Source of the DNA: Phycisphaerae bacterium
GTDB taxonomy: Bacteria > Planctomycetota > Phycisphaerae > SM23-33
Direction of reading: 5' to 3'
NCBI GenBank assembly: GCA_018335035.1
Contig: JAGXKT010000009.1
Span: 1 to 64,000 of the forward strand
DNA length: 64,000 nt
Positions 1 to 64,000 of the stretch are shown here, in pieces. The position numbers and the translations under genes are program-made. The notes beneath the pieces are model-generated. The model did not search any database. It had not been told where the DNA came from and was given only the letters and a program-made list of their open reading frames with translations. Position 1 is the first letter of the stretch; each line of letters begins with the position of its first letter.

Positions 1-490
1 ACACGTGGCGGATGCGGTTGACCTGCTTGTTGACGTACGGCCGGCACCAGCCGCCGTCGATCATGTGTTGGCGGATGGCCTTCAGCGCCCGCGGGCCGAA
101 CTCGGCAGCCGGCGTGGCGCCGTAGAGCTCCCTGAGCGGGCGCAACGCGAGGCGGAACTGCTCGAGCTCCTTGTTGCGCCCGTCGGTTTCGGTGCGGTAG
201 TACCGCTCGGCGTGGGCCCAGAAGTGCCCGATGACCTCCTTGACGGTGATGACGTTTGGCGCTTCGGGCAACTGGCGTCCCGCGGCGAGCCACTCGGCGA
301 CGGCCTGGTGGTAGCGCTGCTCTGTGCCGGGATCGTCGGGCTTGCCGCAGTAGATGGCCCGGCCGGACAGGACGACGTACATCTGCCCGCTGGCCTTGTG
401 GTAACGCAAGGAAGGCACGCCGCGGCCTTTTTTGCCCTGAGCCGTTGCGTGCCTTCTGGTCCGGTGCCGCTGCTTCGTGATTTCGGTCAT
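1..490 (-). CDS. Tyrosine-type site-specific integrase, N-terminal part (cut by window edge)
   Basis: The reading frame opens with ATG at 490 and runs off the left edge without a stop, giving the first 163 residues. Residues about 25-75 have the pattern SLRYHKASGQMYV..GRAIYCGKPDD..YHQAVAEWLAAGR, which is typical of planctomycete phage-type integrases. The rest looks like the helical SAM-like core-binding domain (residues about 80-163). The catalytic domain with the R-H-R-Y residues would lie outside the window, so activity cannot be judged. The gene starts 107 bp downstream of the 3' end of tRNA-fMet and points away from it, which is the usual arrangement for an element integrated at a tRNA gene. 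Confidence 0.85.
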   Translation of the reverse strand, partial: MTEITKQRHRTRRHATAQGKKGRGVPSLRYHKASGQMYVVLSGRAIYCGKPDDPGTEQRYHQAVAEWLAAGRQLPEAPNVITVKEVIGHFWAHAERYYRTETDGRNKELEQFRLALRPLRELYGATPAAEFGPRALKAIRQHMIDGGWCRPYVNKQVNRIRHV

Positions 491-507
491 GGCCGTACTC
501 CGTACTG

Positions 508-523
508 GCGAGTATGTACTCGC
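508..523. repeat. Perfect palindrome upstream of integrase start
   Basis: GCGAGTA-TG-TACTCGC is a perfect 7-bp inverted repeat with a 2-bp centre. It ends 18 bp before the integrase start codon, overlapping where its promoter would lie. A binding site for a dimeric repressor or excisionase-like protein is an inference from symmetry and position only. Confidence 0.5.
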
Positions 524-563
524 TTTCCACGGGTTACGGCCGCTCCGTCCCGCCGGGACGGTC

Positions 564-596
564 TTCGTAACTCACGAAGTCAGCCAAACTTACGAA
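564..596. repeat. Short repeats beside the tRNA-fMet 3' end, possible integrase arm sites
   Basis: On the minus strand TTCGTAAGT (596-588) and TTCGTGAGT (578-570) are near-identical 9-mers 18 bp apart. A third copy, TTCGTAACT, lies on the plus strand at 564-572. They sit between the tRNA 3' end and the integrase start, where integrase arm-type sites or an attachment site would be expected. The function is inferred. Confidence 0.4.
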
Positions 597-597
597 T

Positions 598-671
<74 letters not shown>

Positions 672-689
672 ATGTCGTTTCTACCGCTC

Positions 690-718
690 ATCGTAGTCAT
701 CGCGACACGGGCTGTCAA
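690..718 (-). promoter_or_regulatory. Sigma-70-type promoter of tRNA-fMet
   Basis: On the minus strand TTGACA (718-713) is followed after 17 bp by TACGAT (695-690). The start would fall about 12 bp before the mature tRNA 5' end. Confidence 0.7.
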
Positions 719-822
719 GACCCTCATGCGGCAAATCCGTCGGCCGTTGGTTTCTATCGGCATTATGCTGTGCGGAGAGCCGCGGCTTTTTGCGGCAGCG
801 CGGTCGGATGCCTCCTGTCAGC

Positions 823-868
823 GATTGACCCCCAAGGCTTGCGTGGATTGATCCCCAGGGCTTGCGTG
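823..868. repeat. Tandem duplication of 23 bp
   Basis: Positions 823-845 and 846-868 are back-to-back copies of a 23-bp unit (GATTGAYCCCCARGGCTTGC then GTG) differing at two bases. They lie in the noncoding stretch between tRNA-fMet and the phosphofructokinase gene. The rest of 719-1053 holds no gene that I can support. Confidence 0.8.
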
Positions 869-1053
869 CGCCCGCATGGGTGCCTGCAAGGGACGCTCTG
901 CATGTGTCGCCGCATGGGGGGGCGGGCAAGAAAGCGGCCCATGGTGGATTGCCTCTTGTCGGCGCCGGGTGCGATGTGTACCCTCTCTGGCCCAACGGAC
1001 AGGCGCGCCCGGCCGGCAGCGGCCGGCACGGAACATCCCTCAGGAGCAAGCGA

Positions 1054-2274
1054 ATGGCTTCCATAGCAAAAGGCAACGCGGTCATCGGACAATCCGGCGG
1101 TCCGACCGTCGTGATCAATGAGTCGCTGGTCGGCGCGATCGAGCGGATGCGCGGCGTCAAGTCGATCCCGAAGATTCTCGGCGCTCATCACGGCGTCCGC
1201 GGCATCGTCAATGAGGATTTCGTGGACCTGGCGAAGGTCAACAAGACAACGTTGGAGGCGGTGGCGGTCACGCCGGCGGCAGCACTGGGCTCCAGCCGCG
1301 ACAAGCCCGACGAGGCCTACTGCGAAAAGATCTTTCGCGTGTTCGAGAAGCACAACGTGCGGTACTTCTTTTACATCGGCGGCAACGACTCGGCCGACAC
1401 GGCGCGGATCGTCAACGAGATGGCCGAGGAGGCCGACTACGAGCTGCGCGTCTTCCACATCCCCAAGACGATCGACAACGACCTGCGCGTGACGGATCAC
1501 TGCCCCGGGTACGGCTCGGCGGCGCGGTTCGTGGCCGCGGCGTTCATGGGCGACGACCGCGACTCGGCGTCGCTTCCGGGCATCAAGATCAACGTGGTGA
1601 TGGGGCGGCACGCCGGCTGGCTGACGGCAGCGGCGGCGCTGGGTCGGCAGGACCGCAGCGACGGCCCGCACCTGGTGTACGTGCCGGAGATTCCCTTCGA
1701 GACGGACACATTCCTCGACGACGTGCGACGGGTGTACGGGCGCCACGGGCGGTGCCAGATCGCCGTCTCCGAGGGCATCAGCGACGAGACGGGCACGCCG
1801 GTGACGGTGGCGCTGGCCGAGAAGCTCGGGCACCGGGTGGAGCGCGACAGCCACGGCAACCCGCAGCTTTCCGGCAGCGGGGCGCTGGGCGATTTCCTGT
1901 CCGACTATCTCAAGCAGAATCTCAAGAAGCGTTACGAGACACTTCGCGTCCGGTCGGACACGTTCGGGTACCTCCAGCGGAGCTTCCCGGGCTTCGCCTC
2001 GCCGGTGGATCAGGACGAGGCACGCAACTGCGGGCGCAAGGCCGCCGAACTGGCGCTGGGCGGCGACACGGACGGGTCGGTGGTGATCCGGCGGGCCAAG
2101 ACCGGCAAGTACAAGGCGACCTACGAGCGCGCCGAGCTGTGCGACGTAGCGAGAGAGACCAAGGACCTGCCGCGGAGCTACATGAACCGGGACGGGAACA
2201 ACGTGACGAAGAAGTTCCGGGACTATGCGATGCCGCTGGTGGGTGAGTTGCCGACGATCGGCAAGCTGGTCTAA
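1054..2274 (+). CDS. pfp: Pyrophosphate-type 6-phosphofructokinase
   Basis: The 406-residue protein phosphorylates fructose 6-phosphate to the 1,6-bisphosphate in glycolysis, probably using pyrophosphate reversibly. It begins with the phosphofructokinase loop (IGQSGGPTVVINESL), then GGNDSADTA near residue 109 and PKTIDNDL near 137, then MGRHAGWLTAAAAL near 184. The Asp replacing the ATP-enzyme glycine in GGND and the Lys in PKTIDND are the residues that mark pyrophosphate-using members. The ATG at 1054 was chosen because AGGAG lies just before it and the protein family starts here. Substrate choice is inferred from motifs. The gene overlaps the convergent radical SAM gene by 4 bp. Confidence 0.93.
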   Translation: MASIAKGNAVIGQSGGPTVVINESLVGAIERMRGVKSIPKILGAHHGVRGIVNEDFVDLAKVNKTTLEAVAVTPAAALGSSRDKPDEAYCEKIFRVFEKHNVRYFFYIGGNDSADTARIVNEMAEEADYELRVFHIPKTIDNDLRVTDHCPGYGSAARFVAAAFMGDDRDSASLPGIKINVVMGRHAGWLTAAAALGRQDRSDGPHLVYVPEIPFETDTFLDDVRRVYGRHGRCQIAVSEGISDETGTPVTVALAEKLGHRVERDSHGNPQLSGSGALGDFLSDYLKQNLKKRYETLRVRSDTFGYLQRSFPGFASPVDQDEARNCGRKAAELALGGDTDGSVVIRRAKTGKYKATYERAELCDVARETKDLPRSYMNRDGNNVTKKFRDYAMPLVGELPTIGKLV

Positions 2275-3731
2275 GCCCGTTTTGGGGCGTGCTCCTGGCC
2301 GCCGGCGTTTCGAGGGGCCTCGTCGGAAAGCGTTTCCCGCTCACTGGTCTCGTGTTTGAGGATGGGGTCGCCGTCGATGTAGCGCTGCCAGTGACTCATG
2401 GACTCGAGCATCTTGTGCCCGCGCCGGCAGTCCTCGATGCTCAGCTTGCCTTCGCGGACGAGGTCGAAGTAGGGCCCGAGATCGGTCTGGCGGTACAGCG
2501 CGGCGAAGTGCTTGTAGAATTCCTCGCGCGGCAGGCGGGTGGGCGTGACGGCGTGCAGCGTGTCGTAGCTGGTGTAGTCGTCGGTCAGAAGCTCGTCGCG
2601 GCGTTCGCGGAATAGTTGCGTGCCGACCAGCGGCGTGAGCACCGTGAACTGCGTGTGCGTGATTTCCTTGGCGTTGACGTAGTCGCGCAGCCGCTTGAAA
2701 TCATCGGCCGTCCATTGCGGGTCCACGATGAACGCTCCCCAGATGATCACACCGTTGGCCTTGAGGATGCGGATGGCCTCGTCGTTGACGCTCAAGCTGT
2801 TACGCTTATTGACGCTGCTGAGGGCCTCCTCGGTGGCGCCTTCGAGACCGGCGAGGACGGCGTAGAGGCCGGCGTTGACCCACTTCTCCACGAGCTCCGG
2901 ATGCCGTGCGATTGAGTCTGTGCGGGCCTCCATGGAGAAACTGAGATCGAATCCCTCGGCCTCGATGCGGTCGACAATCTCGCTCTCACGCCGGTGATTC
3001 ATCAGGAAGTTGTCGTCCACGAACGTTACGTGGTGCGTGTCCACCGCGCGAAGCTCATCAACGACGCGGGCCGCCGACATCTGGCGCGTCATGCCGGCAT
3101 AGAATTCGTGCACGCTGCAGAAATTGCAGCGAAAGGGGCACCCGCGACTCGTGGCGACCGACGAGTCCGGCCGGTCGAACAGAAAGAAGTACTCGTGGCG
3201 ATACTCGGCCGTCAGGTCGCGCCGCGGAAGGGGCAGTTCGTCCATCGTCCGATCCGGGTGCATGTGCCGTTCGTTGGCGACGAAGCGCCCGTCGGCGTCG
3301 CGCCAGATAACGTTCGGCACGCCCGAGAGCGCCCGGCCGGCCTCGATGGCGGCGACCACGTCGCAAAAGGCGAATTCGCCTTCGCCCATGACGATGGCAT
3401 CAACCTCGGGGCGGTAGAAGTCCTGGGGTAGGAGCGTGCAGTGATGCCCGCCGACGACGGTGAATACGTCGGCCGAGAACTGCCTGACGGCCTGGAGGAT
3501 ATCCTGTGCGGCGTAGACCTCCGTGGTCAGGGCAGTGACCGCGACGAGGTCCGGCTCGAAGTCGGTCAGGGCTTTGGGCAGATCCGCGTCGACGCGCATG
3601 TCAAGAATGCGAACATCATGGTCCGGGATGCAGGCGGCCAGCATCTCCAACGCCAGCGGCTCGGGCATCGCCGCCAGACGGAAGCCGAACCCGTCCCGCA
3701 GATAGTCGGGTTGAACTAGCAGCACGCGCAT
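2271..3731 (-). CDS. B12-binding-domain radical SAM protein, HpnR-like
   Basis: The protein has 486 residues. An N-terminal cobalamin-binding Rossmann domain (residues 1-130; MRVLLVQPDY, VTALTTEVYAAQ, VVGGHHCTLLP) precedes a radical SAM barrel with the 4Fe-4S motif CPFRCNFC near residues 198-205. The stretch RGCPFRCNFCSVHEFY resembles hopanoid C-3 methylase HpnR and related class B methyltransferases. The C-terminal quarter is helical and variable. The ATG at 3731 follows GGAG by 6 bp and is preferred to an in-frame TTG two codons upstream. It probably methylates an unactivated carbon of a lipid or cofactor, but no hopanoid genes are nearby, so the substrate is open. No B12 riboswitch was seen upstream. 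Confidence 0.88.
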   Translation of the reverse strand: MRVLLVQPDYLRDGFGFRLAAMPEPLALEMLAACIPDHDVRILDMRVDADLPKALTDFEPDLVAVTALTTEVYAAQDILQAVRQFSADVFTVVGGHHCTLLPQDFYRPEVDAIVMGEGEFAFCDVVAAIEAGRALSGVPNVIWRDADGRFVANERHMHPDRTMDELPLPRRDLTAEYRHEYFFLFDRPDSSVATSRGCPFRCNFCSVHEFYAGMTRQMSAARVVDELRAVDTHHVTFVDDNFLMNHRRESEIVDRIEAEGFDLSFSMEARTDSIARHPELVEKWVNAGLYAVLAGLEGATEEALSSVNKRNSLSVNDEAIRILKANGVIIWGAFIVDPQWTADDFKRLRDYVNAKEITHTQFTVLTPLVGTQLFRERRDELLTDDYTSYDTLHAVTPTRLPREEFYKHFAALYRQTDLGPYFDLVREGKLSIEDCRRGHKMLESMSHWQRYIDGDPILKHETSERETLSDEAPRNAGGQEHAPKRA

Positions 3732-4242
3732 GGGCAACTCCGGCTTGAAGCGGCCGTAGCGATCGGCAGCTTGCTCGGGTGATGTGCTTGTCTAGGGCTG
3801 TGCACGGGGCCTATCGCCAGTGTCTCTCGCTCTCGGTGTTGGCACGGTGGTGTGGCCCGCCGGGCGCGATCGTCGTCCGGCGTGGCGACGAATGCGAAGC
3901 CGCGTGGGCGTCCGCTTTAACGATGCAGCGGCAGGGACACCATCACGCTCGCTGCGTTCGGCGAAAACCCCGCTGCACATTTCGACCTCAGCGCGGTGGC
4001 TTCGGGGCTTCCACGTAGATTCTTAGTCGGGCATAGTTTTGTCGCGCCACGGGGCCACGCCGAACGCCGCAAGACGGTTTGCTACGCCGCGTGCTCACAC
4101 ACACCGACAGGGCATCATAGCGACTCACTGCAAGGTGTACAAGCGGCATTCGTGCGCATCGCCCGGTAGTCGTATGGAAAGGCGAGCCGCCAACGAGTAT
4201 GCTGGGCGGCATCAGGGCTCGCGGATAACAGGGAGATCGACG
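3732..4242. other. Intergenic region, no feature recognised
   Basis: About 510 bp between the divergent radical SAM gene and the secreted protein at 4243. Short open frames exist but have no ribosome binding site and no recognisable sequence. I searched by eye for a cobalamin box and saw none. Promoters for both flanking genes should lie here but none is clear. Confidence 0.6.
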
Positions 4243-5631
4243 ATGGTGCCTCGAATCGTGGCAGTGTGCCTGATTGTCGTCGCCTCGATTGCAAGGGCTG
4301 AGCCGCCCGAAGAGCAGTCGATAGGCATCGTGTTCGTCAACGGCGACCACGTGCAAGCCAAGCTTCACGAGATCCGTGACGGGCGGATGCAGTTCTCGCT
4401 GGCCATGGCGCCCGAGCAGCGACTGCAGGCCGACGTCAAGCAGGTCGAGCGGCTGACGACGGCAGGGGACTCTGAGCCGCCGAAGAAGCGGGCGCGGCTG
4501 TCCCTTCAGACGGGCACGGAGTTGTACGGCGTCCTGAAGGGGTTCAGGGACGGTGCGATGTCCTTCGAAGCGGACGGGCTCGGCGTCGTCCGCGCACCGC
4601 TGGAGATGATCAGCGCCTACGAACGCAGCAGCGACGTCCCGCTACCGGACAGCGTGGACCTGTCCAAGCAGACGGTGGTGACGCAGTCCGGCGATGCCCT
4701 TGTCGGACGCCTGGCCCCGTCCGGAGAGGCGGCGATCGAAGTCCGAGGCGACGCAACGCTGACGGTCTCGATCGATGAGATCGCGGCCGTGTACTCTCCC
4801 AGTTCCGTTCCGACGACGCGTCCGGCGACGCGCGACGCCGGGCGGTATGCCGTTGTTCGCACGAGCAACGGGCAGATTCTCGCTGGCCGGGACCTCGCGA
4901 TCGCGGACAAGGCGTTGTCGCTTGATTTGAGCAAAGTCGGGAGCGTCAGCGTTCCGCTGGCACGGCTGTGCGAGGTTCAATGGATGCCGGGGCCGATGAC
5001 GATGGGGCGGGGCCATCTGCGACGCGTATTGGTCTGGGGCAGCTGGGCCGATCGCGACGAAGAACTGAAGCGGACGATTGCGGCGCTGAAAGCGACGTTG
5101 CCCGGCTGGACCATCGAGAAGGACGTGTCGAAAGATTTCACGGGGGCATTCGAGCAACGCCTGTCGCGCTGCCGGGCGCTTGTCATTGCTGAGCAGGAGC
5201 AGTGGGGAGGCGCAGAGCGCGTCGAACTCGGGCGTCAACTCAAGCCGATCGTACGCCGCTTCCTGTACGGCGGCGGGAACGTCGTGCTTCTGGGCATGCA
5301 GCAGCGCGAACGGCGCTTCTGTGTCGCGGCGAACCTGCTGGATTACAAGAAGGTCGCCAGCGGCGACGGCGTGGAGACGCACTTCACGGAGGCCGGGGCG
5401 CGCCTGGCCCGGAAGGTGGGGGAGAGCTTCTCGAGCACGAACTCAACGATGCGCTACCACGTGGGCGATGAGATCGAGGCGCAGCAGTGGGCCGTGCCTG
5501 CGGACCAGAAATCGGCCGCCATCATCGGGCGACGTGTCGGCCGCGGGTGGGTCATCTTGATGGGGATGGACTTCTACGCCGCTAACGACAGGACGCGCCA
5601 GATCCTGGCCAATGCGGCAGCGCTGCGCTAG
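4243..5631 (+). CDS. Secreted protein with LSm-like repeats and a GATase-like C-terminal domain
   Basis: The 462-residue protein starts with a signal peptide (MVPRIVAVCLIVVASIARA). Residues about 20-250 hold three or four short beta-rich units of the form xGDxVxGxLxxxxxxxLxFxxxxxxxVxxPLxxI (FVNGDHVQAKL, LQTGTELYGVLKG, TQSGDALVGRL, TSNGQILAGRD), resembling LSm/SH3-like barrels. Residues about 265-462 (RRVLVWGSWADRDEELKRTI ... RGWVILMGMDFYAAND) look like a class I glutamine-amidotransferase-like fold of the ThuA/DUF4159 sort without a visible catalytic cysteine. The start follows GGGAG. It is a planctomycete-type envelope protein; the role is unknown. Confidence 0.75.
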   Translation: MVPRIVAVCLIVVASIARAEPPEEQSIGIVFVNGDHVQAKLHEIRDGRMQFSLAMAPEQRLQADVKQVERLTTAGDSEPPKKRARLSLQTGTELYGVLKGFRDGAMSFEADGLGVVRAPLEMISAYERSSDVPLPDSVDLSKQTVVTQSGDALVGRLAPSGEAAIEVRGDATLTVSIDEIAAVYSPSSVPTTRPATRDAGRYAVVRTSNGQILAGRDLAIADKALSLDLSKVGSVSVPLARLCEVQWMPGPMTMGRGHLRRVLVWGSWADRDEELKRTIAALKATLPGWTIEKDVSKDFTGAFEQRLSRCRALVIAEQEQWGGAERVELGRQLKPIVRRFLYGGGNVVLLGMQQRERRFCVAANLLDYKKVASGDGVETHFTEAGARLARKVGESFSSTNSTMRYHVGDEIEAQQWAVPADQKSAAIIGRRVGRGWVILMGMDFYAANDRTRQILANAAALR

Positions 5632-5709
5632 GCCCGTCCCTCCGGCGGATTGCGGTGGATTACCGTCGCCGCAGACGGCGAGCGATGCCAAATTCGTGCG
5701 CATTGACGG

Positions 5710-5738
5710 TTGACGAACGGCGTCGGGCCGGCTACAAT
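5710..5738 (+). promoter_or_regulatory. Strong sigma-70-type promoter of the small RNA
   Basis: TTGACG (5710-5715) and TACAAT (5733-5738) are separated by exactly 17 bp. A second TTGACG at 5703-5708 has no correctly spaced partner. Transcription should start near 5745. No open frame follows in this direction before the terminator at 5940. Confidence 0.75.
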
Positions 5739-5744
5739 AATGGA

Positions 5745-5940
5745 TGAGGGTGGGGTGTCGGCGACGAACTGCCGGGCACCCCGAGGTTCATCGCTCTTTG
5801 CCTGATGTTGACGTGGTGCCCAGCATGAAGGAGACGGGCACCGGAAGGATGCAGCGGAGCCGCATGCGAGGGTCAAGACCGGCCTGCCGCCGCAGGGCGC
5901 CCGGAGGGTGGCGCAGCGGCCGGCAGAACGGTCTTTTTTT
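5745..5940 (+). ncRNA. Unassigned structured small RNA, about 195 nt
   Basis: This stretch has a consensus promoter in front, a strong intrinsic terminator at its end, no convincing reading frame and several stems. GGGGTG and CACCCC close the first hairpin (about 5750-5781), with ATGA/TCAT pairing outside it. GGTGCCC (5815-5821) pairs with GGGCACC (5836-5842). The following motif CCGGAAGGATGCAGC is close to the CCGGAAGGAAGCAGC apical motif of bacterial signal recognition particle RNA, but the expected 5' partner (GGTCAGG) is not matched and the layout differs. It could be a divergent SRP RNA, a 6S-like RNA or a lineage-specific RNA. The identity is open; its existence as a transcript is well supported. 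Confidence 0.65.
5875..5940 (+). terminator. Rho-independent terminator of the small RNA
   Basis: AAGACCG (5875-5881) pairs with CGGTCTT (5929-5935), and CTGCC (5884-5888) with GGCAG (5922-5926), with further GC-rich pairing inside. A run of seven T follows (5934-5940). Confidence 0.85.
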
Positions 5941-5976
5941 GTGCGCGCCGCGCGGGGCGCGAGGTTCCGGCCTCGT

Positions 5977-6852
5977 CTATTGCACTTGCGTGTACCAAGC
6001 GATGATCGTAACAGCATTGAACAGGGTGTGAATGCCGATAGGGGCGATCAAGCGGCCGGTCCGTTCGTAGTTGTAGCCCAGCGCGATGCCCAGCGCGAAC
6101 AGGGCCGGCACATGGTGGGGCGTCGCAACGTGCACGGACGCGAAGCAGGCGGAGGTGCCGATCAGCGCCGCCCAGGGGCGGCCCGTATACCGGCGGAGCA
6201 TGGACTGCACGAGCCCTCGGAAGAACAGCTCCTCCGCCAGCGGCGCCAGACCGATCACAGAGACGACGATCAGCACGTGCCAGGCGGGGCCGAGCTCGCG
6301 CATGGCCGTCAGGGCCGGATGGGGGTGGACCCAATCGGCGGGCATCAGCCGGCGCGTCAGGTCCGCCAGGCCGAGGCAGATGGGGAAAACCACGAGATAG
6401 CCCACGACGGTGCGGACGGCATCCCACGGCCAGTGGCGTAGCGACAGGCCCATACCCCGGATCAGGCCGTTGCGAAACGTGGTCGCCGCGACGAGCAGGG
6501 CGGCGCCGATCCAGACCGCCTGGCCGAGGGGGCCTGCGACCATCCGGGCGCGGATGGTCTCGAGAGCGGCGTGTTGAATGAGAATTTCGTAGGCGGCCCG
6601 GCCGGCGAGAAGCCAGGCGAGGAACACACCGAACACATGAAGCGGATGGATTGTATTGGCCCGTCCGGGTGATTGAACCAGCAGCAGTTTTCGCGGATGG
6701 GCGATGCGGCGGATGATCCAGAAGACGATCACGCAGAGCCCCAGGGCCAGCAGCACCATCTGAAACGGCGCGAGAAGGTCACCGTCGGCTTGGGGACGGG
6801 TCGTGGATTGTGCCAGTACGTAAGGACCGGCTATAGACAAAGCGTTTGACAT
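5977..6852 (-). CDS. CPBP-family intramembrane metalloprotease
   Basis: The 291-residue integral membrane protein has about eight hydrophobic segments. It carries the CPBP (CAAX protease and bacteriocin-processing) motifs in order: EELFFRG (EExxxR) near residue 205, FASVHVA near 240, and GIHTLFNAV (HxxxN) near 275. These supply the glutamate and histidine metal ligands of the Rce1-type active site. The start at 6852 is chosen because frames further upstream would overlap trpC; the two genes are divergent with only 60 bp between start codons and must share a promoter region. The substrate is unknown. Confidence 0.88.
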   Translation of the reverse strand: MSNALSIAGPYVLAQSTTRPQADGDLLAPFQMVLLALGLCVIVFWIIRRIAHPRKLLLVQSPGRANTIHPLHVFGVFLAWLLAGRAAYEILIQHAALETIRARMVAGPLGQAVWIGAALLVAATTFRNGLIRGMGLSLRHWPWDAVRTVVGYLVVFPICLGLADLTRRLMPADWVHPHPALTAMRELGPAWHVLIVVSVIGLAPLAEELFFRGLVQSMLRRYTGRPWAALIGTSACFASVHVATPHHVPALFALGIALGYNYERTGRLIAPIGIHTLFNAVTIIAWYTQVQ

Positions 6853-6912
6853 CGCTCGGCTCGTGAAGCTAACGTGACCGGACCGCCGGTCACCGTCCGG
6901 AGGACCCCGCAC

Positions 6913-7728
6913 GTGCCGCCGACTATATTGGACACCATTCTCGAAACCAAGCGCGAAGAAGTCGCCCGGCTTCGCGATCGGATCGACGAGGGTCGGCTCC
7001 GGCGACAGGTCGCCGACGCGCCGGCGCCGCGCAATTTCTACGCCGCGATGACCGCTCGTTCGCGAGGCGAATTGAACCTCATCGCCGAGATCAAGCGGGC
7101 CTCGCCGTCGGCGGGCGTGATTCGTGAACGCTTCGATCCCGTCGACCTGGCCCGCCGCTGCGAAGCCGGCGGCGCGAATGCGATCAGCGTCTTGACCGAT
7201 CAGACGTACTTCAAGGGACACCTCGACTATCTCGCCGCCGTCAAGGGTTGCGTGGCGCTGCCGGTCCTTCGCAAGGACTTCATCATCGATCCGATCCAGG
7301 TCTACGAGAGCCGCGCCGCCGGGGCCGACGCGATTCTGCTGATCGCCGCTGCGCTGCCCGTCGGGGTGCTGACGGACCTGATGATCCTAGCGGCGGAACT
7401 GAAGATGACCTCGCTGGTGGAGGTACACGACGCCGATGAGTTGCTGACCGTCCGCTCCATGGTGGGTTTTCCGCATCGCCGGCGTGCGCTTCTGGGCATC
7501 AACAATCGCGACTTGGCGAGTTTCGAGGTCGACATAGCCACGACGCTACGGCTGGCGGAGCTGGCCGAGCCGGCGGCCCCAATTATCAGCGAGTCCGGCA
7601 TCCGAACGCGCGACGACGTCCGTACGCTGCGCCGCGCCGGCGTCAGCGGCATCCTCGTCGGTGAGACGATAATGCGCTGCGGCGATATTGCCGGGGGGAT
7701 CGAGGCATTGGTGGGCCCGGCGCGGTGA
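6913..7728 (+). CDS. trpC: Indole-3-glycerol phosphate synthase
   Basis: The 271-residue TIM-barrel enzyme closes the ring of carboxyphenylaminodeoxyribulose phosphate in tryptophan synthesis. Diagnostic segments are all present: AEIKRASPSAGVIR, VLTDQTYFKGHLDYL, PVLRKDFIIDPIQVYESRA, LVEVHDADEL, LLGINNRDL and ISESGIRTRDDV, with the phosphate-binding GILVGETIMR at the end. The GTG at 6913 is preferred because GGAGG lies 9 bp before it and the protein then begins PPTILDTILETKREEV as in the family; another GTG lies 13 codons upstream at 6874. No other trp gene is adjacent. Confidence 0.95.
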   Translation: MPPTILDTILETKREEVARLRDRIDEGRLRRQVADAPAPRNFYAAMTARSRGELNLIAEIKRASPSAGVIRERFDPVDLARRCEAGGANAISVLTDQTYFKGHLDYLAAVKGCVALPVLRKDFIIDPIQVYESRAAGADAILLIAAALPVGVLTDLMILAAELKMTSLVEVHDADELLTVRSMVGFPHRRRALLGINNRDLASFEVDIATTLRLAELAEPAAPIISESGIRTRDDVRTLRRAGVSGILVGETIMRCGDIAGGIEALVGPAR

Positions 7729-7791
7729 CGGAGGGGGGCGGCGAGCGCGTGTGACCGGCCTCGCGAGGCCGCTGCGCCACGGCCGCGACGG

Positions 7792-8208
7792 TCACAGAAG
7801 TTTCAGCAGTAGAACCACCAGCCCGCAGCCCAGAAGAATCGCCGCCACGACCAGTACAACGACCGGCGTCAGGCGCCGGCGTGAGGGAGGCATTGAGGGC
7901 GTGCTGGGCTGCGCCGCGTCTCCGTCCGGCTTGGGGCGTCGCGGCGTGGCATCGCTGTCCTCCGGGTTTACGCCGGCCAGCGCGCCCTGGGACGGCAGGA
8001 CGTGGGTGTCCTCGTTTTGCCCGGGCTCCTCGCCCAGGTCCATTTCGTCGGTGTCGTTTGACAGCTCCGTCGGCGGGGGCGGCACGCCGGGCGACGCGGG
8101 CGGGATGTCGATTACCGCGCGACAGGATGGACACCGCCCGCGGCGCCCTGCGTAATTATCGGGCACACGCACCCTGCAACCGCACTGCTCGCAACAAAAC
8201 TGAATCAT
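7792..8208 (-). CDS. Zinc-ribbon protein with C-terminal membrane anchor
   Basis: The 138-residue protein has an N-terminal zinc ribbon (CCEQCGCRVRVP then GRCPSCRAV; CxxC pairs near residues 6-9 and 26-29). A long low-complexity acidic and proline-rich linker follows, and a single C-terminal hydrophobic helix (PVVVLVVAAILLGCGLVVLL) ends the protein. This tail-anchored arrangement is frequent in planctomycetes, where such ribbons head many uncharacterised proteins. The ATG at 8208 places the ribbon at the N terminus; longer starts add a basic, non-conserved stretch. The role is unknown. Confidence 0.75.
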   Translation of the reverse strand: MIQFCCEQCGCRVRVPDNYAGRRGRCPSCRAVIDIPPASPGVPPPPTELSNDTDEMDLGEEPGQNEDTHVLPSQGALAGVNPEDSDATPRRPKPDGDAAQPSTPSMPPSRRRLTPVVVLVVAAILLGCGLVVLLLKLL

Positions 8209-8366
8209 CCCGATCGCCGCACTGTGATCCGTATCCGCGAGGGCTCGGCGGCACCGAGGTCCGCCGCGACCGCTCACACGCGTCCACTGTAGGATGCTAC
8301 GCGCCCGGCGACAAGGTAAAAGCCCCGTGAGCCGACCGCCCGACCGGACGGGCCGGTGGTTTTGCC

Positions 8367-8393
8367 TTGTCAGCCGCAGGTGTGCGGTATAAT
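8367..8393 (+). promoter_or_regulatory. Probable promoter of mutS2
   Basis: TATAAT at 8388-8393 is preceded 15 bp upstream by TTGTCA (8367-8372). The implied leader to the GTG start at 8417 is under 20 nt. Confidence 0.5.
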
Positions 8394-8416
8394 CCCTTTC
8401 AGGCCGAGTCGCGCAG

Positions 8417-10939
8417 GTGGATTCCTTCACGCTGAACAAGATCGAGTTCGACGCTGTCCGGGAAATCCTCTCGGGCTACGCCCTGACTGCGCCGGGCCGG
8501 GCTCTCGCCCGGCGGATCCGCCCGTCCCGCAATCCCGAAACCGTTCGTCGTTGGCTGGAGCAGACCTCACAGATGGTCACGGCGATCCGCGACGTGGGGC
8601 TGCCCCCCATGGCGGGGGCTACGGACATCTCGGAGGCCCTGTCGCGCGCCGCGCCCGGCGGGGGGGGCGGCGGGGAGGACTTCGCCGCCATTGCCGCGGC
8701 ATTGCGCGCCGCGGGCAACGTTCGGGCGTATCTCGAACGGCTGCCCGAGGCGCTCGGCGCGCTGCAATCGCTGGCCGGACAGATCAGCCGCTTTGACGGC
8801 GAATGCAAGGCGATCGCGGCCGTCATCGACGCCGGCGGCGCCGTGCGGGACGACGCGTCTGATCGCCTCGCCGAACTGCGGCGCAGCATTGCCCGAACGA
8901 CACAGGAGGTGCACGACGTCATCTACGGCTACCTGCGAACGCCCGAGGTGACCAAGCTGCTCCAGCAGCCGACCGTCACGCTGCACGGGGACCGCTACGT
9001 GCTGCCGGTGCGTGCCGACAACCGTGGGCGGCTGCCGGGCGTGGTGCATCGCGAGTCGAATACGGGCGCGACCGTGTTCGTCGAGCCCACCGCCAGCGTC
9101 GAGCTGAACAACCGCCTGGCGGACCTGCGCAGCGACGAACGCCAGGAGGTCGAGCGCCTGCTGCACGGCCTGGCGGTACGGCTGCATCCGCGACACGAGG
9201 AGATCGATGCGACGATGCGCGCCGTGGCGCGCGTTGATCTCCTCGCGGCGAAGGCGCAGTACGCATATCAGCAGACCATGACGTGCCCGGAAATCTGCGA
9301 ACGCGGTTCGCTGGAGATGGCGCAGATACGGCATCCGCTGCTTCTGGCGTCGGCCACCCAACGTGACCGCGACGAGGACGCCGCCGCCGAGGCGGTCGTC
9401 CCGATCGACGTGCGCCTGGGCGACGATTTCGATCTGCTCGTCATTACCGGCCCGAATACGGGCGGCAAGACGGTGGCACTGAAATCGGTGGCGCTGCTGG
9501 TGGTGATGGCCCAGAGTGGCATGCACATTCCCGCCCGACGGGGGGCGCGCCTTCCGGTGTTTCGCGACGTGTTCATCGACGTCGGAGACGAGCAATCACT
9601 CCAGCAGTCACTCAGCACATTCGGCGCCCACATCAAGCGCATTCGCCACATTCTCGACAAATGCGGCAAGGCGTCGCTGGTGCTGCTGGACGAACTGGGC
9701 GCCGGGACGGACCCGGACGAGGGCGGCGCCATCGGGCAGGCGATTCTCGACGAGTTAGGCCGGCGGGGAGCCCTGGGCATGGTCACCACCCACTTGAGCG
9801 TGCTGAAGGCCTACGCGATGACGCACGAGCGCGTCGACAACGCGTCCGTTGAGTTTGACACGCGGTCGCTTCGCCCGACCTATCACCTGCGTATCGGCAC
9901 GCCGGGCGAAAGCCACGCGATCACCGTCGCCCGGCGGCTCGGGCTGGCCAAACGCATCGTCGACGCCGCTGAGCGGCATCGCGACGGGCAGAACCGCCAG
10001 TTTCGCAAGGCCCTGCGCGCCACGGGTGAGGCGCGGCAACTGGCGGAGCGCGCGCGGGCCGATGCGACAGAAGCGCGGCTTGCCGCCGAAGGCGACCAGG
10101 AGGTCTACCAATCGAAGCTGGCCGAACTGCATCGGCTTCAGGAAGAGTTCGACACGTGGCTGGCGACGCTGCCCGACTGGCAACCGGGCGACGAGATCTA
10201 CGTGCCGTCGTTGGGACGCACCGGACGCCTCGTGCGCCTGGAGCTTCATAAGCAGGTCGCCGTTCTGGACGCCGGGCACGCGCAGATCGAGGTCCCCCTG
10301 CGCGAGTTGATGCCGGACCTCGGTCAATCGCGCGTGCGAGAGGAAATCGCAACGCTGCGACAGCAGGTGATCGACCAGGCGCGCCAGACCAAGCAGGCCC
10401 GCGCCCAAGCCGAACGGATGCGGAAGGAATATCACGAGAGCTTGAAGCGCCAGCAAACCCGCGCCCGGCAGTTTGATGCCTGGCTGGGCCGCGTGGCGCG
10501 AATGCGCACCGGCGACGAAGTCCCCATCACGCGCAAGCCGGGCCGCGGTACGCTGAAGACCGTCGATCTGCCGGCCCTGAAGGCCACCGTCGCAACGCCC
10601 GAGGGGACCCTCGAACTGTCGCTCCAGGACCTGTTCCCCCAGACTGGTCCGTTTGCCCCGTCGCACGAGCGGAAGCATCGCACCGGCCGGTCGAGGGCCC
10701 GCCGCCGATCGGACCGCGGCAATCGGCCCGTCAAACACCGTCGCCCGGACAGCAAGGCCGCCCGCGCCAGCCGCGAGGCCCTGCGACGCGCCGAGCCCGG
10801 CAGCGAGGTCTACGTCGTGCCGTTCGGCAAGCGGGCAACGCTCGTCCGCGTCGAACCGGACAGGGACCAGGCCGTCGTGCAGAGCGGCGTGTTCGAGATG
10901 ACCATCGGGCTGGCTGATCTTGAACCAGTAAACCGCTAA
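8417..10939 (+). CDS. mutS2: MutS2 family ATPase lacking the Smr domain
   Basis: The 840-residue protein begins like MutS2 (residues 1-30 with KIEFDAVREILSGYA) and has the MutS core and ATPase domains: Walker A TGPNTGGKTVALKSVAL near residue 344, and Walker B with signature LVLLDELGAGTDPDEGG near 421. A coiled coil of about 510-580 follows. Known MutS2 proteins (about 780 residues) end in an Smr nuclease domain and have one KOW-like module. Here the C terminus has three KOW-like modules (near residues 591, 695 and 793; GDEIYVPSLGRTGRLVRLEL, GDEVPITRKPGRGTLKTV, GSEVYVVPFGKRATLVRVE), joined by a very basic linker, and no LDLRG or HGxGxG sequence. MutS2 acts in resolving collided ribosomes or suppressing recombination. 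The GTG start fits the family. Confidence 0.92.
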   Translation: MDSFTLNKIEFDAVREILSGYALTAPGRALARRIRPSRNPETVRRWLEQTSQMVTAIRDVGLPPMAGATDISEALSRAAPGGGGGGEDFAAIAAALRAAGNVRAYLERLPEALGALQSLAGQISRFDGECKAIAAVIDAGGAVRDDASDRLAELRRSIARTTQEVHDVIYGYLRTPEVTKLLQQPTVTLHGDRYVLPVRADNRGRLPGVVHRESNTGATVFVEPTASVELNNRLADLRSDERQEVERLLHGLAVRLHPRHEEIDATMRAVARVDLLAAKAQYAYQQTMTCPEICERGSLEMAQIRHPLLLASATQRDRDEDAAAEAVVPIDVRLGDDFDLLVITGPNTGGKTVALKSVALLVVMAQSGMHIPARRGARLPVFRDVFIDVGDEQSLQQSLSTFGAHIKRIRHILDKCGKASLVLLDELGAGTDPDEGGAIGQAILDELGRRGALGMVTTHLSVLKAYAMTHERVDNASVEFDTRSLRPTYHLRIGTPGESHAITVARRLGLAKRIVDAAERHRDGQNRQFRKALRATGEARQLAERARADATEARLAAEGDQEVYQSKLAELHRLQEEFDTWLATLPDWQPGDEIYVPSLGRTGRLVRLELHKQVAVLDAGHAQIEVPLRELMPDLGQSRVREEIATLRQQVIDQARQTKQARAQAERMRKEYHESLKRQQTRARQFDAWLGRVARMRTGDEVPITRKPGRGTLKTVDLPALKATVATPEGTLELSLQDLFPQTGPFAPSHERKHRTGRSRARRRSDRGNRPVKHRRPDSKAARASREALRRAEPGSEVYVVPFGKRATLVRVEPDRDQAVVQSGVFEMTIGLADLEPVNR

Positions 10940-11151
10940 ACCCTTTTTATATAGCCCTTTACTGAATGCCTCTGCACGCGGCGCCACCTAACGGAAAGTG
11001 CGAGAATCCGAGCATCTGTGCGGCGCATTTTTTAGCAGAACGCGCTTAGGCGGACGCCCGCAACGACCGATAACAGGGAACGGAGGAAGGGACCCAAACG
11101 CTTGGCAGCCAAAAAGGGGTGCCACGGCACACGGGATAAGGAGATTGTGAC

Positions 11152-11340
11152 ATGGCGATCCATGCAACATCCGGTAGCGGGCCGCTTGCGCGCTTCGAGC
11201 AGTGGGTTCGGACGGCGGCGCGGTCAACGGAAAAGCGGCAGGTGCTCAGAAGGCGAAACGGGGCGGCCTCGCAACTCCGCCGCACCATCAGGAGCTGCAA
11301 CGGCTCGGCAGGCCGCCGACGTGTCAACCACGTTGCATGA
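11152..11340 (+). CDS. Small basic hypothetical protein
   Basis: A 62-codon frame opens at ATG 11152 with AAGGAG 8 bp before it. About three quarters of its third codon positions are G or C, similar to its neighbours. The product (MAIHATSGSGPLARFEQWVR...) is rich in arginine and has no recognisable domain. It lies alone between mutS2 and the convergent lptG-like gene. The remainder of 10940-11360 shows no feature. The good ribosome binding site is the main support. Confidence 0.42.
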   Translation: MAIHATSGSGPLARFEQWVRTAARSTEKRQVLRRRNGAASQLRRTIRSCNGSAGRRRVNHVA

Positions 11341-11360
11341 GACTGCACTGTCGTCCAGCG

Positions 11361-12719
11361 CTACGTCTTGACGGCGTCGATGGTCACGGCAGTAATGGGC
11401 CCGAAGACCAACAGCGGCGTCCATGCTGACCACACCGGCGGTAGGTCGATGTAGCGGCAGAGATGGACGAAGATGTAGAACGCTCCGACCGTCAGAAGAC
11501 ACAGCACGGCCGAGGCCTTGATGTTGCGCTCGCGCGACAGGATGAACGGCAGCCCGACCAGAAGCATGATCACGTTGTTGATCGGCTCGGTGACCCGGAT
11601 GTGAATGAGTTGGCGGGCGTTCTGCGCGGTCGTGTCGCCCCGTGCGCGTTTCTGGCGCGCGAGTTTGTTGAGTTGCGCCGCCGAGAGGAACTCCATCCAA
11701 CGACTGTCACGGCGGAGAACGAGATCGTCGACGGTGAACGTGGAGCGGACGAAGGCGCGCCCGCCCGTCAGGCGCCAATGGGGCGCGACCTCGTCAGGGG
11801 CGACGTACGTTGCGGCTCGCGCGAGGAAGCGAACCACCTCGACGTCACCGATTCTCAGGATGAATTCCGGCCGGCGCAGCGTCGCCGCCTGAGCCGCCGA
11901 CGGTTCGCCCCGAATCGTGATCGTCATGGCCTGGCCGGGCGAGAGGCGCGGCGCGACCGTCACGGGCCCGTCGCCGCTCAGCAGCCGCTGCAACTGCGGT
12001 CGCGTTGGAATTGCGTCGATGCGATGCGTCGACGGGCGATGCCGCCACACGCCGTGGGCGCGTTCGACGAAGCCGTCCGTGAACATCCAACCGGCTTCGC
12101 CGCCGTGACGGGCGCGTACGGCGTGGGCGTTTGACCCGCTGCGGACGGTCGCAATGTGCTGAAAGTCGGCGTCGCGCACCACGACAACCGGTTGCTGCAT
12201 GACGCCGTCGGCGACGCGAAGCTGCCGTGCGTACCACACGTTTCGGGCGTTTTCATATTCGTCCGGCATCAGTTGAACACTGAACTGCCGGCTGCCGGGC
12301 ACTTCATCGCGATCGCGGACGAGCTCGGATGCCACGGATGGGATCAGCAACTCGTGATCGGCGACGATCAGGCCCGACAACAGCATTGAGCACAACACGA
12401 TCGGCCAGACGACGCGGTGTAAGCTGACGCCCGAGGCGAGCATCGCCGTCAATTCGTTGGTGTGGTTCATGCGCGCCAGCGTGAACATCGCCCCGAACAC
12501 GATGATAATGCCACCCAACTCGGTGAAATACACCACGGATTTGTATCCGTAGTAGCGCGCGATGTACCTGGCCAGCTCGCCGATGGGAAGACCCAGTTTG
12601 GCGAACTCGTCCATGTTGACCAACAGATCCAGCACGATGCGCAGCGTCAGCAGGGACACGAACCCAAGGCAGGTGGCCCAGAGGAAACTTCGCAGGATGT
12701 AGCGGTCCAGCATTCTCAT
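11361..12719 (-). CDS. LptF/LptG-family permease (second of pair)
   Basis: The 452-residue inner-membrane protein has the YjgP/YjgQ layout: three N-terminal transmembrane helices (MRMLDRYILRSFLWATCLGF, VVYFTELGGIIIVFGAMFTL, VVWPIVLCSMLLSGLIVADH), a large periplasmic beta-rich region (about 130-370), and three C-terminal helices (INNVIMLLVGLPFILS, ASAVLCLLTVGAFYIFVHL, WTPLLVFGPITAVTI). Such proteins form the LptF-LptG pair that, with ATPase LptB, extracts lipopolysaccharide from the inner membrane. It follows the other family member by 13 bp, so they are one operon. Start ATG 12719 is preferred to 12713. Which of the two is F or G cannot be settled from sequence alone; this one resembles LptG slightly. 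Confidence 0.85.
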   Translation of the reverse strand: MRMLDRYILRSFLWATCLGFVSLLTLRIVLDLLVNMDEFAKLGLPIGELARYIARYYGYKSVVYFTELGGIIIVFGAMFTLARMNHTNELTAMLASGVSLHRVVWPIVLCSMLLSGLIVADHELLIPSVASELVRDRDEVPGSRQFSVQLMPDEYENARNVWYARQLRVADGVMQQPVVVVRDADFQHIATVRSGSNAHAVRARHGGEAGWMFTDGFVERAHGVWRHRPSTHRIDAIPTRPQLQRLLSGDGPVTVAPRLSPGQAMTITIRGEPSAAQAATLRRPEFILRIGDVEVVRFLARAATYVAPDEVAPHWRLTGGRAFVRSTFTVDDLVLRRDSRWMEFLSAAQLNKLARQKRARGDTTAQNARQLIHIRVTEPINNVIMLLVGLPFILSRERNIKASAVLCLLTVGAFYIFVHLCRYIDLPPVWSAWTPLLVFGPITAVTIDAVKT

Positions 12720-12732
12720 AATCGTCGCGCCG

Positions 12733-14424
12733 CTAGTGGCGCGCGAGGTGCACGTAAACCCATATGCAGCCGACCAGCAAGGCCACGACCCCCGCCCACA
12801 CCACACCGACGCCGAGGAGCAGGGGAACGTCAGGATGGCGGGCCATCTCCTTGCCCATCAGGATCATCACGAAGACCACGCCGCCGGGGATCAGCGACAG
12901 CACGAACGCGCTGAGCAGTTGCCCGCCGTGGAATATCACGCCCAGTGCGGCGCCGAATGCCACCAGCAAGAAGCAACTCGCGCCGTACGACAGCCGCAGG
13001 TTCAGCTCGGCGATCAGGTCCGCCCGCTGGCGGGCGATCTCGCGGTCCAGCGACGCGATGCGCGAACGAATGTGCTCGTTGCGCGTAATGCCGCTGTTGG
13101 CGTCGAGCAACTGGGCCAAAGGAATCCGCTCGGCCCGGCGCAGAGGCGCTGCGGGCAAGGCGTCGTAGACGCGCCACTCTTCACGGCCGGTAAGACGCGT
13201 GCCGCCGACGGCCCGGACGGCGGCCTCCGTCAGGACGATGCTCGCCCGTGAGCGATTGGTTCGCGGGTCGTAGTCCGTTTCGATGTGTCCGACGTCGGCC
13301 GTAGCTGCCTTGGGCAGTACCGCCTGCCACGTGCTCCGTGCGGCCAACGCGCCGCCGAAACCGCCCACGGCGGCCATGCTCGCCTGCTCCGCCCAGGCCG
13401 GACGCTCGGGGTCCGCCGCGACGAAACTGACGCACACCGGCTGCGTATCGTTGCCGCGCAGCTCCACGCTGCCTCGTCCCGTCGGGCGGGCCGACGGGGC
13501 TCGCAGCACGTACGTGCGCCCGTGGGCCGTAAACCGCCAACTGTTGCCCGTGCTAAGTTCCTCGGCGATACGGGCGCAAAACAGATCGTGGGCGATCAAC
13601 CGACGCACCTCGGCGAGTTTTCGGGCCACGGCCGATATGATCGTCGGATTGCTCACGCCGCGGCGGAGCTTATCAAGCGTGTAAAAACGCGGCTTGTCCT
13701 CCATGGGATTGGGCAATTCGACCGGCGGTATGGATTGGCGCGCCGCCCGTCCGTGCCGTGGGCCTGCGGTGCCGCTGACACCGATGACGTCCACGGCCAG
13801 GTAGTGCGTGCCGTACTCGTCCGTGAAGAAGTGCGGCCGGGCGCTTTCAACGGAAATGACGGCGGGTTGTGCGTCCTCACCGCGTCGGTACACGGCCACC
13901 ACGTCCCGCAGCACGTTGGCCTCCGAGTCCGGCCTCGCGCGCAGCGTGAGCTGTTCGCCTCGCGCCGGGCTGCCCTGCAGATATCCGCGCGTGCGCAGGC
14001 GGCTGTAGACCATGCCCTCGATGTTCGCCTTGATCTTCCGCTCGGCGAGGCCCGACATGCGCGGGGCGACGAAGTTGCTCAGCAGCATGGCCGCCGCCGT
14101 GACGATCGCGGCCAGCAGCAAACCCGGCACCAGCACAGACGGCGTCGAGATGCCGCTGGCGCGGCAGGCCAGCAGTTCGCGATCCTGGCTGAATCGCCCG
14201 TATACGATCGTGGCGGCAAAGAGCGATGCTACGGGCATGGAAAACGACAGCATCACCGGCAGCGTGTACACGATGAGCATGCCCGCCTGGCGGGGCGAGA
14301 GGCCCTGCTGGCGCAGGGGCTCGATGATCGTCAAAATGGTCAGAATCAGCGTAAACGCCGCCAGCGCCAGCAGCGTCACGCGGACCAGGTCACGGGCAAG
14401 GTATGCGTGTAGCGTTCGGGTCAC
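12733..14424 (-). CDS. LptF/LptG-family permease (first of pair)
   Basis: The 563-residue protein has the same LptF/LptG layout as its downstream neighbour: N-terminal helices (LLALAAFTLILTILTII, AGMLIVYTLPVMLSFSMPVA, GLLLAAIVTAAAMLL), a long periplasmic part (about 130-460) and three C-terminal helices. The segment FAATIVYGRFSQDRELLACRASGIS is the conserved cytoplasmic coupling loop. The periplasmic part is some 100 residues longer than in the partner. The gene starts with GTG at 14424 after GGAGAG. With kdsB nearby it argues for a lipopolysaccharide-bearing outer membrane. Confidence 0.85.
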   Translation of the reverse strand: MTRTLHAYLARDLVRVTLLALAAFTLILTILTIIEPLRQQGLSPRQAGMLIVYTLPVMLSFSMPVASLFAATIVYGRFSQDRELLACRASGISTPSVLVPGLLLAAIVTAAAMLLSNFVAPRMSGLAERKIKANIEGMVYSRLRTRGYLQGSPARGEQLTLRARPDSEANVLRDVVAVYRRGEDAQPAVISVESARPHFFTDEYGTHYLAVDVIGVSGTAGPRHGRAARQSIPPVELPNPMEDKPRFYTLDKLRRGVSNPTIISAVARKLAEVRRLIAHDLFCARIAEELSTGNSWRFTAHGRTYVLRAPSARPTGRGSVELRGNDTQPVCVSFVAADPERPAWAEQASMAAVGGFGGALAARSTWQAVLPKAATADVGHIETDYDPRTNRSRASIVLTEAAVRAVGGTRLTGREEWRVYDALPAAPLRRAERIPLAQLLDANSGITRNEHIRSRIASLDREIARQRADLIAELNLRLSYGASCFLLVAFGAALGVIFHGGQLLSAFVLSLIPGGVVFVMILMGKEMARHPDVPLLLGVGVVWAGVVALLVGCIWVYVHLARH

Positions 14425-14535
14425 GCGCGTTCTCTCCGCACGGGGCGTCGTCGCGATTCTGCGGCTACTCTACCGGTTCGAAGGGGGAGCGTCCACCGGT
14501 TTCGCCTGCACAGCCCCGTAGCCGGCGGCGCTACT

Positions 14536-14769
14536 TCATGCGTGATGTGAGAACCAGGCGCGATACACCCCTGGCACGTGTTCGGACGCGTACCGCCGCA
14601 GGGCCGTCGCCATGAGCGGATGGACGCGCGCGGATCGGCGAACGCGAACCTGTACGGTCCGGACCTGTCCGGCCGGGGTGCCGGCATGCATGGTCGGGCG
14701 CGTTTGACGCTCGCGCTCGGTCTGGTGCGGTCGGATTGCCAGGGGCGTTTTCACGGCTGCACGCGGCAT
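14536..14769 (-). CDS. Possible small hypothetical protein
   Basis: A 77-codon frame (MPRAAVKTPLAIRPHQ... ending RRYASEHVPGVYRAWFSHHA) lies upstream of lptF on the same strand. Roughly three quarters of its third codon positions are G or C while second positions are much lower, which resembles coding sequence here. No clear ribosome binding site precedes the ATG and I recognise no family. It may be part of a long lptF leader instead. Confidence 0.3.
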   Translation of the reverse strand: MPRAAVKTPLAIRPHQTERERQTRPTMHAGTPAGQVRTVQVRVRRSARVHPLMATALRRYASEHVPGVYRAWFSHHA

Positions 14770-14895
14770 ATCGACGAGCCATCGACAGTGACGGCCCGTC
14801 CTCTCGTACGATGCATCCGTGCAAAACGCGCTTGATGGGATCCCTCCAGCGCAGCGAACGCAACACCCGTTCGCTGCCCCATAGTATACCGCGGG

Positions 14896-14969
14896 TGTTG
14901 CGGAAACCGCAACAGCGCATCGCTGGCGTTGTCCGCCGCGGGCGGCGACGGGCACTTGTCGCCGCCCGC
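14896..14969. repeat. Two palindromes upstream of tRNA-Arg
   Basis: TGTTGCGG (14896-14903) pairs with CCGCAACA (14907-14914) around a 3-base loop. GCGGGCGGCGAC (14938-14949) pairs perfectly over 12 bp with GTCGCCGCCCGC (14958-14969). The right arm of the second covers the -35 hexamer of the promoter at 14956-14984. No T run follows either, so they are not ordinary terminators. Confidence 0.65.
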
Positions 14970-14984
14970 CGGACGCCATACAAT
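14956..14984 (+). promoter_or_regulatory. Promoter of tRNA-Arg and probably efp
   Basis: TTGTCG (14956-14961) and TACAAT (14979-14984) are 17 bp apart, about 58 bp before the tRNA. No terminator separates the tRNA from efp, so both may be on one transcript. Confidence 0.6.
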
Positions 14985-15041
14985 GCCGCCCGCCCGGGCG
15001 TTCCGCCGGCGACGGCCGGGCGCGGCGGATGGACGGCACGG

Positions 15042-15115
15042 GCGCCCGTAGCTCAGCAGGACAGAGCACCGGTTTCCTAAACCGGAGGTCCCAGGTTCGA
15101 GCCCTGGCGGGCGTA
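15042..15115 (+). tRNA. tRNA-Arg (anticodon CCT)
   Basis: The 74-nt stretch folds into a cloverleaf: acceptor GCGCCCG/CGGGCGT, anticodon stem ACCGG/CCGGA region around the loop TTTCCTAAA with anticodon CCT at 15076-15078, and T arm CCAGG-TTCGAGC-CCTGG. It reads AGG codons. CCA is not encoded. Confidence 0.95.
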
Positions 15116-15175
15116 GTGGGGCACAACCGCGGCAACGCGCACCCGGCGCAAGGATACAGCAAGGAAGGATACCGG

Positions 15176-15736
15176 ATGAGCATCAAGGCGATAGACCTCC
15201 GCCGCGGCATGGCGGTGCGGCACAAAAACGGCATCTGGGTCTGCCAGAGCAACGAGAAGATCGCCAAGGGCAAGGGCCAAAGCTACCAGTCGATCTCACT
15301 GAAGAACATCCAGACGGATCAGACGCTGACGGAGCGATTCCGCACCACCGAACCGTTCGACCAGGCGATCGTGGAGAGCAAGTCGATGGAGTACCTCTAC
15401 TCCGCCGGCGACGGCCACGTGGTGATGGACCCGGAGACGTTCGAGCAGATCTCGCTGCCGACCGAGCTGATCGGTGACAAGGCGGTCTACCTGACGGAGA
15501 ACATCGCGATCCAGGTCAGTTTCGTGGAAGGCCGACCGATCACGGCTGAGCTGCCGCACACGGTGGTGCTGGAGGTGACTGAGACGCCGCCGGAGGTCAA
15601 AGGCGCCACGGCGACCAACCAGATGAAGGAGGCCACCTGCGCCGGAGGCGCACGGGTCAAGGTGCCGCCGTTTATCCGCGTCGGCGAGCGGATCGAGGTC
15701 GACACGCGCAGCGGCGAGTACGTCGGCCGAGCGTAA
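15176..15736 (+). CDS. efp: Elongation factor P
   Basis: The 186-residue protein has the three beta-barrel domains of EF-P, which rescues ribosomes stalled at proline runs. The N-terminal KOW-like domain carries the loop AKGKGQSYQ with the lysine that is modified in many bacteria (near residue 33). The middle OB domain includes ERFRTTEPFDQAIVESKSMEYLY, and the C-terminal domain ends PPFIRVGERIEVDTRSGEY as in the family. Length is normal. ATG 15176 follows AAGGA. It lies 60 bp downstream of tRNA-Arg in the same direction and upstream of kdsB. Confidence 0.95.
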   Translation: MSIKAIDLRRGMAVRHKNGIWVCQSNEKIAKGKGQSYQSISLKNIQTDQTLTERFRTTEPFDQAIVESKSMEYLYSAGDGHVVMDPETFEQISLPTELIGDKAVYLTENIAIQVSFVEGRPITAELPHTVVLEVTETPPEVKGATATNQMKEATCAGGARVKVPPFIRVGERIEVDTRSGEYVGRA

Positions 15737-15796
15737 GCGCGCGGCGAGTGCGTTTGGTCTTGCATTCGAGCCGGCGGGCGCTACACTTCCACCCTG

Positions 15797-16528
15797 ATGA
15801 ACGCCATTGCCGTCATTCCTGCGCGCTATACGTCCACGCGGCTGCCGGGCAAGGCATTGCTGTCCGAAACGGGCACGCCGCTGATTTGCCACGTCATCGA
15901 GGCGGTCCGGCCCGCCAGGTGCGTGCAGCGCGTGGTCGTGGCGACCGACGACGAGCGGATTGCCGCTGCAGCGCGTGGCGGCGGCGCCGAGGCGCTGCTG
16001 ACCAGCGGCCGTTGCCGCAGTGGGTCGGATCGCGTCGCGGAGGTCGCCGACGCGCTGGCGTTATCCGACGAGACGATTCTGGTCAATATCCAGGCCGACG
16101 AGCCCGAAATGCCCAGCGATTGCGTGGACCGCGTCGTGCACGTTCTGGCCGGGACGACGGCGCCGATCGCAACGTTGGCAACGCCGATGTCCGCTATCGA
16201 CGCGCCGCGCCCGGACATGACCAAGGTCGTCGTGGATCGGCACGGCATGGCGCTGTATTTCTCCCGCGCGATGATTCCGCACGACCGCGACGGAGACGCC
16301 GAACCGCCGTACCTGCTGCACCACGGCATCTACGCCTACCGTGCGGGCTTTCTGCGGGCATACGCCGCGCTGGAATCCACGCCCGCCGAGCAGGCCGAGA
16401 AACTTGAGCAACTCCGTGCTCTCGAGCATGGCCATGACATCGCTGTAGCCGTCGTGGACTACCGTGGGGCTCGGATCGACACGCCGGAGCAGTATCGCGC
16501 TTTCGTACAGCGCGTACGCGGGGCATGA
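15797..16528 (+). CDS. kdsB: 3-deoxy-manno-octulosonate cytidylyltransferase
   Basis: The 243-residue enzyme activates Kdo as CMP-Kdo for the lipopolysaccharide inner core. The N-terminal nucleotide-binding signature is clear (VIPARYTSTRLPGKAL, residues 6-21), followed by VVVATDDERI, the segment SGSDRVAEVADAL and VNIQADEPEM with the metal-binding aspartate. The C-terminal half has YFSRAMIPHDRD and LLHHGIYAYRAGFL. Size and motifs are typical. Together with the LptF/LptG pair it shows that the host makes a Kdo-containing lipopolysaccharide. Confidence 0.95.
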   Translation: MNAIAVIPARYTSTRLPGKALLSETGTPLICHVIEAVRPARCVQRVVVATDDERIAAAARGGGAEALLTSGRCRSGSDRVAEVADALALSDETILVNIQADEPEMPSDCVDRVVHVLAGTTAPIATLATPMSAIDAPRPDMTKVVVDRHGMALYFSRAMIPHDRDGDAEPPYLLHHGIYAYRAGFLRAYAALESTPAEQAEKLEQLRALEHGHDIAVAVVDYRGARIDTPEQYRAFVQRVRGA

Positions 16529-16652
16529 CGGCGCGAGGCGGCACCATAGCGATCATCGTGCGGCGACCGGCTGTGGCGCGTGACGCGGCCGTTTGGCTTG
16601 CGGCGCGCGACTGGTCCGGCGAGTGTCGCGCCAGACACAAGGCCCGCCCGTG

Positions 16653-17399
16653 ATGCGACTAGCGAAGATTCTTGCAGGTGTGGTGCTGTTGCTGGGCATC
16701 GTCGCCGGCGTGCTGTACGTCCTGGCCAGCGCCGTGCCGGGGGACTATCGCCCCGCCGACCTGACGCACCGGCAGCGGGTCCGTGTGGCCAAGCGTTTCA
16801 TCCAGCGCGTTGTGGACGACTTTCACGAACCGGCCGAGCGACGGCGGCGCTTCGACGTGGTCCTCGGCGAGGACGAATTCAACGCGTATCTGGCCTCCAT
16901 GGACGAAATCGTCGCCCACCTGCCGGGCGGCGACGACGGGCAGGTGCGGCGCGCCCTGGCGGAATCGCAACTGGCGGACCCGTCCGTGGCGATGAGCGCC
17001 GGTGAAATCGCCCTGTTGGTTCGCCATACCGGCTACAACAAGATACTGACATTGCGGCTGCGCTTCGAGCTGCTGGACTCCGGGCGACTCCGCGTGCACT
17101 TGCGCGGCGCGCGCGTGGGGCGACTGCCTGTGCCGCGTTTTCTCGTGGATCGTGCGGTCCAGGCGCTTCGCACCCGGGCCGCCGGCGCTATCGCCCCCGA
17201 CGAACGGTCTAACGGCGGCTCGTTGCCCACAGGACAGCAGATGCGGCGGCTGACGGCGCGCATCGTCCTGGCGATCGGCGGTGAGCCGATCGTGCCCGTG
17301 CTGGGCCTTCGAAAGCACAAACGCGTTCGTCTGACCGGCATGGATCTCACCGACAAGGCGGTCGTGCTTCACTTCATTCCGGCGGGTCCGGAGGAGTGA
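16653..17399 (+). CDS. Membrane-anchored hypothetical protein
   Basis: The 248-residue protein has one N-terminal transmembrane helix (residues 4-28, AKILAGVVLLLGIVAGVLYV) and an otherwise soluble, arginine-rich domain probably outside the cytoplasm. The domain mixes helices and strands (FDVVLGEDEFNAYLASMDEI; LTLRLRFELLDSGRLRVHLRG; VGRLPVPRFLVDRAVQAL). The strand pair and the phrase LPVPRFLVD recall lipid-binding or DUF-type envelope proteins, but I do not recognise the family. ATG 16653 is chosen since it puts the helix at the N terminus. It overlaps the convergent gene by 26 bp. Confidence 0.65.
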   Translation: MRLAKILAGVVLLLGIVAGVLYVLASAVPGDYRPADLTHRQRVRVAKRFIQRVVDDFHEPAERRRRFDVVLGEDEFNAYLASMDEIVAHLPGGDDGQVRRALAESQLADPSVAMSAGEIALLVRHTGYNKILTLRLRFELLDSGRLRVHLRGARVGRLPVPRFLVDRAVQALRTRAAGAIAPDERSNGGSLPTGQQMRRLTARIVLAIGGEPIVPVLGLRKHKRVRLTGMDLTDKAVVLHFIPAGPEE

Positions 17400-17781
17400 G
17401 CGTGTCGTCAAGCCGGACGAGACGCCATTGCCGAGCGGCCACGCGGCGCAGCTCGAACCCGCCGTGGACCTGTCGGCCATGGAGGGTCATGCGCCATCGC
17501 TGTTCGCGACACTCGTCGAGCGTGTACGTGCCGCAGTCGTGGATGCGTACGTCACCGCCCGCGCGGGACAGCGGGCCTTCGTAGGTCAGGAAGTGCGGCG
17601 GATGATCCGCGATGCGTTCGGCCGGTTGCGAGGTGCCGAGCGCCATGTGCTCGGGCCGGCACGCCAGCCGCCAGGTGGCCAGCGCAGCGTCTTCGCCGGC
17701 GTGTGGCGGTTGAAGCATCAAATCATAGTGCGGCTCCGCCGTGGGGCTCTGATGCAGATGGATGACAAATGCGTAGCACAT
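17374..17781 (-). CDS. Stand-alone LigD-type 3'-phosphoesterase-domain protein
   Basis: The 135-residue protein is a single domain like the N-terminal phosphoesterase domain of bacterial NHEJ ligase LigD. Matching segments are AFVIHLHQ, EPHYDLMLQ, ALATWRL, the stretch ADHPPHFLTYEGPLSRAGGD and VRIHDCGTYTL. The His and Asp in HYD, and the His in the DHP region, correspond to metal-binding positions of that family. LigD phosphoesterases trim 3'-ends before joining. No ligase, polymerase or Ku gene is in the window, so the role is inferred. ATG 17781 is preferred to a longer start whose extra residues do not match the family. Confidence 0.75.
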   Translation of the reverse strand: MCYAFVIHLHQSPTAEPHYDLMLQPPHAGEDAALATWRLACRPEHMALGTSQPAERIADHPPHFLTYEGPLSRAGGDVRIHDCGTYTLDECREQRWRMTLHGRQVHGGFELRRVAARQWRLVRLDDTLTPPDPPE

Positions 17782-17912
17782 CCCTATGATACTATCGGCT
17801 GGTCGCCGGCGGTCCAACGCTGTCGCGCCAGACCGATGGCGCCGCAGCCCGCGGCCGGTGGGAATTAAGCCGCGGTGCGGTATCGTCGCTTCGAGACTAT
17901 GGGAGAAGTGTC

Positions 17913-18311
17913 ATGCGGAACACAGTGACCGTGGGGTTGTGCCTCTGCCTGTTGGCGCTTCTGGTGCTGCCCGGCTGCTGGTGGAAGGCCATGCGATTGC
18001 GGGACCAGGGCATCGCCGCATTCCAGGTCGGGCAGCTCGACGAGGCCCGTCAGCATCTGGCCGAGTCCATCGAGACGGAGCCCGGCGATGCCAAGGCCTA
18101 CTACTACATGGGCCGGACGCTGCACGCCCAGGGCTACCTCGAAGATGCCCTGTACTACTATCAATGCTGTCTCCACGTCAAGCCGGGCCACGCTGAAGCT
18201 CGCCAGTGGCTGGACAAGGCCGCGTCCGAACTCGGCCCGATCGCCGAGGAGTTGATGTTTCTTCCGGCGACCCGGCCGGCCGAGGACGCTGACCAGGGCG
18301 CCGCACCGTGA
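17913..18311 (+). CDS. TPR lipoprotein
   Basis: The 132-residue protein has a lipoprotein signal peptide ending in LPGC (lipid-modified Cys near residue 22). It carries about two tetratricopeptide repeats (residues 29-100: ALRDQG-type helix, AFQVGQLDEARQHLAESIE, AYYYMGRTLHAQGYLEDAL), which bind other proteins. The C terminus is acidic. GGGAGA precedes the ATG. Its stop overlaps the GTG start of the next lipoprotein (GTGA), so the two are translationally coupled and may work together at the envelope. Confidence 0.8.
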   Translation: MRNTVTVGLCLCLLALLVLPGCWWKAMRLRDQGIAAFQVGQLDEARQHLAESIETEPGDAKAYYYMGRTLHAQGYLEDALYYYQCCLHVKPGHAEARQWLDKAASELGPIAEELMFLPATRPAEDADQGAAP

Positions 18312-18790
18312 GATCCGCCGCCGCGGTGCTAGTGGCGGGGATGGCGGCGGCGTTGCTGTCCGGTTGTCCGCCGCTGATGCCTCGTGCCCTTCGTCCCGCG
18401 ACATTTGCCCTGGAGACCGAGGCCGGGTTGTGGCGACTGGAGGGGGTCGACACGGCGGTACTGGAACGCTCCGGCTGGCGGCTGCGAGTGATCGACTCGG
18501 CCGTATCCGCCGCGTCCGACATACCGTATCTCGAACGGCTCGAATTGGAGGTGACCAACACCTCCGCCACGCCGCTTGAGTTGCGCCCTGGGCGGATTCG
18601 GATCGCCGGGTTCGAACAGGACGCCCGCCTGGGCCCGTCGCGCCCGACGACGGTGGGGCGCAACGAGTCCGTCACGGTGCGATACGATCCGGGGCTTCGC
18701 GCACCGGAATTGCCACACCCATTTCGCGTCTCCATTCGCGTCTTCCGCGCGGACGGTACGAGCGATTCCTGCCGGTTGATCTTGTACTGA
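18308..18790 (+). CDS. Lipoprotein with immunoglobulin-like fold, unknown function
   Basis: The 160-residue product has a signal peptide and lipobox LLSGC (Cys near residue 20). The mature part is beta-rich (LERLELEVTNTSATPLELRPGRIRI ... SVTVRYDPGLRAPELPHPF) and looks like an Ig- or FxLYD-like sandwich that carries a hydrophilic C-terminal strand. GTG start at 18308 overlaps the stop of the TPR lipoprotein gene. Family not recognised. Confidence 0.7.
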   Translation: MRSAAAVLVAGMAAALLSGCPPLMPRALRPATFALETEAGLWRLEGVDTAVLERSGWRLRVIDSAVSAASDIPYLERLELEVTNTSATPLELRPGRIRIAGFEQDARLGPSRPTTVGRNESVTVRYDPGLRAPELPHPFRVSIRVFRADGTSDSCRLILY

Positions 18791-19138
18791 ACACCCCTGA
18801 CGCCGGGCAGGGACCTCCCGCGACCGGGCCGCCCGCGTTTCCGCAGAACCAGCCAGAACACAATAGTCCGAAATCCACTAAAGAGGCGGGGGCAAAGTGG
18901 CGATATGGACACCAGGTCAGTGGCGGGTGCTGCGAGCAGTCGTGAGCCGGGCTGTGTGTGAATCTCGCGATGATGAGTGACCAACGACCAACCGGCCGGC
19001 CTGTCAATCCACGTTCGGGTCTGAAGTGTGCCAAGAGCGCATGTCGCCATCGTCGTCCGCGCAGATCCGACTTTGGGATTCCTCTGGGGTCACGCTGCTA
19101 GCGGCTGAGACTGCTGACCGGTCAAATGGAAGGTCACC
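18791..19138. other. Intergenic region, no feature recognised
   Basis: About 350 bp between the lipoprotein pair and the c-di-GMP gene. I see no clear promoter hexamers, terminator or coding frame. The downstream promoter should be within it. Confidence 0.5.
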
Positions 19139-19141
19139 GTG

Positions 19142-21235
19142 ATGGCCCATCAAGAGGTGCCAGTTCGCCGCGTCATTACGATTTGCCCGGAGGAGAGTAT
19201 TCAGCGCGCGGCTGAACTGATGTGCCAAAACGGCATCGGCGCACTGATCGTCACCGACGACGAGGGCGGGCTGCTGGGCATCCTGTCCGAGCGGGACGTG
19301 ATCAATCGCGTCACGGCGGCCGGGACCGTGGCCCAGTCGGTCTGCGTCCGCGACGTCATGACGGCTGACCCGCTATTCTGCACGGATGCGACTTCCATGC
19401 CGGAAGCGCAGGAGTTGATGGCCCGCAACGAAGTGCGGCACCTGCCCGTGGTGGATGGCAACGGGCGTACGGCGGGGATGATCTCCAGCCGCGACGCGAT
19501 GGCCTACCAGGTTCACGCGGATCGCGCCCGGCGGACCGCCGCTGAGCAGGTGGCGATGCTCGCGACGGGGCTGAAGAATCTGGATTTCGATGAAGTCAGC
19601 GACCTGGTGGCGCGCGAGGTGCCGAAGGTCTTCGGCGCCGAACGCAACGTGCTGTTCTTCGCCACGGAGGGCGAATCCCGCCCGTTGCTGGTCAATCGCT
19701 GTTGCTGCCCGTGCTGCGATGCGCACCTGGCAGGGCCCTGCGGCGTGGACGGTCTCGGTGTTGTTGCCGGCGAGCCGCCCGCGTGTTGTCGCGAAATCGG
19801 CGCCAGGGGCAAACGGGTCGTGATTCCGCTGGAGATACCCGGCTGGCAGACGCCTGAGGCGGGCTCCGATTCGCTCGCGTGCGGTTTTCTGTGCATGTGC
19901 GGGCTGGCCGCGTCCGCGCCGGACGTCGAGGAGCTGCTGTGTTACAAGGCCTCGTTGATTCAGGGGATTCTCAATTCCAACCTGACCAGCGCCCGGCATT
20001 ACCAACAGGCACGATCCGACGCGCTGACCGATTCGCTGACGGGTGTCGGTTCGCGGCGACTCTTCGAGAAGCAGTTGGAGCAGGAGTTCCGCCGTGCGGC
20101 GCGCTACAACCGGCCCTTCTGCGTGGCGATGCTGGATTTGGACGACCTGAAGAACACGAACACCGACGGCGGGCACGCCGTTGGCGACGAGGTCCTGCGC
20201 CGCTTCGCTCAGGCCGTCTCGCAGGCCAAACGCGATCAGGACGTCCTGTGCCGCTACGGAGGGGATGAGTTCGTGCTGTTGATGCCGGAAACGGACCTGG
20301 GCGGCGCCATGCAGATGCTCGAGCGCGTCCGCCGGAAGACCCCGCAGCTTGCGATGCCCAATGACATGACCCTGTACGTCAGCGGCGGCGTCACGCAGTA
20401 TGACCCCAACGACGAGACGGGCACCAAGGCGCTGGTCCGCTGTGCGGACCTGGCGCTGTACGAAGCCAAACGCACCGGTCGCGACCGCATCGTCGCCTGG
20501 CGTGCCGAGGACGACGGCGCCCTGTCACGCGAGGAGGGCGTGGATAGTCAGAAGATCGCCGACCTCCAGACGCGCCTGTCCGATGCGGCCTCCCGCTCCC
20601 AGCAGATGTTGATGCAGAGCATGTGGGCACTGGTTCACGCGATCACGGCGCGGGACCATTACACGCGAGGCCACAGCGACAATGTCGTCCGTTACGCGGT
20701 CGCCCTGGCGCGGCGAATGGGGCTCGACGACGAGCAGGTCGCCGTGATTCGGCGCGCCGCGATGGTCCACGATATCGGCAAAATCGGCGTGCCGGACAAC
20801 ATCCTGGGCAAACACGGCCCGCTGAGCGACAAGGAACGCCGAATCATGGAACGTCATCCGCTGATCGGCGTACGCATTCTCGATCGCATGCGGTTCCTGG
20901 AGCGCGAGCTGCCCCTCGTCAGGCATCACCACGAACGGTGGGACGGCGGCGGGTACCCGGACGGGCTGCTGGAAGACGCCATCCCGCCCGGTGCGCGGAT
21001 CCTCGCGGTCGCTGACGCCTTTGACGCGATCACCTCGGATCGCGTGTATCGGGGCGCCAGAAGCGTCCCCGACGCGCTGGCGCTGCTTGCCGAGGAGGCC
21101 GGGAACCAGTTCGCGCCCGATGTCGTCGAGGCGATGCTCTCTTGGGCCGATGAGCGGCGGCAACAGATCGGACCGGATACGACGCTGGCGGTCGAACACC
21201 TTCTCAATGCCACCGACGGCGCAGCCGTCGCGTAG
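19142..21235 (+). CDS. CBS / cysteine-rich / GGDEF / HD-GYP signalling protein
   Basis: The 697-residue soluble protein can in principle both make and break cyclic di-GMP. Two CBS domains span residues about 1-125. A GAF-like region (about 135-275) contains an unusual cysteine cluster (RCCCPCCDAHLAGPC, PACCREIG, then CGFLCMCG), perhaps a metal or redox centre. The GGDEF domain (about 300-450) has an intact GGDEF at 373-377 and the inhibitory site RDQD at 364-367, so it should be an active, product-inhibited cyclase. The HD-GYP domain (about 500-690) has HDIGKIG with HD at 543-544 and HHERWDGGGYPDG near 595-605, so the phosphodiesterase half also looks intact. ATG 19142 directly follows an in-frame GTG at 19139. 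Confidence 0.93.
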   Translation: MAHQEVPVRRVITICPEESIQRAAELMCQNGIGALIVTDDEGGLLGILSERDVINRVTAAGTVAQSVCVRDVMTADPLFCTDATSMPEAQELMARNEVRHLPVVDGNGRTAGMISSRDAMAYQVHADRARRTAAEQVAMLATGLKNLDFDEVSDLVAREVPKVFGAERNVLFFATEGESRPLLVNRCCCPCCDAHLAGPCGVDGLGVVAGEPPACCREIGARGKRVVIPLEIPGWQTPEAGSDSLACGFLCMCGLAASAPDVEELLCYKASLIQGILNSNLTSARHYQQARSDALTDSLTGVGSRRLFEKQLEQEFRRAARYNRPFCVAMLDLDDLKNTNTDGGHAVGDEVLRRFAQAVSQAKRDQDVLCRYGGDEFVLLMPETDLGGAMQMLERVRRKTPQLAMPNDMTLYVSGGVTQYDPNDETGTKALVRCADLALYEAKRTGRDRIVAWRAEDDGALSREEGVDSQKIADLQTRLSDAASRSQQMLMQSMWALVHAITARDHYTRGHSDNVVRYAVALARRMGLDDEQVAVIRRAAMVHDIGKIGVPDNILGKHGPLSDKERRIMERHPLIGVRILDRMRFLERELPLVRHHHERWDGGGYPDGLLEDAIPPGARILAVADAFDAITSDRVYRGARSVPDALALLAEEAGNQFAPDVVEAMLSWADERRQQIGPDTTLAVEHLLNATDGAAVA

Positions 21236-21256
21236 CACCTGTCGCCGCCGTTTCGG

Positions 21257-22831
21257 CTATTCGTACGTCCGGCCGCCCTGCCCCGCCTCCAGATTCCGCC
21301 GCGCGCGCTTATGCAGGGCGTTGCCGCAGGGGGTCGGGTACCGTCCCGTGACACAACCGGTGCACAAGGATCGGCCGTCCGTACGCAAACAGGGGCCCAG
21401 GTCGTCCGCCGCCAGGTACCGCAAACTGTCGAGCCCGAGCGCTTCGGCCATCCGAGAACACATCCGCTCGTCGGCCGTGCCGCTGTATTCGGCGTCGGCG
21501 AATTTCGGCGCGAACAACTCCTCGAGCGTGGACATATCGATGCCGTAGAAGCACGGCGCCACGATCGGGGGACAGGCAACGCGGACGTGAATCTCACGCG
21601 CCCCGCCATGGCGACGGATTCGTTCGGCCAGCGTCGCCAGCGTCGTCGAGCGCACGATGGAATCCTCGACCAGGAAAACCTTCTTGCCATTCAGCACGCT
21701 GGGCAGGGGGGTGTACTTGCTCCGCGCGGTTTGGGCTCGGGTGCTGGCCGGCTCGATGAACGACCGGCCGACGTAGCGGTTGCGGATCAGTCCCTCGACG
21801 CAGGGCACGCCCAAGGCGTAGGCGAACGCATCGGCGGCCGCCTTGGCCGTGTCGGGCACCGGCACGACGACGGCATCGTCATCGGCGGCGACTGTCTCCA
21901 TCTGCGCGAGGCGTTGCCCCGCGCGGGCGCGAGTCAGGTAGACGCCCGAATCGGCGATCGTGCTGGCGACATTCGAGAAGTAGACCCACTCGAAAAAGCA
22001 GTGGGCGTGGCGCTGCTGGGGCGCGAACCGCTCGCGCCGCAATCGTCCGTCCTCGACGACAAGCATCTCGCCGGGCGCTACGTCCTGAACGTGCTCGAAG
22101 CCCATGTTGGTCAGCGCAACGGATTCACTGGCCGCGGCGAGCAAGCGCCCCTGGACGGCCCAACTCAGCGGACGAAAGCCCAGCGGGTCGCGCGCAATGA
22201 ACATCCGCCCCATGGCGTCGAGAAAGACGATGTTGTACGCCCCGTCGAACGACTCGCTCAAGGCGCTCATCACATGCCGCAGATCGGGAGGCGCATCGCC
22301 GCGCAGACGGTAGGCCAGGGCGTGCATGAGCATCTCGGTATCGGTATTGAGCGTGAAATGATAATGCTGCTTGGCCAGCAGTCCGTCCCGAAGCTCGGCA
22401 TAGTTGGCCAGTTGCCCGTTGAAGGCGAAGCTGAACCATTTCCACAGGCGCCCATGATGTCGTTCGAACGGCTGGGCGTAGCGCACGTCGTCAGCTCCGC
22501 AGGTGCCGTAGCGCGTGTGCCCGATGGCGGCGCTGCCCGCTTGGGAGTCGAGAATGGCACGGTACTTCGGCGGATGAGACATGCGGAAGGCCTCGATGAC
22601 CGTTCCCACGTCCTTGTACGTGTCCAGCAATTGGGCGCTATCGGGGCGAAATCGGCTGACCCCGGCGGCGAGCTGCCCGCGGTTCTGGAGGTCCAGAAGC
22701 ATCCGTGGCAGCAGGGGCGTGACGTTGCCGCCTTCGACGGCGGCGCTGGGCGGGCCCTCATCGGCGGCTGGGGCGCCGCCCAGCCAATACAACGCGGCAA
22801 TGCCGCAGTTATGTTGCAATTCGTCGGACAC
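21257..22831 (-). CDS. purF: Amidophosphoribosyltransferase
   Basis: The 524-residue enzyme makes phosphoribosylamine, the first step of purine synthesis. The glutamine amidohydrolase domain would begin at Cys9 (HNCGIAAL) after removal of a short propeptide, and has TRYGTCG and FAFNGQLANY. The phosphoribosyltransferase domain has the PRPP loop VFLVEDSIVRSTT. Cysteines in HCFFEWVYF, PCFYGID and CTGCVTGRYP match the [4Fe-4S] ligands of the Bacillus-type enzyme. It is somewhat longer than usual because of an insertion near residues 18-40. The start codon is GTG at 22831. It is divergent from lepA; no other pur gene is adjacent. Confidence 0.93.
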   Translation of the reverse strand: MSDELQHNCGIAALYWLGGAPAADEGPPSAAVEGGNVTPLLPRMLLDLQNRGQLAAGVSRFRPDSAQLLDTYKDVGTVIEAFRMSHPPKYRAILDSQAGSAAIGHTRYGTCGADDVRYAQPFERHHGRLWKWFSFAFNGQLANYAELRDGLLAKQHYHFTLNTDTEMLMHALAYRLRGDAPPDLRHVMSALSESFDGAYNIVFLDAMGRMFIARDPLGFRPLSWAVQGRLLAAASESVALTNMGFEHVQDVAPGEMLVVEDGRLRRERFAPQQRHAHCFFEWVYFSNVASTIADSGVYLTRARAGQRLAQMETVAADDDAVVVPVPDTAKAAADAFAYALGVPCVEGLIRNRYVGRSFIEPASTRAQTARSKYTPLPSVLNGKKVFLVEDSIVRSTTLATLAERIRRHGGAREIHVRVACPPIVAPCFYGIDMSTLEELFAPKFADAEYSGTADERMCSRMAEALGLDSLRYLAADDLGPCLRTDGRSLCTGCVTGRYPTPCGNALHKRARRNLEAGQGGRTYE

Positions 22832-22987
22832 GTGGCATTCTCGGCCGGTTCATCGGCACGTGCCATGCTACTGTGCACCCAGAGCCGAAGGAAGCACAAC
22901 GACGAATACCGGCGATAAGAGACGCTAAAGCAGGCCGATCAGGCAACGGAAACGCTCGCTCGCGTCGCCTCGGCGCCGCGCCGCCGG

Positions 22988-23015
22988 TTGTTCCCAACCG
23001 AAGGCGCAGTATAAT
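22988..23015 (+). promoter_or_regulatory. Probable promoter of lepA
   Basis: TATAAT at 23010-23015 with TTGTTC 16 bp upstream (22988-22993), about 46 bp before the lepA start. Confidence 0.5.
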
Positions 23016-23061
23016 CCGTTGCGCCGCGGCGTCGCAGCATCGCGCCGTGAGGCACACGCCT

Positions 23062-24900
<1,839 letters not shown>

Positions 24901-24940
24901 TGCCACCGGCCGGCGCCGAAAGCCCACAGGGAGGCGCACC

Positions 24941-26191
24941 ATGCGGCTGATTCTCTGCGACGTGGACGCAGAAGCGCGAGCCGGACTGGCGCCGCTGGCG
25001 CTGTCGCGGCCGATCTGGCAGTTGCGAAGCGGGATGACCACGCTGGGCCGGCGCCTCGCGGCGCACCTCGGCAGTGCTGACGTAGCCGGCTTCGTCCCGG
25101 CGCATCTGGCACCGGCCGCCGCCCACGACGGCGACTGGCCGGTCAACGATCCCGGGACGCTGTCCGGCGACGATCTGCTGATCGTCGATGCGCGCCTTAA
25201 GCCGGCGGGGCTGGACATCACGTTCGACGGGTCCAGCGAAATCGCCCACGACAGCGAGGGGCGTTTCGTCTACGCGCGCATCGCCCGCGACGATTTGGCA
25301 CGCCTCGAGACCGATTCGCTGGAGGCGCTGCTGGCCTCGGCGGGTGCGGCTCTGCCGGCCGTGTGTAAGGACCCCCCGCGGTGGCGCCACGCCTGGGAGT
25401 TGATGAGCGATAATGCAGAGCAGATCACCGCGGATTTCCATGCAGTGGGACGCAGCGGCGTCGCCTCGTCCGGCGAGCCGCCGATCCTCGTTGGCGACGA
25501 ACGCGATGTCTACGTCGCGCCGGATGCGACGATCGGTCCGAGGGTAGTCGTCGATGTATCGAACGGCCCGGTGTATGTTGATTCCGCGGCCGAGATTCAG
25601 CCGTTTACTCATATCGCCGGTCCGTGCTACGTCGGCGCCGGAAGTGTGCTGCTTGGCGCCAAATGCCGCGGCGGGACGACGGTCGGTCCGCAATGTCGCG
25701 TCGGGGGCGAGGTCGAGCAGGTGATCTTCCAGGGACACGCGAACAAGTATCATGACGGCTTTCTCGGGCATGCCGTCGTGGGCGCCTGGGTCAATCTCGG
25801 CGCCGGGACGACGAACAGCGACCTGCGCAACGACTACGCGCCCGTTCGCGTCTGTCTCGACGGGCACACGCTTGTCGAGACGGGATGCCTCAAGGTCGGC
25901 GCGCTGATCGGAGACCACTGCCGAAGTTCCATCGGCACGCTGCTCAACACGGGCACGTGCGTCGGGCCGATGACAATGCTGGTCGGCGGCGGGGGGCTGC
26001 TGCCGAGGTTCGTGCCGGCCTTCAGCGTGTGCGCCGGCAGTGAGATTGCCGAGACGTTCTCGCGCCGGCGTTTCTATGACATTGCGGCGCGGGCCCTTCC
26101 GCGGCGAGGACAGCAGTGGACTGAGGCCGACGAACGCATGTGGGACGCGATCTACGAGCAGACGGCCGAGCAGCGGGCTTACTCGACCTAG
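24941..26191 (+). CDS. GlmU-like sugar nucleotidyltransferase/acyltransferase
   Basis: The 416-residue protein combines a degenerate nucleotidyltransferase-like N terminus (MRLILCDVDAEARAGLAPLA, SRPIWQLRSGMTTLGRRLAAH) with a left-handed beta-helix of hexapeptide repeats (about 185-380; YVAPDATIGPRVVVD, FTHIAGPCYVGAGSVLLGA, VVGAWVNLGAGTTNSDLRND). This is the alternative GlmU type found in Bacteroidetes and planctomycetes, likely to supply UDP-N-acetylglucosamine. The LGAGTTNSDLRNDY segment is the acetyl-CoA-binding region of GlmU. AGGGAGG precedes ATG 24941. Its stop overlaps the convergent HAD gene by 4 bp. Confidence 0.85.
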   Translation: MRLILCDVDAEARAGLAPLALSRPIWQLRSGMTTLGRRLAAHLGSADVAGFVPAHLAPAAAHDGDWPVNDPGTLSGDDLLIVDARLKPAGLDITFDGSSEIAHDSEGRFVYARIARDDLARLETDSLEALLASAGAALPAVCKDPPRWRHAWELMSDNAEQITADFHAVGRSGVASSGEPPILVGDERDVYVAPDATIGPRVVVDVSNGPVYVDSAAEIQPFTHIAGPCYVGAGSVLLGAKCRGGTTVGPQCRVGGEVEQVIFQGHANKYHDGFLGHAVVGAWVNLGAGTTNSDLRNDYAPVRVCLDGHTLVETGCLKVGALIGDHCRSSIGTLLNTGTCVGPMTMLVGGGGLLPRFVPAFSVCAGSEIAETFSRRRFYDIAARALPRRGQQWTEADERMWDAIYEQTAEQRAYST

Positions 26192-26925
26192 CGCCTCTCG
26201 TACAGCGCGGCGCGAATCCCGCCGGGGTCGTACGCGGCAACCTGGGGCTCGCCGCCGCTCGGCGCGGGGTTCGCGGCATGGAGTTGCCCCGCGCGGAGAC
26301 TCTGCACGGTGCGCCACCCGAGTTCATTTGGCGCAAGGAAGTCCTTCGCGGGGTTATCGGCAACGTAGGCACATCGCCCGTGCGCTGTGTCGAGCAGAGA
26401 TGCGATACGCTCGAATCCCGCCTTGGCCGGTTTCCAGGCGTCACGCCCGAGGGCCTCGGTGAACACGATCGCGTCGAAGAAGCGGCCAAGCTTCAGGGCG
26501 TCGAGTTTGCGCTGCTGGCCCGGCAGATATCCGTCCGAAAGCAACCCGAGCGCGTGACGGCTTCGCAGCCGCCCCAGCAGTTCCACCATGTCCGCCCAGG
26601 GGCGGATTGCCGGCTGATGGCTACGGTAGACGTTCACGAGTTCGGCGATCTGTTCTTGCGTCAGTTGCAGGCCGAACGCGGCGCTAAGGGCGCCGAACGC
26701 GTCTTGCGTTTGCCCGCCAAGAAATCGCTTCCAGAGCCAGTTCGCCCAGCGGCGGGGCGATTCGCTTTCGCCGCGTTGGCGGGCCAGTGCGGCGGCCGCA
26801 GCACCATACCCGCTGCGCACGTACTGCCGTTCCGGATACAGCGTATCGTCGAGATCGAAGACGACGACGTGGATGGTGCACGAGGCGGGCATTTCAGCGG
26901 GCTCATCGGAATTGAGGCGAGTCAT
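26188..26925 (-). CDS. HAD-family phosphatase
   Basis: The 245-residue protein has the HAD motifs: nucleophile DLDDTLYPE near residue 23, LLSDG (motif II) near 127, Lys in DAWKPAKAGF (motif III), and YVADNPAKDF (motif IV). A helical cap lies between motifs I and II. It starts inside the end of the ATP-grasp gene (23 bp overlap), so the two are coupled. In this setting it may remove a phosphate from a sugar or aminosugar intermediate; the substrate is not shown by sequence. Confidence 0.88.
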   Translation of the reverse strand: MTRLNSDEPAEMPASCTIHVVVFDLDDTLYPERQYVRSGYGAAAAALARQRGESESPRRWANWLWKRFLGGQTQDAFGALSAAFGLQLTQEQIAELVNVYRSHQPAIRPWADMVELLGRLRSRHALGLLSDGYLPGQQRKLDALKLGRFFDAIVFTEALGRDAWKPAKAGFERIASLLDTAHGRCAYVADNPAKDFLAPNELGWRTVQSLRAGQLHAANPAPSGGEPQVAAYDPGGIRAALYERR

Positions 26926-27907
26926 AGCCGGGCAGGGCGGTCACGTCGTCAATTTGGGTATAGACGGCCTCGTCGTATCGCATCATCAGAAGCCGGTCCG
27001 TGAACGCGCCGATCTGAGCGCTTACGTCCATTCCAAGCACCTCCTGAATAACGTACAGGGGCAGGTTGGCGCCGGCGGCGATGGCCAGCGGCGCTCCGCC
27101 GCCGAAGCGCGGGTTAACCTCGAAATACCGCGGCGGTCCGCCGTCCGTGCGGCGGCACTGACAACAGAAGACACCCCATATGCCGTTGAGCTGCCCGGCG
27201 AGCTTCGCCGCCGTCTCCATTAATTCCCTGTCCTTGACGGTGATGCCCTTTTCCACCTCGCCGCTACGAACCACGAGCCGCTGGCGAGGCACGACGCAGC
27301 GAACCTCGCCGTCTCGCGTGCGATACACGTCCACCGTGTACTCGCGTCCGGGCACGTAGTCCTGAACGATCAGAAGCTCTCCGAACGTGGCGACATGGGC
27401 GTTGAGATCCCTTTCGTTGTGGATCACGGCGCTGCCGACACTCGCCGATCCGCGAATCGGTTTCACGAAACACGGATAGAACGGTCGGCGTCGAAAGGCG
27501 TGCAGCGACACGGTGCGGATCGTCTCGAGCCCGGCCTGCTGGAGGTGCTCGTTCAGTCGCGTCTTGTCTCGGCAGAGCAGGACGGCGTCCTCGCTGCCGA
27601 GCATCGGGGCGCAACCGAGTTCAACGAACTGCTGCGCCTGGCGCGCGATACTGCGCAAATCGAGGTCCGTCAAAGGGACCAGGAGTCCAATATTGCGCTT
27701 CTTGACGATGTCCAGCAGCGTGGGAACGTACTCAATCCGCCCGGCCATCGGTACCAGAATGCCCTCGTCGGCGCGGTGAAAGGCCGGTGATGCTGTCGTG
27801 ATGTCCGTAGCGATGATACGCCCGCGGACGCCCAGTTTGTCCATGGCGTGACGAAATGCGTCCATTAACTGAACGCGCCGTCCGACGCACGTCGTCAGAA
27901 TGTTCAG
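26903..27907 (-). CDS. ATP-grasp enzyme, CarB-like; non-standard start
   Basis: From the CTG at 27907 the product is 334 residues: a Rossmann-like N terminus (NILTTCVGRRVQLMDAFRHA), then an ATP-grasp fold with PCFVKPIRGSASVGSAVI near residue 125, the stretch LIVQDYVPGREYTVDVY, and FEVNPRFGGGAPLAIAAGAN carrying the Mg-binding Glu and Asn. Relatives in polysaccharide clusters join an amino or carboxyl group to a sugar-linked substrate. No ATG, GTG or TTG opens the frame between the previous gene and 27865, where an ATG would remove the conserved first strand. The frame follows the sugar-transferase stop by 1 bp, so a rare start or coupled re-initiation is likely. Confidence 0.8.
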   Translation of the reverse strand: MNILTTCVGRRVQLMDAFRHAMDKLGVRGRIIATDITTASPAFHRADEGILVPMAGRIEYVPTLLDIVKKRNIGLLVPLTDLDLRSIARQAQQFVELGCAPMLGSEDAVLLCRDKTRLNEHLQQAGLETIRTVSLHAFRRRPFYPCFVKPIRGSASVGSAVIHNERDLNAHVATFGELLIVQDYVPGREYTVDVYRTRDGEVRCVVPRQRLVVRSGEVEKGITVKDRELMETAAKLAGQLNGIWGVFCCQCRRTDGGPPRYFEVNPRFGGGAPLAIAAGANLPLYVIQEVLGMDVSAQIGAFTDRLLMMRYDEAVYTQIDDVTALPGYDSPQFR

Positions 27908-27908
27908 T

Positions 27909-28583
27909 TCACGCTTGGCGATCGCTTGATGGTCCTTCGGCGTTGCGAGGCGTGCTGATGCCGGGCGACTCGCCGCTGGCGCCCGCGTCGTGTTCGTACG
28001 CGCTGTGGCGGCTGTAGGTCTTCTCGTAGACGCCTCCGCGCCCGCTAACGCCATTCCACAGCGTGCGACCGATAATTCGCAAATCGAACCATATCCCCAT
28101 CTTGTTGATGTACTCCAGGTCCATCTCGATCTTGTCTTCGATGGGCAACTCACCACGCCCATACGCTTGGGCATAGCCCGTGATGCCCGGACGTACGTCT
28201 AGCCGATGCCTCTGGCGGTCGTCCCAGCGGGCGGCCTGGCGCTCGTACAACGGGCGCGGACCCACCAGCGACATCTGCCCGGCCAGGACATTGAGCAGTT
28301 GAGGCAGCTCGTCCAGGCTCGTCTCGCGCAGCAAGCGGCCGAGGCGGGTCAGGCGGTGGTCGTGCTGCGAGTGCGGCGAGGGGCCGTAGGGGGCCGCGTC
28401 ACTACGCATCGTGCGGTACTTCAATATGGTAAACGCCTTGCCTCGCCGGCCCGCGCGGCGCTGGCGAAACAATGCCGGGCCGCGCGATTCCAGACGAATC
28501 GCAAGCGCGATCAACAGCATCGGCCCGGCCAGCAGCGCCAGGGCTACACTTGCTGCAATGATGTCCGTCAGCCGCTTGACCAT
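27909..28583 (-). CDS. Priming sugar transferase (undecaprenyl-phosphate glycosyl-1-phosphate transferase)
   Basis: The 224-residue protein is a short PglC/WcaJ-type phosphoglycosyltransferase. It has one N-terminal membrane hairpin (VALALLAGPMLLIALAIRL) and the catalytic core: FTILKYRTMRSDA, LTRLGRLLRETSLDELPQLL with the Asp-Glu pair, and MSLVGPRPLYERQ followed by RPGITGYAQAYGRGE. It starts glycan synthesis by moving a sugar 1-phosphate onto undecaprenyl phosphate. It is followed directly by the ATP-grasp gene and preceded after 48 bp by an epimerase, giving a compact glycan operon. Confidence 0.93.
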   Translation of the reverse strand: MVKRLTDIIAASVALALLAGPMLLIALAIRLESRGPALFRQRRAGRRGKAFTILKYRTMRSDAAPYGPSPHSQHDHRLTRLGRLLRETSLDELPQLLNVLAGQMSLVGPRPLYERQAARWDDRQRHRLDVRPGITGYAQAYGRGELPIEDKIEMDLEYINKMGIWFDLRIIGRTLWNGVSGRGGVYEKTYSRHSAYEHDAGASGESPGISTPRNAEGPSSDRQA

Positions 28584-28631
28584 CTGACGTGTCTCGCCGG
28601 GAACCGCAACACAACGGGCAACGCCGGGCCG

Positions 28632-29576
28632 CTAGGCGAGATTCTCGCAATACCAGTCAATTGCCTTGGTCAGCCCTTCGTCGAAGTAGGCGACCGGTGC
28701 ATATCCTAGTATACCATGGGCCCGTGAGATGTCAGCCAGTGAATGCCGCACATCGCCGGGACGGGCATCGGCGTATCGGGCGCCAACATCCATATCGAGA
28801 AGCGCCCGCAACCGCTCGAGAATCGCGTTGAGGGTCGTGCTCGCCTGACAGGCAATGTTGACCGGGCGACCGTCGCACACCTCGCCTGGGGCGTTGGCCG
28901 CCAACCAGTTGGCCTCGCAGACGTTATCGACATAGCAGAAGTCGCGGCTCTGTTCGCCGTCGCCGTAGACGGTTGGCGGCTCGCCGCGAAGCATCCGGCT
29001 GATGAAGGCGGGAATTACGGCCGCATAGGGACCTTGCGGGTCCTGATACGGACCAAAGACGTTGAAGTACCGCAGCGAGAGGGTCTCCATACCGTACACG
29101 GCCGCGTAGCCCTGCATGTAGGCCTCGCCGGCGAGCTTGCTCGCGGCGTACGGGCTGATCGGGCGGGGGACCATGCCCTCGTGCTTTGGCGATTCCCGCT
29201 GGTCGCCGTAGGCGCTGGACGAGGCGGCAAAGATTACGCGCCGGACATCGGCCGCCCGCGCCGCCTCCAGCACAACGATGGTTCCGTTGACGTTGACCTC
29301 GTGACTGGTAACGGGGTCTGCGACGCTGCGCGGCACGGAGCCGAGGGCGGCCTCGTGAAAGACCGCCGCACAGCCGTCGACCGCGCGGTCGACGGCCGGG
29401 CGGTCTCGAACATCAGCGGTTACAAGGTCGATGTCGTCGATGAGGTCGGCGAGGTTCTCGCGCTTGCCGGTGGCGAAATTGTCCAGGACGACAACCTCAT
29501 GGCCCCTTGTCAGAAGGAAACGCACCAGGTTGCAGCCAATGAAGCCGGCACCGCCTGTGACAAGATACTTGCTCAT
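28632..29576 (-). CDS. NAD-dependent sugar epimerase, WbpP-like
   Basis: The 314-residue extended short-chain dehydrogenase has the NAD loop TGGAGFIGCNL near residue 7, the SSSAYG active-site serine region near 125, and the catalytic YAASK near 152 (PYAASKLAGEAYMQGYAAVY). The overall pattern is closest to UDP-N-acetylglucosamine 4-epimerases of the WbpP/VipB kind. ATG 29576 overlaps the preceding gene by 4 bp (ATGA), so it is coupled to it. The exact sugar is uncertain. Confidence 0.88.
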   Translation of the reverse strand: MSKYLVTGGAGFIGCNLVRFLLTRGHEVVVLDNFATGKRENLADLIDDIDLVTADVRDRPAVDRAVDGCAAVFHEAALGSVPRSVADPVTSHEVNVNGTIVVLEAARAADVRRVIFAASSSAYGDQRESPKHEGMVPRPISPYAASKLAGEAYMQGYAAVYGMETLSLRYFNVFGPYQDPQGPYAAVIPAFISRMLRGEPPTVYGDGEQSRDFCYVDNVCEANWLAANAPGEVCDGRPVNIACQASTTLNAILERLRALLDMDVGARYADARPGDVRHSLADISRAHGILGYAPVAYFDEGLTKAIDWYCENLA

Positions 29577-30577
29577 GGTCTCCGTTCGCTCCGGTCTTGC
29601 TGCGCTGTCGCTGCCTGCCCACATGCGTGGGCAATAACCGCTTCCAACGTCTTCCTCAACGTATACGTCGGCTCATAGCCGGTCAGAGCCCTGATCTTTT
29701 TCAAATCCGGCGCGCGGACCTGCATATCCTCGATCCACCGCCCGTAGGCCTGTTCGTAGCTGATGGCACGAATGTCCGAACGGCTGCCGGTCATCTCGAC
29801 GATGCACTCGGCGAGTTGTCGGATGGAGACGGACTCGTCGCTTCCCACGTTGACGACTTGCCCGACGGCCTCCGGGCACGATGCCAACAGCAGCAAAGCC
29901 CGCACCGTGTCAGCCACGTGACAGAAGCATCGCGTCTGTCGACCCGTGCCGTAGACCTCCAGCGGCGCATCGTCCAGCGCCTGACGGATGAACCGCGGCA
30001 CGACCATCCCGTAGCGCCCCTGTTGCCGCGGACCGATCGTGTTAAACAGGCGGCAGATCACCACAGGGAGGTCCCGTTGCTGGTGGTACGCCAGCGCGAG
30101 GAACTCATCCGTCAGCTTGCTGCACGCATAGCTCCACCGCATCGACTGCGTGGAGCCGAGCGTCGTGTCGTCGCCCTCGGCGAAGGGCGGCCGGTTGTTC
30201 TTGCCGTATACCTCCGAGGTCGAAGCCACGATGACGGTGCGCCCGTGGCGGGCGGCCTCAGCCAGAACCGTCTCGGTACCGTTGACGTTCGTCTTGATTG
30301 TGTGGATGGGGCACTCGGCGATCAGGCGGACGCCGACGGCCGCGGCGAGGTGAAAGACGACCTCGCAACGGTCCACGAGCGGCGCGACGACCCCCTGGTC
30401 GCACACGTCGCCTTCGACGAGCTCGAAGTCGCTGCGGCCCGCCAGGGCGGCGAGGTTCGCCCGGGATCCGGTTGACAGATCGTCCAACACGACGACGCGG
30501 CTGGCCCGGGCGTCGAGGATCGCCTCGGCCAGGTGCGAGCCGATGAAGCCGGCGCCGCCTGTGATTAGTGCGTTCAT
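29573..30577 (-). CDS. NAD-dependent sugar epimerase/dehydratase
   Basis: The 334-residue protein is another extended short-chain dehydrogenase: ITGGAGFIGSHL at the N terminus, HLAAAVGVRLI, ASTSEVYGKNN near residue 125, catalytic YACSK near 155 (WSYACSKLTDEFLALAYHQQ), and RLFNTIGPRQQGRYGMV. The TSEVYG and NTIGPRQ patterns are shared with UDP-glucuronate decarboxylases and GDP- or UDP-sugar dehydratases. The two epimerases are not close copies. It is the first gene of the overlapping run epimerase-epimerase-sugar transferase-ATP-grasp-HAD. Confidence 0.85.
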   Translation of the reverse strand: MNALITGGAGFIGSHLAEAILDARASRVVVLDDLSTGSRANLAALAGRSDFELVEGDVCDQGVVAPLVDRCEVVFHLAAAVGVRLIAECPIHTIKTNVNGTETVLAEAARHGRTVIVASTSEVYGKNNRPPFAEGDDTTLGSTQSMRWSYACSKLTDEFLALAYHQQRDLPVVICRLFNTIGPRQQGRYGMVVPRFIRQALDDAPLEVYGTGRQTRCFCHVADTVRALLLLASCPEAVGQVVNVGSDESVSIRQLAECIVEMTGSRSDIRAISYEQAYGRWIEDMQVRAPDLKKIRALTGYEPTYTLRKTLEAVIAHACGQAATAQQDRSERRP

Positions 30578-30694
30578 CGCGTCATCTCGGTTGCAGTGCC
30601 GCGTGTGAGGCGTCGCGGAAACATCTAGTAAAACAGCCGGAGACGGCGGGGTCAACGACGAGCCCGGCGGGCGAATCGCGTGTATCGGCGAGCG

Positions 30695-32344
30695 CTAGTG
30701 CGGCTGTGACGTCTCCGTGTAGATTTCGGCCTGCTCGACGAGACGCCGGTAGAACGCCTCGCCGCCGAGTGCCACGCACCAGGGCAGAATGGCGCCGCGG
30801 GAGTCCCAGTAGTCCAACTCGGCGAGTTGCGTATCGGCGTCGATGCGCCGCAGCGTACGCTCGGTCAGCTTGGCTTCAAGCGACGTAATTTGATGCGAGA
30901 CCTCGCGGATCCGTGGCTGCTTTGGGTCCTCTTGTGCCAGTCGCCGGCGGAGCGTGTCCAGCGAGGCGATGTCTTCGACGATCTCGCCGCAGGCCTCCCG
31001 CTGCCAGGCACATCGCCCGTCCTCGCTTCGGAATGCGTCCAGTCGGCTCCGGGCCTCGTCGGCTGCGTCGCGCCAATGGGCGGCGAGGCCGGCCGCGGGA
31101 ACCGCATCCTGCCCGAACCACTGCGCGAGATGCTCCGGAAGACGAACGGGCGTTTCCAGTTCGCCGAGCCGATCCAGAAGCCGCAGACGGACTCGCAGGA
31201 CCGGCGCCAGCCGTTCGGGCAGCAACTCGTCGGCCACGGACGAGACACCCCGGCGAGCGAGCAGCTTCTCGCCCAGGCGGTGTGAGGCGGGCATGTAAAG
31301 CGAGCCGCGGTAAGGCAGCGCCAGCGGTGCGCCGTCGGCGCCGAGGCGGGCCTGAATCGTCAACAGCACGGCCTTGCCGGCCAGGGCGACGACGCCCTCC
31401 TGCCGCAGCCGGCTGACGGGAAGGCGCCCGTCGGCCAGCGGGAAGCTCCGGTCGCCGATATGCAGCTTGCCGCCGGCGAGCGCCACGCCGCTTCGAACCT
31501 GATGCCCGCGATGGGTGAACACGGCGAACAGCGGCAGCTCGCCGGCCTCGACATCCAGGGGACGCAGCTCGGAATCGGTCTCGGCCAAGGCCTCGTTATA
31601 GAGCCGCGTGGCCTCGGCGTAGTCGCATACGAAGTAGTCCAGAAGGGCCGTCCGTTGGGCGTCGCCTCCGGTGGCGAACAGCGTCGAGGACCAGTCGAGT
31701 TGAACATGCTCATCCACCCAAGAAGCCAGCCAGTGACGATACACGTCCACCAGCCGCGCATCGGCGTGGCGTTCGAGCAGGCGTTCCAGGCGGTCCTGTT
31801 CGGCCGTAAACCACTGGACGGCTCGCTGCTGCGCGGCGGCATCGGCGAAGCGTCGCAGCGTATCGGCCTTGGCGAGGCGAACGAGACGCCGGCAGAAGTC
31901 CTCGACCTCCGCGACGGGCAGGTCCGCGATGGTGCGATGGTGTCGGCGGTCGGCGACATAGCTCGAACCGATGAGTTGCCAGTTATCGCCCGGGGAGAAT
32001 GCATCGTACAGATCATCCACGGACCGCCCGAGACGCTTTGCCAGCGCGCTGGTGGACATCCCGGTCAGCGGCTCCCACGTGCGGATGTCCACAGGCACGC
32101 GTCCGAGGAACTCCGAATAGAACAGCGCGGCGCCCCAGTCCGTGCCGCCGCTGTGGTGATATCGCTCCAGCGACAGCCGCAGATCGGGCGTGTCGACCTG
32201 TGCGCCGGGCGCCGAGAAGGCCATGTCCACGTCCTCGATCAGATGCCGGACGCGGTAGCCCTTGGCGCACAGAGCGTGCAGCTTGGGAACCACGTCCCAG
32301 AGGGGATGGCAGTTCTGGTCGATGCTTACGGCGGTGGGCGTCAT
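30695..32344 (-). CDS. Unrecognised 549-residue protein in glycan gene run
   Basis: The product has no signal peptide and no membrane helix, so it is probably cytoplasmic. The N terminus (SIDQNCHPLWDVVPKLHALC, RVRHLIEDVDMAFSAPGAQV) looks like a folded domain. The middle is helical (about 200-330), and residues about 330-400 contain strands (HRGHQVRSGVALAGGKLHIG). A long charged helical stretch with coiled-coil character ends the protein (about 430-530, SLDTLRRRLAQEDPKQ...). Codon use matches the neighbours. It sits 23 bp downstream of dapF and 117 bp upstream of the epimerases. I do not recognise the family. Confidence 0.75.
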   Translation of the reverse strand: MTPTAVSIDQNCHPLWDVVPKLHALCAKGYRVRHLIEDVDMAFSAPGAQVDTPDLRLSLERYHHSGGTDWGAALFYSEFLGRVPVDIRTWEPLTGMSTSALAKRLGRSVDDLYDAFSPGDNWQLIGSSYVADRRHHRTIADLPVAEVEDFCRRLVRLAKADTLRRFADAAAQQRAVQWFTAEQDRLERLLERHADARLVDVYRHWLASWVDEHVQLDWSSTLFATGGDAQRTALLDYFVCDYAEATRLYNEALAETDSELRPLDVEAGELPLFAVFTHRGHQVRSGVALAGGKLHIGDRSFPLADGRLPVSRLRQEGVVALAGKAVLLTIQARLGADGAPLALPYRGSLYMPASHRLGEKLLARRGVSSVADELLPERLAPVLRVRLRLLDRLGELETPVRLPEHLAQWFGQDAVPAAGLAAHWRDAADEARSRLDAFRSEDGRCAWQREACGEIVEDIASLDTLRRRLAQEDPKQPRIREVSHQITSLEAKLTERTLRRIDADTQLAELDYWDSRGAILPWCVALGGEAFYRRLVEQAEIYTETSQPH

Positions 32345-32367
32345 GCGCGTCTCGAATGCTCGCTGAT

Positions 32368-33372
32368 TCAGGCGTGCCAGGCGCGGCGAGTCAGGTCCGC
32401 GTGAGTCCGGCCCGTGCAGACGAAGCGGACGACGGTCTCCAGGCATACGTCGGAAATAATGCGCTCGCCCGCATCCTGCTCCATGGCGAAGTATACGCGC
32501 AGCACGTCGCCGCCGCGCGAATGGACCCGAATCGGGCGCCTGGCGCGGGTGTACGGCTCCGGCCAGTTGTTCCGCAGGGCGGCGAGGATGGCCGCCGCCG
32601 CCGAGCCGGTGCCGCAGGCGAGCGTTTCACCCTCCACGCCGAACTCGTACGTTCGCAGGGCGATCTCGCCCTCACACAGCACCTGCACGAAATTGGCGTT
32701 CGCGCCGCGCGGCGCGAAGCGCTCGTGGTGGCGGAGCGCCGCCCCCAGGCCGCCCACATCGATCGAATCGATATCGTCGACGTACGTCACCACGTGTGGA
32801 ATGCCCGTTTCGACGTAGTCACACATCAAGTCTCGTCCGGCGGCGGTCAAGGTCAGATCGGTCTGCAGCCGCTGAGGCAGCGAGATGCACACGCGGACGT
32901 ATTGACCGGCCGGACCGGTGCGACCGGGCTCGGCGAGGTCCTGTCCCAGCACGATGCCTGCCGGCGTGAGGATGCGCATGCCGCGTTTGCCCGCTCGGGC
33001 GTCCTCGGCAAGATGGGCCGGGGGGCCCGGCTCGGCCGTCACGCGTTTGGGAGCCAGCCAGTCGGCTTCACCGACCCAGTGCACAAAGCAGGCCGTTCCA
33101 TTGCCGCATAGGGCGCAATCGCTCCCATCGGACTCGACGAAGCGAGCGCCGATGTCGGCGACGTCTTCCATCGTCGGGCGCGTGGAGAAGATGATACCGT
33201 CGCCCCCAATGCCGTGTCCGCGTGAGCACAAGGCCCGCGCGAACGTCCGCTTGCGTTCCGCCGCCGCGTCGGTCGGCTCCAGAAGTGCATCGTAGCTGCC
33301 GTCGCGATTGTCGATGCAAATGAAGTCGTTCCCGCTTGCGGACAGTTTCGCGAAGTCGATCGGTTGGGTCAT
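32368..33372 (-). CDS. dapF: Diaminopimelate epimerase
   Basis: The 334-residue enzyme interconverts LL- and meso-diaminopimelate for peptidoglycan and lysine. Both catalytic cysteines are present, in CALCGNGTACF near residue 90 and ACGTGSAAAAI near 245. The ends of the family are seen too: KLSASGNDFICID at the start and GGDGIIF. Insertions near residues 125-150 make it longer than the usual 275. It lies between two envelope-glycan genes with gaps of about 25 bp. Confidence 0.93.
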   Translation of the reverse strand: MTQPIDFAKLSASGNDFICIDNRDGSYDALLEPTDAAAERKRTFARALCSRGHGIGGDGIIFSTRPTMEDVADIGARFVESDGSDCALCGNGTACFVHWVGEADWLAPKRVTAEPGPPAHLAEDARAGKRGMRILTPAGIVLGQDLAEPGRTGPAGQYVRVCISLPQRLQTDLTLTAAGRDLMCDYVETGIPHVVTYVDDIDSIDVGGLGAALRHHERFAPRGANANFVQVLCEGEIALRTYEFGVEGETLACGTGSAAAAILAALRNNWPEPYTRARRPIRVHSRGGDVLRVYFAMEQDAGERIISDVCLETVVRFVCTGRTHADLTRRAWHA

Positions 33373-33397
33373 GCGGCCGGTGCCTTTCAGTGGGGGG

Positions 33398-35068
33398 CTA
33401 CGGTTCGCCCGGGCGCCTCACGGCGAAGACCATCACCCGCTGCTTGGGGTCGCCACCAGACAAGGCGCCGAAACATTGGTCAAAACGCCGATGCGCCCGC
33501 AAGCGGTCAGGAAGCTTTCGCGCCTTCGCCGCGGTCAGGAAGGCCTCATCCACGGCCACATAATCGTAGCGCCCCGCCCGGCACGCGGCGTACAGGGCAT
33601 CGGGCGAACGCACGTCGCGGGCCCGGAGCATGCGTCGTGTGCGTCGGCGGTGACGGAACTGCGTAACATCCGCGCCGGCATAGAAGGGCTCCCACGGCCC
33701 GGTCGCCAGCACGCGCGGCGGGCGCTCGGGGCCGGTTCGCCGCCAGTGCTCGGCGATCGCCAAGCCCGCCTGTCGGTGAACGCCTTTGCCCTCGTGCAGC
33801 ACGGGAAACGCCAGCGGCAGCGACCCCAGAACAAAGCCACCGGCCCAAAGCGCCGCGACCGAGCGGGACCGTGCCGCCCTCCTGCCGAGCTTGTCTGCGG
33901 CCAGAATCGTCCATCGCGCCAGGACCACGACGCCGGCCCCGGCGGCGACGCCCATCAGCAGGAACGGCATCAGCGTGTGACGGCTGGAGAGGTAATCCGG
34001 ACCACGGCGGACCTCCAGAGCCGTCAGTAACGGCAGCATGACAATCGCGGCCGCGAACATCACCACGTGTCCGCCCCGCCGCGGCGAGACCATCACGGCA
34101 CGCGGCAACGGGATTCGAAGCAGATGGCGGCCGAAGTACGTGCACCACCATAGGACCGTCGCTAAGCTCAGGATGTTGCCTACGCCCGCGCGTCCGCGGT
34201 CGAAGAACCGACGAGCGCCGTCCAGCCAACGCCCCCACGCCGTCTCCACCCACGGGCGAGCCGATGCCATGATCCAGCGTCCGTGCGACACCGCGCCGCA
34301 GCCGATGAAATGCTGCAACGTTTGCTTCTGTGTCAGTTGGCCGACCGCCAACGCGTAGGGCAGAGCGATGACGAGCACGCCGGCGACCAGCGTCCCCGCG
34401 GAGGCCAGTTGCACGAGCCGCCCACGGCGCGTCAATCGGCGAACGCTCAACAGCAGGGCAGCGGCGACCATCGCAGCCAGCAGCGCCTCGGGACGGACGA
34501 GGTAGCCCAGGCCGCTGAGAAGCCCGGCCAACCCAGTCAGCCAGATGGCGCGCGGGCGTTCGCGCCGCAACGCCGTCGCGGCGCCTGTGCTGGTCGCCAC
34601 CGCGAGCAGGGCGAGTGCCACGGCCGGCATGTCGCTCAGAGCGTCGCCGCTGATCTCGATTAGCGGGCCGGAAACGGCGGCAAGCGCGGCCGTGACCCAT
34701 GCAACCCTGCGGTCGAAGACAAACGCGGCGATGACCCACAAAGCGGCCACGATCACAAGTCCGGCGACAGCGGAGACGAGTTGCCCGGCCAAGATCCAGC
34801 CGTCCGGCCAACGGGCGCCGGTCAGCTTGGCTGTCGCCCCGACCAGCATCGAGAACCCCGGGTGGTAGTCGTAGTCGGTAACGACCTCTCGAAGCGGGCG
34901 CCGCGTCAGCTCGCGTGCCATGTGCAGGCGCACCGTGCCGTCGCGTGCGATCGTTTCGGCGCGGAGGATGCAGACCAGACGCAGGCCTCCGCCCAGCAGG
35001 CCCAGCAGCATGCCGACAAGGAGCGTCGTGCGAAGGCGCGGAACGGGATCGCCGGAAGCAGCACGCAT
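33398..35068 (-). CDS. GT39/ArnT-like membrane glycosyltransferase
   Basis: The 556-residue protein has about ten hydrophobic segments and the GT-C fold layout. The first periplasmic loop carries the typical aspartate region (ETIARDGTVRLHMARELTRR, near residues 38-55), followed by DYDYHPGFSMLVG. The C-terminal 130 residues are soluble. Such enzymes take a sugar from a polyprenyl-phosphate donor and add it to protein or lipid in the periplasm. ATG 35068 follows the oxidoreductase stop by 4 bp. No ribosome binding site is strong, which suggests coupling. Confidence 0.8.
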   Translation of the reverse strand: MRAASGDPVPRLRTTLLVGMLLGLLGGGLRLVCILRAETIARDGTVRLHMARELTRRPLREVVTDYDYHPGFSMLVGATAKLTGARWPDGWILAGQLVSAVAGLVIVAALWVIAAFVFDRRVAWVTAALAAVSGPLIEISGDALSDMPAVALALLAVATSTGAATALRRERPRAIWLTGLAGLLSGLGYLVRPEALLAAMVAAALLLSVRRLTRRGRLVQLASAGTLVAGVLVIALPYALAVGQLTQKQTLQHFIGCGAVSHGRWIMASARPWVETAWGRWLDGARRFFDRGRAGVGNILSLATVLWWCTYFGRHLLRIPLPRAVMVSPRRGGHVVMFAAAIVMLPLLTALEVRRGPDYLSSRHTLMPFLLMGVAAGAGVVVLARWTILAADKLGRRAARSRSVAALWAGGFVLGSLPLAFPVLHEGKGVHRQAGLAIAEHWRRTGPERPPRVLATGPWEPFYAGADVTQFRHRRRTRRMLRARDVRSPDALYAACRAGRYDYVAVDEAFLTAAKARKLPDRLRAHRRFDQCFGALSGGDPKQRVMVFAVRRPGEP

Positions 35069-35072
35069 GATC

Positions 35073-36185
35073 TCAGATGTTCTTGCCGAACAGCAGGGCG
35101 TCGGTGAAGCGCCCGACGATCCGCTGGTTGGCGAATAGAAGCGGCAGAAGCATCTGCAGGGACGTGCTCGGTGGACGCAGGTAGTCCCCCAAAGCTGTCT
35201 GCCATTGGTTGCGGAAGTTCTCCAGGGGCTTCTGCGGGTCCTCGCTCGACAGCGCTTCGGCGGCGACCTCGGCGGACAGCAGAGCGGATCGCACGGACGG
35301 CCAGAGCGTCTGGCCGGTAATGGCGCCGGCAAAACCCCCGGCCGTTCCGGCCAGAATACAACGCTTGGCGATGTGCGTTTCCACGTCCAACGCCGCCGAC
35401 GCCGGCGGATGCCAGACCGCCCCGCGGGCGGCGCCGAGCGCCAGCTTGTCCGGCAGAATGCCCGCCGTCTGCAGGTCACCGACAAGGTTGGACAGTTCCG
35501 CGGCGCGGTTTCCGGCCGCCGCCGAAGAGGAGATGATCCGCACGTGCAGCGTCTTGCCGATGACGAATAACAGCCCCATCTCGCTCTGCTCGCGGGCTTC
35601 GACCACGTGCAGCGCGCCGTCCAGGTTGCCCGAGCCGCCGTCCAGCGGGATATCCAGCCCGGTGACGACCAGCGGCGTTGCCGGCGCCGACCGGGCCGGC
35701 AGCGACAGGTCGCTGATGATGTCGCCCGGTCGGCCGTGGGCGACCAAGAGCAGCCGCGCCTCGGTTTGCGTCGATCCGACCACGCGAACGGCGTCTTCGC
35801 CGAGCCGCAGCGTGGGGGCCACGCGCGTCGAGCGACGCGTCGTGCCGGCGTCGCGGGCGGCTTTCCGCAATGCATCGGCGACGGCGCCGCGCGGCGCGAG
35901 ATACCCGAGCACGCCGCGCCTGCGGTAGTCGTGCCGGCGGTCCAGAGCGGCGTTGTGGTAAACGACGCGTTTGAACCCGACGGCGCCGGCGCGGCGCGCC
36001 AGGCCGCTCGGCAGGTGAGGCATGCGGAAGAAATCGCCCGGCACCCAGTCGCTCAACGGGGATTCGACCGGCGCATGCGCGGCCCGAATCAGGACCGTGT
36101 CCCAGCCCTTGCCCGCCAGCCGGGCGGCGGCGGCGCACCCGGCCGCCGTGTCTCCCACCACCGCGATGTCGTACCGATGGGGCAT
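35073..36185 (-). CDS. FAD-dependent oxidoreductase, geranylgeranyl reductase-like
   Basis: The 370-residue protein has the fold order of FAD-dependent reductases and halogenase-like enzymes. The N-terminal nucleotide loop is unusual (VVGDTAAGCAAAARLAGKGW) because Asp and Thr replace the expected glycines of GxGxxG. The later FAD-contacting motif GTAGGFAGAITGQTLWPSVRSA near residue 285 is well kept. It could reduce prenyl chains or modify a sugar or lipid; the substrate is not evident. It is the first gene of the minus-strand run ending at 26188 and is transcribed away from the PEGA lipoprotein. Confidence 0.75.
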   Translation of the reverse strand: MPHRYDIAVVGDTAAGCAAAARLAGKGWDTVLIRAAHAPVESPLSDWVPGDFFRMPHLPSGLARRAGAVGFKRVVYHNAALDRRHDYRRRGVLGYLAPRGAVADALRKAARDAGTTRRSTRVAPTLRLGEDAVRVVGSTQTEARLLLVAHGRPGDIISDLSLPARSAPATPLVVTGLDIPLDGGSGNLDGALHVVEAREQSEMGLLFVIGKTLHVRIISSSAAAGNRAAELSNLVGDLQTAGILPDKLALGAARGAVWHPPASAALDVETHIAKRCILAGTAGGFAGAITGQTLWPSVRSALLSAEVAAEALSSEDPQKPLENFRNQWQTALGDYLRPPSTSLQMLLPLLFANQRIVGRFTDALLFGKNI

Positions 36186-36340
36186 GTGGCCTGATACCCT
36201 AGCGACCGTCACGCCCGCTGGCAACGCCCGCGTCGCTTGCGCGCCAGGTTTTGACTGCGGTTGGCAGGCGCCCGCCGGGGCGACGCAGCGGCATTTTTTG
36301 CGCTTGCCCTCGCCGTGTGCGCCGGGTAGAAGGTCGCGGT

Positions 36341-36748
36341 ATGAGAACGTGGTATGGCCTTGGGGCAATTGTGCTTGCCGTCGCGGCAAGCGGGTGCATC
36401 GAGCGGAAGCTGCAGCTCACGTCGGATCCGCCGGGCGCCACGGTGTGGGTTTCCGGCGTCGAGGTCGGCACCACACCCGTCACCACGCCATTTACGTGGC
36501 ACGGCGAATACGAGATCATCGTCCGCCACGAGGGCTACGACACGGTCAAGGCCGCCCGCAACGTTCCGCCCAGAATCTACGAAGTGCCCCCCCTTGACCT
36601 GCTCAGCGCGCTGGCGCCGTGGACGTACCACGACACGCGGCATTTCCACTTCACGATGAACAAGCTCGATCTGCCGGACGACGCGGAACTGATCGACAGC
36701 GCCCGCCGCATGCGCAGCGAAACGCTCAAGCCGGTCGAGTCGAAATAG
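36341..36748 (+). CDS. PEGA-domain lipoprotein
   Basis: The 135-residue protein has a lipoprotein signal peptide with lipobox AASGC (Cys near residue 19). A PEGA domain follows (residues 23-75, LQLTSDPPGATVWVSGVEVG, TTPVTTPFTWHGEYEIIVRH), a surface beta-sandwich named for its sequence motif. The C-terminal half (YHDTRHFHFTMNKLDLPDD) is not recognised. The start overlaps no other gene; 155 bp separate it from the divergent oxidoreductase. Confidence 0.85.
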   Translation: MRTWYGLGAIVLAVAASGCIERKLQLTSDPPGATVWVSGVEVGTTPVTTPFTWHGEYEIIVRHEGYDTVKAARNVPPRIYEVPPLDLLSALAPWTYHDTRHFHFTMNKLDLPDDAELIDSARRMRSETLKPVESK

Positions 36749-36752
36749 CGTT

Positions 36753-37541
36753 TCATCGCGATTCGCGATCGCGATTTTCCACGCGCACGTATTCCTTCGA
36801 CGCGCCGTCAGCGCTCACGACCGTGTACCTCAGCACGTCTCCCGCATCGTCGAACTCGATTATGCTGATGCTGGACGACGTTCCGCTGGCCATTCGAACC
36901 CGCACGCGGCGCGGCGACAGGGGCGTCATAATCACCGACGAAAACCATACCTGCCCATCCGCTGACAATGAACGCCCGTCGAGGATCATGCTGAACGCCG
37001 CCCGGTCGCCGCGCTGAGCGACGTGTCGTGCCACAAGGTGCAGCGTGCCTTCGGGGATGTAGTTGTCAGGAATCGTGGCCCTGGCGCGCCCGCCGTCGCT
37101 TGTCACTTCGATCTGCCGACCGTCCACTACGATCTCGGTGGTCGTCTTCGTGAGTCCGCCTTGCCGAAGGTACACGCCCTGACTTTCGTACCGGCCTGTC
37201 GACATGTCGGCGGCCAGGCGCCACTTGGCCTGCGCGGTCTGTACGCGTCCATCGAGCGCGAATGTGCCCTCGTAGCGACCGTCTTCATGCTCACGCTGCC
37301 ACCTGCGAACGCCGGACCCGTCGCGGCGTGCCAGGCGAATGTCCATCGGCTCGTCGCCCCAGTAGTGCGCCAACCCGCGGTCGCGAATGTCGGCAATGAT
37401 ATCGCGCCCGGCGTGTTCCGGACGTTGCGTGCGCGTGTAGACCAGCCAGTATGCGGCGGCCACGGCGGCCGCGAGAACAAGCAGCATGATGACCGCCACG
37501 CGCGAGGTGTAGGACCGCCCGTTCTGTTGCGCCGGAGGCAT
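36753..37541 (-). CDS. Membrane-anchored protein, unknown function
   Basis: The 262-residue product has one N-terminal transmembrane helix (residues 15-36, VAVIMLLVLAAAVAAAYWLV). The exported part is beta-rich with alternating charged strands (EDGRYEGTFALDGRVQTAQA, KTTTEIVVDGRQIEVTSDGG, DAGDVLRYTVVSADGASKEY). The shape resembles lipoprotein-carrier-like (LolA/LppX) barrels, but I see no diagnostic motif. ATG 37541 is chosen over earlier starts because it places the helix at the N terminus. It converges with the PEGA gene 4 bp apart. Confidence 0.65.
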   Translation of the reverse strand: MPPAQQNGRSYTSRVAVIMLLVLAAAVAAAYWLVYTRTQRPEHAGRDIIADIRDRGLAHYWGDEPMDIRLARRDGSGVRRWQREHEDGRYEGTFALDGRVQTAQAKWRLAADMSTGRYESQGVYLRQGGLTKTTTEIVVDGRQIEVTSDGGRARATIPDNYIPEGTLHLVARHVAQRGDRAAFSMILDGRSLSADGQVWFSSVIMTPLSPRRVRVRMASGTSSSISIIEFDDAGDVLRYTVVSADGASKEYVRVENRDRESR

Positions 37542-37696
37542 ACGGCCATCGTACAGGCCCGTCAGGGCGGATGCAAAGCCGACGATGCCCGGGGCGGTTT
37601 CAGGACATCTCGCCACCACCCCGAACGCCCTGGCGATGCCACAATGCGGGGAAAGGTTACGGCCGCATGACCAGCTTCATTACGCCATCATTCCCC

Positions 37697-37725
37697 TTGG
37701 CAGATCCAGCGTCTTCGCCTATACT
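37697..37725 (+). promoter_or_regulatory. Probable promoter of the first PEP-CTERM gene
   Basis: TTGGCA (37697-37702) and TATACT (37720-37725) are 17 bp apart. The implied leader before ATG 37969 is about 235 nt, with no supported open frame. A second TATACT-like box (GATATACT) follows a few bases later. Confidence 0.55.
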
Positions 37726-37968
37726 GATATACTGTTGCAAGAGAGGCATTTTCGGCTTGATGCTTTGTGCGGACCAGGAGGCAAGCAACGCATCATAGGA
37801 GGCGGGATGTATCCGCCCGCCGTGTGCGCCGATGAGGCACGGCGCGTGCATGATGCGGTCCTATCTCCCGGAGTACTCGCCAGAGCCGAGATCTGCTTGC
37901 TTGTCGAGCTTAAGAGAGGTGCGAGAGCGGGGGCGACATGCCGCGCTCAGGCACGAAGGAGAGGAACA

Positions 37969-38625
37969 ATGTTACGCAGCGGAACGCTCGTCGTATGGAC
38001 GGTATTGTTGGTTCCATCGCTGGCCTTAGCGACGTCGTTTACCGGCGCGCTGAGCTGGGATGCCGACGAAGACGAACTGGTCGCAGCCAACAACTGGGCC
38101 GGAACCGGAACATTGATCACCTACGACGTCGAGGAGATGGCTAGCTCGGACACGTGGTACTACAGGTACACGCTGACGGTCGATTCGGCGCAGGGCTCGG
38201 GAATCAGCAACTTCGTGCTGGAGTTGTCGGACAACGTTACGTCCGGCGACATACTCAGCGCCCGGCCCGACGACCCGGCCGAGGTCGGCACGATCGCGTC
38301 GAACCCCGGAAATCCCATGCCTGAAGCCATGTACGGCGCCAAGTGGGAGGACTTCGACGAGGACGAGGTCTCCGAGACGCTTGTGGTGGAGTTCGAATTG
38401 GCCCGTATGCCGGTCTGGGGCGACTTCTCGGCCAAGGGCGGACCGAATTCGACCGTGTGGAACGCCGGGTTCACCAAGCTCGATACGGACCCGGGCAACC
38501 CCGTCGACAACCCCGGCGTAACGGGTCACATCGTGGTGCCTGATTCCGTCTACGTCCCGGAACCTGCGACCATGGCGTTCCTGATGCTCGGGGTGCCGGC
38601 GCTGTTCCGCCGTCGCCGCGGGTAG
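37969..38625 (+). CDS. PEP-CTERM sorted extracellular protein
   Basis: The 218-residue protein has a signal peptide (TLVVWTVLLVPSLALA) and ends with the PEP-CTERM tripartite signal: VPEP, a hydrophobic helix (ATMAFLMLGVPALF) and RRRRG. The tail should be cut by exosortase, leaving the protein on the cell surface or in the extracellular matrix. The mature part is acidic and beta-rich (SFTGALSWDADEDELVAANN, DTWYYRYTLTVDSAQGSGIS) with no catalytic motif. GAAGGAGAGG precedes the ATG. No exosortase gene is in the window. Confidence 0.9.
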   Translation: MLRSGTLVVWTVLLVPSLALATSFTGALSWDADEDELVAANNWAGTGTLITYDVEEMASSDTWYYRYTLTVDSAQGSGISNFVLELSDNVTSGDILSARPDDPAEVGTIASNPGNPMPEAMYGAKWEDFDEDEVSETLVVEFELARMPVWGDFSAKGGPNSTVWNAGFTKLDTDPGNPVDNPGVTGHIVVPDSVYVPEPATMAFLMLGVPALFRRRRG

Positions 38626-38670
38626 AGCCGGCTGCCGGTGAAGCGGCGTAGCGCGAAACGCGATACATGG

Positions 38671-38706
38671 CGGGCGGGCAGGCCAGTATGCTTGTCCGCC
38701 CGTTTC
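38671..38706 (+). terminator. Possible terminator after the PEP-CTERM gene
   Basis: CGGGCGG (38671-38677) pairs with CCGCCCG (38696-38702). Only a short T-rich stretch (TTTCGTT) follows, so termination may be weak. Confidence 0.4.
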
Positions 38707-38737
38707 GTTGGTGGTATCATGACGCGTTTCGCGGGTC

Positions 38738-41700
38738 ATGGCAAAGAGCAGCAGGACATCCTCCCGCAAGCGGTCGAAGCCAACGGCGCGTCGGGGCGGC
38801 ACGCAGGGCTTCCGCAAGCACGGCGGCTCAGCGGCCGGCCACGAAGCCGGTGCGAAGACCGCCGACCGGCGTAGCACATCCAAGGCGAACACGGCATCCG
38901 AGGGCGACGCCCGGGCGCCGGCCAAGCCCATCCGGCAGGCGCTCGACACGGATGGGCACGAGATCGTCGTCGTCGGTGCCAAGCAGCACAATCTCCGCGG
39001 CATCGACGTCCGCATCCCACGGGATAAGCTGGTGGTCGTCACCGGCCTGAGCGGCTCAGGCAAGAGCTCGCTGGCGTTCGACACGCTCTATGCCGAGGGG
39101 CAGCGCAAGTACGTGGAATCGCTCTCGGCGTATGCCAGACAGTTTCTGGAGCAACTGGCCAAGCCGGACGTCGAGCACATCGAGGGGCTTCCGCCGACCG
39201 TCGCCATTGAGCAGCGCAGCGGCGGGGCGAATCCACGATCCACGGTGGCGACGACGACGGAAATCTACGATTACCTCCGCCTGCTGTTTGCACGGATCGG
39301 CACGCCGCATTGCTGGTTCTGCAGGCGACAGATTACCTCCCAGACGGTCACCCAGATGGCCGACGCGATTTTCACGCTTCCCGACGGGGCGCGCTTCATG
39401 GTCCTCGCCCCGGTGGTCCGCGGACAGAAGGGCCAGCACACTGAACTGCTTCAGCACATGCAGCGCGAGGGCTACGTCCGTGTCCGCATCGACGGACGGA
39501 TTCACGAGCTGAGCGATCTGCCCGAACTTAACAAGAACCGGCGCCACACCATCGACGTCGTCGTGGACCGGCTCGTCCTGCGCGACTCGGTCCGCATCCG
39601 CATGTCCGACAGCATCGAGACCGCTCTGGAACTTGCGGGGGGCTTGGTGGTCATCTGCCATGAGCAGAAGCGCGACGAGACGCACGAGGACCGCGTGTGT
39701 GGTTCAAGAAAGCCGCCGGCGGCTTCGAAGACTGGCGACAAACGCCACACGAGCGGCAAAGATCGCTGGAAGGATTGGCTGTTCAGCGCCACGTATGCCT
39801 GCCCGGCGCATCCGGAGGCGAATCTCGAGGAACTCGCCCCGCGGATGTTCAGTTTTAACAGCCCTTACGGCGCCTGCCCGAGTTGTGACGGGCTGGGGAC
39901 GATTCTCGAGTTCGACCCCGAGCTGATCGTGCCCGATCCCACGCTATCGCTCAGCCAGGGCGCCGTAGACGCCTGGCGCCACGGCGGCAAGCGCATGAAC
40001 ATCTTCTACAACCGCGCCATTCGCCGCTTCTGTCGGAAGTATCGCGTATCCGCCAACACGCCGTACGAGGAGCTGCCGGCGGCGATGCGCAACAAGCTGA
40101 TGCACGGCGATCGCGGCGGTGGCTGGGAAGGCGTCATTCCGAACCTGACGCGGCGCTGGCACAAGACCGACAGCGAGTACGTCAAGGCACGGCTGCACTC
40201 GTTCATGTCCGAGCAGGCCTGTCCGGACTGCAGGGGGGGGCGTCTGCGACCGGCCTCACTTGCGGTGACCATCGCCGATCACAACGTCAACGACATCGTG
40301 CGGATGGACATCGCCTCAGCGCTGGCGTTTTTCGACCAGCTTGAACTCGACGCCGAGCAGGCCCAGATCGCCGAGATGATCCTGCGCGAGATTCGCCACC
40401 GGCTGCGGTTTCTCGCCGACGTAGGGCTGGACTACGTCACGCTCGACCGCGCCTCGGCGACGCTGTCCGGGGGCGAGGCCCAGCGGATTCGCCTCGCGAC
40501 GCAGGTCGGCAGCGGGCTGGTGGGCGTCTGTTACGTGTTGGACGAGCCGACGATCGGCCTGCACCAGCGGGATAACGAGCGGCTGATTCGCACGTTGCTG
40601 CGCCTGCGCGACATGGGCAATACCGTTGTGGTCGTGGAGCACGACGAGGCCGTGATCCGCTCGGCCGATCAGATCCTGGACATGGGCCCGGGCGCCGGAC
40701 GGCACGGTGGCCGGGTCGTCGCCCAGGGCGACATGGACACGGTCTGCGCTTGCGAGGAGTCCGTAACGGGCAAGTACCTCGCCGAACGGATGCGGATCGA
40801 GGTGCCGCAACGGCGGCGGGAGATGTGCCACAAGCGCGCCGTGGAACTCCGTGGCTGTCGGGAGCATAACCTCAAGAAGCTGAAGGTGTCTTTCCCGACC
40901 GGCGGCATCATTTGCGTCACGGGCGTCAGCGGTTCGGGCAAGAGCACGCTGGTGTCCCTGACGCTTCTACCGGCGCTGCGACGGCGGATCAGCGGCTCTC
41001 GCGACAAGCCCGGCTCGTTTGACAAAATTCTCGGCGTTCAGCACGTCGATAAGGTCATCGAGATCGACCAGTCGCCCATCGGGCGGACGCCGCGCAGCAA
41101 CCCGGCAACCTATACCGGCGTATTCGACCTCATCCGTCAGCTATTCGCCAAAACGCGGGAGGCCAAGATCCGCGGCTACAAGCCCGGGCGATTCAGCTTC
41201 AACGTCAAGGGCGGACGTTGCGAGGCCTGTCAGGGCCAAGGCACCAAGCGCATCGAGATGCACTTCCTTCCCGATGTGTTCGTCACCTGCGCCGAGTGCA
41301 AGGGCAGCCGCTACAATCGCGAGACGCTGGAGGTCCGCTACAAGGGCAAGAGCATCGCCGACGTGCTGGCGATGCGCGTGGAGGAGGCGCTGGGCTTTTT
41401 CGAGAACTTCCCCAAAATCAGGCAACTGCTCAAGGCGCTTAATGATGTCGGGCTGGGCTACGTGGAACTGGGCCAGAGCTCCACCACGCTGTCCGGCGGG
41501 GAGGCCCAGCGCGTCAAGCTGGCCAGCGAATTGGGAAAGAGTTCCACGGGACACACCCTCTACGTGCTTGATGAGCCCACGACGGGCCTGCACTTCGCCG
41601 ATATCCACAACCTCCTGAATGTGCTGAACCGACTGGCGGACATGGGCAATACCATCATCGTCATCGAGCACAATCCGGATGTCATCAAGTGCGCCGACTG

Positions 41701-41833
41701 GATCATCGATCTGGGCCCCGGCGGCGGCGACGCCGGCGGCCGCGTCATCGCCGAGGGAACCCCCGAAGACGTCGCGCGCAAGCGCAAGAGCCACACCGCG
41801 CGATTCCTGAGACAGTACCTCAAGCAGCGGTAG
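38738..41833 (+). CDS. uvrA: Excinuclease ABC subunit A
   Basis: The 1031-residue protein is the damage-recognition ATPase of nucleotide excision repair. Two ABC modules are seen: Walker A GLSGSGKSS near residue 107 and GVSGSGKST near 735, with signature LSGGEAQR twice. The zinc hook of the second module is GRCEACQGQGTKR..CAECKG. In the first module, the region E. coli UvrA uses as CPxC reads CPAH here, followed by the usual CPSC, so one zinc ligand is His. A basic, low-complexity N-terminal extension of about 70 residues precedes the conserved EIVVVGAKQHNLRGID. ATG 38738 is the only start that keeps this extension. Confidence 0.97.
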   Translation: MAKSSRTSSRKRSKPTARRGGTQGFRKHGGSAAGHEAGAKTADRRSTSKANTASEGDARAPAKPIRQALDTDGHEIVVVGAKQHNLRGIDVRIPRDKLVVVTGLSGSGKSSLAFDTLYAEGQRKYVESLSAYARQFLEQLAKPDVEHIEGLPPTVAIEQRSGGANPRSTVATTTEIYDYLRLLFARIGTPHCWFCRRQITSQTVTQMADAIFTLPDGARFMVLAPVVRGQKGQHTELLQHMQREGYVRVRIDGRIHELSDLPELNKNRRHTIDVVVDRLVLRDSVRIRMSDSIETALELAGGLVVICHEQKRDETHEDRVCGSRKPPAASKTGDKRHTSGKDRWKDWLFSATYACPAHPEANLEELAPRMFSFNSPYGACPSCDGLGTILEFDPELIVPDPTLSLSQGAVDAWRHGGKRMNIFYNRAIRRFCRKYRVSANTPYEELPAAMRNKLMHGDRGGGWEGVIPNLTRRWHKTDSEYVKARLHSFMSEQACPDCRGGRLRPASLAVTIADHNVNDIVRMDIASALAFFDQLELDAEQAQIAEMILREIRHRLRFLADVGLDYVTLDRASATLSGGEAQRIRLATQVGSGLVGVCYVLDEPTIGLHQRDNERLIRTLLRLRDMGNTVVVVEHDEAVIRSADQILDMGPGAGRHGGRVVAQGDMDTVCACEESVTGKYLAERMRIEVPQRRREMCHKRAVELRGCREHNLKKLKVSFPTGGIICVTGVSGSGKSTLVSLTLLPALRRRISGSRDKPGSFDKILGVQHVDKVIEIDQSPIGRTPRSNPATYTGVFDLIRQLFAKTREAKIRGYKPGRFSFNVKGGRCEACQGQGTKRIEMHFLPDVFVTCAECKGSRYNRETLEVRYKGKSIADVLAMRVEEALGFFENFPKIRQLLKALNDVGLGYVELGQSSTTLSGGEAQRVKLASELGKSSTGHTLYVLDEPTTGLHFADIHNLLNVLNRLADMGNTIIVIEHNPDVIKCADWIIDLGPGGGDAGGRVIAEGTPEDVARKRKSHTARFLRQYLKQR

Positions 41834-41941
41834 GGCATCGCCGTCCGCGTCGTTGACGCCGTGCCCACAGACCGGTAGGGTGATGCCGGCGTCCGGCCCG
41901 GAATCGCCGGGCCGTATTCACACGCCAAAGGAGCGATTGAG

Positions 41942-42997
41942 ATGCAATACGGCTATTGTGGAACGGCGTGCAGCGCCGTGCTGCTGGCGATGATGGTGCT
42001 TGGGGCATTGCTCGGATGCTCGGGACGCGCTGTCGAAGCGACGCTACCTTCTGAAGCGGATACGGAAGATGACGCGGACAAAGCGCCGCCGAAGACGACG
42101 CTGACCGACGGGGACGTCTCGCTGCATATCTATCTGCCGCACGCCGAGAGAGGGCACTATCGCGGCGTGCGGTTCGACTGGTCCGGACACGTCGCACGGG
42201 CGATGTGGAAGGGACACACGTACTTCGGGGCGTTTCGAAAGGCGGACAAGCCCCAACACCACGACGCCAACGCCGTCGGTCCGGCCGGCGAGTTCGGCAT
42301 GGGCACGCCGCTGGGCTACGAGGAGGCCACGTCCGGCGAAACATTCCTCAAGATCGGTGTCGGTCAGCTTCGCAAGGCCGCCGACGAACGGTATCGGTTC
42401 AACAAGGGCTACGAACTCGTCCGCCCAGGCGCGTGGACAACCGAGCAAGACGATGGGCAGATTACGTTCCGACAGGCGATGCGAGGCGACCGCGGCTGGG
42501 CGTACGCATACACCAAGCGGATCGCGCTGCTTGACGACCAGCCGGGTTTCAGCATCACCTATACACTCGAGAACACCGGCAGCAAGGTGATCGACACGAC
42601 GCACTACTGTCACAATTTCACCATCATCGACGGCGTGCCCATCGGTCCGGGGTACCGCGTGGCGTTGCCGTTCGAGATTGCTGCAGAGATCAAGAGTGAC
42701 ACCGTGCAGGTCGCCGGGAACACGATTGTCTTCCGCAAGCCGCTGCACGGCTCATTTTTTGCGCAGCTTACCAATTTCGACGACCCGGCCGACAGCGGGG
42801 CACGGATCATCAACGAGCGCACGGGGGCCGGCATCGAAATTCAGGGCGATTTCACGCCGGTGAAATACTACTTGTACGCCCAGTCGACGGCGTTCTGCCC
42901 CGAGCCGTACGTCGCCGTCAAGCTGGCGCCGGGCGCCTCGAAGACTTGGCGCACGACCTACACGCTATTCGAGACGGATACCAACGAGGCACAGTAG
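41942..42997 (+). CDS. Mutarotase-like lipoprotein
   Basis: The 351-residue product has a lipoprotein signal peptide with lipobox GALLGC (Cys near residue 26). The mature part has the beta-sandwich pattern of galactose mutarotases and related sugar-ring binders: GVRFDWSGHVARAMWKGHTY, QPGFSITYTLENTGSKVIDT, THYCHNFTIID with His residues in the usual place. It may bind or epimerise a carbohydrate at the cell surface, but I cannot assign a substrate. It is followed by a remnant of a sugar phosphate isomerase gene. Confidence 0.75.
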   Translation: MQYGYCGTACSAVLLAMMVLGALLGCSGRAVEATLPSEADTEDDADKAPPKTTLTDGDVSLHIYLPHAERGHYRGVRFDWSGHVARAMWKGHTYFGAFRKADKPQHHDANAVGPAGEFGMGTPLGYEEATSGETFLKIGVGQLRKAADERYRFNKGYELVRPGAWTTEQDDGQITFRQAMRGDRGWAYAYTKRIALLDDQPGFSITYTLENTGSKVIDTTHYCHNFTIIDGVPIGPGYRVALPFEIAAEIKSDTVQVAGNTIVFRKPLHGSFFAQLTNFDDPADSGARIINERTGAGIEIQGDFTPVKYYLYAQSTAFCPEPYVAVKLAPGASKTWRTTYTLFETDTNEAQ

Positions 42998-43042
42998 CAA
43001 TGGCCCGCAAGTGGCCTGCCCCCAGTTTATGTACCAGCTGCT

Positions 43043-43195
43043 ATGAGAGTCAGGTCTTCGCTCGCTTCGTCCGCGTGCCGCGGCGCCGGCACGAAGCACT
43101 ACATCTACGAACAAGACGACTGCAAGACCACCTCCGACCCGTGGAAGGCCGCGCAAATCAGTTACGAGAACATGCGCCGGCTCGGGTTGCGGTAA
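43043..43195 (+). pseudogene. C-terminal fragment of a sugar phosphate isomerase/epimerase gene
   Basis: A 50-codon frame ends at TAA 43193-43195. From about 43082 it reads GAGTKHYIYEQDDCKTTS then DPWKAAQISYENMRRLGL, which matches the last strand and helix of TIM-barrel sugar phosphate isomerases (typically VKHYFVEQD..DP..A...SY..L). The catalytic barrel upstream is missing: the preceding bases belong to the lipoprotein gene and a short spacer. The fragment is best read as what remains after deletion, perhaps the end of a larger carbohydrate locus. The start codon shown is nominal. Confidence 0.6.
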
Positions 43196-43228
43196 GCGGC
43201 TTGTACGCCTGACGGAGCGGGCGGGCCG

Positions 43229-45523
43229 TCATTCGGGCGAGCCGGCCGCGGCTCCCGCCTGCTGCAACGCGATGTTGCGCATTATCGCGAAGGCCGTGTC
43301 CGGTGCATACCCGTCGACCACGTACGAGGAGTATCCCACGAGTCCGGCCGTGATGTCCTCAGCGCTGTAGTAGATGACGGGGCGTCCGGCCACACGCACG
43401 GCACGCAGCGTCGGTTGCTTGTCCGGCAGGCGACCCGCCGTCCGCCGACGGTAGGCGAATGTTTCGATCACGTTGCCGTCGAGGCGGAACAGCGGATCGG
43501 ACGCCTCCAGTCGCCGTAGGGTGCCCGGCCCGTATATCGCCGCGATCTGTTCCTCGGCTGCGGCGGCGAACGCCTCGTCTCCGCCGGCCGCATCGATGAC
43601 GATTACGCGAGGGCCGCCTTCGACGAAGTCGCGAAGGATCTGCTGCTGCTCCGCCGTCAGTTTGAACGTTCCCGTGCCGCTGAGAATTGCGATGGAGGCG
43701 TCGGTCTCCGGCAGCTTGGCGATATCGATCGGACCGATGACGTTGACCTTGACGCCGTGCTTCCGTGCCATCAGCCGCGAAAACCGCTGGTAGGCCAGCG
43801 GCTCGGGATCGTGGTTGCCCTCGAAGGCCAGTCGCGCCACGGTGACGGAGGGCAGATCGCCGACATCCGGTTCGCCCGGCCAGACCTTGGAACCACGCGT
43901 GCGGAAGGACTTGTTCGTGACGTAGGCGGCGATGTTGGCCGCCGCCTCGAAGGCCCATCGCGCCGTCTCATGCCGCTGTAGTTGCCACGGTTCGGCCAGG
44001 TCCATATCGGTATGAATCACCAGCGGTCGCACCCCGTTGGAGACCGCCTGGAGCTTCAAGCGGCCCGCGGAGCGCCCCAGGTCGTACTGCACCGCCGTCT
44101 GGTAAATCACGTCATCACGTGTCAGCGTTTCAAGTTCGTACCGCGGGAACATCTTCTTGTACGCTTCGCGCATGCCCGCGGAAAAGCCCATGCCTCTGCA
44201 TTCGGTGACGCTGAGGATGGTGCCGCCCTGGTATACGAACCGCCGGATGCGCTCGAGTTGCTCGTCAGTGAACTTCGGCCGCTTGGCGCCGGAGATGTAC
44301 AGGATCGGCGCGTCGTGCCAATGGCGGGCGGCCACTTCCAGATTGATGATCTGCCAGTTGATATCCCGCTGTTCGAATGCCTGGCTCAGCCACCGCGTCA
44401 GGGAGGCCAGGTCGCGCGGGCGGTTGTTCCAGTCGCCGTCATACTTGAGCTTGTTGAACAAAACCGGTCGGCGACCACGCACGAGGAACAGCAACGCGTA
44501 GCTCGTAGCGACATCCTCGCCGTACTTGCCTCGCCACTGCCCGCCGTCCTTCTGGTCGTTTATCAGCCACATCGCGCCGGTCTGGTACCAGTCTACCGTT
44601 CCAAAATACTTGTACCCGCTGGCGACGCCCACCCGCTCGATGCCGTAAAGGTAGTAGTACATGTCCCCGTGGCCGCGGATCTTCTCCGACGTGTTGAGCG
44701 TGGGCTTGTCGCCGGACGTATCGATGTAATTGCGATCCAACCAGTCAAGCCCGCGCTGTAGAGAGGCCTGGACCTGCTTGCCGACGCGCCCGAGATTGCA
44801 GCGGCTGAACTGATCGACAAAGATATTGTCGAAGCAGACGTACATGCTCGCCACGCCGGCCGTGACCATCGTTCCGGAGGATGCCTCCGCCCGGTCCTGG
44901 TAGTACTTCCAGCCGCCGTCGCCCTGCTGCGAGTTGTACCAGTGGGCATAGACCTTCTGCCAGTACCGCTTGGGAATCTCCCAGCCGACCATCCTCGCTC
45001 CCCATACGCCCAGCAGGCCGTACTGGCTGTTCGAGTTATCCCCGCTGCTCTTGCCCTCGCCCCGCGAGTCGTATCCGTAGCTACCGTCTTTCGTCGATCG
45101 GATGAGCCGATCGGCATCCGCTCGCAGGGGCTTGTGATACGCCTTGCCCCGCTTGATGGCCGAGAGAAACGCCTGGCATCGCAACCCCAGTACGTAGGTC
45201 TTCTCGCTTTGGCGTTCGGCCATCCACTTCAAGGCACGATCCGCCGCCTTCTCGGCACGCTTACGAAGGGCGTCGTCCTTGACGTAGTCGAGACTCTCGA
45301 GAATCGCGTAGGCCGCCAGCGGCGTGCAGCCCTGCGGGTAGTGCTCCTTGGCATGCGGCCATTGGGCCCCCTTCTGGCTCTCGCACAAATAGCGGACGCC
45401 GTCGGCAATGGCCTTGTCCACGGCCGCATCAGAAAAGCTGTCGTCGCGATCGGCCGCGGTAACCGTAGCCGTCGCCGCCAGAAGGAAACCTAGAACGAGG
45501 AACGACGGTAGGGAGTGTCGCAT
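43229..45523 (-). CDS. Large secreted protein: alpha-toroid plus DUF4159/GATase-like domains
   Basis: The 764-residue protein has a signal peptide (MRHSLPSFLVLGFLLAATAT). Residues about 30-340 look like an alpha/alpha toroid of the prenyltransferase/squalene cyclase type (ALKWMAERQSEKTYVLGLRC, NSQYGLLGVWGARMVGWEIP, YNSQQGDGGWKYY). Residues about 395-560 fit DUF4159 (APILYISGAKRPKFTDEQLE, RFVYQGGTILSVTECRG). A second Rossmann or GATase-like part runs about 600-764 (IAILSGTGTFKLTAEQQQ, VEGGPRVIVIDAAGG). No catalytic acid motif of cyclases is visible. Such proteins are abundant in planctomycetes and remain uncharacterised. Confidence 0.8.
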   Translation of the reverse strand: MRHSLPSFLVLGFLLAATATVTAADRDDSFSDAAVDKAIADGVRYLCESQKGAQWPHAKEHYPQGCTPLAAYAILESLDYVKDDALRKRAEKAADRALKWMAERQSEKTYVLGLRCQAFLSAIKRGKAYHKPLRADADRLIRSTKDGSYGYDSRGEGKSSGDNSNSQYGLLGVWGARMVGWEIPKRYWQKVYAHWYNSQQGDGGWKYYQDRAEASSGTMVTAGVASMYVCFDNIFVDQFSRCNLGRVGKQVQASLQRGLDWLDRNYIDTSGDKPTLNTSEKIRGHGDMYYYLYGIERVGVASGYKYFGTVDWYQTGAMWLINDQKDGGQWRGKYGEDVATSYALLFLVRGRRPVLFNKLKYDGDWNNRPRDLASLTRWLSQAFEQRDINWQIINLEVAARHWHDAPILYISGAKRPKFTDEQLERIRRFVYQGGTILSVTECRGMGFSAGMREAYKKMFPRYELETLTRDDVIYQTAVQYDLGRSAGRLKLQAVSNGVRPLVIHTDMDLAEPWQLQRHETARWAFEAAANIAAYVTNKSFRTRGSKVWPGEPDVGDLPSVTVARLAFEGNHDPEPLAYQRFSRLMARKHGVKVNVIGPIDIAKLPETDASIAILSGTGTFKLTAEQQQILRDFVEGGPRVIVIDAAGGDEAFAAAAEEQIAAIYGPGTLRRLEASDPLFRLDGNVIETFAYRRRTAGRLPDKQPTLRAVRVAGRPVIYYSAEDITAGLVGYSSYVVDGYAPDTAFAIMRNIALQQAGAAAGSPE

Positions 45524-45712
45524 GGCGGGCTCCATCGATGGCCGGCGCAACCGACCTTCTCATAAACATATTATGCGCCGTTGGACGCCGTTCGTGCAAT
45601 TGCAATGCTGTACGGCGTGTCGACAGCCGTTGCGACTGGACGCCGGCTGCGCTGGCGCCTAGTATTGGGCGGGGTCGGCATGGCGCCATTATGGCGAGGT
45701 GGAGCCCTAGCG

Positions 45713-46654
45713 ATGCAGGCGGACATCACAGCAACAATCGGCAACACGCCGCTGGTACGGCTTCGCGGGCTGGTCGGGAATCGGGCGACCGTTCTGGCAA
45801 AGCTGGAGTCGTTCAATCCGATGGCGTCTGTAAAGGATCGGATCGCGCTGGCGATGCTGGATGCGGCCGCCAGCGAGGGGCGGCTGCACGACGGCGCCAC
45901 GGTGATCGAACCGACCAGCGGCAATACCGGCATCGGGCTGGCGCTGATCTGCGCCGCCCGTGGATACAAGTGCCTTCTGACCATGCCGGATTCCATGAGC
46001 GTCGAGCGGCGCAAGGTGCTTCGGGCGCTCGGGGCGGAGCTCGTGCTGACGCCGGCTGAGCAGGGCATGCGCGGAGCCATCGACCGCGCCGAGCAGCTCC
46101 ACGCCGAGACGCGCGACGCGGTGATGCCGGGGCAATTTCGTAATCCGGCAAATCCGGAGGTGCACCGGCGTACCACGGCCGAGGAAATCTGGCGTGATAC
46201 CGACGGACAGGTGGACGTGTTCGTCGCCGGGGTGGGAACCGGAGGCACGATCACCGGCGTGGCGTCGGCGCTGAAGGCACGCAAGCCGGGCTTTCGCGCC
46301 GTGGCGGTCGAGCCGACCGAAAGCCCCGTCATCGCCCAGACCCTCGCGGGCGGGGAACTGCACCCGGCGCCGCACGGCATCCAGGGCATTGGCGCGGGAT
46401 TCATCCCCGACGTGCTGGACCTGTCGCTGGTGGACGAAGTTGTGGCGGTCAGCACGGACGACGCGCTCGACTGGGCGCGCCGCGCCGCGCGCGAGGAAGG
46501 GCTGTTTGTGGGCATCTCCTCCGGTGCGGCGTTGAAAGCCGCCGCCCAAATCGCCTCCCGGGACGATGCCGTCGGCAAGACGGTCGTCGTGTTGCTGCCG
46601 AGCTTCGGGGAGCGGTATCTCTCCACGCCGCTGTTCGCCGGGTTGGAGGACTGA
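45713..46654 (+). CDS. Cysteine synthase / O-acetylserine sulfhydrylase family
   Basis: The 313-residue PLP enzyme has the catalytic lysine in [12 protein letters not shown] near residue 41, the substrate loop [10 protein letters not shown] near 68, the phosphate-binding loop [11 protein letters not shown] near 175, and SGAA near 265. All are typical of CysK and CysM. ATG 45713 gives [20 protein letters not shown], which matches the family start; an earlier ATG at 45680 adds a basic stretch. It makes cysteine from O-acetylserine and sulfide. Its stop is 7 bp before the PHP gene. Confidence 0.93.
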
Positions 46655-46661
46655 CCCGCCG

Positions 46662-47522
46662 ATGCGGCGATTCGTCGATCTGCATACGCACAGCACGGCG
46701 TCGGACGGCACGTTGGCGCCGGCCGATCTGATCCGCCAGGCCGACCGCGCCGAGTTGGCGGTTGTAGCGCTGACCGACCACGACACCGTCGCAGGTCTGG
46801 ACGAGGCCCGCCGCGCCGCCGAGCCGCTTGACGCGCTACAGTTCGTGCCCGGCATCGAGCTGTCTGCCCAGCCGCCGTCGGGAACGCTGCATATTCTGGG
46901 ATTGGGCATCGACCCCAGCGCGCCGGCGATTCTGTCTGTCGCGGCCCAATTGCGCCAGGCGCGCGTGCGCCGCAACCCGCAGATCGTCCAGCGGCTGCGC
47001 TGGCTTGGCGTGCCGGTAACCATGGACGACGTACGCCGCGCGGCGCTGGACGCCGGCAGCGAGGCGGAAGTGATCAGCCGGATGCATGTGGCGCGAGCCC
47101 TTGTTCGCGCCGGCTGGGTGCGTGACACGAAAGAAGCGTTCGCCCGATACCTCGGCAAGGGGTGCCCGGGCTACGTGGAACGCGAACGGCCCGCGCCGCA
47201 CGAGGCGATCACTGCGATTCACGGGGCCGGCGGCCTGGCTGTTCTGGCTCACCCGGTCCAGTTGGGCTGCACCGAGCGCGGCGAGCTTGAACGCGTCGTG
47301 CGTGGGCTCAGCGAGGCCGGACTGGACGCGATCGAGGCGTGGCACAGCGACCATGACGCCGAATGGACACGCTTGTGCGTGGACCTCGCGGATCGGCTGG
47401 GGCTGGGCGTGGTCGGCGGATCGGACTTCCACGGCGGCGCCAAGCCCGGCGTCCGCCTCGGGCGGCCACGGGTCAGCGTGGCCGCGCTGTCGGGGTCTCT
47501 GCGACGGCGTTTTGGCGTGTAA
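46662..47522 (+). CDS. PHP-domain phosphoesterase, YciV/RNase AM-like
   Basis: The 286-residue protein has the four metal-binding motifs of PHP: DLHTHSTASDGT near residue 6, ALTDHDT near 36, VLAHPVQL near 187 and GGSDFHGG near 250. The spacing fits the YciV/TrpH group, which act as 5'-nucleases on 3',5'-bisphosphates or RNA ends. It is downstream of the cysteine synthase gene by 7 bp, probably cotranscribed. In sulfate assimilation a bisphosphate nucleotidase role (PAP removal) would fit; this is inference. Confidence 0.88.
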   Translation: MRRFVDLHTHSTASDGTLAPADLIRQADRAELAVVALTDHDTVAGLDEARRAAEPLDALQFVPGIELSAQPPSGTLHILGLGIDPSAPAILSVAAQLRQARVRRNPQIVQRLRWLGVPVTMDDVRRAALDAGSEAEVISRMHVARALVRAGWVRDTKEAFARYLGKGCPGYVERERPAPHEAITAIHGAGGLAVLAHPVQLGCTERGELERVVRGLSEAGLDAIEAWHSDHDAEWTRLCVDLADRLGLGVVGGSDFHGGAKPGVRLGRPRVSVAALSGSLRRRFGV

Positions 47523-47633
47523 GGCGTTATAGAAAATGCCGTTGAGAAGCGTGCACGGGGTTCTGCCGCCGCCGTCGGGCCCGCGTCGTGTGGCACCGGC
47601 ATCACGCCGATGCCCTCGGCGCAGGGATTTGGG

Positions 47634-47661
47634 TTGACAAAATCACTGTTCGCGGTATAAT
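47634..47661 (+). promoter_or_regulatory. Strong promoter of the second PEP-CTERM gene
   Basis: TTGACA (47634-47639) and TATAAT (47656-47661) are 16 bp apart, both exact consensus. Transcription should start near 47668. Confidence 0.8.
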
Positions 47662-47667
47662 CCGCTC

Positions 47668-48021
47668 AGTTCGTGAGTGCTTGGCGAACGGTCCTCTTCC
47701 GTGAGGACGCATGATCTCCCCGTCGCAAAGAGGAGCAGGCGATGCTCGGCGTGGAAGCCGCTGCACAGCACGTTGGCACATCGAAGGGTGGCAGTGGCTT
47801 GCTTCCGGGGTCCCGCAGCGCCCAGCGTACGCCTTCATTCTGCATGCGCCCCAAATGGCGTCGGTAAGCGAGGCGGTTGGCCAGGTCTGGTACAGGCGAC
47901 GCGTTCGCGCTGTCCGTGCAGGGTCGGGGCAGCATGTGAGGCGCGCGGCGCGGAAACAGGCGACGAATACCGCAGCGCGGGCACACCGCGCACAAACGCC
48001 CCGAGAACGCGGAGGTATGTG
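47668..48021 (+). other. Long untranslated leader of the second PEP-CTERM gene
   Basis: About 350 nt separate the predicted start from ATG 48022. GTCCTC and GAGGAC close a small hairpin near 47689-47706. I see no known riboswitch core and no supported coding frame here. Confidence 0.5.
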
Positions 48022-48954
48022 ATGAACGCGAAATGGTCGAGTGTTGTTTTGTGTATGGCGCTGTTGGCGGCGCTGGCGACGCCGCAGCTTGCGCCCGCCC
48101 AGTCTGCGTCGGGCAACCTGATCCTGAACGTGCCTGACTGGAATCAGCCGACCAACTACGGTGTGGGCGGCTACCCGGGCTGGTGCTCGCCCACGTCAGG
48201 TGCGAACCTGATGGGCTACTGGGAGGACGTCATGGGCTGTTCGGGCCTGACCGACCAGCAGGCGTTTACCAGCAGCCCGGGCTATCCCAACACGAGCGGC
48301 ACGTGGCAGCAGGGGCTGTATCACGACGGCATGGTCGAGATGGGCTGGCACATGGACACGGGAAGCTGGCAGAGCACGCCCGGGCCGTTCCCGCCGAACA
48401 GCGGGAGCACGACCACGGCGAACATACTGCCCGGGCTGCTGAGCTACGCGACCGGCGGATGGACGGACAACGACTATGCCGGCGGCGGAGGGGCCGGAAC
48501 GGGCATCGTAAAGACGGCCTATGCCAGCGCGACGGGTTACACCGATGCGGTGGCCGGCACGCCGCTGGGGACGATGTGGCTGAACTACGTCGGCGAGATC
48601 GACGCCGCGCACCCCGTGGAGTGCACGTTCGACAAGTGGGTCAACAGCGGGATCGTGTCACAGAGCTGGACGCTCAACGGTCAGACCGTGGACGAGCACC
48701 CCTGGCAAGACAGCGATCCGCACTCAGTGGTCGGAGTGGGGTACATCGATCCCAACCCCGGATATGATGGTGACGGCAGCGAGTACTTCGTCTGCCAGGA
48801 CAATTGGCAGACGACGGGCCAGTACGTGGCCGTGCCGGTGGACACCGTGTGGCTCCAGAACGACTACATTACCGACGTCCCCGAGCCGGCGACGATGGCG
48901 CTTCTGGCGGCCGGGGCGTTCGGGCTGATCCGGCGGCGACGTCGACGCAACTGA
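48022..48954 (+). CDS. PEP-CTERM protein with C39/papain-like peptidase domain
   Basis: The 310-residue protein has a signal peptide (SVVLCMALLAALATPQLAPA) and ends with DVPEPATMA, a hydrophobic helix and RRRRRRN, the PEP-CTERM sorting signal. The mature domain has the layout of C39-like papain-fold peptidases: nucleophile Cys55 in YPGWCSPTSGANLMGYW, His234 in DPHSVVGVGYID, and an Asp-Asn pair at 260-261 in CQDNW. It is probably a surface-anchored cysteine peptidase, or an inactive relative that binds peptides. GGAGG precedes the ATG. The long leader and strong promoter suggest regulated, abundant expression. Confidence 0.85.
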   Translation: MNAKWSSVVLCMALLAALATPQLAPAQSASGNLILNVPDWNQPTNYGVGGYPGWCSPTSGANLMGYWEDVMGCSGLTDQQAFTSSPGYPNTSGTWQQGLYHDGMVEMGWHMDTGSWQSTPGPFPPNSGSTTTANILPGLLSYATGGWTDNDYAGGGGAGTGIVKTAYASATGYTDAVAGTPLGTMWLNYVGEIDAAHPVECTFDKWVNSGIVSQSWTLNGQTVDEHPWQDSDPHSVVGVGYIDPNPGYDGDGSEYFVCQDNWQTTGQYVAVPVDTVWLQNDYITDVPEPATMALLAAGAFGLIRRRRRRN

Positions 48955-49017
48955 CGCATTACAGACGGCCTGTCGGTCCCGGCGACGGAGCGTTCGGGTC
49001 CGGCGGGCCGATCCTGT

Positions 49018-49929
49018 CTACCCCTCGTGTGCGTCGGCGCGCTGGAGCGTGAACAGCGTGATTTCGGGGCGGGTATTGATGTTCATCCGCCGCGCGTAGC
49101 CCAACCCCCGATTGATGTACAAACGGGCTCCATCGTCCAGGACGTACTCGCCCGCGGCGAGGTGATGGTGATTCGCCGGCAGCACGAAGTTGTAGAACTT
49201 CGTGTCCCGCTTGGCTTGCCCGTGCGTGTGCCCGGACAGCACCCAGTGCGCCCCGCGCTCGGCCACATCGTGGGCGCCATCCGGGTTGTGGCACAGACAG
49301 ATGGTGGGCAGGTCGTCCCGAGCCAGTTCAAACGCCTCGTCGGGGCGAAACGAGCCCGCCCAGTAGTCTTCCAGTCCCACGAACTGGATACATGCTCCGT
49401 CCAGATCAAACCGGCGGGATTCGTTTCGCATCACGAAGACGTCTTCATGCATCAAGCAGTCGGCGACGTAGTCCGCCAGCCCGCGCGTCTGGCCAAATCC
49501 CCGAGGGTGGCAGGCGCCGTAGTCGTGATTGCCCAGGCAGGCCACAACAGCGATCCGGGGCGTGAGGTGTCTCAGCACGCGCGCCACGACGCGAGCGTAA
49601 TGAGCGGGTCCGGTGATGAAGTCGCCCGTGACGGCCACGAAATCCGGCTCGAGCCGGTTGACCATCTCGACGCAGTGGTAAAGATACCGCTCGCGGACGA
49701 TAGGGCAGGCGTGCAGGTCGGAGATATGTACCAGCCGCATGTCCGTCAGCGCATCGTCCAGGTGAGGCAGCGCCATGCGCCGTCGCTCGATGCGCAACCA
49801 GTGCTCTTCGATCGACCAGGCGAACAGTCCGCCGAGCGCGACCGACCCGGCCGCACCCCACAGCAGACGCTTCAGCGACGTCCGGTCAGGCAGGACCCGG
49901 TGTTTCCGTGAAATCAGAACTTCGTTCAT
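49018..49929 (-). CDS. Membrane-anchored metallophosphoesterase
   Basis: The 303-residue protein has an N-terminal transmembrane helix (LLWGAAGSVALGGLFAWSI) and a calcineurin-like phosphoesterase domain: HISDLHACP near residue 70, TGDFI near 100, CLGNHDYGA near 130, LCHNPDG near 210 and LSGHTHGQ near 235, supplying the two-metal site. It resembles the YaeI/YkuE group, which includes enzymes that act on UDP-diacylglucosamine or phospholipids. ATG 49929 is chosen since GAGAGGA lies just before it; an upstream in-frame ATG at 49953 has no such site. Confidence 0.88.
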   Translation of the reverse strand: MNEVLISRKHRVLPDRTSLKRLLWGAAGSVALGGLFAWSIEEHWLRIERRRMALPHLDDALTDMRLVHISDLHACPIVRERYLYHCVEMVNRLEPDFVAVTGDFITGPAHYARVVARVLRHLTPRIAVVACLGNHDYGACHPRGFGQTRGLADYVADCLMHEDVFVMRNESRRFDLDGACIQFVGLEDYWAGSFRPDEAFELARDDLPTICLCHNPDGAHDVAERGAHWVLSGHTHGQAKRDTKFYNFVLPANHHHLAAGEYVLDDGARLYINRGLGYARRMNINTRPEITLFTLQRADAHEG

Positions 49930-50020
49930 CGTCCTCTCGAATCGAGGGAACATGCGTCGCACGCCGACATGATTATACCATGTCTGTGACCCGCGCGAGA
50001 GAACACGGCGAACGCGCGGT

Positions 50021-51964
50021 TCAACTGCGCCCGAACTGCCTGGCCAGCTCCGCCAGTGTCAGCGTCAGTGTCGTCGGGCGTCCGTGAGGGCATGCAGCGG
50101 CCTTGTCGGCTTCCCGGCGCCGGGCCAGTAGGTCGCGCATCTCGTCTTCGCTGAGCGGTTCACCGGCCTTGACGGCGGCCTTGCACGCCATCATCGCCAG
50201 GACGCGTTGCAGCATCTGTTCCGGGTTCGTGGTGTCGTCCTCGGCGAGAGTCCCGGCGATCTCGCGAACGAAATCGGCGGCGCCGACGCCGCGCTCGGCC
50301 AGCAGGGCGCAAAAACGCTGCACTGCGAGGCATCGCGGCCCAAAGGCCTGCACCTCGATGCCGAGCCGGTCAAGCAATTCGCTGCGACGGTTCAGGGCGT
50401 CGGCCTCAGCAGGCGCGACCGTGACCGTCTCGGGGATCAGCAGCCGCTGCGACGTCAGCTTCGTGCCGTCAGACTCGGCCAAGCGGCGTTGCAGGTCGTT
50501 GTACAGCAGTCGCTCGTGCAGCGCGTGCTGGTCCACCACGATGATGCCATCGTCCGTCGCGGCGACGATATAGCTGTTGTGGACCTGCATGATCGCCGCC
50601 GCGGCGTCGCCGGCGCCGTGCCCTGCGGCCGGTGCGCCAAGATCGCCGAGCGGCAGGCGCCCCGACGGTCCCGGCGCTGCGGTCGACGGTGAGGTGGCGT
50701 CGGTCCCAGCGGGCGGGGCGCCGGCCTGATTAGCGTGCGGCGAGAAGTCGAGGCGTTGCTGGCGAGGCGGAGCGGCCTTCAGGAAGTCCGCCAGCGCCTG
50801 GCGCAGCGAGTGTCGGCGAGCGTCGTCCAGCGTGTTGCGATGATTATCGTCGTGCGCTACGGCTTCGACCGAAGGGGCGTCGTGGCTCGATGGAGGGGGC
50901 GTCTCGCTCGCCGGCTCGCCGCGGTCGTTGCCTTCGCTGGAGGCCGGCGAGTCGCCGAGCCGTGCCGTCGGCGACAGGTTCGCCCGGTTAAGCGTCTCGC
51001 GCAGCGCGGCCAGCAATGCACCATGTACCTGGTTTCCGTTGCGAAAGCGAACCTCGATCTTGGTGGGGTGGACGTTGACGTCCACGTCCGCCGGATCGAT
51101 CTCGACAAAGATGAACGCCACCGGCCAGCGTTGCACGTCGATCCGTCCGCGATAGGCCTCTCTCAGAGCGTGCGACAGCAACCGGTCGCGGATGTACCGC
51201 CCGTTGACGAAGCAATACTGCCACTTGCTGGAGCTACGCGCCGCCGCGGGCGGCGCCAGCAGCCCGGCGACACTTACGCCGTCTCCGCGCGGGCGGATGG
51301 GCAGAAGCGCGTCGGCCAGCTCGCGTCCGAACAGGTCGGCGACGCGCTCGGCCGTGCTGTCGGCAGGGGGGAGGTTGGCCGACTCACGCCCGTTGTGCGT
51401 CAGGCGAAACGCCACACGGGGGTGCGGCAACGCCAATCGAGCGAGCTGCTCGGAAATGTGAGCGAACTCGGTGGCGGTCGTGCGCATGAATTTGCGCCGC
51501 GCCGGTGTGTTGTAGAACAGGTCGCGGATGCTAACCGCCGTGCCCGCCGAAGCGGCGCAGGGCCGGGGCGGCGCGATCTCGCCGCCGGAGGCACTGACCT
51601 CGTAGCCGCTTTCAGCGCCGCGACGGCGGCTGCGGATATGAGCGTGAGACACGGCCGCGATGGACGCCAGCGCCTCACCGCGAAAGCCCATCGTCTCGAT
51701 GGCGAACAGGTCCTCGTCGTCGCTGATTTTGCCCGTGGCGTGCGCGACGAAAGCGAGCTTCAGATCGTCCGGGCTCATGCCAATGCCGTCGTCCGTGACG
51801 GTGATGGCTTTGCGCCCGCCGTCCTCGACGGCGATCTCGATTCGCCCGGCCTCGGCATCGAGAGCGTTTTCGACCAGTTCCTTGACGATACTGGCCGGAC
51901 GCTCGACCACCTCGCCGGCGGCGATCTTGTTGACCAGTGGTGTCGGCAGGACGTGAATGCTCAT
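50021..51964 (-). CDS. mutL: DNA mismatch repair protein MutL
   Basis: The 647-residue protein has the GHKL ATPase N terminus (KIAAGEVVERPASIVKELVE, NALDAEA, DDGIGM, GFRGEAL) and the MutL C-terminal dimer domain. The endonuclease motif DQHA(x)2E(x)4E reads DQHALHERLLYN, so the last Glu is Asn. The other endonuclease motifs ACKAAVKAG and CPHGRPT are kept, so nuclease activity is likely but not certain. The linker (about 345-445) is long, proline-rich and acidic. No mutS1 is in the window. ATG 51964 matches the family start MSIHVLPTPLVNKIAAGEV. Confidence 0.95.
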   Translation of the reverse strand: MSIHVLPTPLVNKIAAGEVVERPASIVKELVENALDAEAGRIEIAVEDGGRKAITVTDDGIGMSPDDLKLAFVAHATGKISDDEDLFAIETMGFRGEALASIAAVSHAHIRSRRRGAESGYEVSASGGEIAPPRPCAASAGTAVSIRDLFYNTPARRKFMRTTATEFAHISEQLARLALPHPRVAFRLTHNGRESANLPPADSTAERVADLFGRELADALLPIRPRGDGVSVAGLLAPPAAARSSSKWQYCFVNGRYIRDRLLSHALREAYRGRIDVQRWPVAFIFVEIDPADVDVNVHPTKIEVRFRNGNQVHGALLAALRETLNRANLSPTARLGDSPASSEGNDRGEPASETPPPSSHDAPSVEAVAHDDNHRNTLDDARRHSLRQALADFLKAAPPRQQRLDFSPHANQAGAPPAGTDATSPSTAAPGPSGRLPLGDLGAPAAGHGAGDAAAAIMQVHNSYIVAATDDGIIVVDQHALHERLLYNDLQRRLAESDGTKLTSQRLLIPETVTVAPAEADALNRRSELLDRLGIEVQAFGPRCLAVQRFCALLAERGVGAADFVREIAGTLAEDDTTNPEQMLQRVLAMMACKAAVKAGEPLSEDEMRDLLARRREADKAAACPHGRPTTLTLTLAELARQFGRS

Positions 51965-52055
51965 GGTCTCAGGATAGCAGCCATCTTCCGCCGCGCGAAA
52001 CCGATTCAGCGGACGGATCGACGCGCCGTCGGACGGGAATGGCACGGCGTGCCTG

Positions 52056-53438
52056 CTACCGCCGCAGATCGTATTCCTTGATCTTGCGATACAGTGTCCG
52101 TTCGCCGATGCCGAGCATTTTGGCCGCCTGCTCACGGTTGCCGTCGACCATCTTGAGCGTGCTGCGGATGAGTTCCTTCTCGGCCTCGTCCAGACTCATC
52201 CCCGCCAGTTGGCGGGCCTGATGGGGCTGACCGCCGGGGCGACGGTGAATCTCGCCCGGCAGGTCGTCGACGGTCAGCATCTTTCCGGACGCCAGCACGA
52301 CCATGTTCTCGACCACGTTGCGAAGCTGGCGGATGTTGCCCGGCCAGGGGTAGCTCGCTAAGACGCGCCGCGCATCCGCGTCGATGCCCGCGACATCCCG
52401 GCCGTGCTTCTCGTTGGCCTGCTTGATGAAATGGTCAACCAGCAGGGGGACGTCCTCCGCCCGCTCGCGCAAGGCGGGCAACTCAATGGTCGCCCCCTTG
52501 ATGCGGAAGTAGAGATCCTCGCGGAACTCGTTCTTCTCGACGCGCTCGGCGAGGTCGCTGTTGGTCGCGCTGATGACGCGTACGTCCACGCGGATCGGCT
52601 CATTCGATCCCACGCGGACGACTTCGCCGTTCTCCAGAACGCGCAGGAGCTGCGCCTGCATCGACAGCGACATGTCGCCGACTTCATCGAGGAACATCGT
52701 GCCACCGTCGGCGTGCTCGAACCGCCCCCGGCGATCCGTCGTCGCGCCCGTGTAGGCGCCCTTGACGTGTCCGAACAGTTCATCCTCCAGCAGAGACTCG
52801 CTCAGGCCCGCACAGTTAATCGTCACGAAACGTTGGTCGCTGCGACGCGAGTTGCGATGGATCGCCTGGGCGACCAGTTCCTTTCCCGTGCCGGATTCGC
52901 CCAGGATCAGCACCGGAAGACCCGCCGGGGCGACGCGCCGGACCTTCTCAAGAACCTTAACCATCGCCGGGGAGTTCCCGATGATGTTCTCGAATCCGTA
53001 CTTGTCGTCGATCTGCTCACGAAGCTCCCGGATGGTCCGCTTCTGGGCCGTCAGCTCAGCCGCTCGGTCCACAATCGTCCTCAGCTCATCCAAATCGAGC
53101 GGCTTCTCCACGTAATCGAAGGCGCCGTCCTGCAACGCCCGCCGGCACGTTTCCACCGACGAATGCGCCGTCACGAGGATGACCTTGGTGTCAGGCGAGC
53201 GTTTGCGCGCCGCGCCCAGAACAGCCAGACCGTCTTCCTCGCTTCCGAGGACCAGATCGGTGACGATGATGTCGAAATGCTCGGCTTGGAGACGCGCGAT
53301 GCCGGCGGCGCCGTCGTGAACCACGGCACACTCGTGGCCTTGCCTCTGAAGGCCTTCCTGCATCGCCTCGGCGTGAGCGTGCTCGTCCTCGACGATCAGG
53401 ACGCTTGCCGCTGCGTTGTCGACATCCGCGGGACCCAT
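52056..53438 (-). CDS. Sigma-54-dependent response regulator (NtrC family)
   Basis: The 460-residue protein has three domains. The receiver (residues 10-125) has Asp in IIVTDLVLG, Thr in LVTAHS and Lys in VEKPLD. The AAA+ domain (about 145-375) has Walker A LGESGTGKELVAQAI, the sigma-54-contact loop GAYTGA (Tyr in place of Phe) and Walker B GGTMFLDEVGDMS. The C-terminal Fis-type helix-turn-helix ends with NREQAAKMLGIGERTLYRKI. ATG 53438 follows the sensor kinase gene by about 65 bp, so the pair is an operon. It should activate sigma-54 promoters when phosphorylated. Confidence 0.95.
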   Translation of the reverse strand: MGPADVDNAAASVLIVEDEHAHAEAMQEGLQRQGHECAVVHDGAAGIARLQAEHFDIIVTDLVLGSEEDGLAVLGAARKRSPDTKVILVTAHSSVETCRRALQDGAFDYVEKPLDLDELRTIVDRAAELTAQKRTIRELREQIDDKYGFENIIGNSPAMVKVLEKVRRVAPAGLPVLILGESGTGKELVAQAIHRNSRRSDQRFVTINCAGLSESLLEDELFGHVKGAYTGATTDRRGRFEHADGGTMFLDEVGDMSLSMQAQLLRVLENGEVVRVGSNEPIRVDVRVISATNSDLAERVEKNEFREDLYFRIKGATIELPALRERAEDVPLLVDHFIKQANEKHGRDVAGIDADARRVLASYPWPGNIRQLRNVVENMVVLASGKMLTVDDLPGEIHRRPGGQPHQARQLAGMSLDEAEKELIRSTLKMVDGNREQAAKMLGIGERTLYRKIKEYDLRR

Positions 53439-53503
53439 GACGCAAGCGTACCGAGCGCAAGCGGGGGTGTCAATCACCCCGGTAGGCGAGGCGCGTTTTC
53501 GTC

Positions 53504-54307
53504 TTAGGAATCATCCAGCGGCAGATGAATGTTGAACCGCGTGCCCGTGCCCGCGGCAGAATCGAGCGTCAGCGTACCGCCGTGTTCCTGCACGATGCGT
53601 CGCGTGGTCGGAAGGCCCAGGCCGGTGCCGCGCGGCTTTGTGGAGTAGTACACGTCGAAAATCGCGTCGCGCACGTCGTCGGGAATGCCCGAGCCGGTAT
53701 CGATGACCTCCAGGTCCGCCTGTTGCCGATGGGCTGTTAGGCGCAGGATCAACTCGCCGCCGTCGGACATGGCCTGCACGGCATTGATCATGAGGTTCAG
53801 CAGGGCTTGCTTGAGCAGCTTGGCGTCCACGCGGCAGATCACGGGCGCATCGGGCAGGTCGGTCCGCAGTGTGACGTTGGCGGACTCGGCCTGGGGCGTG
53901 AAGAAATCCGACAGCTCGTCCACAACGCGTCGCAAGTCGGTCTGCGTCAGCGTGATTTCGTAGCGTCCGGCATATCGCAGGAAGTCATCCAGGATGCCGC
54001 GGAGGCGGTCGGCCTCCTCCTGAATGCCGCCGATGCGTCGCAACCACCGCCGATGCTCCTCGTTGTCGCCGCGGGAGAGGTCTTCGGCGAGGAGCTTGAG
54101 GTTCACGTTGATCGTCGACAACGGGTTCTTGATCTCGTGGGCCAGCCCGCCGGCCAGTCGCCCGAGTTCCGCCAAGCTCTCGCGCCCCTTGCTGCGGGCC
54201 GAAAGTTTCCGCGCCGTGCGCCATATGCGCCGTGTCGCCAGCCACGTCACGGCGGCGCTGAGCGGCGCCGCGATCGCGGCGCCGAGCAGGACGTAGACCC
54301 AATCCAT
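53504..54307 (-). CDS. Sensor histidine kinase without a sensory domain
   Basis: The 267-residue kinase has a single N-terminal membrane helix (residues 4-25, VYVLLGAAIAAPLSAAVTWL) and no PAS, HAMP or periplasmic part. The H box is LAHEIKNPLSTINVNLKL near residue 56, followed by the NtrB-like linker and the catalytic domain with N box NLMINAVQAM, G1 DTGSGIP and G2 GTGLGLP. It should phosphorylate the neighbouring NtrC-type regulator. The lack of a sensory domain means it reads a partner protein or cytoplasmic signal. Confidence 0.93.
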   Translation of the reverse strand: MDWVYVLLGAAIAAPLSAAVTWLATRRIWRTARKLSARSKGRESLAELGRLAGGLAHEIKNPLSTINVNLKLLAEDLSRGDNEEHRRWLRRIGGIQEEADRLRGILDDFLRYAGRYEITLTQTDLRRVVDELSDFFTPQAESANVTLRTDLPDAPVICRVDAKLLKQALLNLMINAVQAMSDGGELILRLTAHRQQADLEVIDTGSGIPDDVRDAIFDVYYSTKPRGTGLGLPTTRRIVQEHGGTLTLDSAAGTGTRFNIHLPLDDS

Positions 54308-54343
54308 GCGCTCTTACCCGAATGTCCGCCCATGCGGCAGCGG

Positions 54344-56464
54344 TTACGCGTCGGCGCCTTGTTCCTCAGTGGCGCCTTCTTCCTGAAGGGCCTGCTTGCG
54401 CGACAGCCGGACGCGTCCCTGATCGTCGACCGAGACGACCTTGACCTTCACGGTATCGCCGACGTTGACCACGTCGGTGACCTTCTTGACGTAGCCGTCC
54501 TCGAGTTCGCTGATGTGACACATGCCGTCCTGGCCGGGGAACAATTCGACGAACGCGCCGAAATCCCGCACCGTGACGACCTTGCCCGTGTAGACCTTCC
54601 CGACCTCGACCTCGGCCGTGAGCGTCTCGATGGCTTCCTTGGCGGCCTCGGCGGCGTCGGCGCGCAATGCCGCGACGTACACCGTCCCGTCGTCCTCGAT
54701 GTCGATGTTGGCACCGGTTTCGTCCTGGATGCGGTTGATCGTCTTGCCGCCCGGACCGATCACCTTGCCGATCTTCTCCGGGTCGATGTGCACGGTCAGC
54801 ATTCGCGGGGCATACTGGCTGATGTCGCCGCGCGGCTCGGGCAGCACCGCCTCGATCGCGTCGAGAATGTGCAGGCGGGCCTGGCGGGCCTGGTCGAGCG
54901 TCTCGGCGACGCGATCCTGCGGCATGAACCGCGCCTTCATGTCCAACTGGATGCCCGTGATGCCGTTGACGGTCCCGGCGACCTTGAAGTCCATCTCTCC
55001 GTGGAAGTCCTCCTCGCCGATGATGTCCGTCAGCAGGATGTGCCGGTCGCCGTCGCTGACCATGCCGATGCTGATGCCGGCGACCGGCGCCTTGATCGGC
55101 ACGCCGGCGTCCATCAGCGCCAGTGTCCCGCCGGTCACCGCCGCCATCGAGGTCGATCCGTTCGACTCCAGCATGTCGGCAACGATCCGCACCGTATAGG
55201 GGAAAGCGTCCGGCGCGGGCATCACCGGTTGCAGCGACTTCTCGGCGAGCATGCCGTGGCCGATCTCACGCCGCCCGGGCCCGCGGATGGGACGAATCTC
55301 ACCCACGCAGAACGGCGGGAAGTTGTAGTGCAGCATGAAGGGCTTCTTGTACTCTTCCAACAGCCCGTCGATCACCTGCTGATCGCGCGGCGTGCCCAGC
55401 GTGGCTGTGACCAGCGCCTGCGTCTCGCCGCGGGCGAACAGGCCGGACCCGTGCGTACGCGGCAGCACGCCGGCCTCGACGCTCAGCGGGCGGACCTCAG
55501 TGGGCCCGCGCCCGTCGGGGCGCGTGCCGCCGAGGATCAACTCGCGCTGCACCTTGCCCTCGACCCGGAACAACGCCTCCTTGACCTGCGCGGGCGAATA
55601 GGGCGGCTCTTCGACGTCCTCGGGGCACAGCTCGGCGAGCAGTTCGTCGCCAATGGCCGCGATCGCGTCGCCGCGCTCCTGCTTGCCGGCGATCTGCTTG
55701 GCCTCGCGAATACGCGCTTCGCACGCCTCGGTAACCTTCTTGAGCAGGTCATCGGGTATGGCGGCCGCCGCGTAGTCGCTGGCGGGGGCCTCGGCCTTCT
55801 CGGCCAGTTCGCGGATCATCTCGACGACGGTCCGCGAGACGTCGGTGGCCTTGGCGATGCCCTCGGCGACGACCTCGTCGGGCAGTTCCTCACCGGCCAG
55901 CTCGAGCATGTTGACGCCCTCATGCGGTCCAGCGGCGGTCAAGTCCATCGTGCTGTTGTCCAGCTCCGAGTACGTGGGATTGAGAACGTACTCACCATCG
56001 ACGTAACCGACACGAGCGGCGCCGATCGGCCCGTCAAACGGCGCGCCGGACAGTGCCAGTGCGGCCGAGGCGCCGATCAGCGCCAGCAGATCGGGGGCGT
56101 TCTCATTATCCGTGCTGAGCACGAGGCATTGAATCTGCACCTCGTCGCGGTAGTCCTTGGGGAACAGCGGACGGATCGGACGATCGATCATCCGCATCGT
56201 GGTGATTTCATGGGTGGTGGGGCGGCCTTCGCGCTTGAAGAAGCCGCCGGGCACTTTGCCGGCGGCGTACTGCTTCTCGCGGTAGTCCACGAACAGCGGG
56301 AAGAAATCCACATCCCGTTTCGGCGGGGCGCACAGCACCGTCGCCAGGACGATGGTGTCCCCGTAGCGTACCCAGACGGCCCCATCGGCCTGACGTGCGA
56401 CCTTGCCCGTTTCCAGTGATAGCGTACGACCTGCAATGTCTCGTTCGACTTTCGTTACCTTCAT
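54344..56464 (-). CDS. pnp: Polyribonucleotide nucleotidyltransferase
   Basis: The 706-residue exoribonuclease degrades RNA phosphorolytically. The two RNase PH-like cores are seen (residues 1-145 and 315-540; [47 protein letters not shown]). A KH domain (about 555-615; [19 protein letters not shown]) and an S1 domain (about 620-690; [20 protein letters not shown]) follow. ATG 56464 is preceded by AGGTGAGAG. It lies downstream of rpsO as in most bacteria, with a leader hairpin at 56510-56531. Confidence 0.97.
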
Positions 56465-56509
56465 TCTCTCACCTGCCTGCTGTTTCCGACCGGTCCACAC
56501 CGGCGCGGG

Positions 56510-56531
56510 GGAGCTGCCGTCCAGCAGCTCC
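56510..56531 (-). promoter_or_regulatory. Hairpin in the pnp leader
   Basis: GGAGCTGC (56510-56517) and GCAGCTCC (56524-56531) form a perfect 8-bp stem with a 6-base loop, about 45 bp upstream of the pnp start. Elsewhere such hairpins in rpsO-pnp spacers are cut by RNase III and control pnp; the same role here is inferred. Confidence 0.55.
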
Positions 56532-56686
56532 TCTGCTCTGTTATCTGCGTCTTACTCGTTCAATTGGCTGATTGATGCCTTGTCGCGCGGCCACCCCGCA
56601 GCGCACGATGAGGGTGCGATCCAGCGAACCGGCCCCGACGAAAGGAGTGCAGGGCGCCATCTGCCCGCGGCGGGGTGGTAGCGGTG

Positions 56687-56956
56687 CTACTTACGCAGCC
56701 CCAGCCGAGCGATGATCTGCTTGTACCGTTCCGGCGCGCGCTGCGTGAGGTACTTCAGCAGACTGTTCCGCTTGGAGACCATCTTGAGCAGCCCCCGGCG
56801 CGAAGCATAATCCTTCTTGTGCTGGGCCAGATGCTCGGTGAGATGGTTGATCTTCGCCGTCAACAGCGCGATCTGGACCTCGGCCGACCCCGTGTCGCTG
56901 TCGTGCCGCCGGTGCTCTTCGACAATCTTGGTCTTCGTCTCTGCCGCGATGCTCAT
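56687..56956 (-). CDS. rpsO: Ribosomal protein S15
   Basis: The 89-residue protein has the standard S15 sequence: [40 protein letters not shown] and [10 protein letters not shown]. It binds 16S rRNA early in 30S assembly. ATG 56956 gives the normal length. The usual rpsO-pnp order is kept with a 222-bp spacer. Confidence 0.97.
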
Positions 56957-57084
56957 CACTACTCTCGATCCGCCTTGCAAGGCCACCCGGCCCAGGGCGG
57001 ATGCCCGCTGTTCCTGTTCTTATCCGTCTCGTGTCCCGTGATCTTATCGTCTCACACGTGCCGGCGGCAAGCTGCATTCCGCTG

Positions 57085-57480
57085 CTAATCGTCCTGTTCG
57101 GCGAAAAGGGCCTTAATCTTCTCGACGAGCTTCTCCATGCGAAACGGTTTGTGAATGTACTCGTTGACGCCCAGCGATTCGGCGTATTTCTTGTGACGCG
57201 TGCCGAGGTTGGCCGTGATCATGATCACCAGCGGCATCTCGGACTTGTCCTTGCCCCGGCTCAACTTCTCCAGCACGAGGAACCCGCTGCGCTTCGGGAG
57301 CATCATATCCAGAACGACCAGATCGGGATTCTCCCGTTGGGCCAGGTCGATGGCCGTATTGCCGTCGCGCGCGACGAGCAGGTCCACGCCCTCGTCGGTG
57401 AGGGTGGCCTCCATTGCCTGGAGGATGTCCCGATCATCGTCCACCAGGAGGATCTTCTTGCCCGATAAATCGTCAGCCAT
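57085..57480 (-). CDS. Single-domain response regulator
   Basis: The 131-residue protein is a lone receiver: acidic pocket LLVDDDRD, phospho-acceptor Asp in VVLDMMLP near residue 57, Thr in MITANLG and Lys in YIHKPF. It has no output domain, so it acts by binding partners or as a phospho-relay step, perhaps with a distant kinase. It has its own promoter at 57562-57590 and is not in the NtrC operon. ATG 57480 follows AAGGAG. Confidence 0.9.
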   Translation of the reverse strand: MADDLSGKKILLVDDDRDILQAMEATLTDEGVDLLVARDGNTAIDLAQRENPDLVVLDMMLPKRSGFLVLEKLSRGKDKSEMPLVIMITANLGTRHKKYAESLGVNEYIHKPFRMEKLVEKIKALFAEQDD

Positions 57481-57561
57481 CTCGCGTACTCCTTGGGTCG
57501 TTTGCGGCGACTGCCCGTCGCACCCCGGATCGCCAAACGCCGCCAAAGGCGGGAATTCATT

Positions 57562-57590
57562 ACCCTACCCCCGCCGAGATAAACTGTCAA
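57562..57590 (-). promoter_or_regulatory. Probable promoter of the receiver gene
   Basis: On the minus strand TTGACA (57590-57585) is followed after 17 bp by TAGGGT (57567-57562). The -10 is imperfect. Confidence 0.5.
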
Positions 57591-57613
57591 GTAGCTCCAC
57601 GATGCTTTTTTGG

Positions 57614-59074
57614 CTATCCCTTGACGACGGCCATCGGCGTCATGCGGGCCACGCGTCGGCTCAACCCGGCCGATGTGACGCATTCCACAACGGCATGCAC
57701 GTCCTTGTAGGCGTCCGGCTGTTCCTCGGCCAAGCTCGTCCGCCCGCGAGCTCGAGCATAGACACCGGCCGAGGCGAGCTCCTGGTCGACCCGTCGCCCG
57801 GAGGCCTTTCGGACGGCCTGCTTGCGGCTCCACACGCGACCGGCGCCATGGCAGGTGCTTCCGAAGGTCCGGTCCATCGCCTCATCCGTGCCCAGCAGCA
57901 CGTAGCTGGCCGAGCCCATATCGCCGGGGATGAGCACCGGCTGACCGATGCTGTGATACGGTTCGGCAAGCTCCGGGCGCCCGGGCCCGAACGCCCGCGT
58001 GGCGCCCTTGCGGTGCACGCAGAGCTCCCGCCGCCGGCTCGCGATCGTGTGCGTCTCAAGCTCCGCAACGTTATGCGCCACGTCATAGACCTGCCGCAGG
58101 CCCAGTTCTTCGGCCCCGCGGCCGAAAAACCGCGCCAGCGACTTGCGGACCTGCATGGCGAGCAGTTGCCGGTTAGCCCAAGCGAAGTTCGCGGCCGCTC
58201 GCATCGCGGCGAGATACCGGCGGCCTTCATCGCTATCGACGGGTGCGCAGACGAGCTGCCGGTCCGGCAGGGCGATCCCATAGCGGTGCGGCACGTGCCG
58301 CAACGACTTCAGTGCATCCTGACAGACCTGGTGCCCCAGCCCGCGTGAGCCGGTGTGGATCATGATCGTCGTGCGACCCTCGGCGAGCCCCAGCGTGTCG
58401 GCCGCGGCGACGTCGTAGACCTCTGCGACGCGCTGGACCTCGACGAAATGATTGCCCCCGCCGAGCGTGCCGCACTGGTCCGCGCCGCGTTTCTGCGCCT
58501 GGTCCGAGACGGCACCGGGCTCGGCGCCGTCCAGCCGCCCGCCGGATTCCGTCGCGGCCAGGTCCGCTTCCGTCGCCAGCCCGCGCTGCAGCAGGTAGCG
58601 GGCACCGTCGGCCAGGACCTGCCGCAACTCGCTACGATTGAACGCGTACGGCCCGCCGACGCCCACGCCGACCGGGATGTCGGCAAACAGATGGGCGGCG
58701 AGCCGCTGGCATGCCGGGGCGACATCGGCGGCCGGCAGGTCGCTCGCCAGCAGACGCACGCCGCAGTTGATGTCGTAGCCCACGCCGCCGGGCGAAACGA
58801 CGCCGCCATCGGCGACGTCCGTCGCGGCGACACCCCCGATGGGAAAGCCGTAGCCCCAGTGGATGTCCGGCATCGCCAACGATGCGCCGACGATGCCCGG
58901 CAGCGTCGCGACGTTGGCGACCTGCTGCGGACCGCCGCCGGAGACCACGTCGGCGATCAACGCGTCGCTGGCGTATATGATCCCGTCGACGCGCATATCG
59001 TCCCGCGACGCGACGGGAATCCGCCAGCGATAGGCATCGAGCTTTTCCAGTGTGCCGTCGTATGGCGCGGCCAT
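57614..59074 (-). CDS. rtcB: RNA-splicing ligase RtcB
   Basis: The 486-residue enzyme joins 2',3'-cyclic phosphate or 3'-phosphate ends to 5'-OH ends using GTP and manganese. Motifs include MPDIHWGYGFPIGGVAATD, GGVGYDINCGVRLL with the metal-binding Asp and Cys, GTLGGGNHFVEV, HTGSRGLGHQVC, and GSTCHGAGRVWSR with the guanylylated His. The gene is about 30 bp downstream of archease on the same strand. ATG 59074 directly follows an in-frame GTG at 59077. Confidence 0.96.
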   Translation of the reverse strand: MAAPYDGTLEKLDAYRWRIPVASRDDMRVDGIIYASDALIADVVSGGGPQQVANVATLPGIVGASLAMPDIHWGYGFPIGGVAATDVADGGVVSPGGVGYDINCGVRLLASDLPAADVAPACQRLAAHLFADIPVGVGVGGPYAFNRSELRQVLADGARYLLQRGLATEADLAATESGGRLDGAEPGAVSDQAQKRGADQCGTLGGGNHFVEVQRVAEVYDVAAADTLGLAEGRTTIMIHTGSRGLGHQVCQDALKSLRHVPHRYGIALPDRQLVCAPVDSDEGRRYLAAMRAAANFAWANRQLLAMQVRKSLARFFGRGAEELGLRQVYDVAHNVAELETHTIASRRRELCVHRKGATRAFGPGRPELAEPYHSIGQPVLIPGDMGSASYVLLGTDEAMDRTFGSTCHGAGRVWSRKQAVRKASGRRVDQELASAGVYARARGRTSLAEEQPDAYKDVHAVVECVTSAGLSRRVARMTPMAVVKG

Positions 59075-59106
59075 CACACTGCCATTCTAGCGGTTGGCCT
59101 GCCGGT

Positions 59107-59526
59107 TTAGACGTCCAAGATGACCCGCCCGTGCCAGCCGTGGGCGTCGCGGGCGATCGCAAGCTCGTGATACGTCACGGCCTTGACCTCCATACCGATC
59201 TCGTGGTGGGCCCGATCCAGCGGCTCGCCGGACAGCTCGGCCGCGACGTGCGTCTCGTCGACGTCCGTGACGCGACAGCCCGCCACGGCAAAACGCTCCA
59301 CCTCCAGCACCGCGAGCACGTCGCTGAGGAAATCCACAGTCAGGGCCTCGATATCCTCGGCCCGCACCGCGACCGTTCGCGTCTCGGCGGGGCGGACGGA
59401 GGACGGCGGACAGTAGACCCCAGCCAGCCCCTCAGCCAGCGCCTCGAATAGCTCGGCGAGCGTTTCGCCGTCCGCCGCCAGACCCACGTCGGCCGTGTGA
59501 TCGAATGTTTCGCAGTGCTTGGACAC
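59107..59526 (-). CDS. Archease, RtcB-activating protein
   Basis: The 139-residue protein has the archease signature FDHTADVGLAADGETLAELF near residue 8 and the C-terminal region EIGMEVKAVTYHELAI with metal-binding acidic residues. Archease lets RtcB turn over and use alternative NTPs. GTG 59526 is preceded by AGGAGGG at good spacing and gives the expected length. It forms an operon with rtcB, and proC ends 17 bp upstream. Confidence 0.93.
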   Translation of the reverse strand: MSKHCETFDHTADVGLAADGETLAELFEALAEGLAGVYCPPSSVRPAETRTVAVRAEDIEALTVDFLSDVLAVLEVERFAVAGCRVTDVDETHVAAELSGEPLDRAHHEIGMEVKAVTYHELAIARDAHGWHGRVILDV

Positions 59527-59543
59527 GACGCCCTCCTCCGCGG

Positions 59544-60347
59544 CTAGCCGCCAAGGTCGCGACTGCGTTCGGCCGCAGCGCGAACGGCGCGGACGAGGGC
59601 GTCCTTGACGGCGTCGGCGTCGAGCGCGGCGATTGCCTGCTCGGTCGTGCCGCCGGGGCTGGTGACGCGGTGTCGCAGCGTCTCCGGCGCTTCGCCCGTC
59701 TTGTCCAGCAGGGCGGCCGCTCCGGCGCAGGTCTGCACCGCCAGCAGGCGGGCCGTCTCGGCGGGCAGGCCTTCTTCGACGCCCGCCTCGATCATCGCTT
59801 CGACCAGGTAGAACACGTACGCCGGTCCGGACCCGCTGACGGCCGTGACAGCGTCCAGCAGCGGTTCGGCCAGCACGACAGTGCTTCCGCTGGCGGCGAA
59901 GAGCCCCTCGGCCCACCGGACGTCGTCGTCCTCGGCACGGGGACCGCCGGCCAGCGCCGCGGCGCCGACGCCGACGAGCATGGGCGTGTTGGGCATGACG
60001 CGAACGATCCGCCCGCGCCCGCCGAGGTGCTCGTCGATCGCGCGTGTCGGCACGCCGGCGGCGATGGACATCACCGTCGCGTCGGGGCGCATGTGCTCGG
60101 CGACGGCCTGGCAGACTTGGCCGAGGATCTGCGGCTTGACGGCCAGCAAAACGCGCGGCTGGGCCGCCGGCGCCGCGTTGTCCGCGACGCAGTCAACGCC
60201 CAGCGTCTGGAAGGCGCGGCGTCGATCCTCGTTCGGATCGCCGGCGACAATCCGCTCGGCCGCCAGAACGCCCACGCGCAGCACGCCGCGCACTATGGCC
60301 TCGGCCATGTTGCCCGCCCCGATGATGCCCAATTCGTAGTCAGCCAT
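59544..60347 (-). CDS. proC: Pyrroline-5-carboxylate reductase
   Basis: The 267-residue enzyme makes the last step of proline synthesis with NAD(P)H. The N-terminal dinucleotide loop is LGIIGAGNMAEAIV, and the family tail signature is TSPGGTTEQAIAALDADAVK near residue 230. VMPNTPMLVGVGAAAL and SGSGPAYVFYLVEAM are also present. It is the first gene of the proC-archease-rtcB run and is 24 bp downstream of the secreted protein gene. Confidence 0.95.
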   Translation of the reverse strand: MADYELGIIGAGNMAEAIVRGVLRVGVLAAERIVAGDPNEDRRRAFQTLGVDCVADNAAPAAQPRVLLAVKPQILGQVCQAVAEHMRPDATVMSIAAGVPTRAIDEHLGGRGRIVRVMPNTPMLVGVGAAALAGGPRAEDDDVRWAEGLFAASGSTVVLAEPLLDAVTAVSGSGPAYVFYLVEAMIEAGVEEGLPAETARLLAVQTCAGAAALLDKTGEAPETLRHRVTSPGGTTEQAIAALDADAVKDALVRAVRAAAERSRDLGG

Positions 60348-60371
60348 GCGGTACGTCCCTTTGCGCTGCCG

Positions 60372-61766
60372 CTACTCGCGTTTGGTCCGTTCGTACGCGG
60401 CCTTTGCCTGTTCGTACTGGCGGTAGGCCTCGCGTCCGGCCGGCGTGTTGGCCTTGCCCTCGGCCGAGAGCTTCGTGAACCGATTATACGCGGCGATGTA
60501 TGCCTGGTAAGCCGTCTGGACGTCCCCGGTGGGCACCTGCGCGCGCCGCTGGCGGACCACGACGCGGCGTAAGGCGTGTTCAGCATCCTCGCTGCCGGTG
60601 AAGGTCAGGTGCCCCGTCCCGCCAAGTCGCCCGTGCACCTGTGCCGTCAGAATGACCTTACCGTCGCACCGGGCCGTGAGTGTCGCCCCGCGGCGCTCGA
60701 TTTCGTATCGATGCCACGTGTTGTCGTCGAAGACTTCCCCCTCGCGCCGCTTGACAGGCCGGGGGGGCTTGCCGGCCAGCAGGGCTGATTCCTCGTTCTC
60801 GTCGGCGCCCAAGGCCGCTCCGTAACCGCGCCCGGCCGCATTCGTCCAGGTCACCACCAACCCGTCCTCGTCGCACTTGGCCTCATAGATGATGGCTACG
60901 TCTTCCATGGGAATCGCCCGTCTCAGGCGGATGCGATGGTCATCGTCGTCGAATTCCCAACGCAACTGACCGTCGTCCCAATCGACATCCTCAGCGCGAA
61001 CGTCCCAGGCGTCTGTCTTGCGCGCGAAATCGTCAAAGAAAACGCTGACGGGCTTCGCAGGCGGCTCAAGGAGCTCAGGGGGCGTGACCACGACGTCCGC
61101 TTCAGTGCCCGCGGCTTCGCCACCGTCGGTCGGGGCATCTGCCGTATCCGCCGTCGTCGTCGCCTCGTCTACGGCGTCGGCGGCCGCTTCGCCGTCAGAC
61201 GCGTCGGTCGCATCCGCGCCGGTGCCGGTGGCGACATCAGCGGGCGGCTCGTCGCTGCCGGCCGGGAGCGGCTCGGGCGCTTCAGCCGCCAGTTCCTGGG
61301 CTTTCGCGTCGAGCAGGGCGATCCGACGCGCCATCTCAAGCTGCGCCGGCGTGGTGACCTTGATGATGCGCCAACCGGTCTCATGCCGGCCGACGACCAG
61401 CGCGTAGTCCTGCGTTTGCTTGAAATGGTCGCTGCCGTCGGCGTTGGCGATGGTGGCCGTGACGCGCGTGAAGACCACGCCGCCGGCGCCGGAATCGTCC
61501 AGTTGCACCTCGACGATATCCACCGACCCGATCGTCACGTCGGTCGCCTTGAAGACAGTCGCGTAGCTCAGCAGCGTCCGGCGGGCGTGGTCCTCGTCGG
61601 GCAGGTACAGCAATTCGCCGAGGGCCTCAAGGTCCTCGGCGTGGATGGCGCTGTAGTACTGACCGATCAGCGATTCCAGCTCGCCCGGCGTTTGCGGGGC
61701 GGCGGGGGCCGCCGCCAGCGTCGCCGAGACAAGGCCCGAGAACACACAAAATCGCAAAACGGACAT
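60372..61766 (-). CDS. Secreted protein with SnoaL-like and laminin-G-like domains
   Basis: The 464-residue protein has a signal peptide (FCVFSGLVSATLAAAPAAP). Residues about 28-150 look like an NTF2/SnoaL-type domain (GELESLIGQYYSAIHAEDLE, RIIKVTTP). A long acidic Ala/Thr/Asp-rich linker (about 160-235) leads to a concanavalin-like sandwich related to DUF1080 (about 240-400; DDFARKTDAWDVRAEDVDWD, NTWHRYEIERRGATLTARCD). The C-terminal helix is charged. It starts 1 bp before the stop of the gene ahead, so they are coupled. The function is unknown. Confidence 0.75.
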   Translation of the reverse strand: MSVLRFCVFSGLVSATLAAAPAAPQTPGELESLIGQYYSAIHAEDLEALGELLYLPDEDHARRTLLSYATVFKATDVTIGSVDIVEVQLDDSGAGGVVFTRVTATIANADGSDHFKQTQDYALVVGRHETGWRIIKVTTPAQLEMARRIALLDAKAQELAAEAPEPLPAGSDEPPADVATGTGADATDASDGEAAADAVDEATTTADTADAPTDGGEAAGTEADVVVTPPELLEPPAKPVSVFFDDFARKTDAWDVRAEDVDWDDGQLRWEFDDDDHRIRLRRAIPMEDVAIIYEAKCDEDGLVVTWTNAAGRGYGAALGADENEESALLAGKPPRPVKRREGEVFDDNTWHRYEIERRGATLTARCDGKVILTAQVHGRLGGTGHLTFTGSEDAEHALRRVVVRQRRAQVPTGDVQTAYQAYIAAYNRFTKLSAEGKANTPAGREAYRQYEQAKAAYERTKRE

Positions 61767-61767
61767 G

Positions 61768-64000
61768 TTACGGCTCCTTCTTCCAGACGCCGACGGCCAC
61801 GCTACGAACGCTGACCGTCCGGTGACCTTCGGAATCCGTGATGTAGGCGATGACGGGCACCAGCAGCGTGTCTTTCTGGGCGTTGACGACGGCCTCGAAC
61901 TGCCGGTGCAGCTTCAGCATGAACTTGGCGTTCTCGTACGTGACCTTGAGCACCTCCAGCGGCACGGTGGAGGAGGTTGCCTTATTCGCCCAGCCGGCCA
62001 GCTTATTGAGCCGGCTGCTGCCGAGCGTCTTGCGACCCCATCTGCCTGCGACGCGGGACACGCCGCTCGGAGCGTTGATCGCGCCCGGCTGCCAGTCGGA
62101 GACGCGCTGCGAAAGCGACACCACGCCGACGACGTTGTCGTAAACGTTAACGACATTGGCCTCGACATCCGCCCCCGTAACGGTCTTCTGCTTGGCCAGC
62201 TTGCCGAGCTGGAACTTCGCGTCGGCCGCCTTGTCGTAGGCCTCCACGGCGCCCCAGGCGCTTTTTGCGCCGCTGAGGACTTTCTGCGCCTGCTCGACCC
62301 GCCCGTCGAGGAACGACTGCACCACCTCCGGCGGGCAGTCCACGTTGCCCTTGTAGACCTTGTCGAGATGCGCGTGACCGGCGAGGATCGACGTCTGCTT
62401 CAACGCCGCGGAACCGGCCTTGTCCACCAGAAGCTTGCCCGCCAACTGGAGGTTGAACATGCCGAACTCTTTCCACAAGTCGCCGGGTTGCTTGTTCAGG
62501 TCCATGCCCCATTTCGGCGGCTCGTAGAAAAACACCAGACGCTTGCCCTTCAGGTCCGTCAGCAGCGTACGGCGGTAGATCACGTCGTTGCGCGGAATCT
62601 TCATCCGCCCGGCGAGCTTGATCTCCACGCGAAACGTGTCGCTGTCGGGATCGATGATCTCCAGTTGCGAGCCGGGCTTGGGCTGCCAGTTGCCGGCCGT
62701 GACGTTGATCAGCGTGAACCGCTTTATGCGCGGCCAGGGTGTGGTCAGCGTGTAGGCCGTGCGGCAGGTCTGGTCCGTGGTCAGGTCGCGAACGACGAGC
62801 GACCCGTGAACGGGGAAGTACAGCGCGTGCTGACGCTCGCGCATGACGCCCAGTTTCTTCCCGAGCGGGCCCGGTGCCGGAAAGCTCAGCGTCGCCGTTC
62901 CGTCGGCACCGGTGGTCACCTCGTGGTTGAACCGCGTGATCGGTCCGTGAGCGATGTAGTCGACCTCTCGGCCGTCCTTGGTCCAGCGCGGCGGCAGCGA
63001 GATGCGTATCTTCCGACCTGCCAGCGGCTCACCGTCGGCCGTGACGTGCAACGTGGCCTGCTGCATCCGCGCGTTGGCGATCAGCGGCTTGGGTGAGGTC
63101 AGCCGGGCGTGGAGGCCCTTGAGCCGGCGCGGCAGCTCGAAGTCCGCGCGCACCGTCCACAGCCGCGCGCCGGCAGGTGTGGACACGGCCGCGGCGTCCA
63201 GCGCGACACCGGCCGAATACCGCCCGGCAGCGCCGGTCGTGACCTGCGTGTCAAGTCCCATCAGTGAGACCGTCGCGCCGGCGACCGGCTCGCCGGCGTC
63301 GTCGCGCACCACGCCGTGGACGCGGACGCCCGACGGTGCGTAGTCATCCTGTGTGAAGGTACGGGTCTGACCGTTGCACCCCTCCGCCCAGGCGGCGACG
63401 CGCAATTCGGTCGCCAGCTCATCTTCGGGGACGGGCAACTTGCCGCCGTGCAGCTTGGCCAACGTCGCCATGACCTGCTTGTGTTCGGGGAGCTTCTCGC
63501 GCCACGTGACCGTGTTCTCGTCCACCCACAGGTTGTGAGCGTTTCGAAACTGCACGTACACGACGCAATTGGCCACGCGGACGTAGTAGTGCTCGCCGAG
63601 CGATCCATGCATGTTGCCGAGATGAGCGGTGTTGAACACCTCAGTCACCTCGAAGTATCGCCGGTCGTCGTACCGATGCGGCGCGCCGCGCTTGGCGGCC
63701 TGCTTCTTCAACCGGGCCTCTTCCAGCAACAGGCGCTCGACGCGCTTGAAGCTTGTCGTTCGAAACTGCGGAAGATAGCCGCGATTGACGACGGTGTACG
63801 CGCCGCCTTTTCCGCCGGCCGTGCTGACACGCTCGAAGGCGAAGTTGCTACGGTCGAAGTCCTTGAGCTTCCGCTCGGTGGCTTTGCGGCGAAATTCGGT
63901 GATCTTGTCGACGTCGACCCACGTACGGGACGTCTTGCCGATTCGATGAGCGGCCTCGGCCATGAAGTCGCTGATAGCGTTGAGACTCTCGTTCAGCCGG
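61768..64000 (-). CDS. Large protein with carboxypeptidase-regulatory-like domain, N terminus outside window
   Basis: The frame runs from the right edge to TAA at 61768-61770. An ATG at 63963 is inside the gene, because the 12 codons before it (RLNESLNAISDFM) continue in the same helical style, so the start is probably beyond the window. At least 740 residues are seen. A transthyretin/carboxypeptidase-regulatory-like fold is near residues 225-270 of the visible part (VHGVVRDDAGEPVAGATVSL, GRYSAG). The C-terminal 200 residues are helical (VQSFLDGRVEQAQKVLSGAK). No catalytic motif is recognised. It probably works with the following secreted protein. Confidence 0.65.
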   Translation of the reverse strand, partial: RLNESLNAISDFMAEAAHRIGKTSRTWVDVDKITEFRRKATERKLKDFDRSNFAFERVSTAGGKGGAYTVVNRGYLPQFRTTSFKRVERLLLEEARLKKQAAKRGAPHRYDDRRYFEVTEVFNTAHLGNMHGSLGEHYYVRVANCVVYVQFRNAHNLWVDENTVTWREKLPEHKQVMATLAKLHGGKLPVPEDELATELRVAAWAEGCNGQTRTFTQDDYAPSGVRVHGVVRDDAGEPVAGATVSLMGLDTQVTTGAAGRYSAGVALDAAAVSTPAGARLWTVRADFELPRRLKGLHARLTSPKPLIANARMQQATLHVTADGEPLAGRKIRISLPPRWTKDGREVDYIAHGPITRFNHEVTTGADGTATLSFPAPGPLGKKLGVMRERQHALYFPVHGSLVVRDLTTDQTCRTAYTLTTPWPRIKRFTLINVTAGNWQPKPGSQLEIIDPDSDTFRVEIKLAGRMKIPRNDVIYRRTLLTDLKGKRLVFFYEPPKWGMDLNKQPGDLWKEFGMFNLQLAGKLLVDKAGSAALKQTSILAGHAHLDKVYKGNVDCPPEVVQSFLDGRVEQAQKVLSGAKSAWGAVEAYDKAADAKFQLGKLAKQKTVTGADVEANVVNVYDNVVGVVSLSQRVSDWQPGAINAPSGVSRVAGRWGRKTLGSSRLNKLAGWANKATSSTVPLEVLKVTYENAKFMLKLHRQFEAVVNAQKDTLLVPVIAYITDSEGHRTVSVRSVAVGVWKKEP

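Follow-up and report, generated by a model that had tools for sequence, protein, structure and literature searches.

The window analysed was a stretch of 64,000 nucleotides from a Phycisphaerae bacterium, and among its genes is one encoding a MutS2-like protein of 840 amino acids (Table 1). The whole protein matched the NCBIfam family TIGR01069 (mutS2) with 656.7 bits over residues 5-577 against a cut-off of 400, a Pfam search of the protein gave a match to PF00488 at residues 341-521, and a PDB sequence search matched the solved MutS2 chains 7qv3 and 8qpp to residues 5-575 with an E-value of about 1e-109. Foldseek matches for the MutS2 core were 7qv3 and 9kce. MutS domains I and II are missing while the core, the clamp and the domain V ATPase with both Walker motifs are present, and these are followed by a coiled coil and then a KOW/MSSS domain, as in MutS2. 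The H-loop TTH was also intact, and the three catalytic motifs were invariant or nearly so among relatives, including N347 to T352 of Walker A in 22 relatives, where position 346 was either P or S. An intact ATPase had been claimed in a preliminary description of this DNA and is confirmed by these motifs. The ORF encodes a protein of the MutS2 clade with a non-canonical architecture that lacks the C-terminal Smr domain, rather than a canonical MutS2.

Convergent with mutS2, the reverse strand at 11361-14424 carries two ORFs for membrane proteins that overlap each other and look LptG/LptF-like by eye. Only the convergent downstream gene recurred in the gene neighbourhood, at 15 of 58 related loci, many of which had short flanks. 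Two tRNA genes (Rfam RF00005) at 598-671 on the reverse strand and 15042-15115 on the forward strand were the sole RNA families above threshold in the window.

Table 1. Features of the mutS2 gene and its product, with positions in the window
Feature	Residues	Position	Strand	Basis or remark
mutS2 gene	840 aa	8417..10939	+	GTG start, TAA stop
Core/lever/clamp and MutS domain V ATPase	1-519	8417..9973	+	TIGR01069, PF00488, PDB, Foldseek
Walker A, GPNTGGKT	345-352	9449..9472	+	sequence; conservation in relatives
Walker B, LVLLDE	421-426	9677..9694	+	D425 and E426 invariant in relatives
Long helix 1	512-587	9950..10177	+	AlphaFold2
KOW1 barrel	593-631	10193..10309	+	KOW HMM 9.6e-17; AlphaFold2
Long helix 2, in duplicated helix+KOW unit	637-695	10325..10501	+	AlphaFold2; hhalign
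KOW2 barrel, most diverged copy	701-739	10517..10633	+	AlphaFold2; hhalign
Basic disordered linker	745-779	10649..10753	+	pLDDT < 50 at 745-771; net charge
KOW3 barrel, nearest canonical MutS2 KOW	791-840	10787..10936	+	MSSS 794-835; canonical KOW HMM 41.6 bits
KOW3 loop, VQSGVFEM	821-828	10877..10900	+	aligned to B. subtilis MutS2 V667-M674 (8qpp/7qv3)

Anatomy of the three-KOW tail

The Pfam family MSSS, the KOW/SH3 domain of MutS2, was matched with a total E-value of 1.5e-15 in two stretches, of which the best was at residues 794-835. An HMM built solely from single-KOW planctomycete MutS2 proteins matched residues 589-631 (9.6e-17), 694-739 (0.26) and 792-835 (8e-10), the KOW2 region being weak in this protein but scoring down to 2.8e-6 in homologues. 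AlphaFold2 models of the tail, for which 22 sequences were used, contained three small beta barrels at residues 593-631, 701-739 and 797-837 and a short helix at 780-790, while the low pTM (0.32) means that the model does not define how the barrels are arranged with respect to one another. Among the matches in a Foldseek search with the tail were tandem-KOW and Tudor proteins and also disome-bound Bacillus subtilis MutS2, whose KOW (8r55_z) was aligned at 1.4 A over 49 columns with 33% identity. The HMM matches and predicted barrels agree with the three KOW-like modules described earlier. That these are linked by a very basic stretch was correct for KOW2 and KOW3 and incorrect for KOW1 and KOW2, which are joined by a helix of 59 residues. 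The KOW2-KOW3 linker region carries a net charge of +12 over 43 residues, and its length and sequence vary, yet it was net positive in 25 of the 25 members compared.

Profiles of the tail units were compared by hhalign, the E-values of which apply to single comparisons and are not database significances. Unit 1 (residues 522-638) was aligned with unit 2 (639-750) at a probability of 99.06% over 88 columns, which take in the latter portion of the helix as well as the entire KOW, and the probabilities for the individual modules were 97.8% for KOW1-KOW2, 98.3% for KOW1-KOW3 and 95.8% for KOW2-KOW3. The three KOW profiles reached a maximum of 3.4% against core windows of the same alignment. Given this homology among the units relative to the core windows, the tail is a tandem helix and KOW duplication with a third KOW behind a basic disordered linker. 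A chance match at KOW2 was ruled out by the same comparison.

In B. subtilis MutS2 the KOW makes its uS10 contact by a loop that includes Q668, I671, L672 and K673, the joint mutation of which reduces ribosome binding, and this loop has been equated with NusG F165 (PMC10897456). The corresponding loops of 25 members were aligned using an HMM from canonical KOWs. In KOW3 the positions of G670, L672 and K673 were occupied by G, F and E in 25/25 and Q was found at position 668 in 17/25, so that the K673 equivalent is charge-reversed to Glu in every member, while KOW1 was variable at the contact loop and KOW2 could not be aligned there. Scored with the canonical KOW HMM, KOW3 had a median of 32.0, KOW1 of 23.4 and KOW2 of 4.3. 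As judged from these alignments, a canonical-type contact loop appears to be kept by KOW3 only, and KOW3 would be the putative ribosome-docking copy, with the Glu in place of K673 as a caution.

Absence of Smr and history of the KOW copies

The canonical MutS2 architecture includes a C-terminal Smr domain and is described by the 790 positions of the full TIGR01069 model. No match to Smr (PF01713) was obtained in the 840-aa protein even at E<=10, in six frames of its own genome (2.74 Mb, 96.8% complete) or in any of the 38 genomes of the same order, and no Smr fold that could carry the DxH and GxG nuclease motifs of SmrB-like proteins was present in the protein or the genome. All 22 full-length members from the order matched MSSS and none matched Smr, and their C-termini coincide with the end of this ORF, give or take short tails. 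The absence of Smr noted in the preliminary description was thus upheld. A frameshift just past 10939, which it had raised, or a truncation, and a stand-alone Smr nuclease with which the protein might work were both ruled out as explanations of the Smr-less MutS2, since the relatives end at the same point, no Smr occurs in any frame and the 38 genomes of the order have no Smr.

A survey of planctomycetes for the same loss, as had been proposed, showed that most of their MutS2 proteins are without Smr. Across the class, 17 of 248 genomes contained Smr, and across the phylum 36 of 294 did. Of the 38 genomes of the order, 30 had MutS2 above the cut-off, and matches at E<1e-70 were found in 92/248 of the class and 94/294 of the phylum. 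Only six of the 92 class matches and five of the 94 phylum matches reached the Smr end of the model, a few more of the latter having Smr on another contig, and nearly all remaining complete MutS2 proteins in both sets stop after the KOW. Three-KOW tails were found at 29 loci in 84,980 named genomes, all of them planctomycete assemblies and many labelled Phycisphaerae, in a scan with two peptide patterns, to which uncommon or more divergent examples in other groups would be invisible.

In a tree built from 95 core domains, all three-KOW proteins, all two-KOW proteins and all Smr-bearing planctomycete proteins each formed a clade of their own, with SH-aLRT values of 100, 99 and 99, respectively. 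In a tree rooted with MutS2 of Bacillota, Fusobacteriota and Bacteroidota as outgroup, the 840-aa protein was nested within planctomycete MutS2, the Smr-less planctomycete proteins formed one clade (100/97), the three-KOW clade was recovered (100/100) and the two-KOW clade was nested among single-KOW proteins, while five Smr-bearing planctomycete rows grouped more weakly (87/41). The single Smr-less clade indicates that Smr was lost once, early in Planctomycetota, and the KOW expansion was a later and separate event at the base of this order. The earlier statement that KOW modules replaced the C terminus is accordingly right as to the missing Smr and the three KOWs, and it merged these two events into one. 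The two-KOW form is most simply an independent gain; an ancestor with two KOWs common to both clades, with later losses, is possible but less simple given the nesting among single-KOW proteins.

Several other planctomycete forms were observed. The two-KOW proteins (L127-L137) come from one family of the class (f20), have exactly two KOW modules with a Pro/basic-rich linker between them, mostly carry long low-complexity tails after the modules and form a clade distinct from the three-KOW form. In two proteins from other classes of the phylum (L113, L123) the chain runs on past the KOW for over 100 residues as a long Gly/Arg-rich (RGG-like) tail. Some class genomes, of families f10 and f21, encode a single-KOW MutS2 with a long coiled coil that groups away from other MutS2 of the class (L046-L051) and was possibly acquired by transfer within the phylum. 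Stand-alone Smr-like ORFs of 126-169 aa were seen in another family (f15; L040, G057, G164, G244), in which MutS2 itself is Smr-less with a single KOW.

RqcH and the proposed function

None of the 248 class genomes, the present one included, had RqcH (searched for as NFACT_N) above the cut-off, while 10 control genomes were positive. Weak NFACT_N matches in 61 class genomes were dismissed as noise, as they scored 18-27 bits, below the cut-off, and nearly all covered only positions of about 140-270 of 456. Within the class, MutS2 was missing at E<1e-70 in 156/248 genomes, RqcH being undetected in all 248. Outside the class, RqcH was found in 49 of the 64 MutS2-bearing genomes of the phylum, comprising 6/7 with an Smr-bearing MutS2 and 43/57 with other architectures. 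This co-occurrence of Smr-less MutS2 with RqcH shows that loss of Smr alone does not remove MutS2 from ribosome rescue. In a published survey MutS2 was present in 97% of genomes with RqcH and absent from 87% of those without (PMC11633108), so that a class which keeps MutS2 in the absence of RqcH is an exception to this pattern. SmpB was found in the present genome, and trans-translation is therefore probably available.

While the anatomy and history above were computed, the function has to be inferred. The reading we prefer, to which we give an even chance, is that the protein would use its ATPase, with no nuclease, to split stalled ribosomes after docking through its KOW modules, and would work without RqcH. 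A dimer, which is the state of the MutS2 family, would bear six KOW barrels on long arms. KOW3 would dock on uS10 as in B. subtilis, and the extra KOWs and the basic linker may contact rRNA, ribosomal proteins or ribosomes next in the queue. KOW avidity, in place of an Smr wedge between them, would then pick out the queued ribosomes, the extra copies perhaps regaining what Smr had supplied, and ATP hydrolysis would split the lead ribosome with no need for a nuclease step, leaving the obstructed 50S to be cleared by a factor other than RqcH. In B. subtilis, MutS2 splits ribosomes with no mRNA cutting, and SMR mutants bind poorly but retain partial rescue, for which the authors suggest that KOW-uS10 contacts may suffice (PMC10897456). 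This makes the earlier suggestion that the protein binds collided ribosomes without cutting less odd, and it is the one that we also prefer.

Ribosome splitting is favoured by the MutS2 core and ATPase, the three homologous barrels, the conserved KOW3 loop and the Smr-less relatives that co-occur with RqcH. It is opposed by the Glu at the K673 contact position and by the absence of RqcH from the whole class, which also fits a role outside ribosome quality control. KOW barrels moreover bind other proteins and nucleic acids. Deletion of SMR also strongly lowers ribosome binding in B. subtilis (PMC10897456). The main rival is a role on DNA, either MSH4/5-like or as an anti-recombination MutS2, in which the core would clamp Holliday junctions or D-loops and the KOWs and linker would add nucleic-acid contacts, again with no nuclease. 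Binding to branched DNA is known for the MutS2 cores of other species from work cited in PMC12292046, and the lack of RqcH in the class, the positive charge of the KOW2-KOW3 linker and the chromatin and transcription-elongation KOW/Tudor proteins among the Foldseek matches would suit such a role. The putative canonical-type uS10-contact loop of KOW3, the ribosome binding of the closest solved KOW-bearing relative and the presence of RqcH alongside Smr-less relatives outside the class, however, make it a rather unlikely one.

It is unlikelier still that the KOW array is a NusG/Spt5-like or general ribosome tether that docks constitutively while the ATPase serves recycling or dormancy, with no sensing of collisions. 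The Phe of the KOW3 loop at the position equated with NusG F165, the DSIF and archaeal Spt5 KOW domains returned by Foldseek and the missing Smr collision sensor are consistent with this, but the protein retains the ATPase and clamp of a splitting factor, and profile searches found no NGN domain in it. Decay of MutS2 in a lineage without RqcH, with the KOW copies as neutral leftovers on the way to loss, would agree with the strong divergence of KOW2 and with the match to MutS2 at E<1e-70 in only 92/248 class genomes. Nevertheless, 22 full-length members of the order share the catalytic motifs, three barrels and end point, and the G, F and E of the KOW3 loop are the same in 25/25. An architecture conserved throughout the order suggests that the protein is functional, and decay is very improbable.

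Comparison with known systems

In published work the role of collision sensor in bacteria is assigned to Smr, and MutS2 is regarded as partnering RqcH. That a large class keeps MutS2 mostly without Smr and RqcH, and that two of its lineages multiplied the KOW, raises the testable question of whether Smr is needed for collision recognition or KOW avidity is enough, and the further question of what clears split 50S when RqcH is absent. A more far-reaching idea, which is tentative and on balance doubtful, is that a MutS2 free of Smr and RqcH with multiplied KOWs (six per dimer) may replace the Smr sensor by multivalent docking and so give bacteria a second means of recognising ribosomes that have stalled or collided, which would have arisen a single time in this order by triplication and, independently, by duplication in another family of planctomycetes.

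A MutS2 without Smr is as such already known from plant plastid MutS2A (PMC12292046) and is also seen here in plasmid-borne proteins of Bacillales, while the part of the literature covered contained no description of Planctomycetota-wide Smr loss, multiplied KOWs or a class-wide MutS2 without RqcH. Plant MutS2A belongs to a eukaryotic organelle and has a paralogue with Smr, MutS2B, whereas the present genome has neither a paralogue of that kind nor any Smr. The Bacillales proteins, of about 650 aa (L178 from a Paenibacillus plasmid, L179 from a Cytobacillus plasmid), form a separate lineage in the tree and differ from the three-KOW form in having a single KOW-like stretch by eye and no long coiled coil. 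One of them is annotated as endonuclease MutS2 and the other as MutS. For the Smr-less MutS2 of the present class, the name endonuclease MutS2 is misleading. Other planctomycete MutS2 proteins (e.g. L046-L067 and L102-L126) are likewise Smr-less and end after the KOW but have only one, and the f20 proteins have two where the present protein has three.

The protein resembles B. subtilis MutS2 (7qv3, 8qpp, 8r55) in its core, clamp and ATPase (370 bits), in the coiled coil followed by a KOW of the same fold (1.4 A, 49 columns) and, on the preferred reading, in that mRNA cleavage would not be needed. B. subtilis MutS2, in contrast, has one KOW, a C-terminal Smr and RqcH as its partner, compared with three KOWs, no Smr and a class without RqcH here. 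The Bacteroidetes KOW-SMR proteins likewise use a KOW, set beside their collision-sensing module (PMC10897456), but they have an Smr with DxH and no MutS ATPase.

Follow-up and report, generated by a model that had tools for sequence, protein, structure and literature searches.

An ATP-grasp ligase and a HAD phosphatase in a compact glycan gene block of a Phycisphaerae bacterium may modify the initiating sugar of a surface polymer

Why should a compact set of glycan genes in a Phycisphaerae bacterium include an ATP-grasp ligase and a HAD phosphatase, and what might the two enzymes add to a sugar? The window analysed here (64,000 nucleotides of contig JAGXKT010000009.1) encodes a head-to-tail block of five genes on the minus strand at 26188-30577: epA, epB, a phosphoglycosyl transferase (PGT), the ATP-grasp ligase, and the HAD phosphatase. 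The genes epA and epB overlap by 4 bp, a 48 bp spacer separates epB from the PGT gene, the PGT gene abuts the ATP-grasp gene, and 10 bp lie between the ATP-grasp and HAD genes. The HAD gene and a convergent glmU gene share 4 bp at their 3' ends. All six genes that the initial annotation placed here were found and identified by profile matches:

29573..30577, minus strand: epA, SDR-family nucleotide-sugar enzyme, nearest to UXS and LegB-type dehydratases (Pfam Epimerase, 3e-54)
28632..29576, minus strand: epB, SDR-family UDP-HexNAc(A) 4-epimerase, WbpP/WbgU/TviC-like (Pfam Epimerase, 1e-67)
27909..28583, minus strand: small monotopic PGT, PglC-like (Bac_transf, 2.5e-61)
26903..~27907, minus strand: ATP-grasp ligase of the PRK12767 group, PylC-like_N plus ATPgrasp_Ter, proposed N-acyl ligase (Pfam/NCBIfam; start codon uncertain)
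26188..26892, minus strand: HAD-IA phosphatase (HAD/Hydrolase models and conserved motifs)
24941..26191, plus strand: alternative GlmU, UDP-GlcNAc pyrophosphorylase/acetyltransferase, a convergent neighbor (TIGR03991, 295 bits versus a cut-off of 225)

The description of the first two genes as epimerases is a loose one, and neither protein passes the cut-off of its best NCBIfam model. The best solved relatives of epB are 10ke and the UDP-GlcNAc 4-epimerases WbpP and WbgU, and its top-scoring NCBIfam model is that of the UDP-GlcNAcA C4-epimerase TviC (235 bits, under the cut-off of 760). The best solved relative of epA is UDP-glucuronate decarboxylase 1 (1e-49), and its score against TIGR04180 is 179 bits, under the cut-off of 475. 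The best solved relative of the PGT is the N,N'-diacetylbacillosaminyl-1-phosphate transferase 8e37 (2e-33). PglC-like enzymes of this kind move sugar-1-phosphate onto a polyprenyl carrier.

The ATP-grasp gene lacks an ATG, GTG, or TTG codon at the conserved N-terminus, and the gene-finder start at 27865 would remove a conserved N-terminal motif from the protein. We propose, from the sequence, that translation starts at a CTG at 27907, the codon at the usual start of the family. In 5 of the 11 relatives in which the motif was located (16 were tried), the codon just ahead of those for the conserved NIL is TTG. The protein matches the Pfam models PylC-like_N, ATPgrasp_Ter, and D-Ala-ligase C-terminal, and has no match to the TupA model (Pfam, E 1e-3). 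Nearly its full length matches NF009405 (PRK12767 group) at 281 bits versus a cut-off of 390, placing it near but outside the strict model, and the conserved residues are present (alignment A1). By both sequence (1e-29) and fold, as modeled with a pLDDT of 92, the protein is akin to 2pn1, a member of the PRK12767 "carbamoyl phosphate synthase-like" family (Z 35.6, 287 residues aligned, rmsd 1.6). The next fold matches are biotin carboxylase, carbamoyl phosphate synthetase, and PurK, which do not indicate a substrate. The initial annotation suggested that the enzyme modifies a sugar, which is probable, and listed a carbamoyl group among the likely additions. We do not favor carbamoyl transfer: the "CarB-like" family label was the sole pointer to it, and fold and sequence place the protein with ATP-grasp enzymes generally.

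In the HAD protein, the residues of the motifs DxD, DG, K, and GDNxxKDF are invariant in 25 sequences (alignment A2), and the nearest fold is that of N-acetylneuraminate-9-phosphatase.

The gene order recurs in relatives, indicating that the block is more than a chance arrangement and bearing out its description as a compact glycan-precursor unit. Within the window's clade (23 loci), the HAD gene follows the ATP-grasp gene in 21 of the 22 loci with room for it, and a PGT gene lies within 600 bp upstream of the ATP-grasp gene in 18 of 23. Neither scattering of the genes nor unrelated contexts for the ATP-grasp gene, the observations named in advance as contrary to such a unit, occurred in this clade. 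Distant planctomycetes are more mixed: at six loci the ATP-grasp and HAD genes lie beside cinA, five of these with a 4Fe-4S gene, and no glycan gene was recognized at five of the six. Membership of GlmU in the module is rejected, as no match was found in the loci of 28 relatives, though several of these loci end soon after the HAD gene. A diaminopimelate epimerase, a 549-aa protein, and a PMT-type gene were likewise considered as block members, and none was matched in the same 28 loci. The flanks vary, with flanking gene clusters common to at most 3 of 21 loci.

For broader counts we used 118 non-redundant loci, including the window, that remained after removal of 11 duplicates; they are not independent events, and the family models used for counting were built from clusters of these same loci. 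One part of the sample comprises the best-scoring 80 of at least 570 ATP-grasp loci and thus leans toward planctomycetes. Another draws on 345 sampled genomes, judged to be Desulfobacterota because they have contigs in common with named loci, 36 of which had an ATP-grasp match, with 20 stretches examined. Among the neighbors counted, the link from ATP-grasp to HAD is the commonest: 64 of the 111 loci with room have a HAD gene at most 350 bp downstream. This includes 19/20 window-like loci (at least 50% identity), 12/12 Bacillota, and 4/4 Cyanobacteria; in planctomycetes under 50% identity it is just 13/47. In Bacillota, Cyanobacteria, Desulfobacterota, and Alphaproteobacteria, too, the two genes are found as neighbors, and a gene for a PGT, DegT aminotransferase, or 4,6-dehydratase is often next to them. 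The window's own genome has only 10 HAD_2 matches, so chance adjacency of the two genes should be rare. Single-protein ATP-grasp-HAD fusions occur at L132, L137, and L199 (the last with a distant ATP-grasp). A monotopic or WecA-like PGT is found within 4 kb of the ATP-grasp gene in 62/118 loci, and a WecA-like PGT is fused to it at L106. Five of the 21 window-like loci have no PGT next to the ATP-grasp gene.

The amino sugar that such a ligase could modify is potentially made elsewhere in the genome. Contig C52, separate from the contig of the window, encodes a 685-aa WbpM/PglF-like dehydratase beside a PseC/LegC-like (DegT) aminotransferase, both under their specific cut-offs. No PglD acetyltransferase was identified over the cut-off in this genome (the best TIGR03570 score is 51.5 versus 160.8 bits); the assembly is a metagenome-assembled genome, 96.8% complete, so absences are weak evidence. 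A DegT or CapD-type gene lies within 6 kb of the ATP-grasp gene in 45/118 loci, including 10/12 Bacillota. None was found within this distance in the 21 window-like loci, several of whose contigs end sooner, so for these loci the case for an amino sugar comes from other groups and from the distant contig. At L132, a dehydratase, a DegT gene, a PGT, and the ATP-grasp-HAD fusion occur in a row. Five annotated plasmid loci (135 records matched) have an aminotransferase or dehydratase gene with ATP-grasp and HAD genes; they are from Priestia, Palleronia, a Rickettsiales plasmid, Ensifer, and Segatella, where two genes lie between ATP-grasp and HAD.

The relationship to PglD is less clear-cut. At L185 a single fused protein carries both the ATP-grasp and a PglD/NeuD acetyltransferase (TIGR03570, 217 bits versus a cut-off of 161), so replacement of PglD is not universal. 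Of the 19 family genomes with a close ATP-grasp, this genome included, 18 have DegT (some as fragments), 18 have the dehydratase, and 2 have a match of PglD type scoring more than 150 bits, with the cut-off exceeded in one. Among relatives, 37/40 genomes have DegT and 35/40 the dehydratase, so most have these genes regardless of whether this ATP-grasp is present. The split between the ATP-grasp and PglD (4/21 versus 11/19 genomes, Fisher p 0.02, at our own threshold of 150 bits for a PglD-type match) largely follows family lines, and is a hint only rather than independent evidence.

Taken as a whole, the block probably makes the sugar with which a surface polymer begins and caps it with an unusual acid, via a ligase-phosphatase pair that recurs across many bacteria. 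A more specific reading, to which we give about an even chance, is that the block builds the initiating sugar of a polyprenyl-linked surface glycan and loads it, with the ATP-grasp enzyme N-acylating a UDP-4-amino-sugar and the HAD enzyme stripping a phosphate. We infer the reaction, the acyl group, the order of steps, the sugar, and its supply by the C52 pair as follows. The dehydratase and aminotransferase on C52 would provide the UDP-4-amino-sugar. The ATP-grasp enzyme would activate a small carboxylic acid by forming its acyl phosphate, then join it to the free 4-amino group, taking the place of PglD, which acetylates using acetyl-CoA. The HAD enzyme would dephosphorylate the acyl group once it is ligated, for instance where the acid is phosphoglycerate; alternatively, it may yield the free acid before ligation. 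The PGT would then hand the sugar-1-phosphate to the lipid carrier, and epA and epB may set the configuration of this sugar or the next one.

The closest known system appears to be PglB2 of the Neisseria protein-glycosylation pathway, which the block resembles as judged by description. PglB2 is described as an ATP-grasp/PGT protein responsible for a glyceramido-acetamido trideoxyhexose (GATDH) (PMC11130364). The initial annotation's "undescribed" modified sugar is therefore too strong, given that this glyceramido group has already been linked to such a protein. As in the block, a PGT is coupled to an ATP-grasp in PglB2, which is reported to act after enzymes that turn UDP-GlcNAc into a UDP-4-amino sugar; pglB2 and the acetylating pglB are described as mutually exclusive (PMC11130364, PMC6959607). 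ORF8 is reported to follow pglB2 (PMC3338715), and a HAD hydrolase is named among the genes of the N. oralis pgl region (PMC6959607). In contrast to PglB2, the planctomycete PGT and ATP-grasp are separate genes with a HAD gene fixed beside them, two SDR enzymes head the block, and the dehydratase and aminotransferase are on another contig. The bacillosamine pathway (PglF-PglE-PglD-PglC) shares with this genome a small PglC-like PGT, a dehydratase, and an aminotransferase, but here ATP-grasp and HAD enzymes occur instead of a PglD over the cut-off. In titles and abstract openings of open-licence papers, we recognized no ATP-grasp/HAD/PGT unit besides that of a Campylobacter paper (PMC11800379).

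The Campylobacter system suggests a different reaction, which we consider unlikely here. A nucleotide-sugar dehydrogenase, together with epB as a TviC-like enzyme, would make a uronic acid; the ATP-grasp enzyme could join its carboxylate to a phosphorylated amine (of the ethanolamine phosphate or serinol phosphate type), after which the HAD enzyme would remove the phosphate. There is a functional precedent: the amidoligase Cj1438C and the HAD phosphatase Cj1435, likewise an ATP-grasp ligase paired with a phosphatase, are described as acting in turn on a capsule sugar (PMC11800379). The top score of epB, under cut-off, is consistent with this reaction, as is a nucleotide-sugar dehydrogenase in the window's own genome (C27). 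However, such a dehydrogenase lies within 6 kb of the pair in 10/118 loci versus 45/118 for DegT/CapD, and no Campylobacter-type decarboxylase or amine-supplying gene was recognized in the block. Cj1438C is also described as TupA-like, a different ATP-grasp subgroup, and as fused to a glycosyltransferase and acting on the uronic acid of a growing chain (PMC11800379).

Similarly improbable is aminoacylation, in which the ATP-grasp enzyme would place an amino acid (D-Ala, Gly, or another) on the amino sugar while the HAD enzyme serves an unrelated phospho-sugar of the same pathway, as in a Neu5Ac-9-P-like step. D-Ala-D-Ala ligases and PylC join amino acids, and the D-Ala-ligase C-terminal and PylC_N matches point in this direction, as do the HAD fold and NeuB genes near the pair at L123, L130, L184, and L203. 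Nevertheless, NeuB was recognized at few loci, and the three HAD-ATP-grasp fusions, together with adjacency in 64/111 loci, favor a single shared pathway step.

The ATP-grasp/HAD genes of Ter operons are proposed to make a small cofactor- or nucleoside-like metabolite. A comparable product with no glycan role, the pair lying beside glycan genes in some lineages only, would fit the ATPgrasp_Ter match and the six cinA-linked loci, but is very doubtful given that PGT, DegT, and dehydratase genes recur nearby in several phyla, that fusions with PGT and PglD occur, and that no Ter family was found in the neighbor clusters scanned (one representative each), on which ground a Ter-type pathway is not favored.

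If N-acylation of the initiating sugar is correct, genes annotated as "carbamoyl phosphate synthase-like" or "ATP-grasp domain-containing" with "HAD hydrolase" would be assigned, across many phyla, a function that can be tested, namely loading the lipid carrier with modified sugars. Non-acetyl N-acyl sugars of capsules, exopolysaccharides, and glycoproteins would become predictable from genomes, and the surface glycans of these planctomycetes would have a concrete chemical prediction. More speculatively, the ATP-grasp/HAD pair could be a general, phylum-spanning alternative to PglD that ligates a phosphorylated acid and then strips the phosphate, giving many bacterial glycans a non-acetyl N-acyl initiating sugar. 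PglB2 of Neisseria would then be an offshoot, and the planctomycete block a stripped-down version that shares its amino-sugar supply from elsewhere in the genome; we regard this as possible, with the balance against it. A FastTree phylogeny of the 118 ATP-grasp proteins, with many open forks and some long branches, has 13 changes of HAD presence and 7 changes of the WecA-like neighbor.

Six genes lie at 24941-30577 of the window, five on the minus strand and one on the plus strand. Gene identities were assigned by family model searches and nearest solved structures. In order of transcription, with the facing gene last, they are:

29573-30577, minus strand: SDR nucleotide-sugar gene epA, nearest to UDP-glucuronate decarboxylase and LegB-type dehydratases
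28632-29576, minus strand: SDR nucleotide-sugar gene epB, nearest to the WbpP/WbgU/TviC 4-epimerases
27909-28583, minus strand: short, PglC-type phosphoglycosyl transferase (PGT), 224 aa in length
26903 to about 27907, minus strand: ATP-grasp enzyme, PRK12767 group by sequence
26188-26892, minus strand: HAD phosphatase with its phosphatase motif residues kept
24941-26191, plus strand: GlmU, tail to tail with the HAD gene

The N-terminus of the ATP-grasp gene (27860-27960) is conserved, yet contains no ATG, GTG or TTG. The start is likely the CTG at 27907, adjoining the PGT stop; the codon at this site in relatives is TTG in some and CTG, ATT, ATC or CTT in others. Beyond the block, a 549-aa protein adjoining dapF is encoded at 30695-32344 and had no Pfam or NCBIfam match at E 1e-3 with a 583-aa reading as the query.

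The block recurs among relatives. An ATP-grasp match at E 1e-20 was identified in 28 of the 40 genomes searched as relatives (own genome included); within the window's own family, 19 of 24 genomes carry one at 52% identity or more. We compared the surroundings of 20 close and eight more distant matches, scoring recurrence of the block by tblastn with the window's genes and by family models. The five-gene unit proposed in the initial annotation is real and conserved, as the block recurs in relatives' loci. Within the window's clade in the ATP-grasp tree (23 loci), HAD follows ATP-grasp in 21 of the 22 loci with room, a PGT gene precedes it by at most 600 bp in 18, and 18 have an SDR gene no more than about 4 kb upstream. 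The full five-gene order occurs in six other loci, five by tblastn (L030, L031, L040, L044 and L045) and one, L059, by family models that do not distinguish its two SDR genes. In five loci (L035, L036, L037, L039 and L041) epB directly precedes ATP-grasp, without PGT. GlmU, which had been described as facing the module, is judged not to be part of it. Because flanking gene clusters are common to at most three of 21 loci, and GlmU had no tblastn match in any of the 20 close and eight more distant loci, several of which stop shortly past HAD, the block looks self-contained. One genome encodes two further sugar transferase paralogues elsewhere (L027:9705-11147 and L028 near 9800-10580; 47% and 44% identity), a sign that it has at least two surface-polymer loci.

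The chief interest is the ATP-grasp/HAD pair, which is widespread and for which no assigned reaction was found in the literature searched. We assembled 118 non-redundant loci (window included) from earlier loci, 20 stretches from a Desulfobacterota sample and a named-genome scan that contributed the best 80 of at least 570 ATP-grasp relatives. Neighbors were scored with family models built from this same set, and counts are of loci rather than independent events. HAD lies at most 350 bp downstream of ATP-grasp in 64 of 111 loci with room, PGT within 4 kb in 62/118, a DegT or CapD-type gene within 6 kb in 45/118, and a nucleotide-sugar dehydrogenase gene within the same distance in 10/118. Downstream HAD genes were counted in Bacillota (12/12), Cyanobacteria (4/4), Acidobacteria (1/1), Desulfobacterota (5/6, plus 9/17 in the Desulfobacterota sample), Myxococcota (1/2), Riflebacteria (0/2), window-like planctomycetes (19/20; ATP-grasp at least 50% identical to the window's) and other planctomycetes (13/47). 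In this last group, a WecA-like PGT gene is directly downstream of ATP-grasp in 19/52 loci. DegT or CapD was near ATP-grasp in none of 21 window-like loci. Six planctomycete loci (L068, L072, L075, L078, L079 and L087) have the pair beside a divergent cinA, followed in five by a 4Fe-4S protein gene; among the neighbors identified at these pairs, the only recognized glycan gene is a WecA-like PGT 1.4 kb on in L087.

ATP-grasp and HAD form one protein in three loci: L137, L199 (with a distant ATP-grasp) and L132. The last, from an uncultured Lachnospiraceae, has the order dehydratase, DegT aminotransferase, PGT, ATP-grasp-HAD. ATP-grasp is also fused to an SDR (L184) and, unusually, to a WecA-like PGT (L106:6891-9011) and a PglD/NeuD acetyltransferase (L185:8381-10003). 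Five annotated plasmid loci, examined out of 135 records matched, have comparable gene neighbors. A Priestia plasmid encodes an aminotransferase, sugar transferase, ATP-grasp and HAD; a Palleronia plasmid a dehydratase and DegT, two other genes, then formyltransferase, ATP-grasp and HAD; a Rickettsiales plasmid an aminotransferase and, further on, ATP-grasp and a short HAD; an Ensifer plasmid formyltransferase, ATP-grasp, HAD and dehydratase; and a Segatella plasmid a sugar transferase, ATP-grasp, two glycosyltransferases, HAD and aminotransferase. The formyltransferase gene is immediately 5' of ATP-grasp-HAD on the Palleronia and Ensifer plasmids (L216 and L218).

The ATP-grasp protein scores 281 bits against the PRK12767 group over nearly its full length (cut-off 390). 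By sequence, 2pn1 is the only solved structure to which it is strongly related (1e-29), and its predicted fold (pLDDT 92) confirms this kinship (Z 35.6, 287 aligned, rmsd 1.6). In an alignment of 21 relatives, the lysines at 122 and 156 are kept, as is most of an EINPRFGGG stretch; from the fold we take these residues to be catalytic. Several invariant arginines would suit an anionic substrate. The HAD motif residues are kept in 25 sequences; the nearest fold is N-acetylneuraminate-9-phosphatase, a sugar-phosphate enzyme.

Together, the ligase and phosphatase would N-acylate a 4-amino sugar nucleotide, a reading that their gene company fits, because the two are tied to the first-sugar loader and, in groups other than the window's, to enzymes that produce amino sugars. 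Since a phosphatase accompanies the ligase, a phosphorylated acid, such as phosphoglycerate, may be used or freed. Sugar modification was a reasonable guess in the initial annotation; its suggestion of an undescribed modified sugar goes too far, as the chemistry probably has precedent, and the first-sugar/ATP-grasp/HAD block is probably a variant of chemistry already described. Neisseria PglB2 offers the closest documented parallel: in excerpts of PMC11130364 it is an ATP-grasp/phosphoglycosyl transferase responsible for a glyceramido sugar, is mutually exclusive with the acetylating PglB, and was inserted together with ORF8. Excerpts of PMC6959607 term the acyl transfer "proposed" and name an N. 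oralis HAD hydrolase and formyl transferase in a pgl-region figure; according to part of PMC3338715, pglB2 is followed by a gene with no known function. Our guess is that ORF8 is this HAD. A second ligase-then-phosphatase precedent, Cj1438C/Cj1435 (excerpted from PMC11800379), differs there in its ATP-grasp subgroup and in involving a uronic acid.

Regarding amino-sugar supply, the window's own genome has two strong DegT genes and no PglD-type acetyltransferase over its cut-off. One DegT, on contig C52, is beside a 685-aa dehydratase and near another gene; from length, domains and start of sequence we take these two to be WbpM/PglF-like and GlmS-like. Among the 19 family genomes with ATP-grasp, 18 have the C52-type DegT, 18 the dehydratase, and only two a PglD-type match above 150 bits, versus PglD over cut-off in 12 of 16 relatives outside the family, a suggestive contrast that tracks descent. 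DegT and dehydratase are also present in genomes without ATP-grasp. In one relative genome, ~160 bp separate a DegT orthologue (68% identity) from an ATP-grasp paralogue that shares 33% identity with the window's copy.
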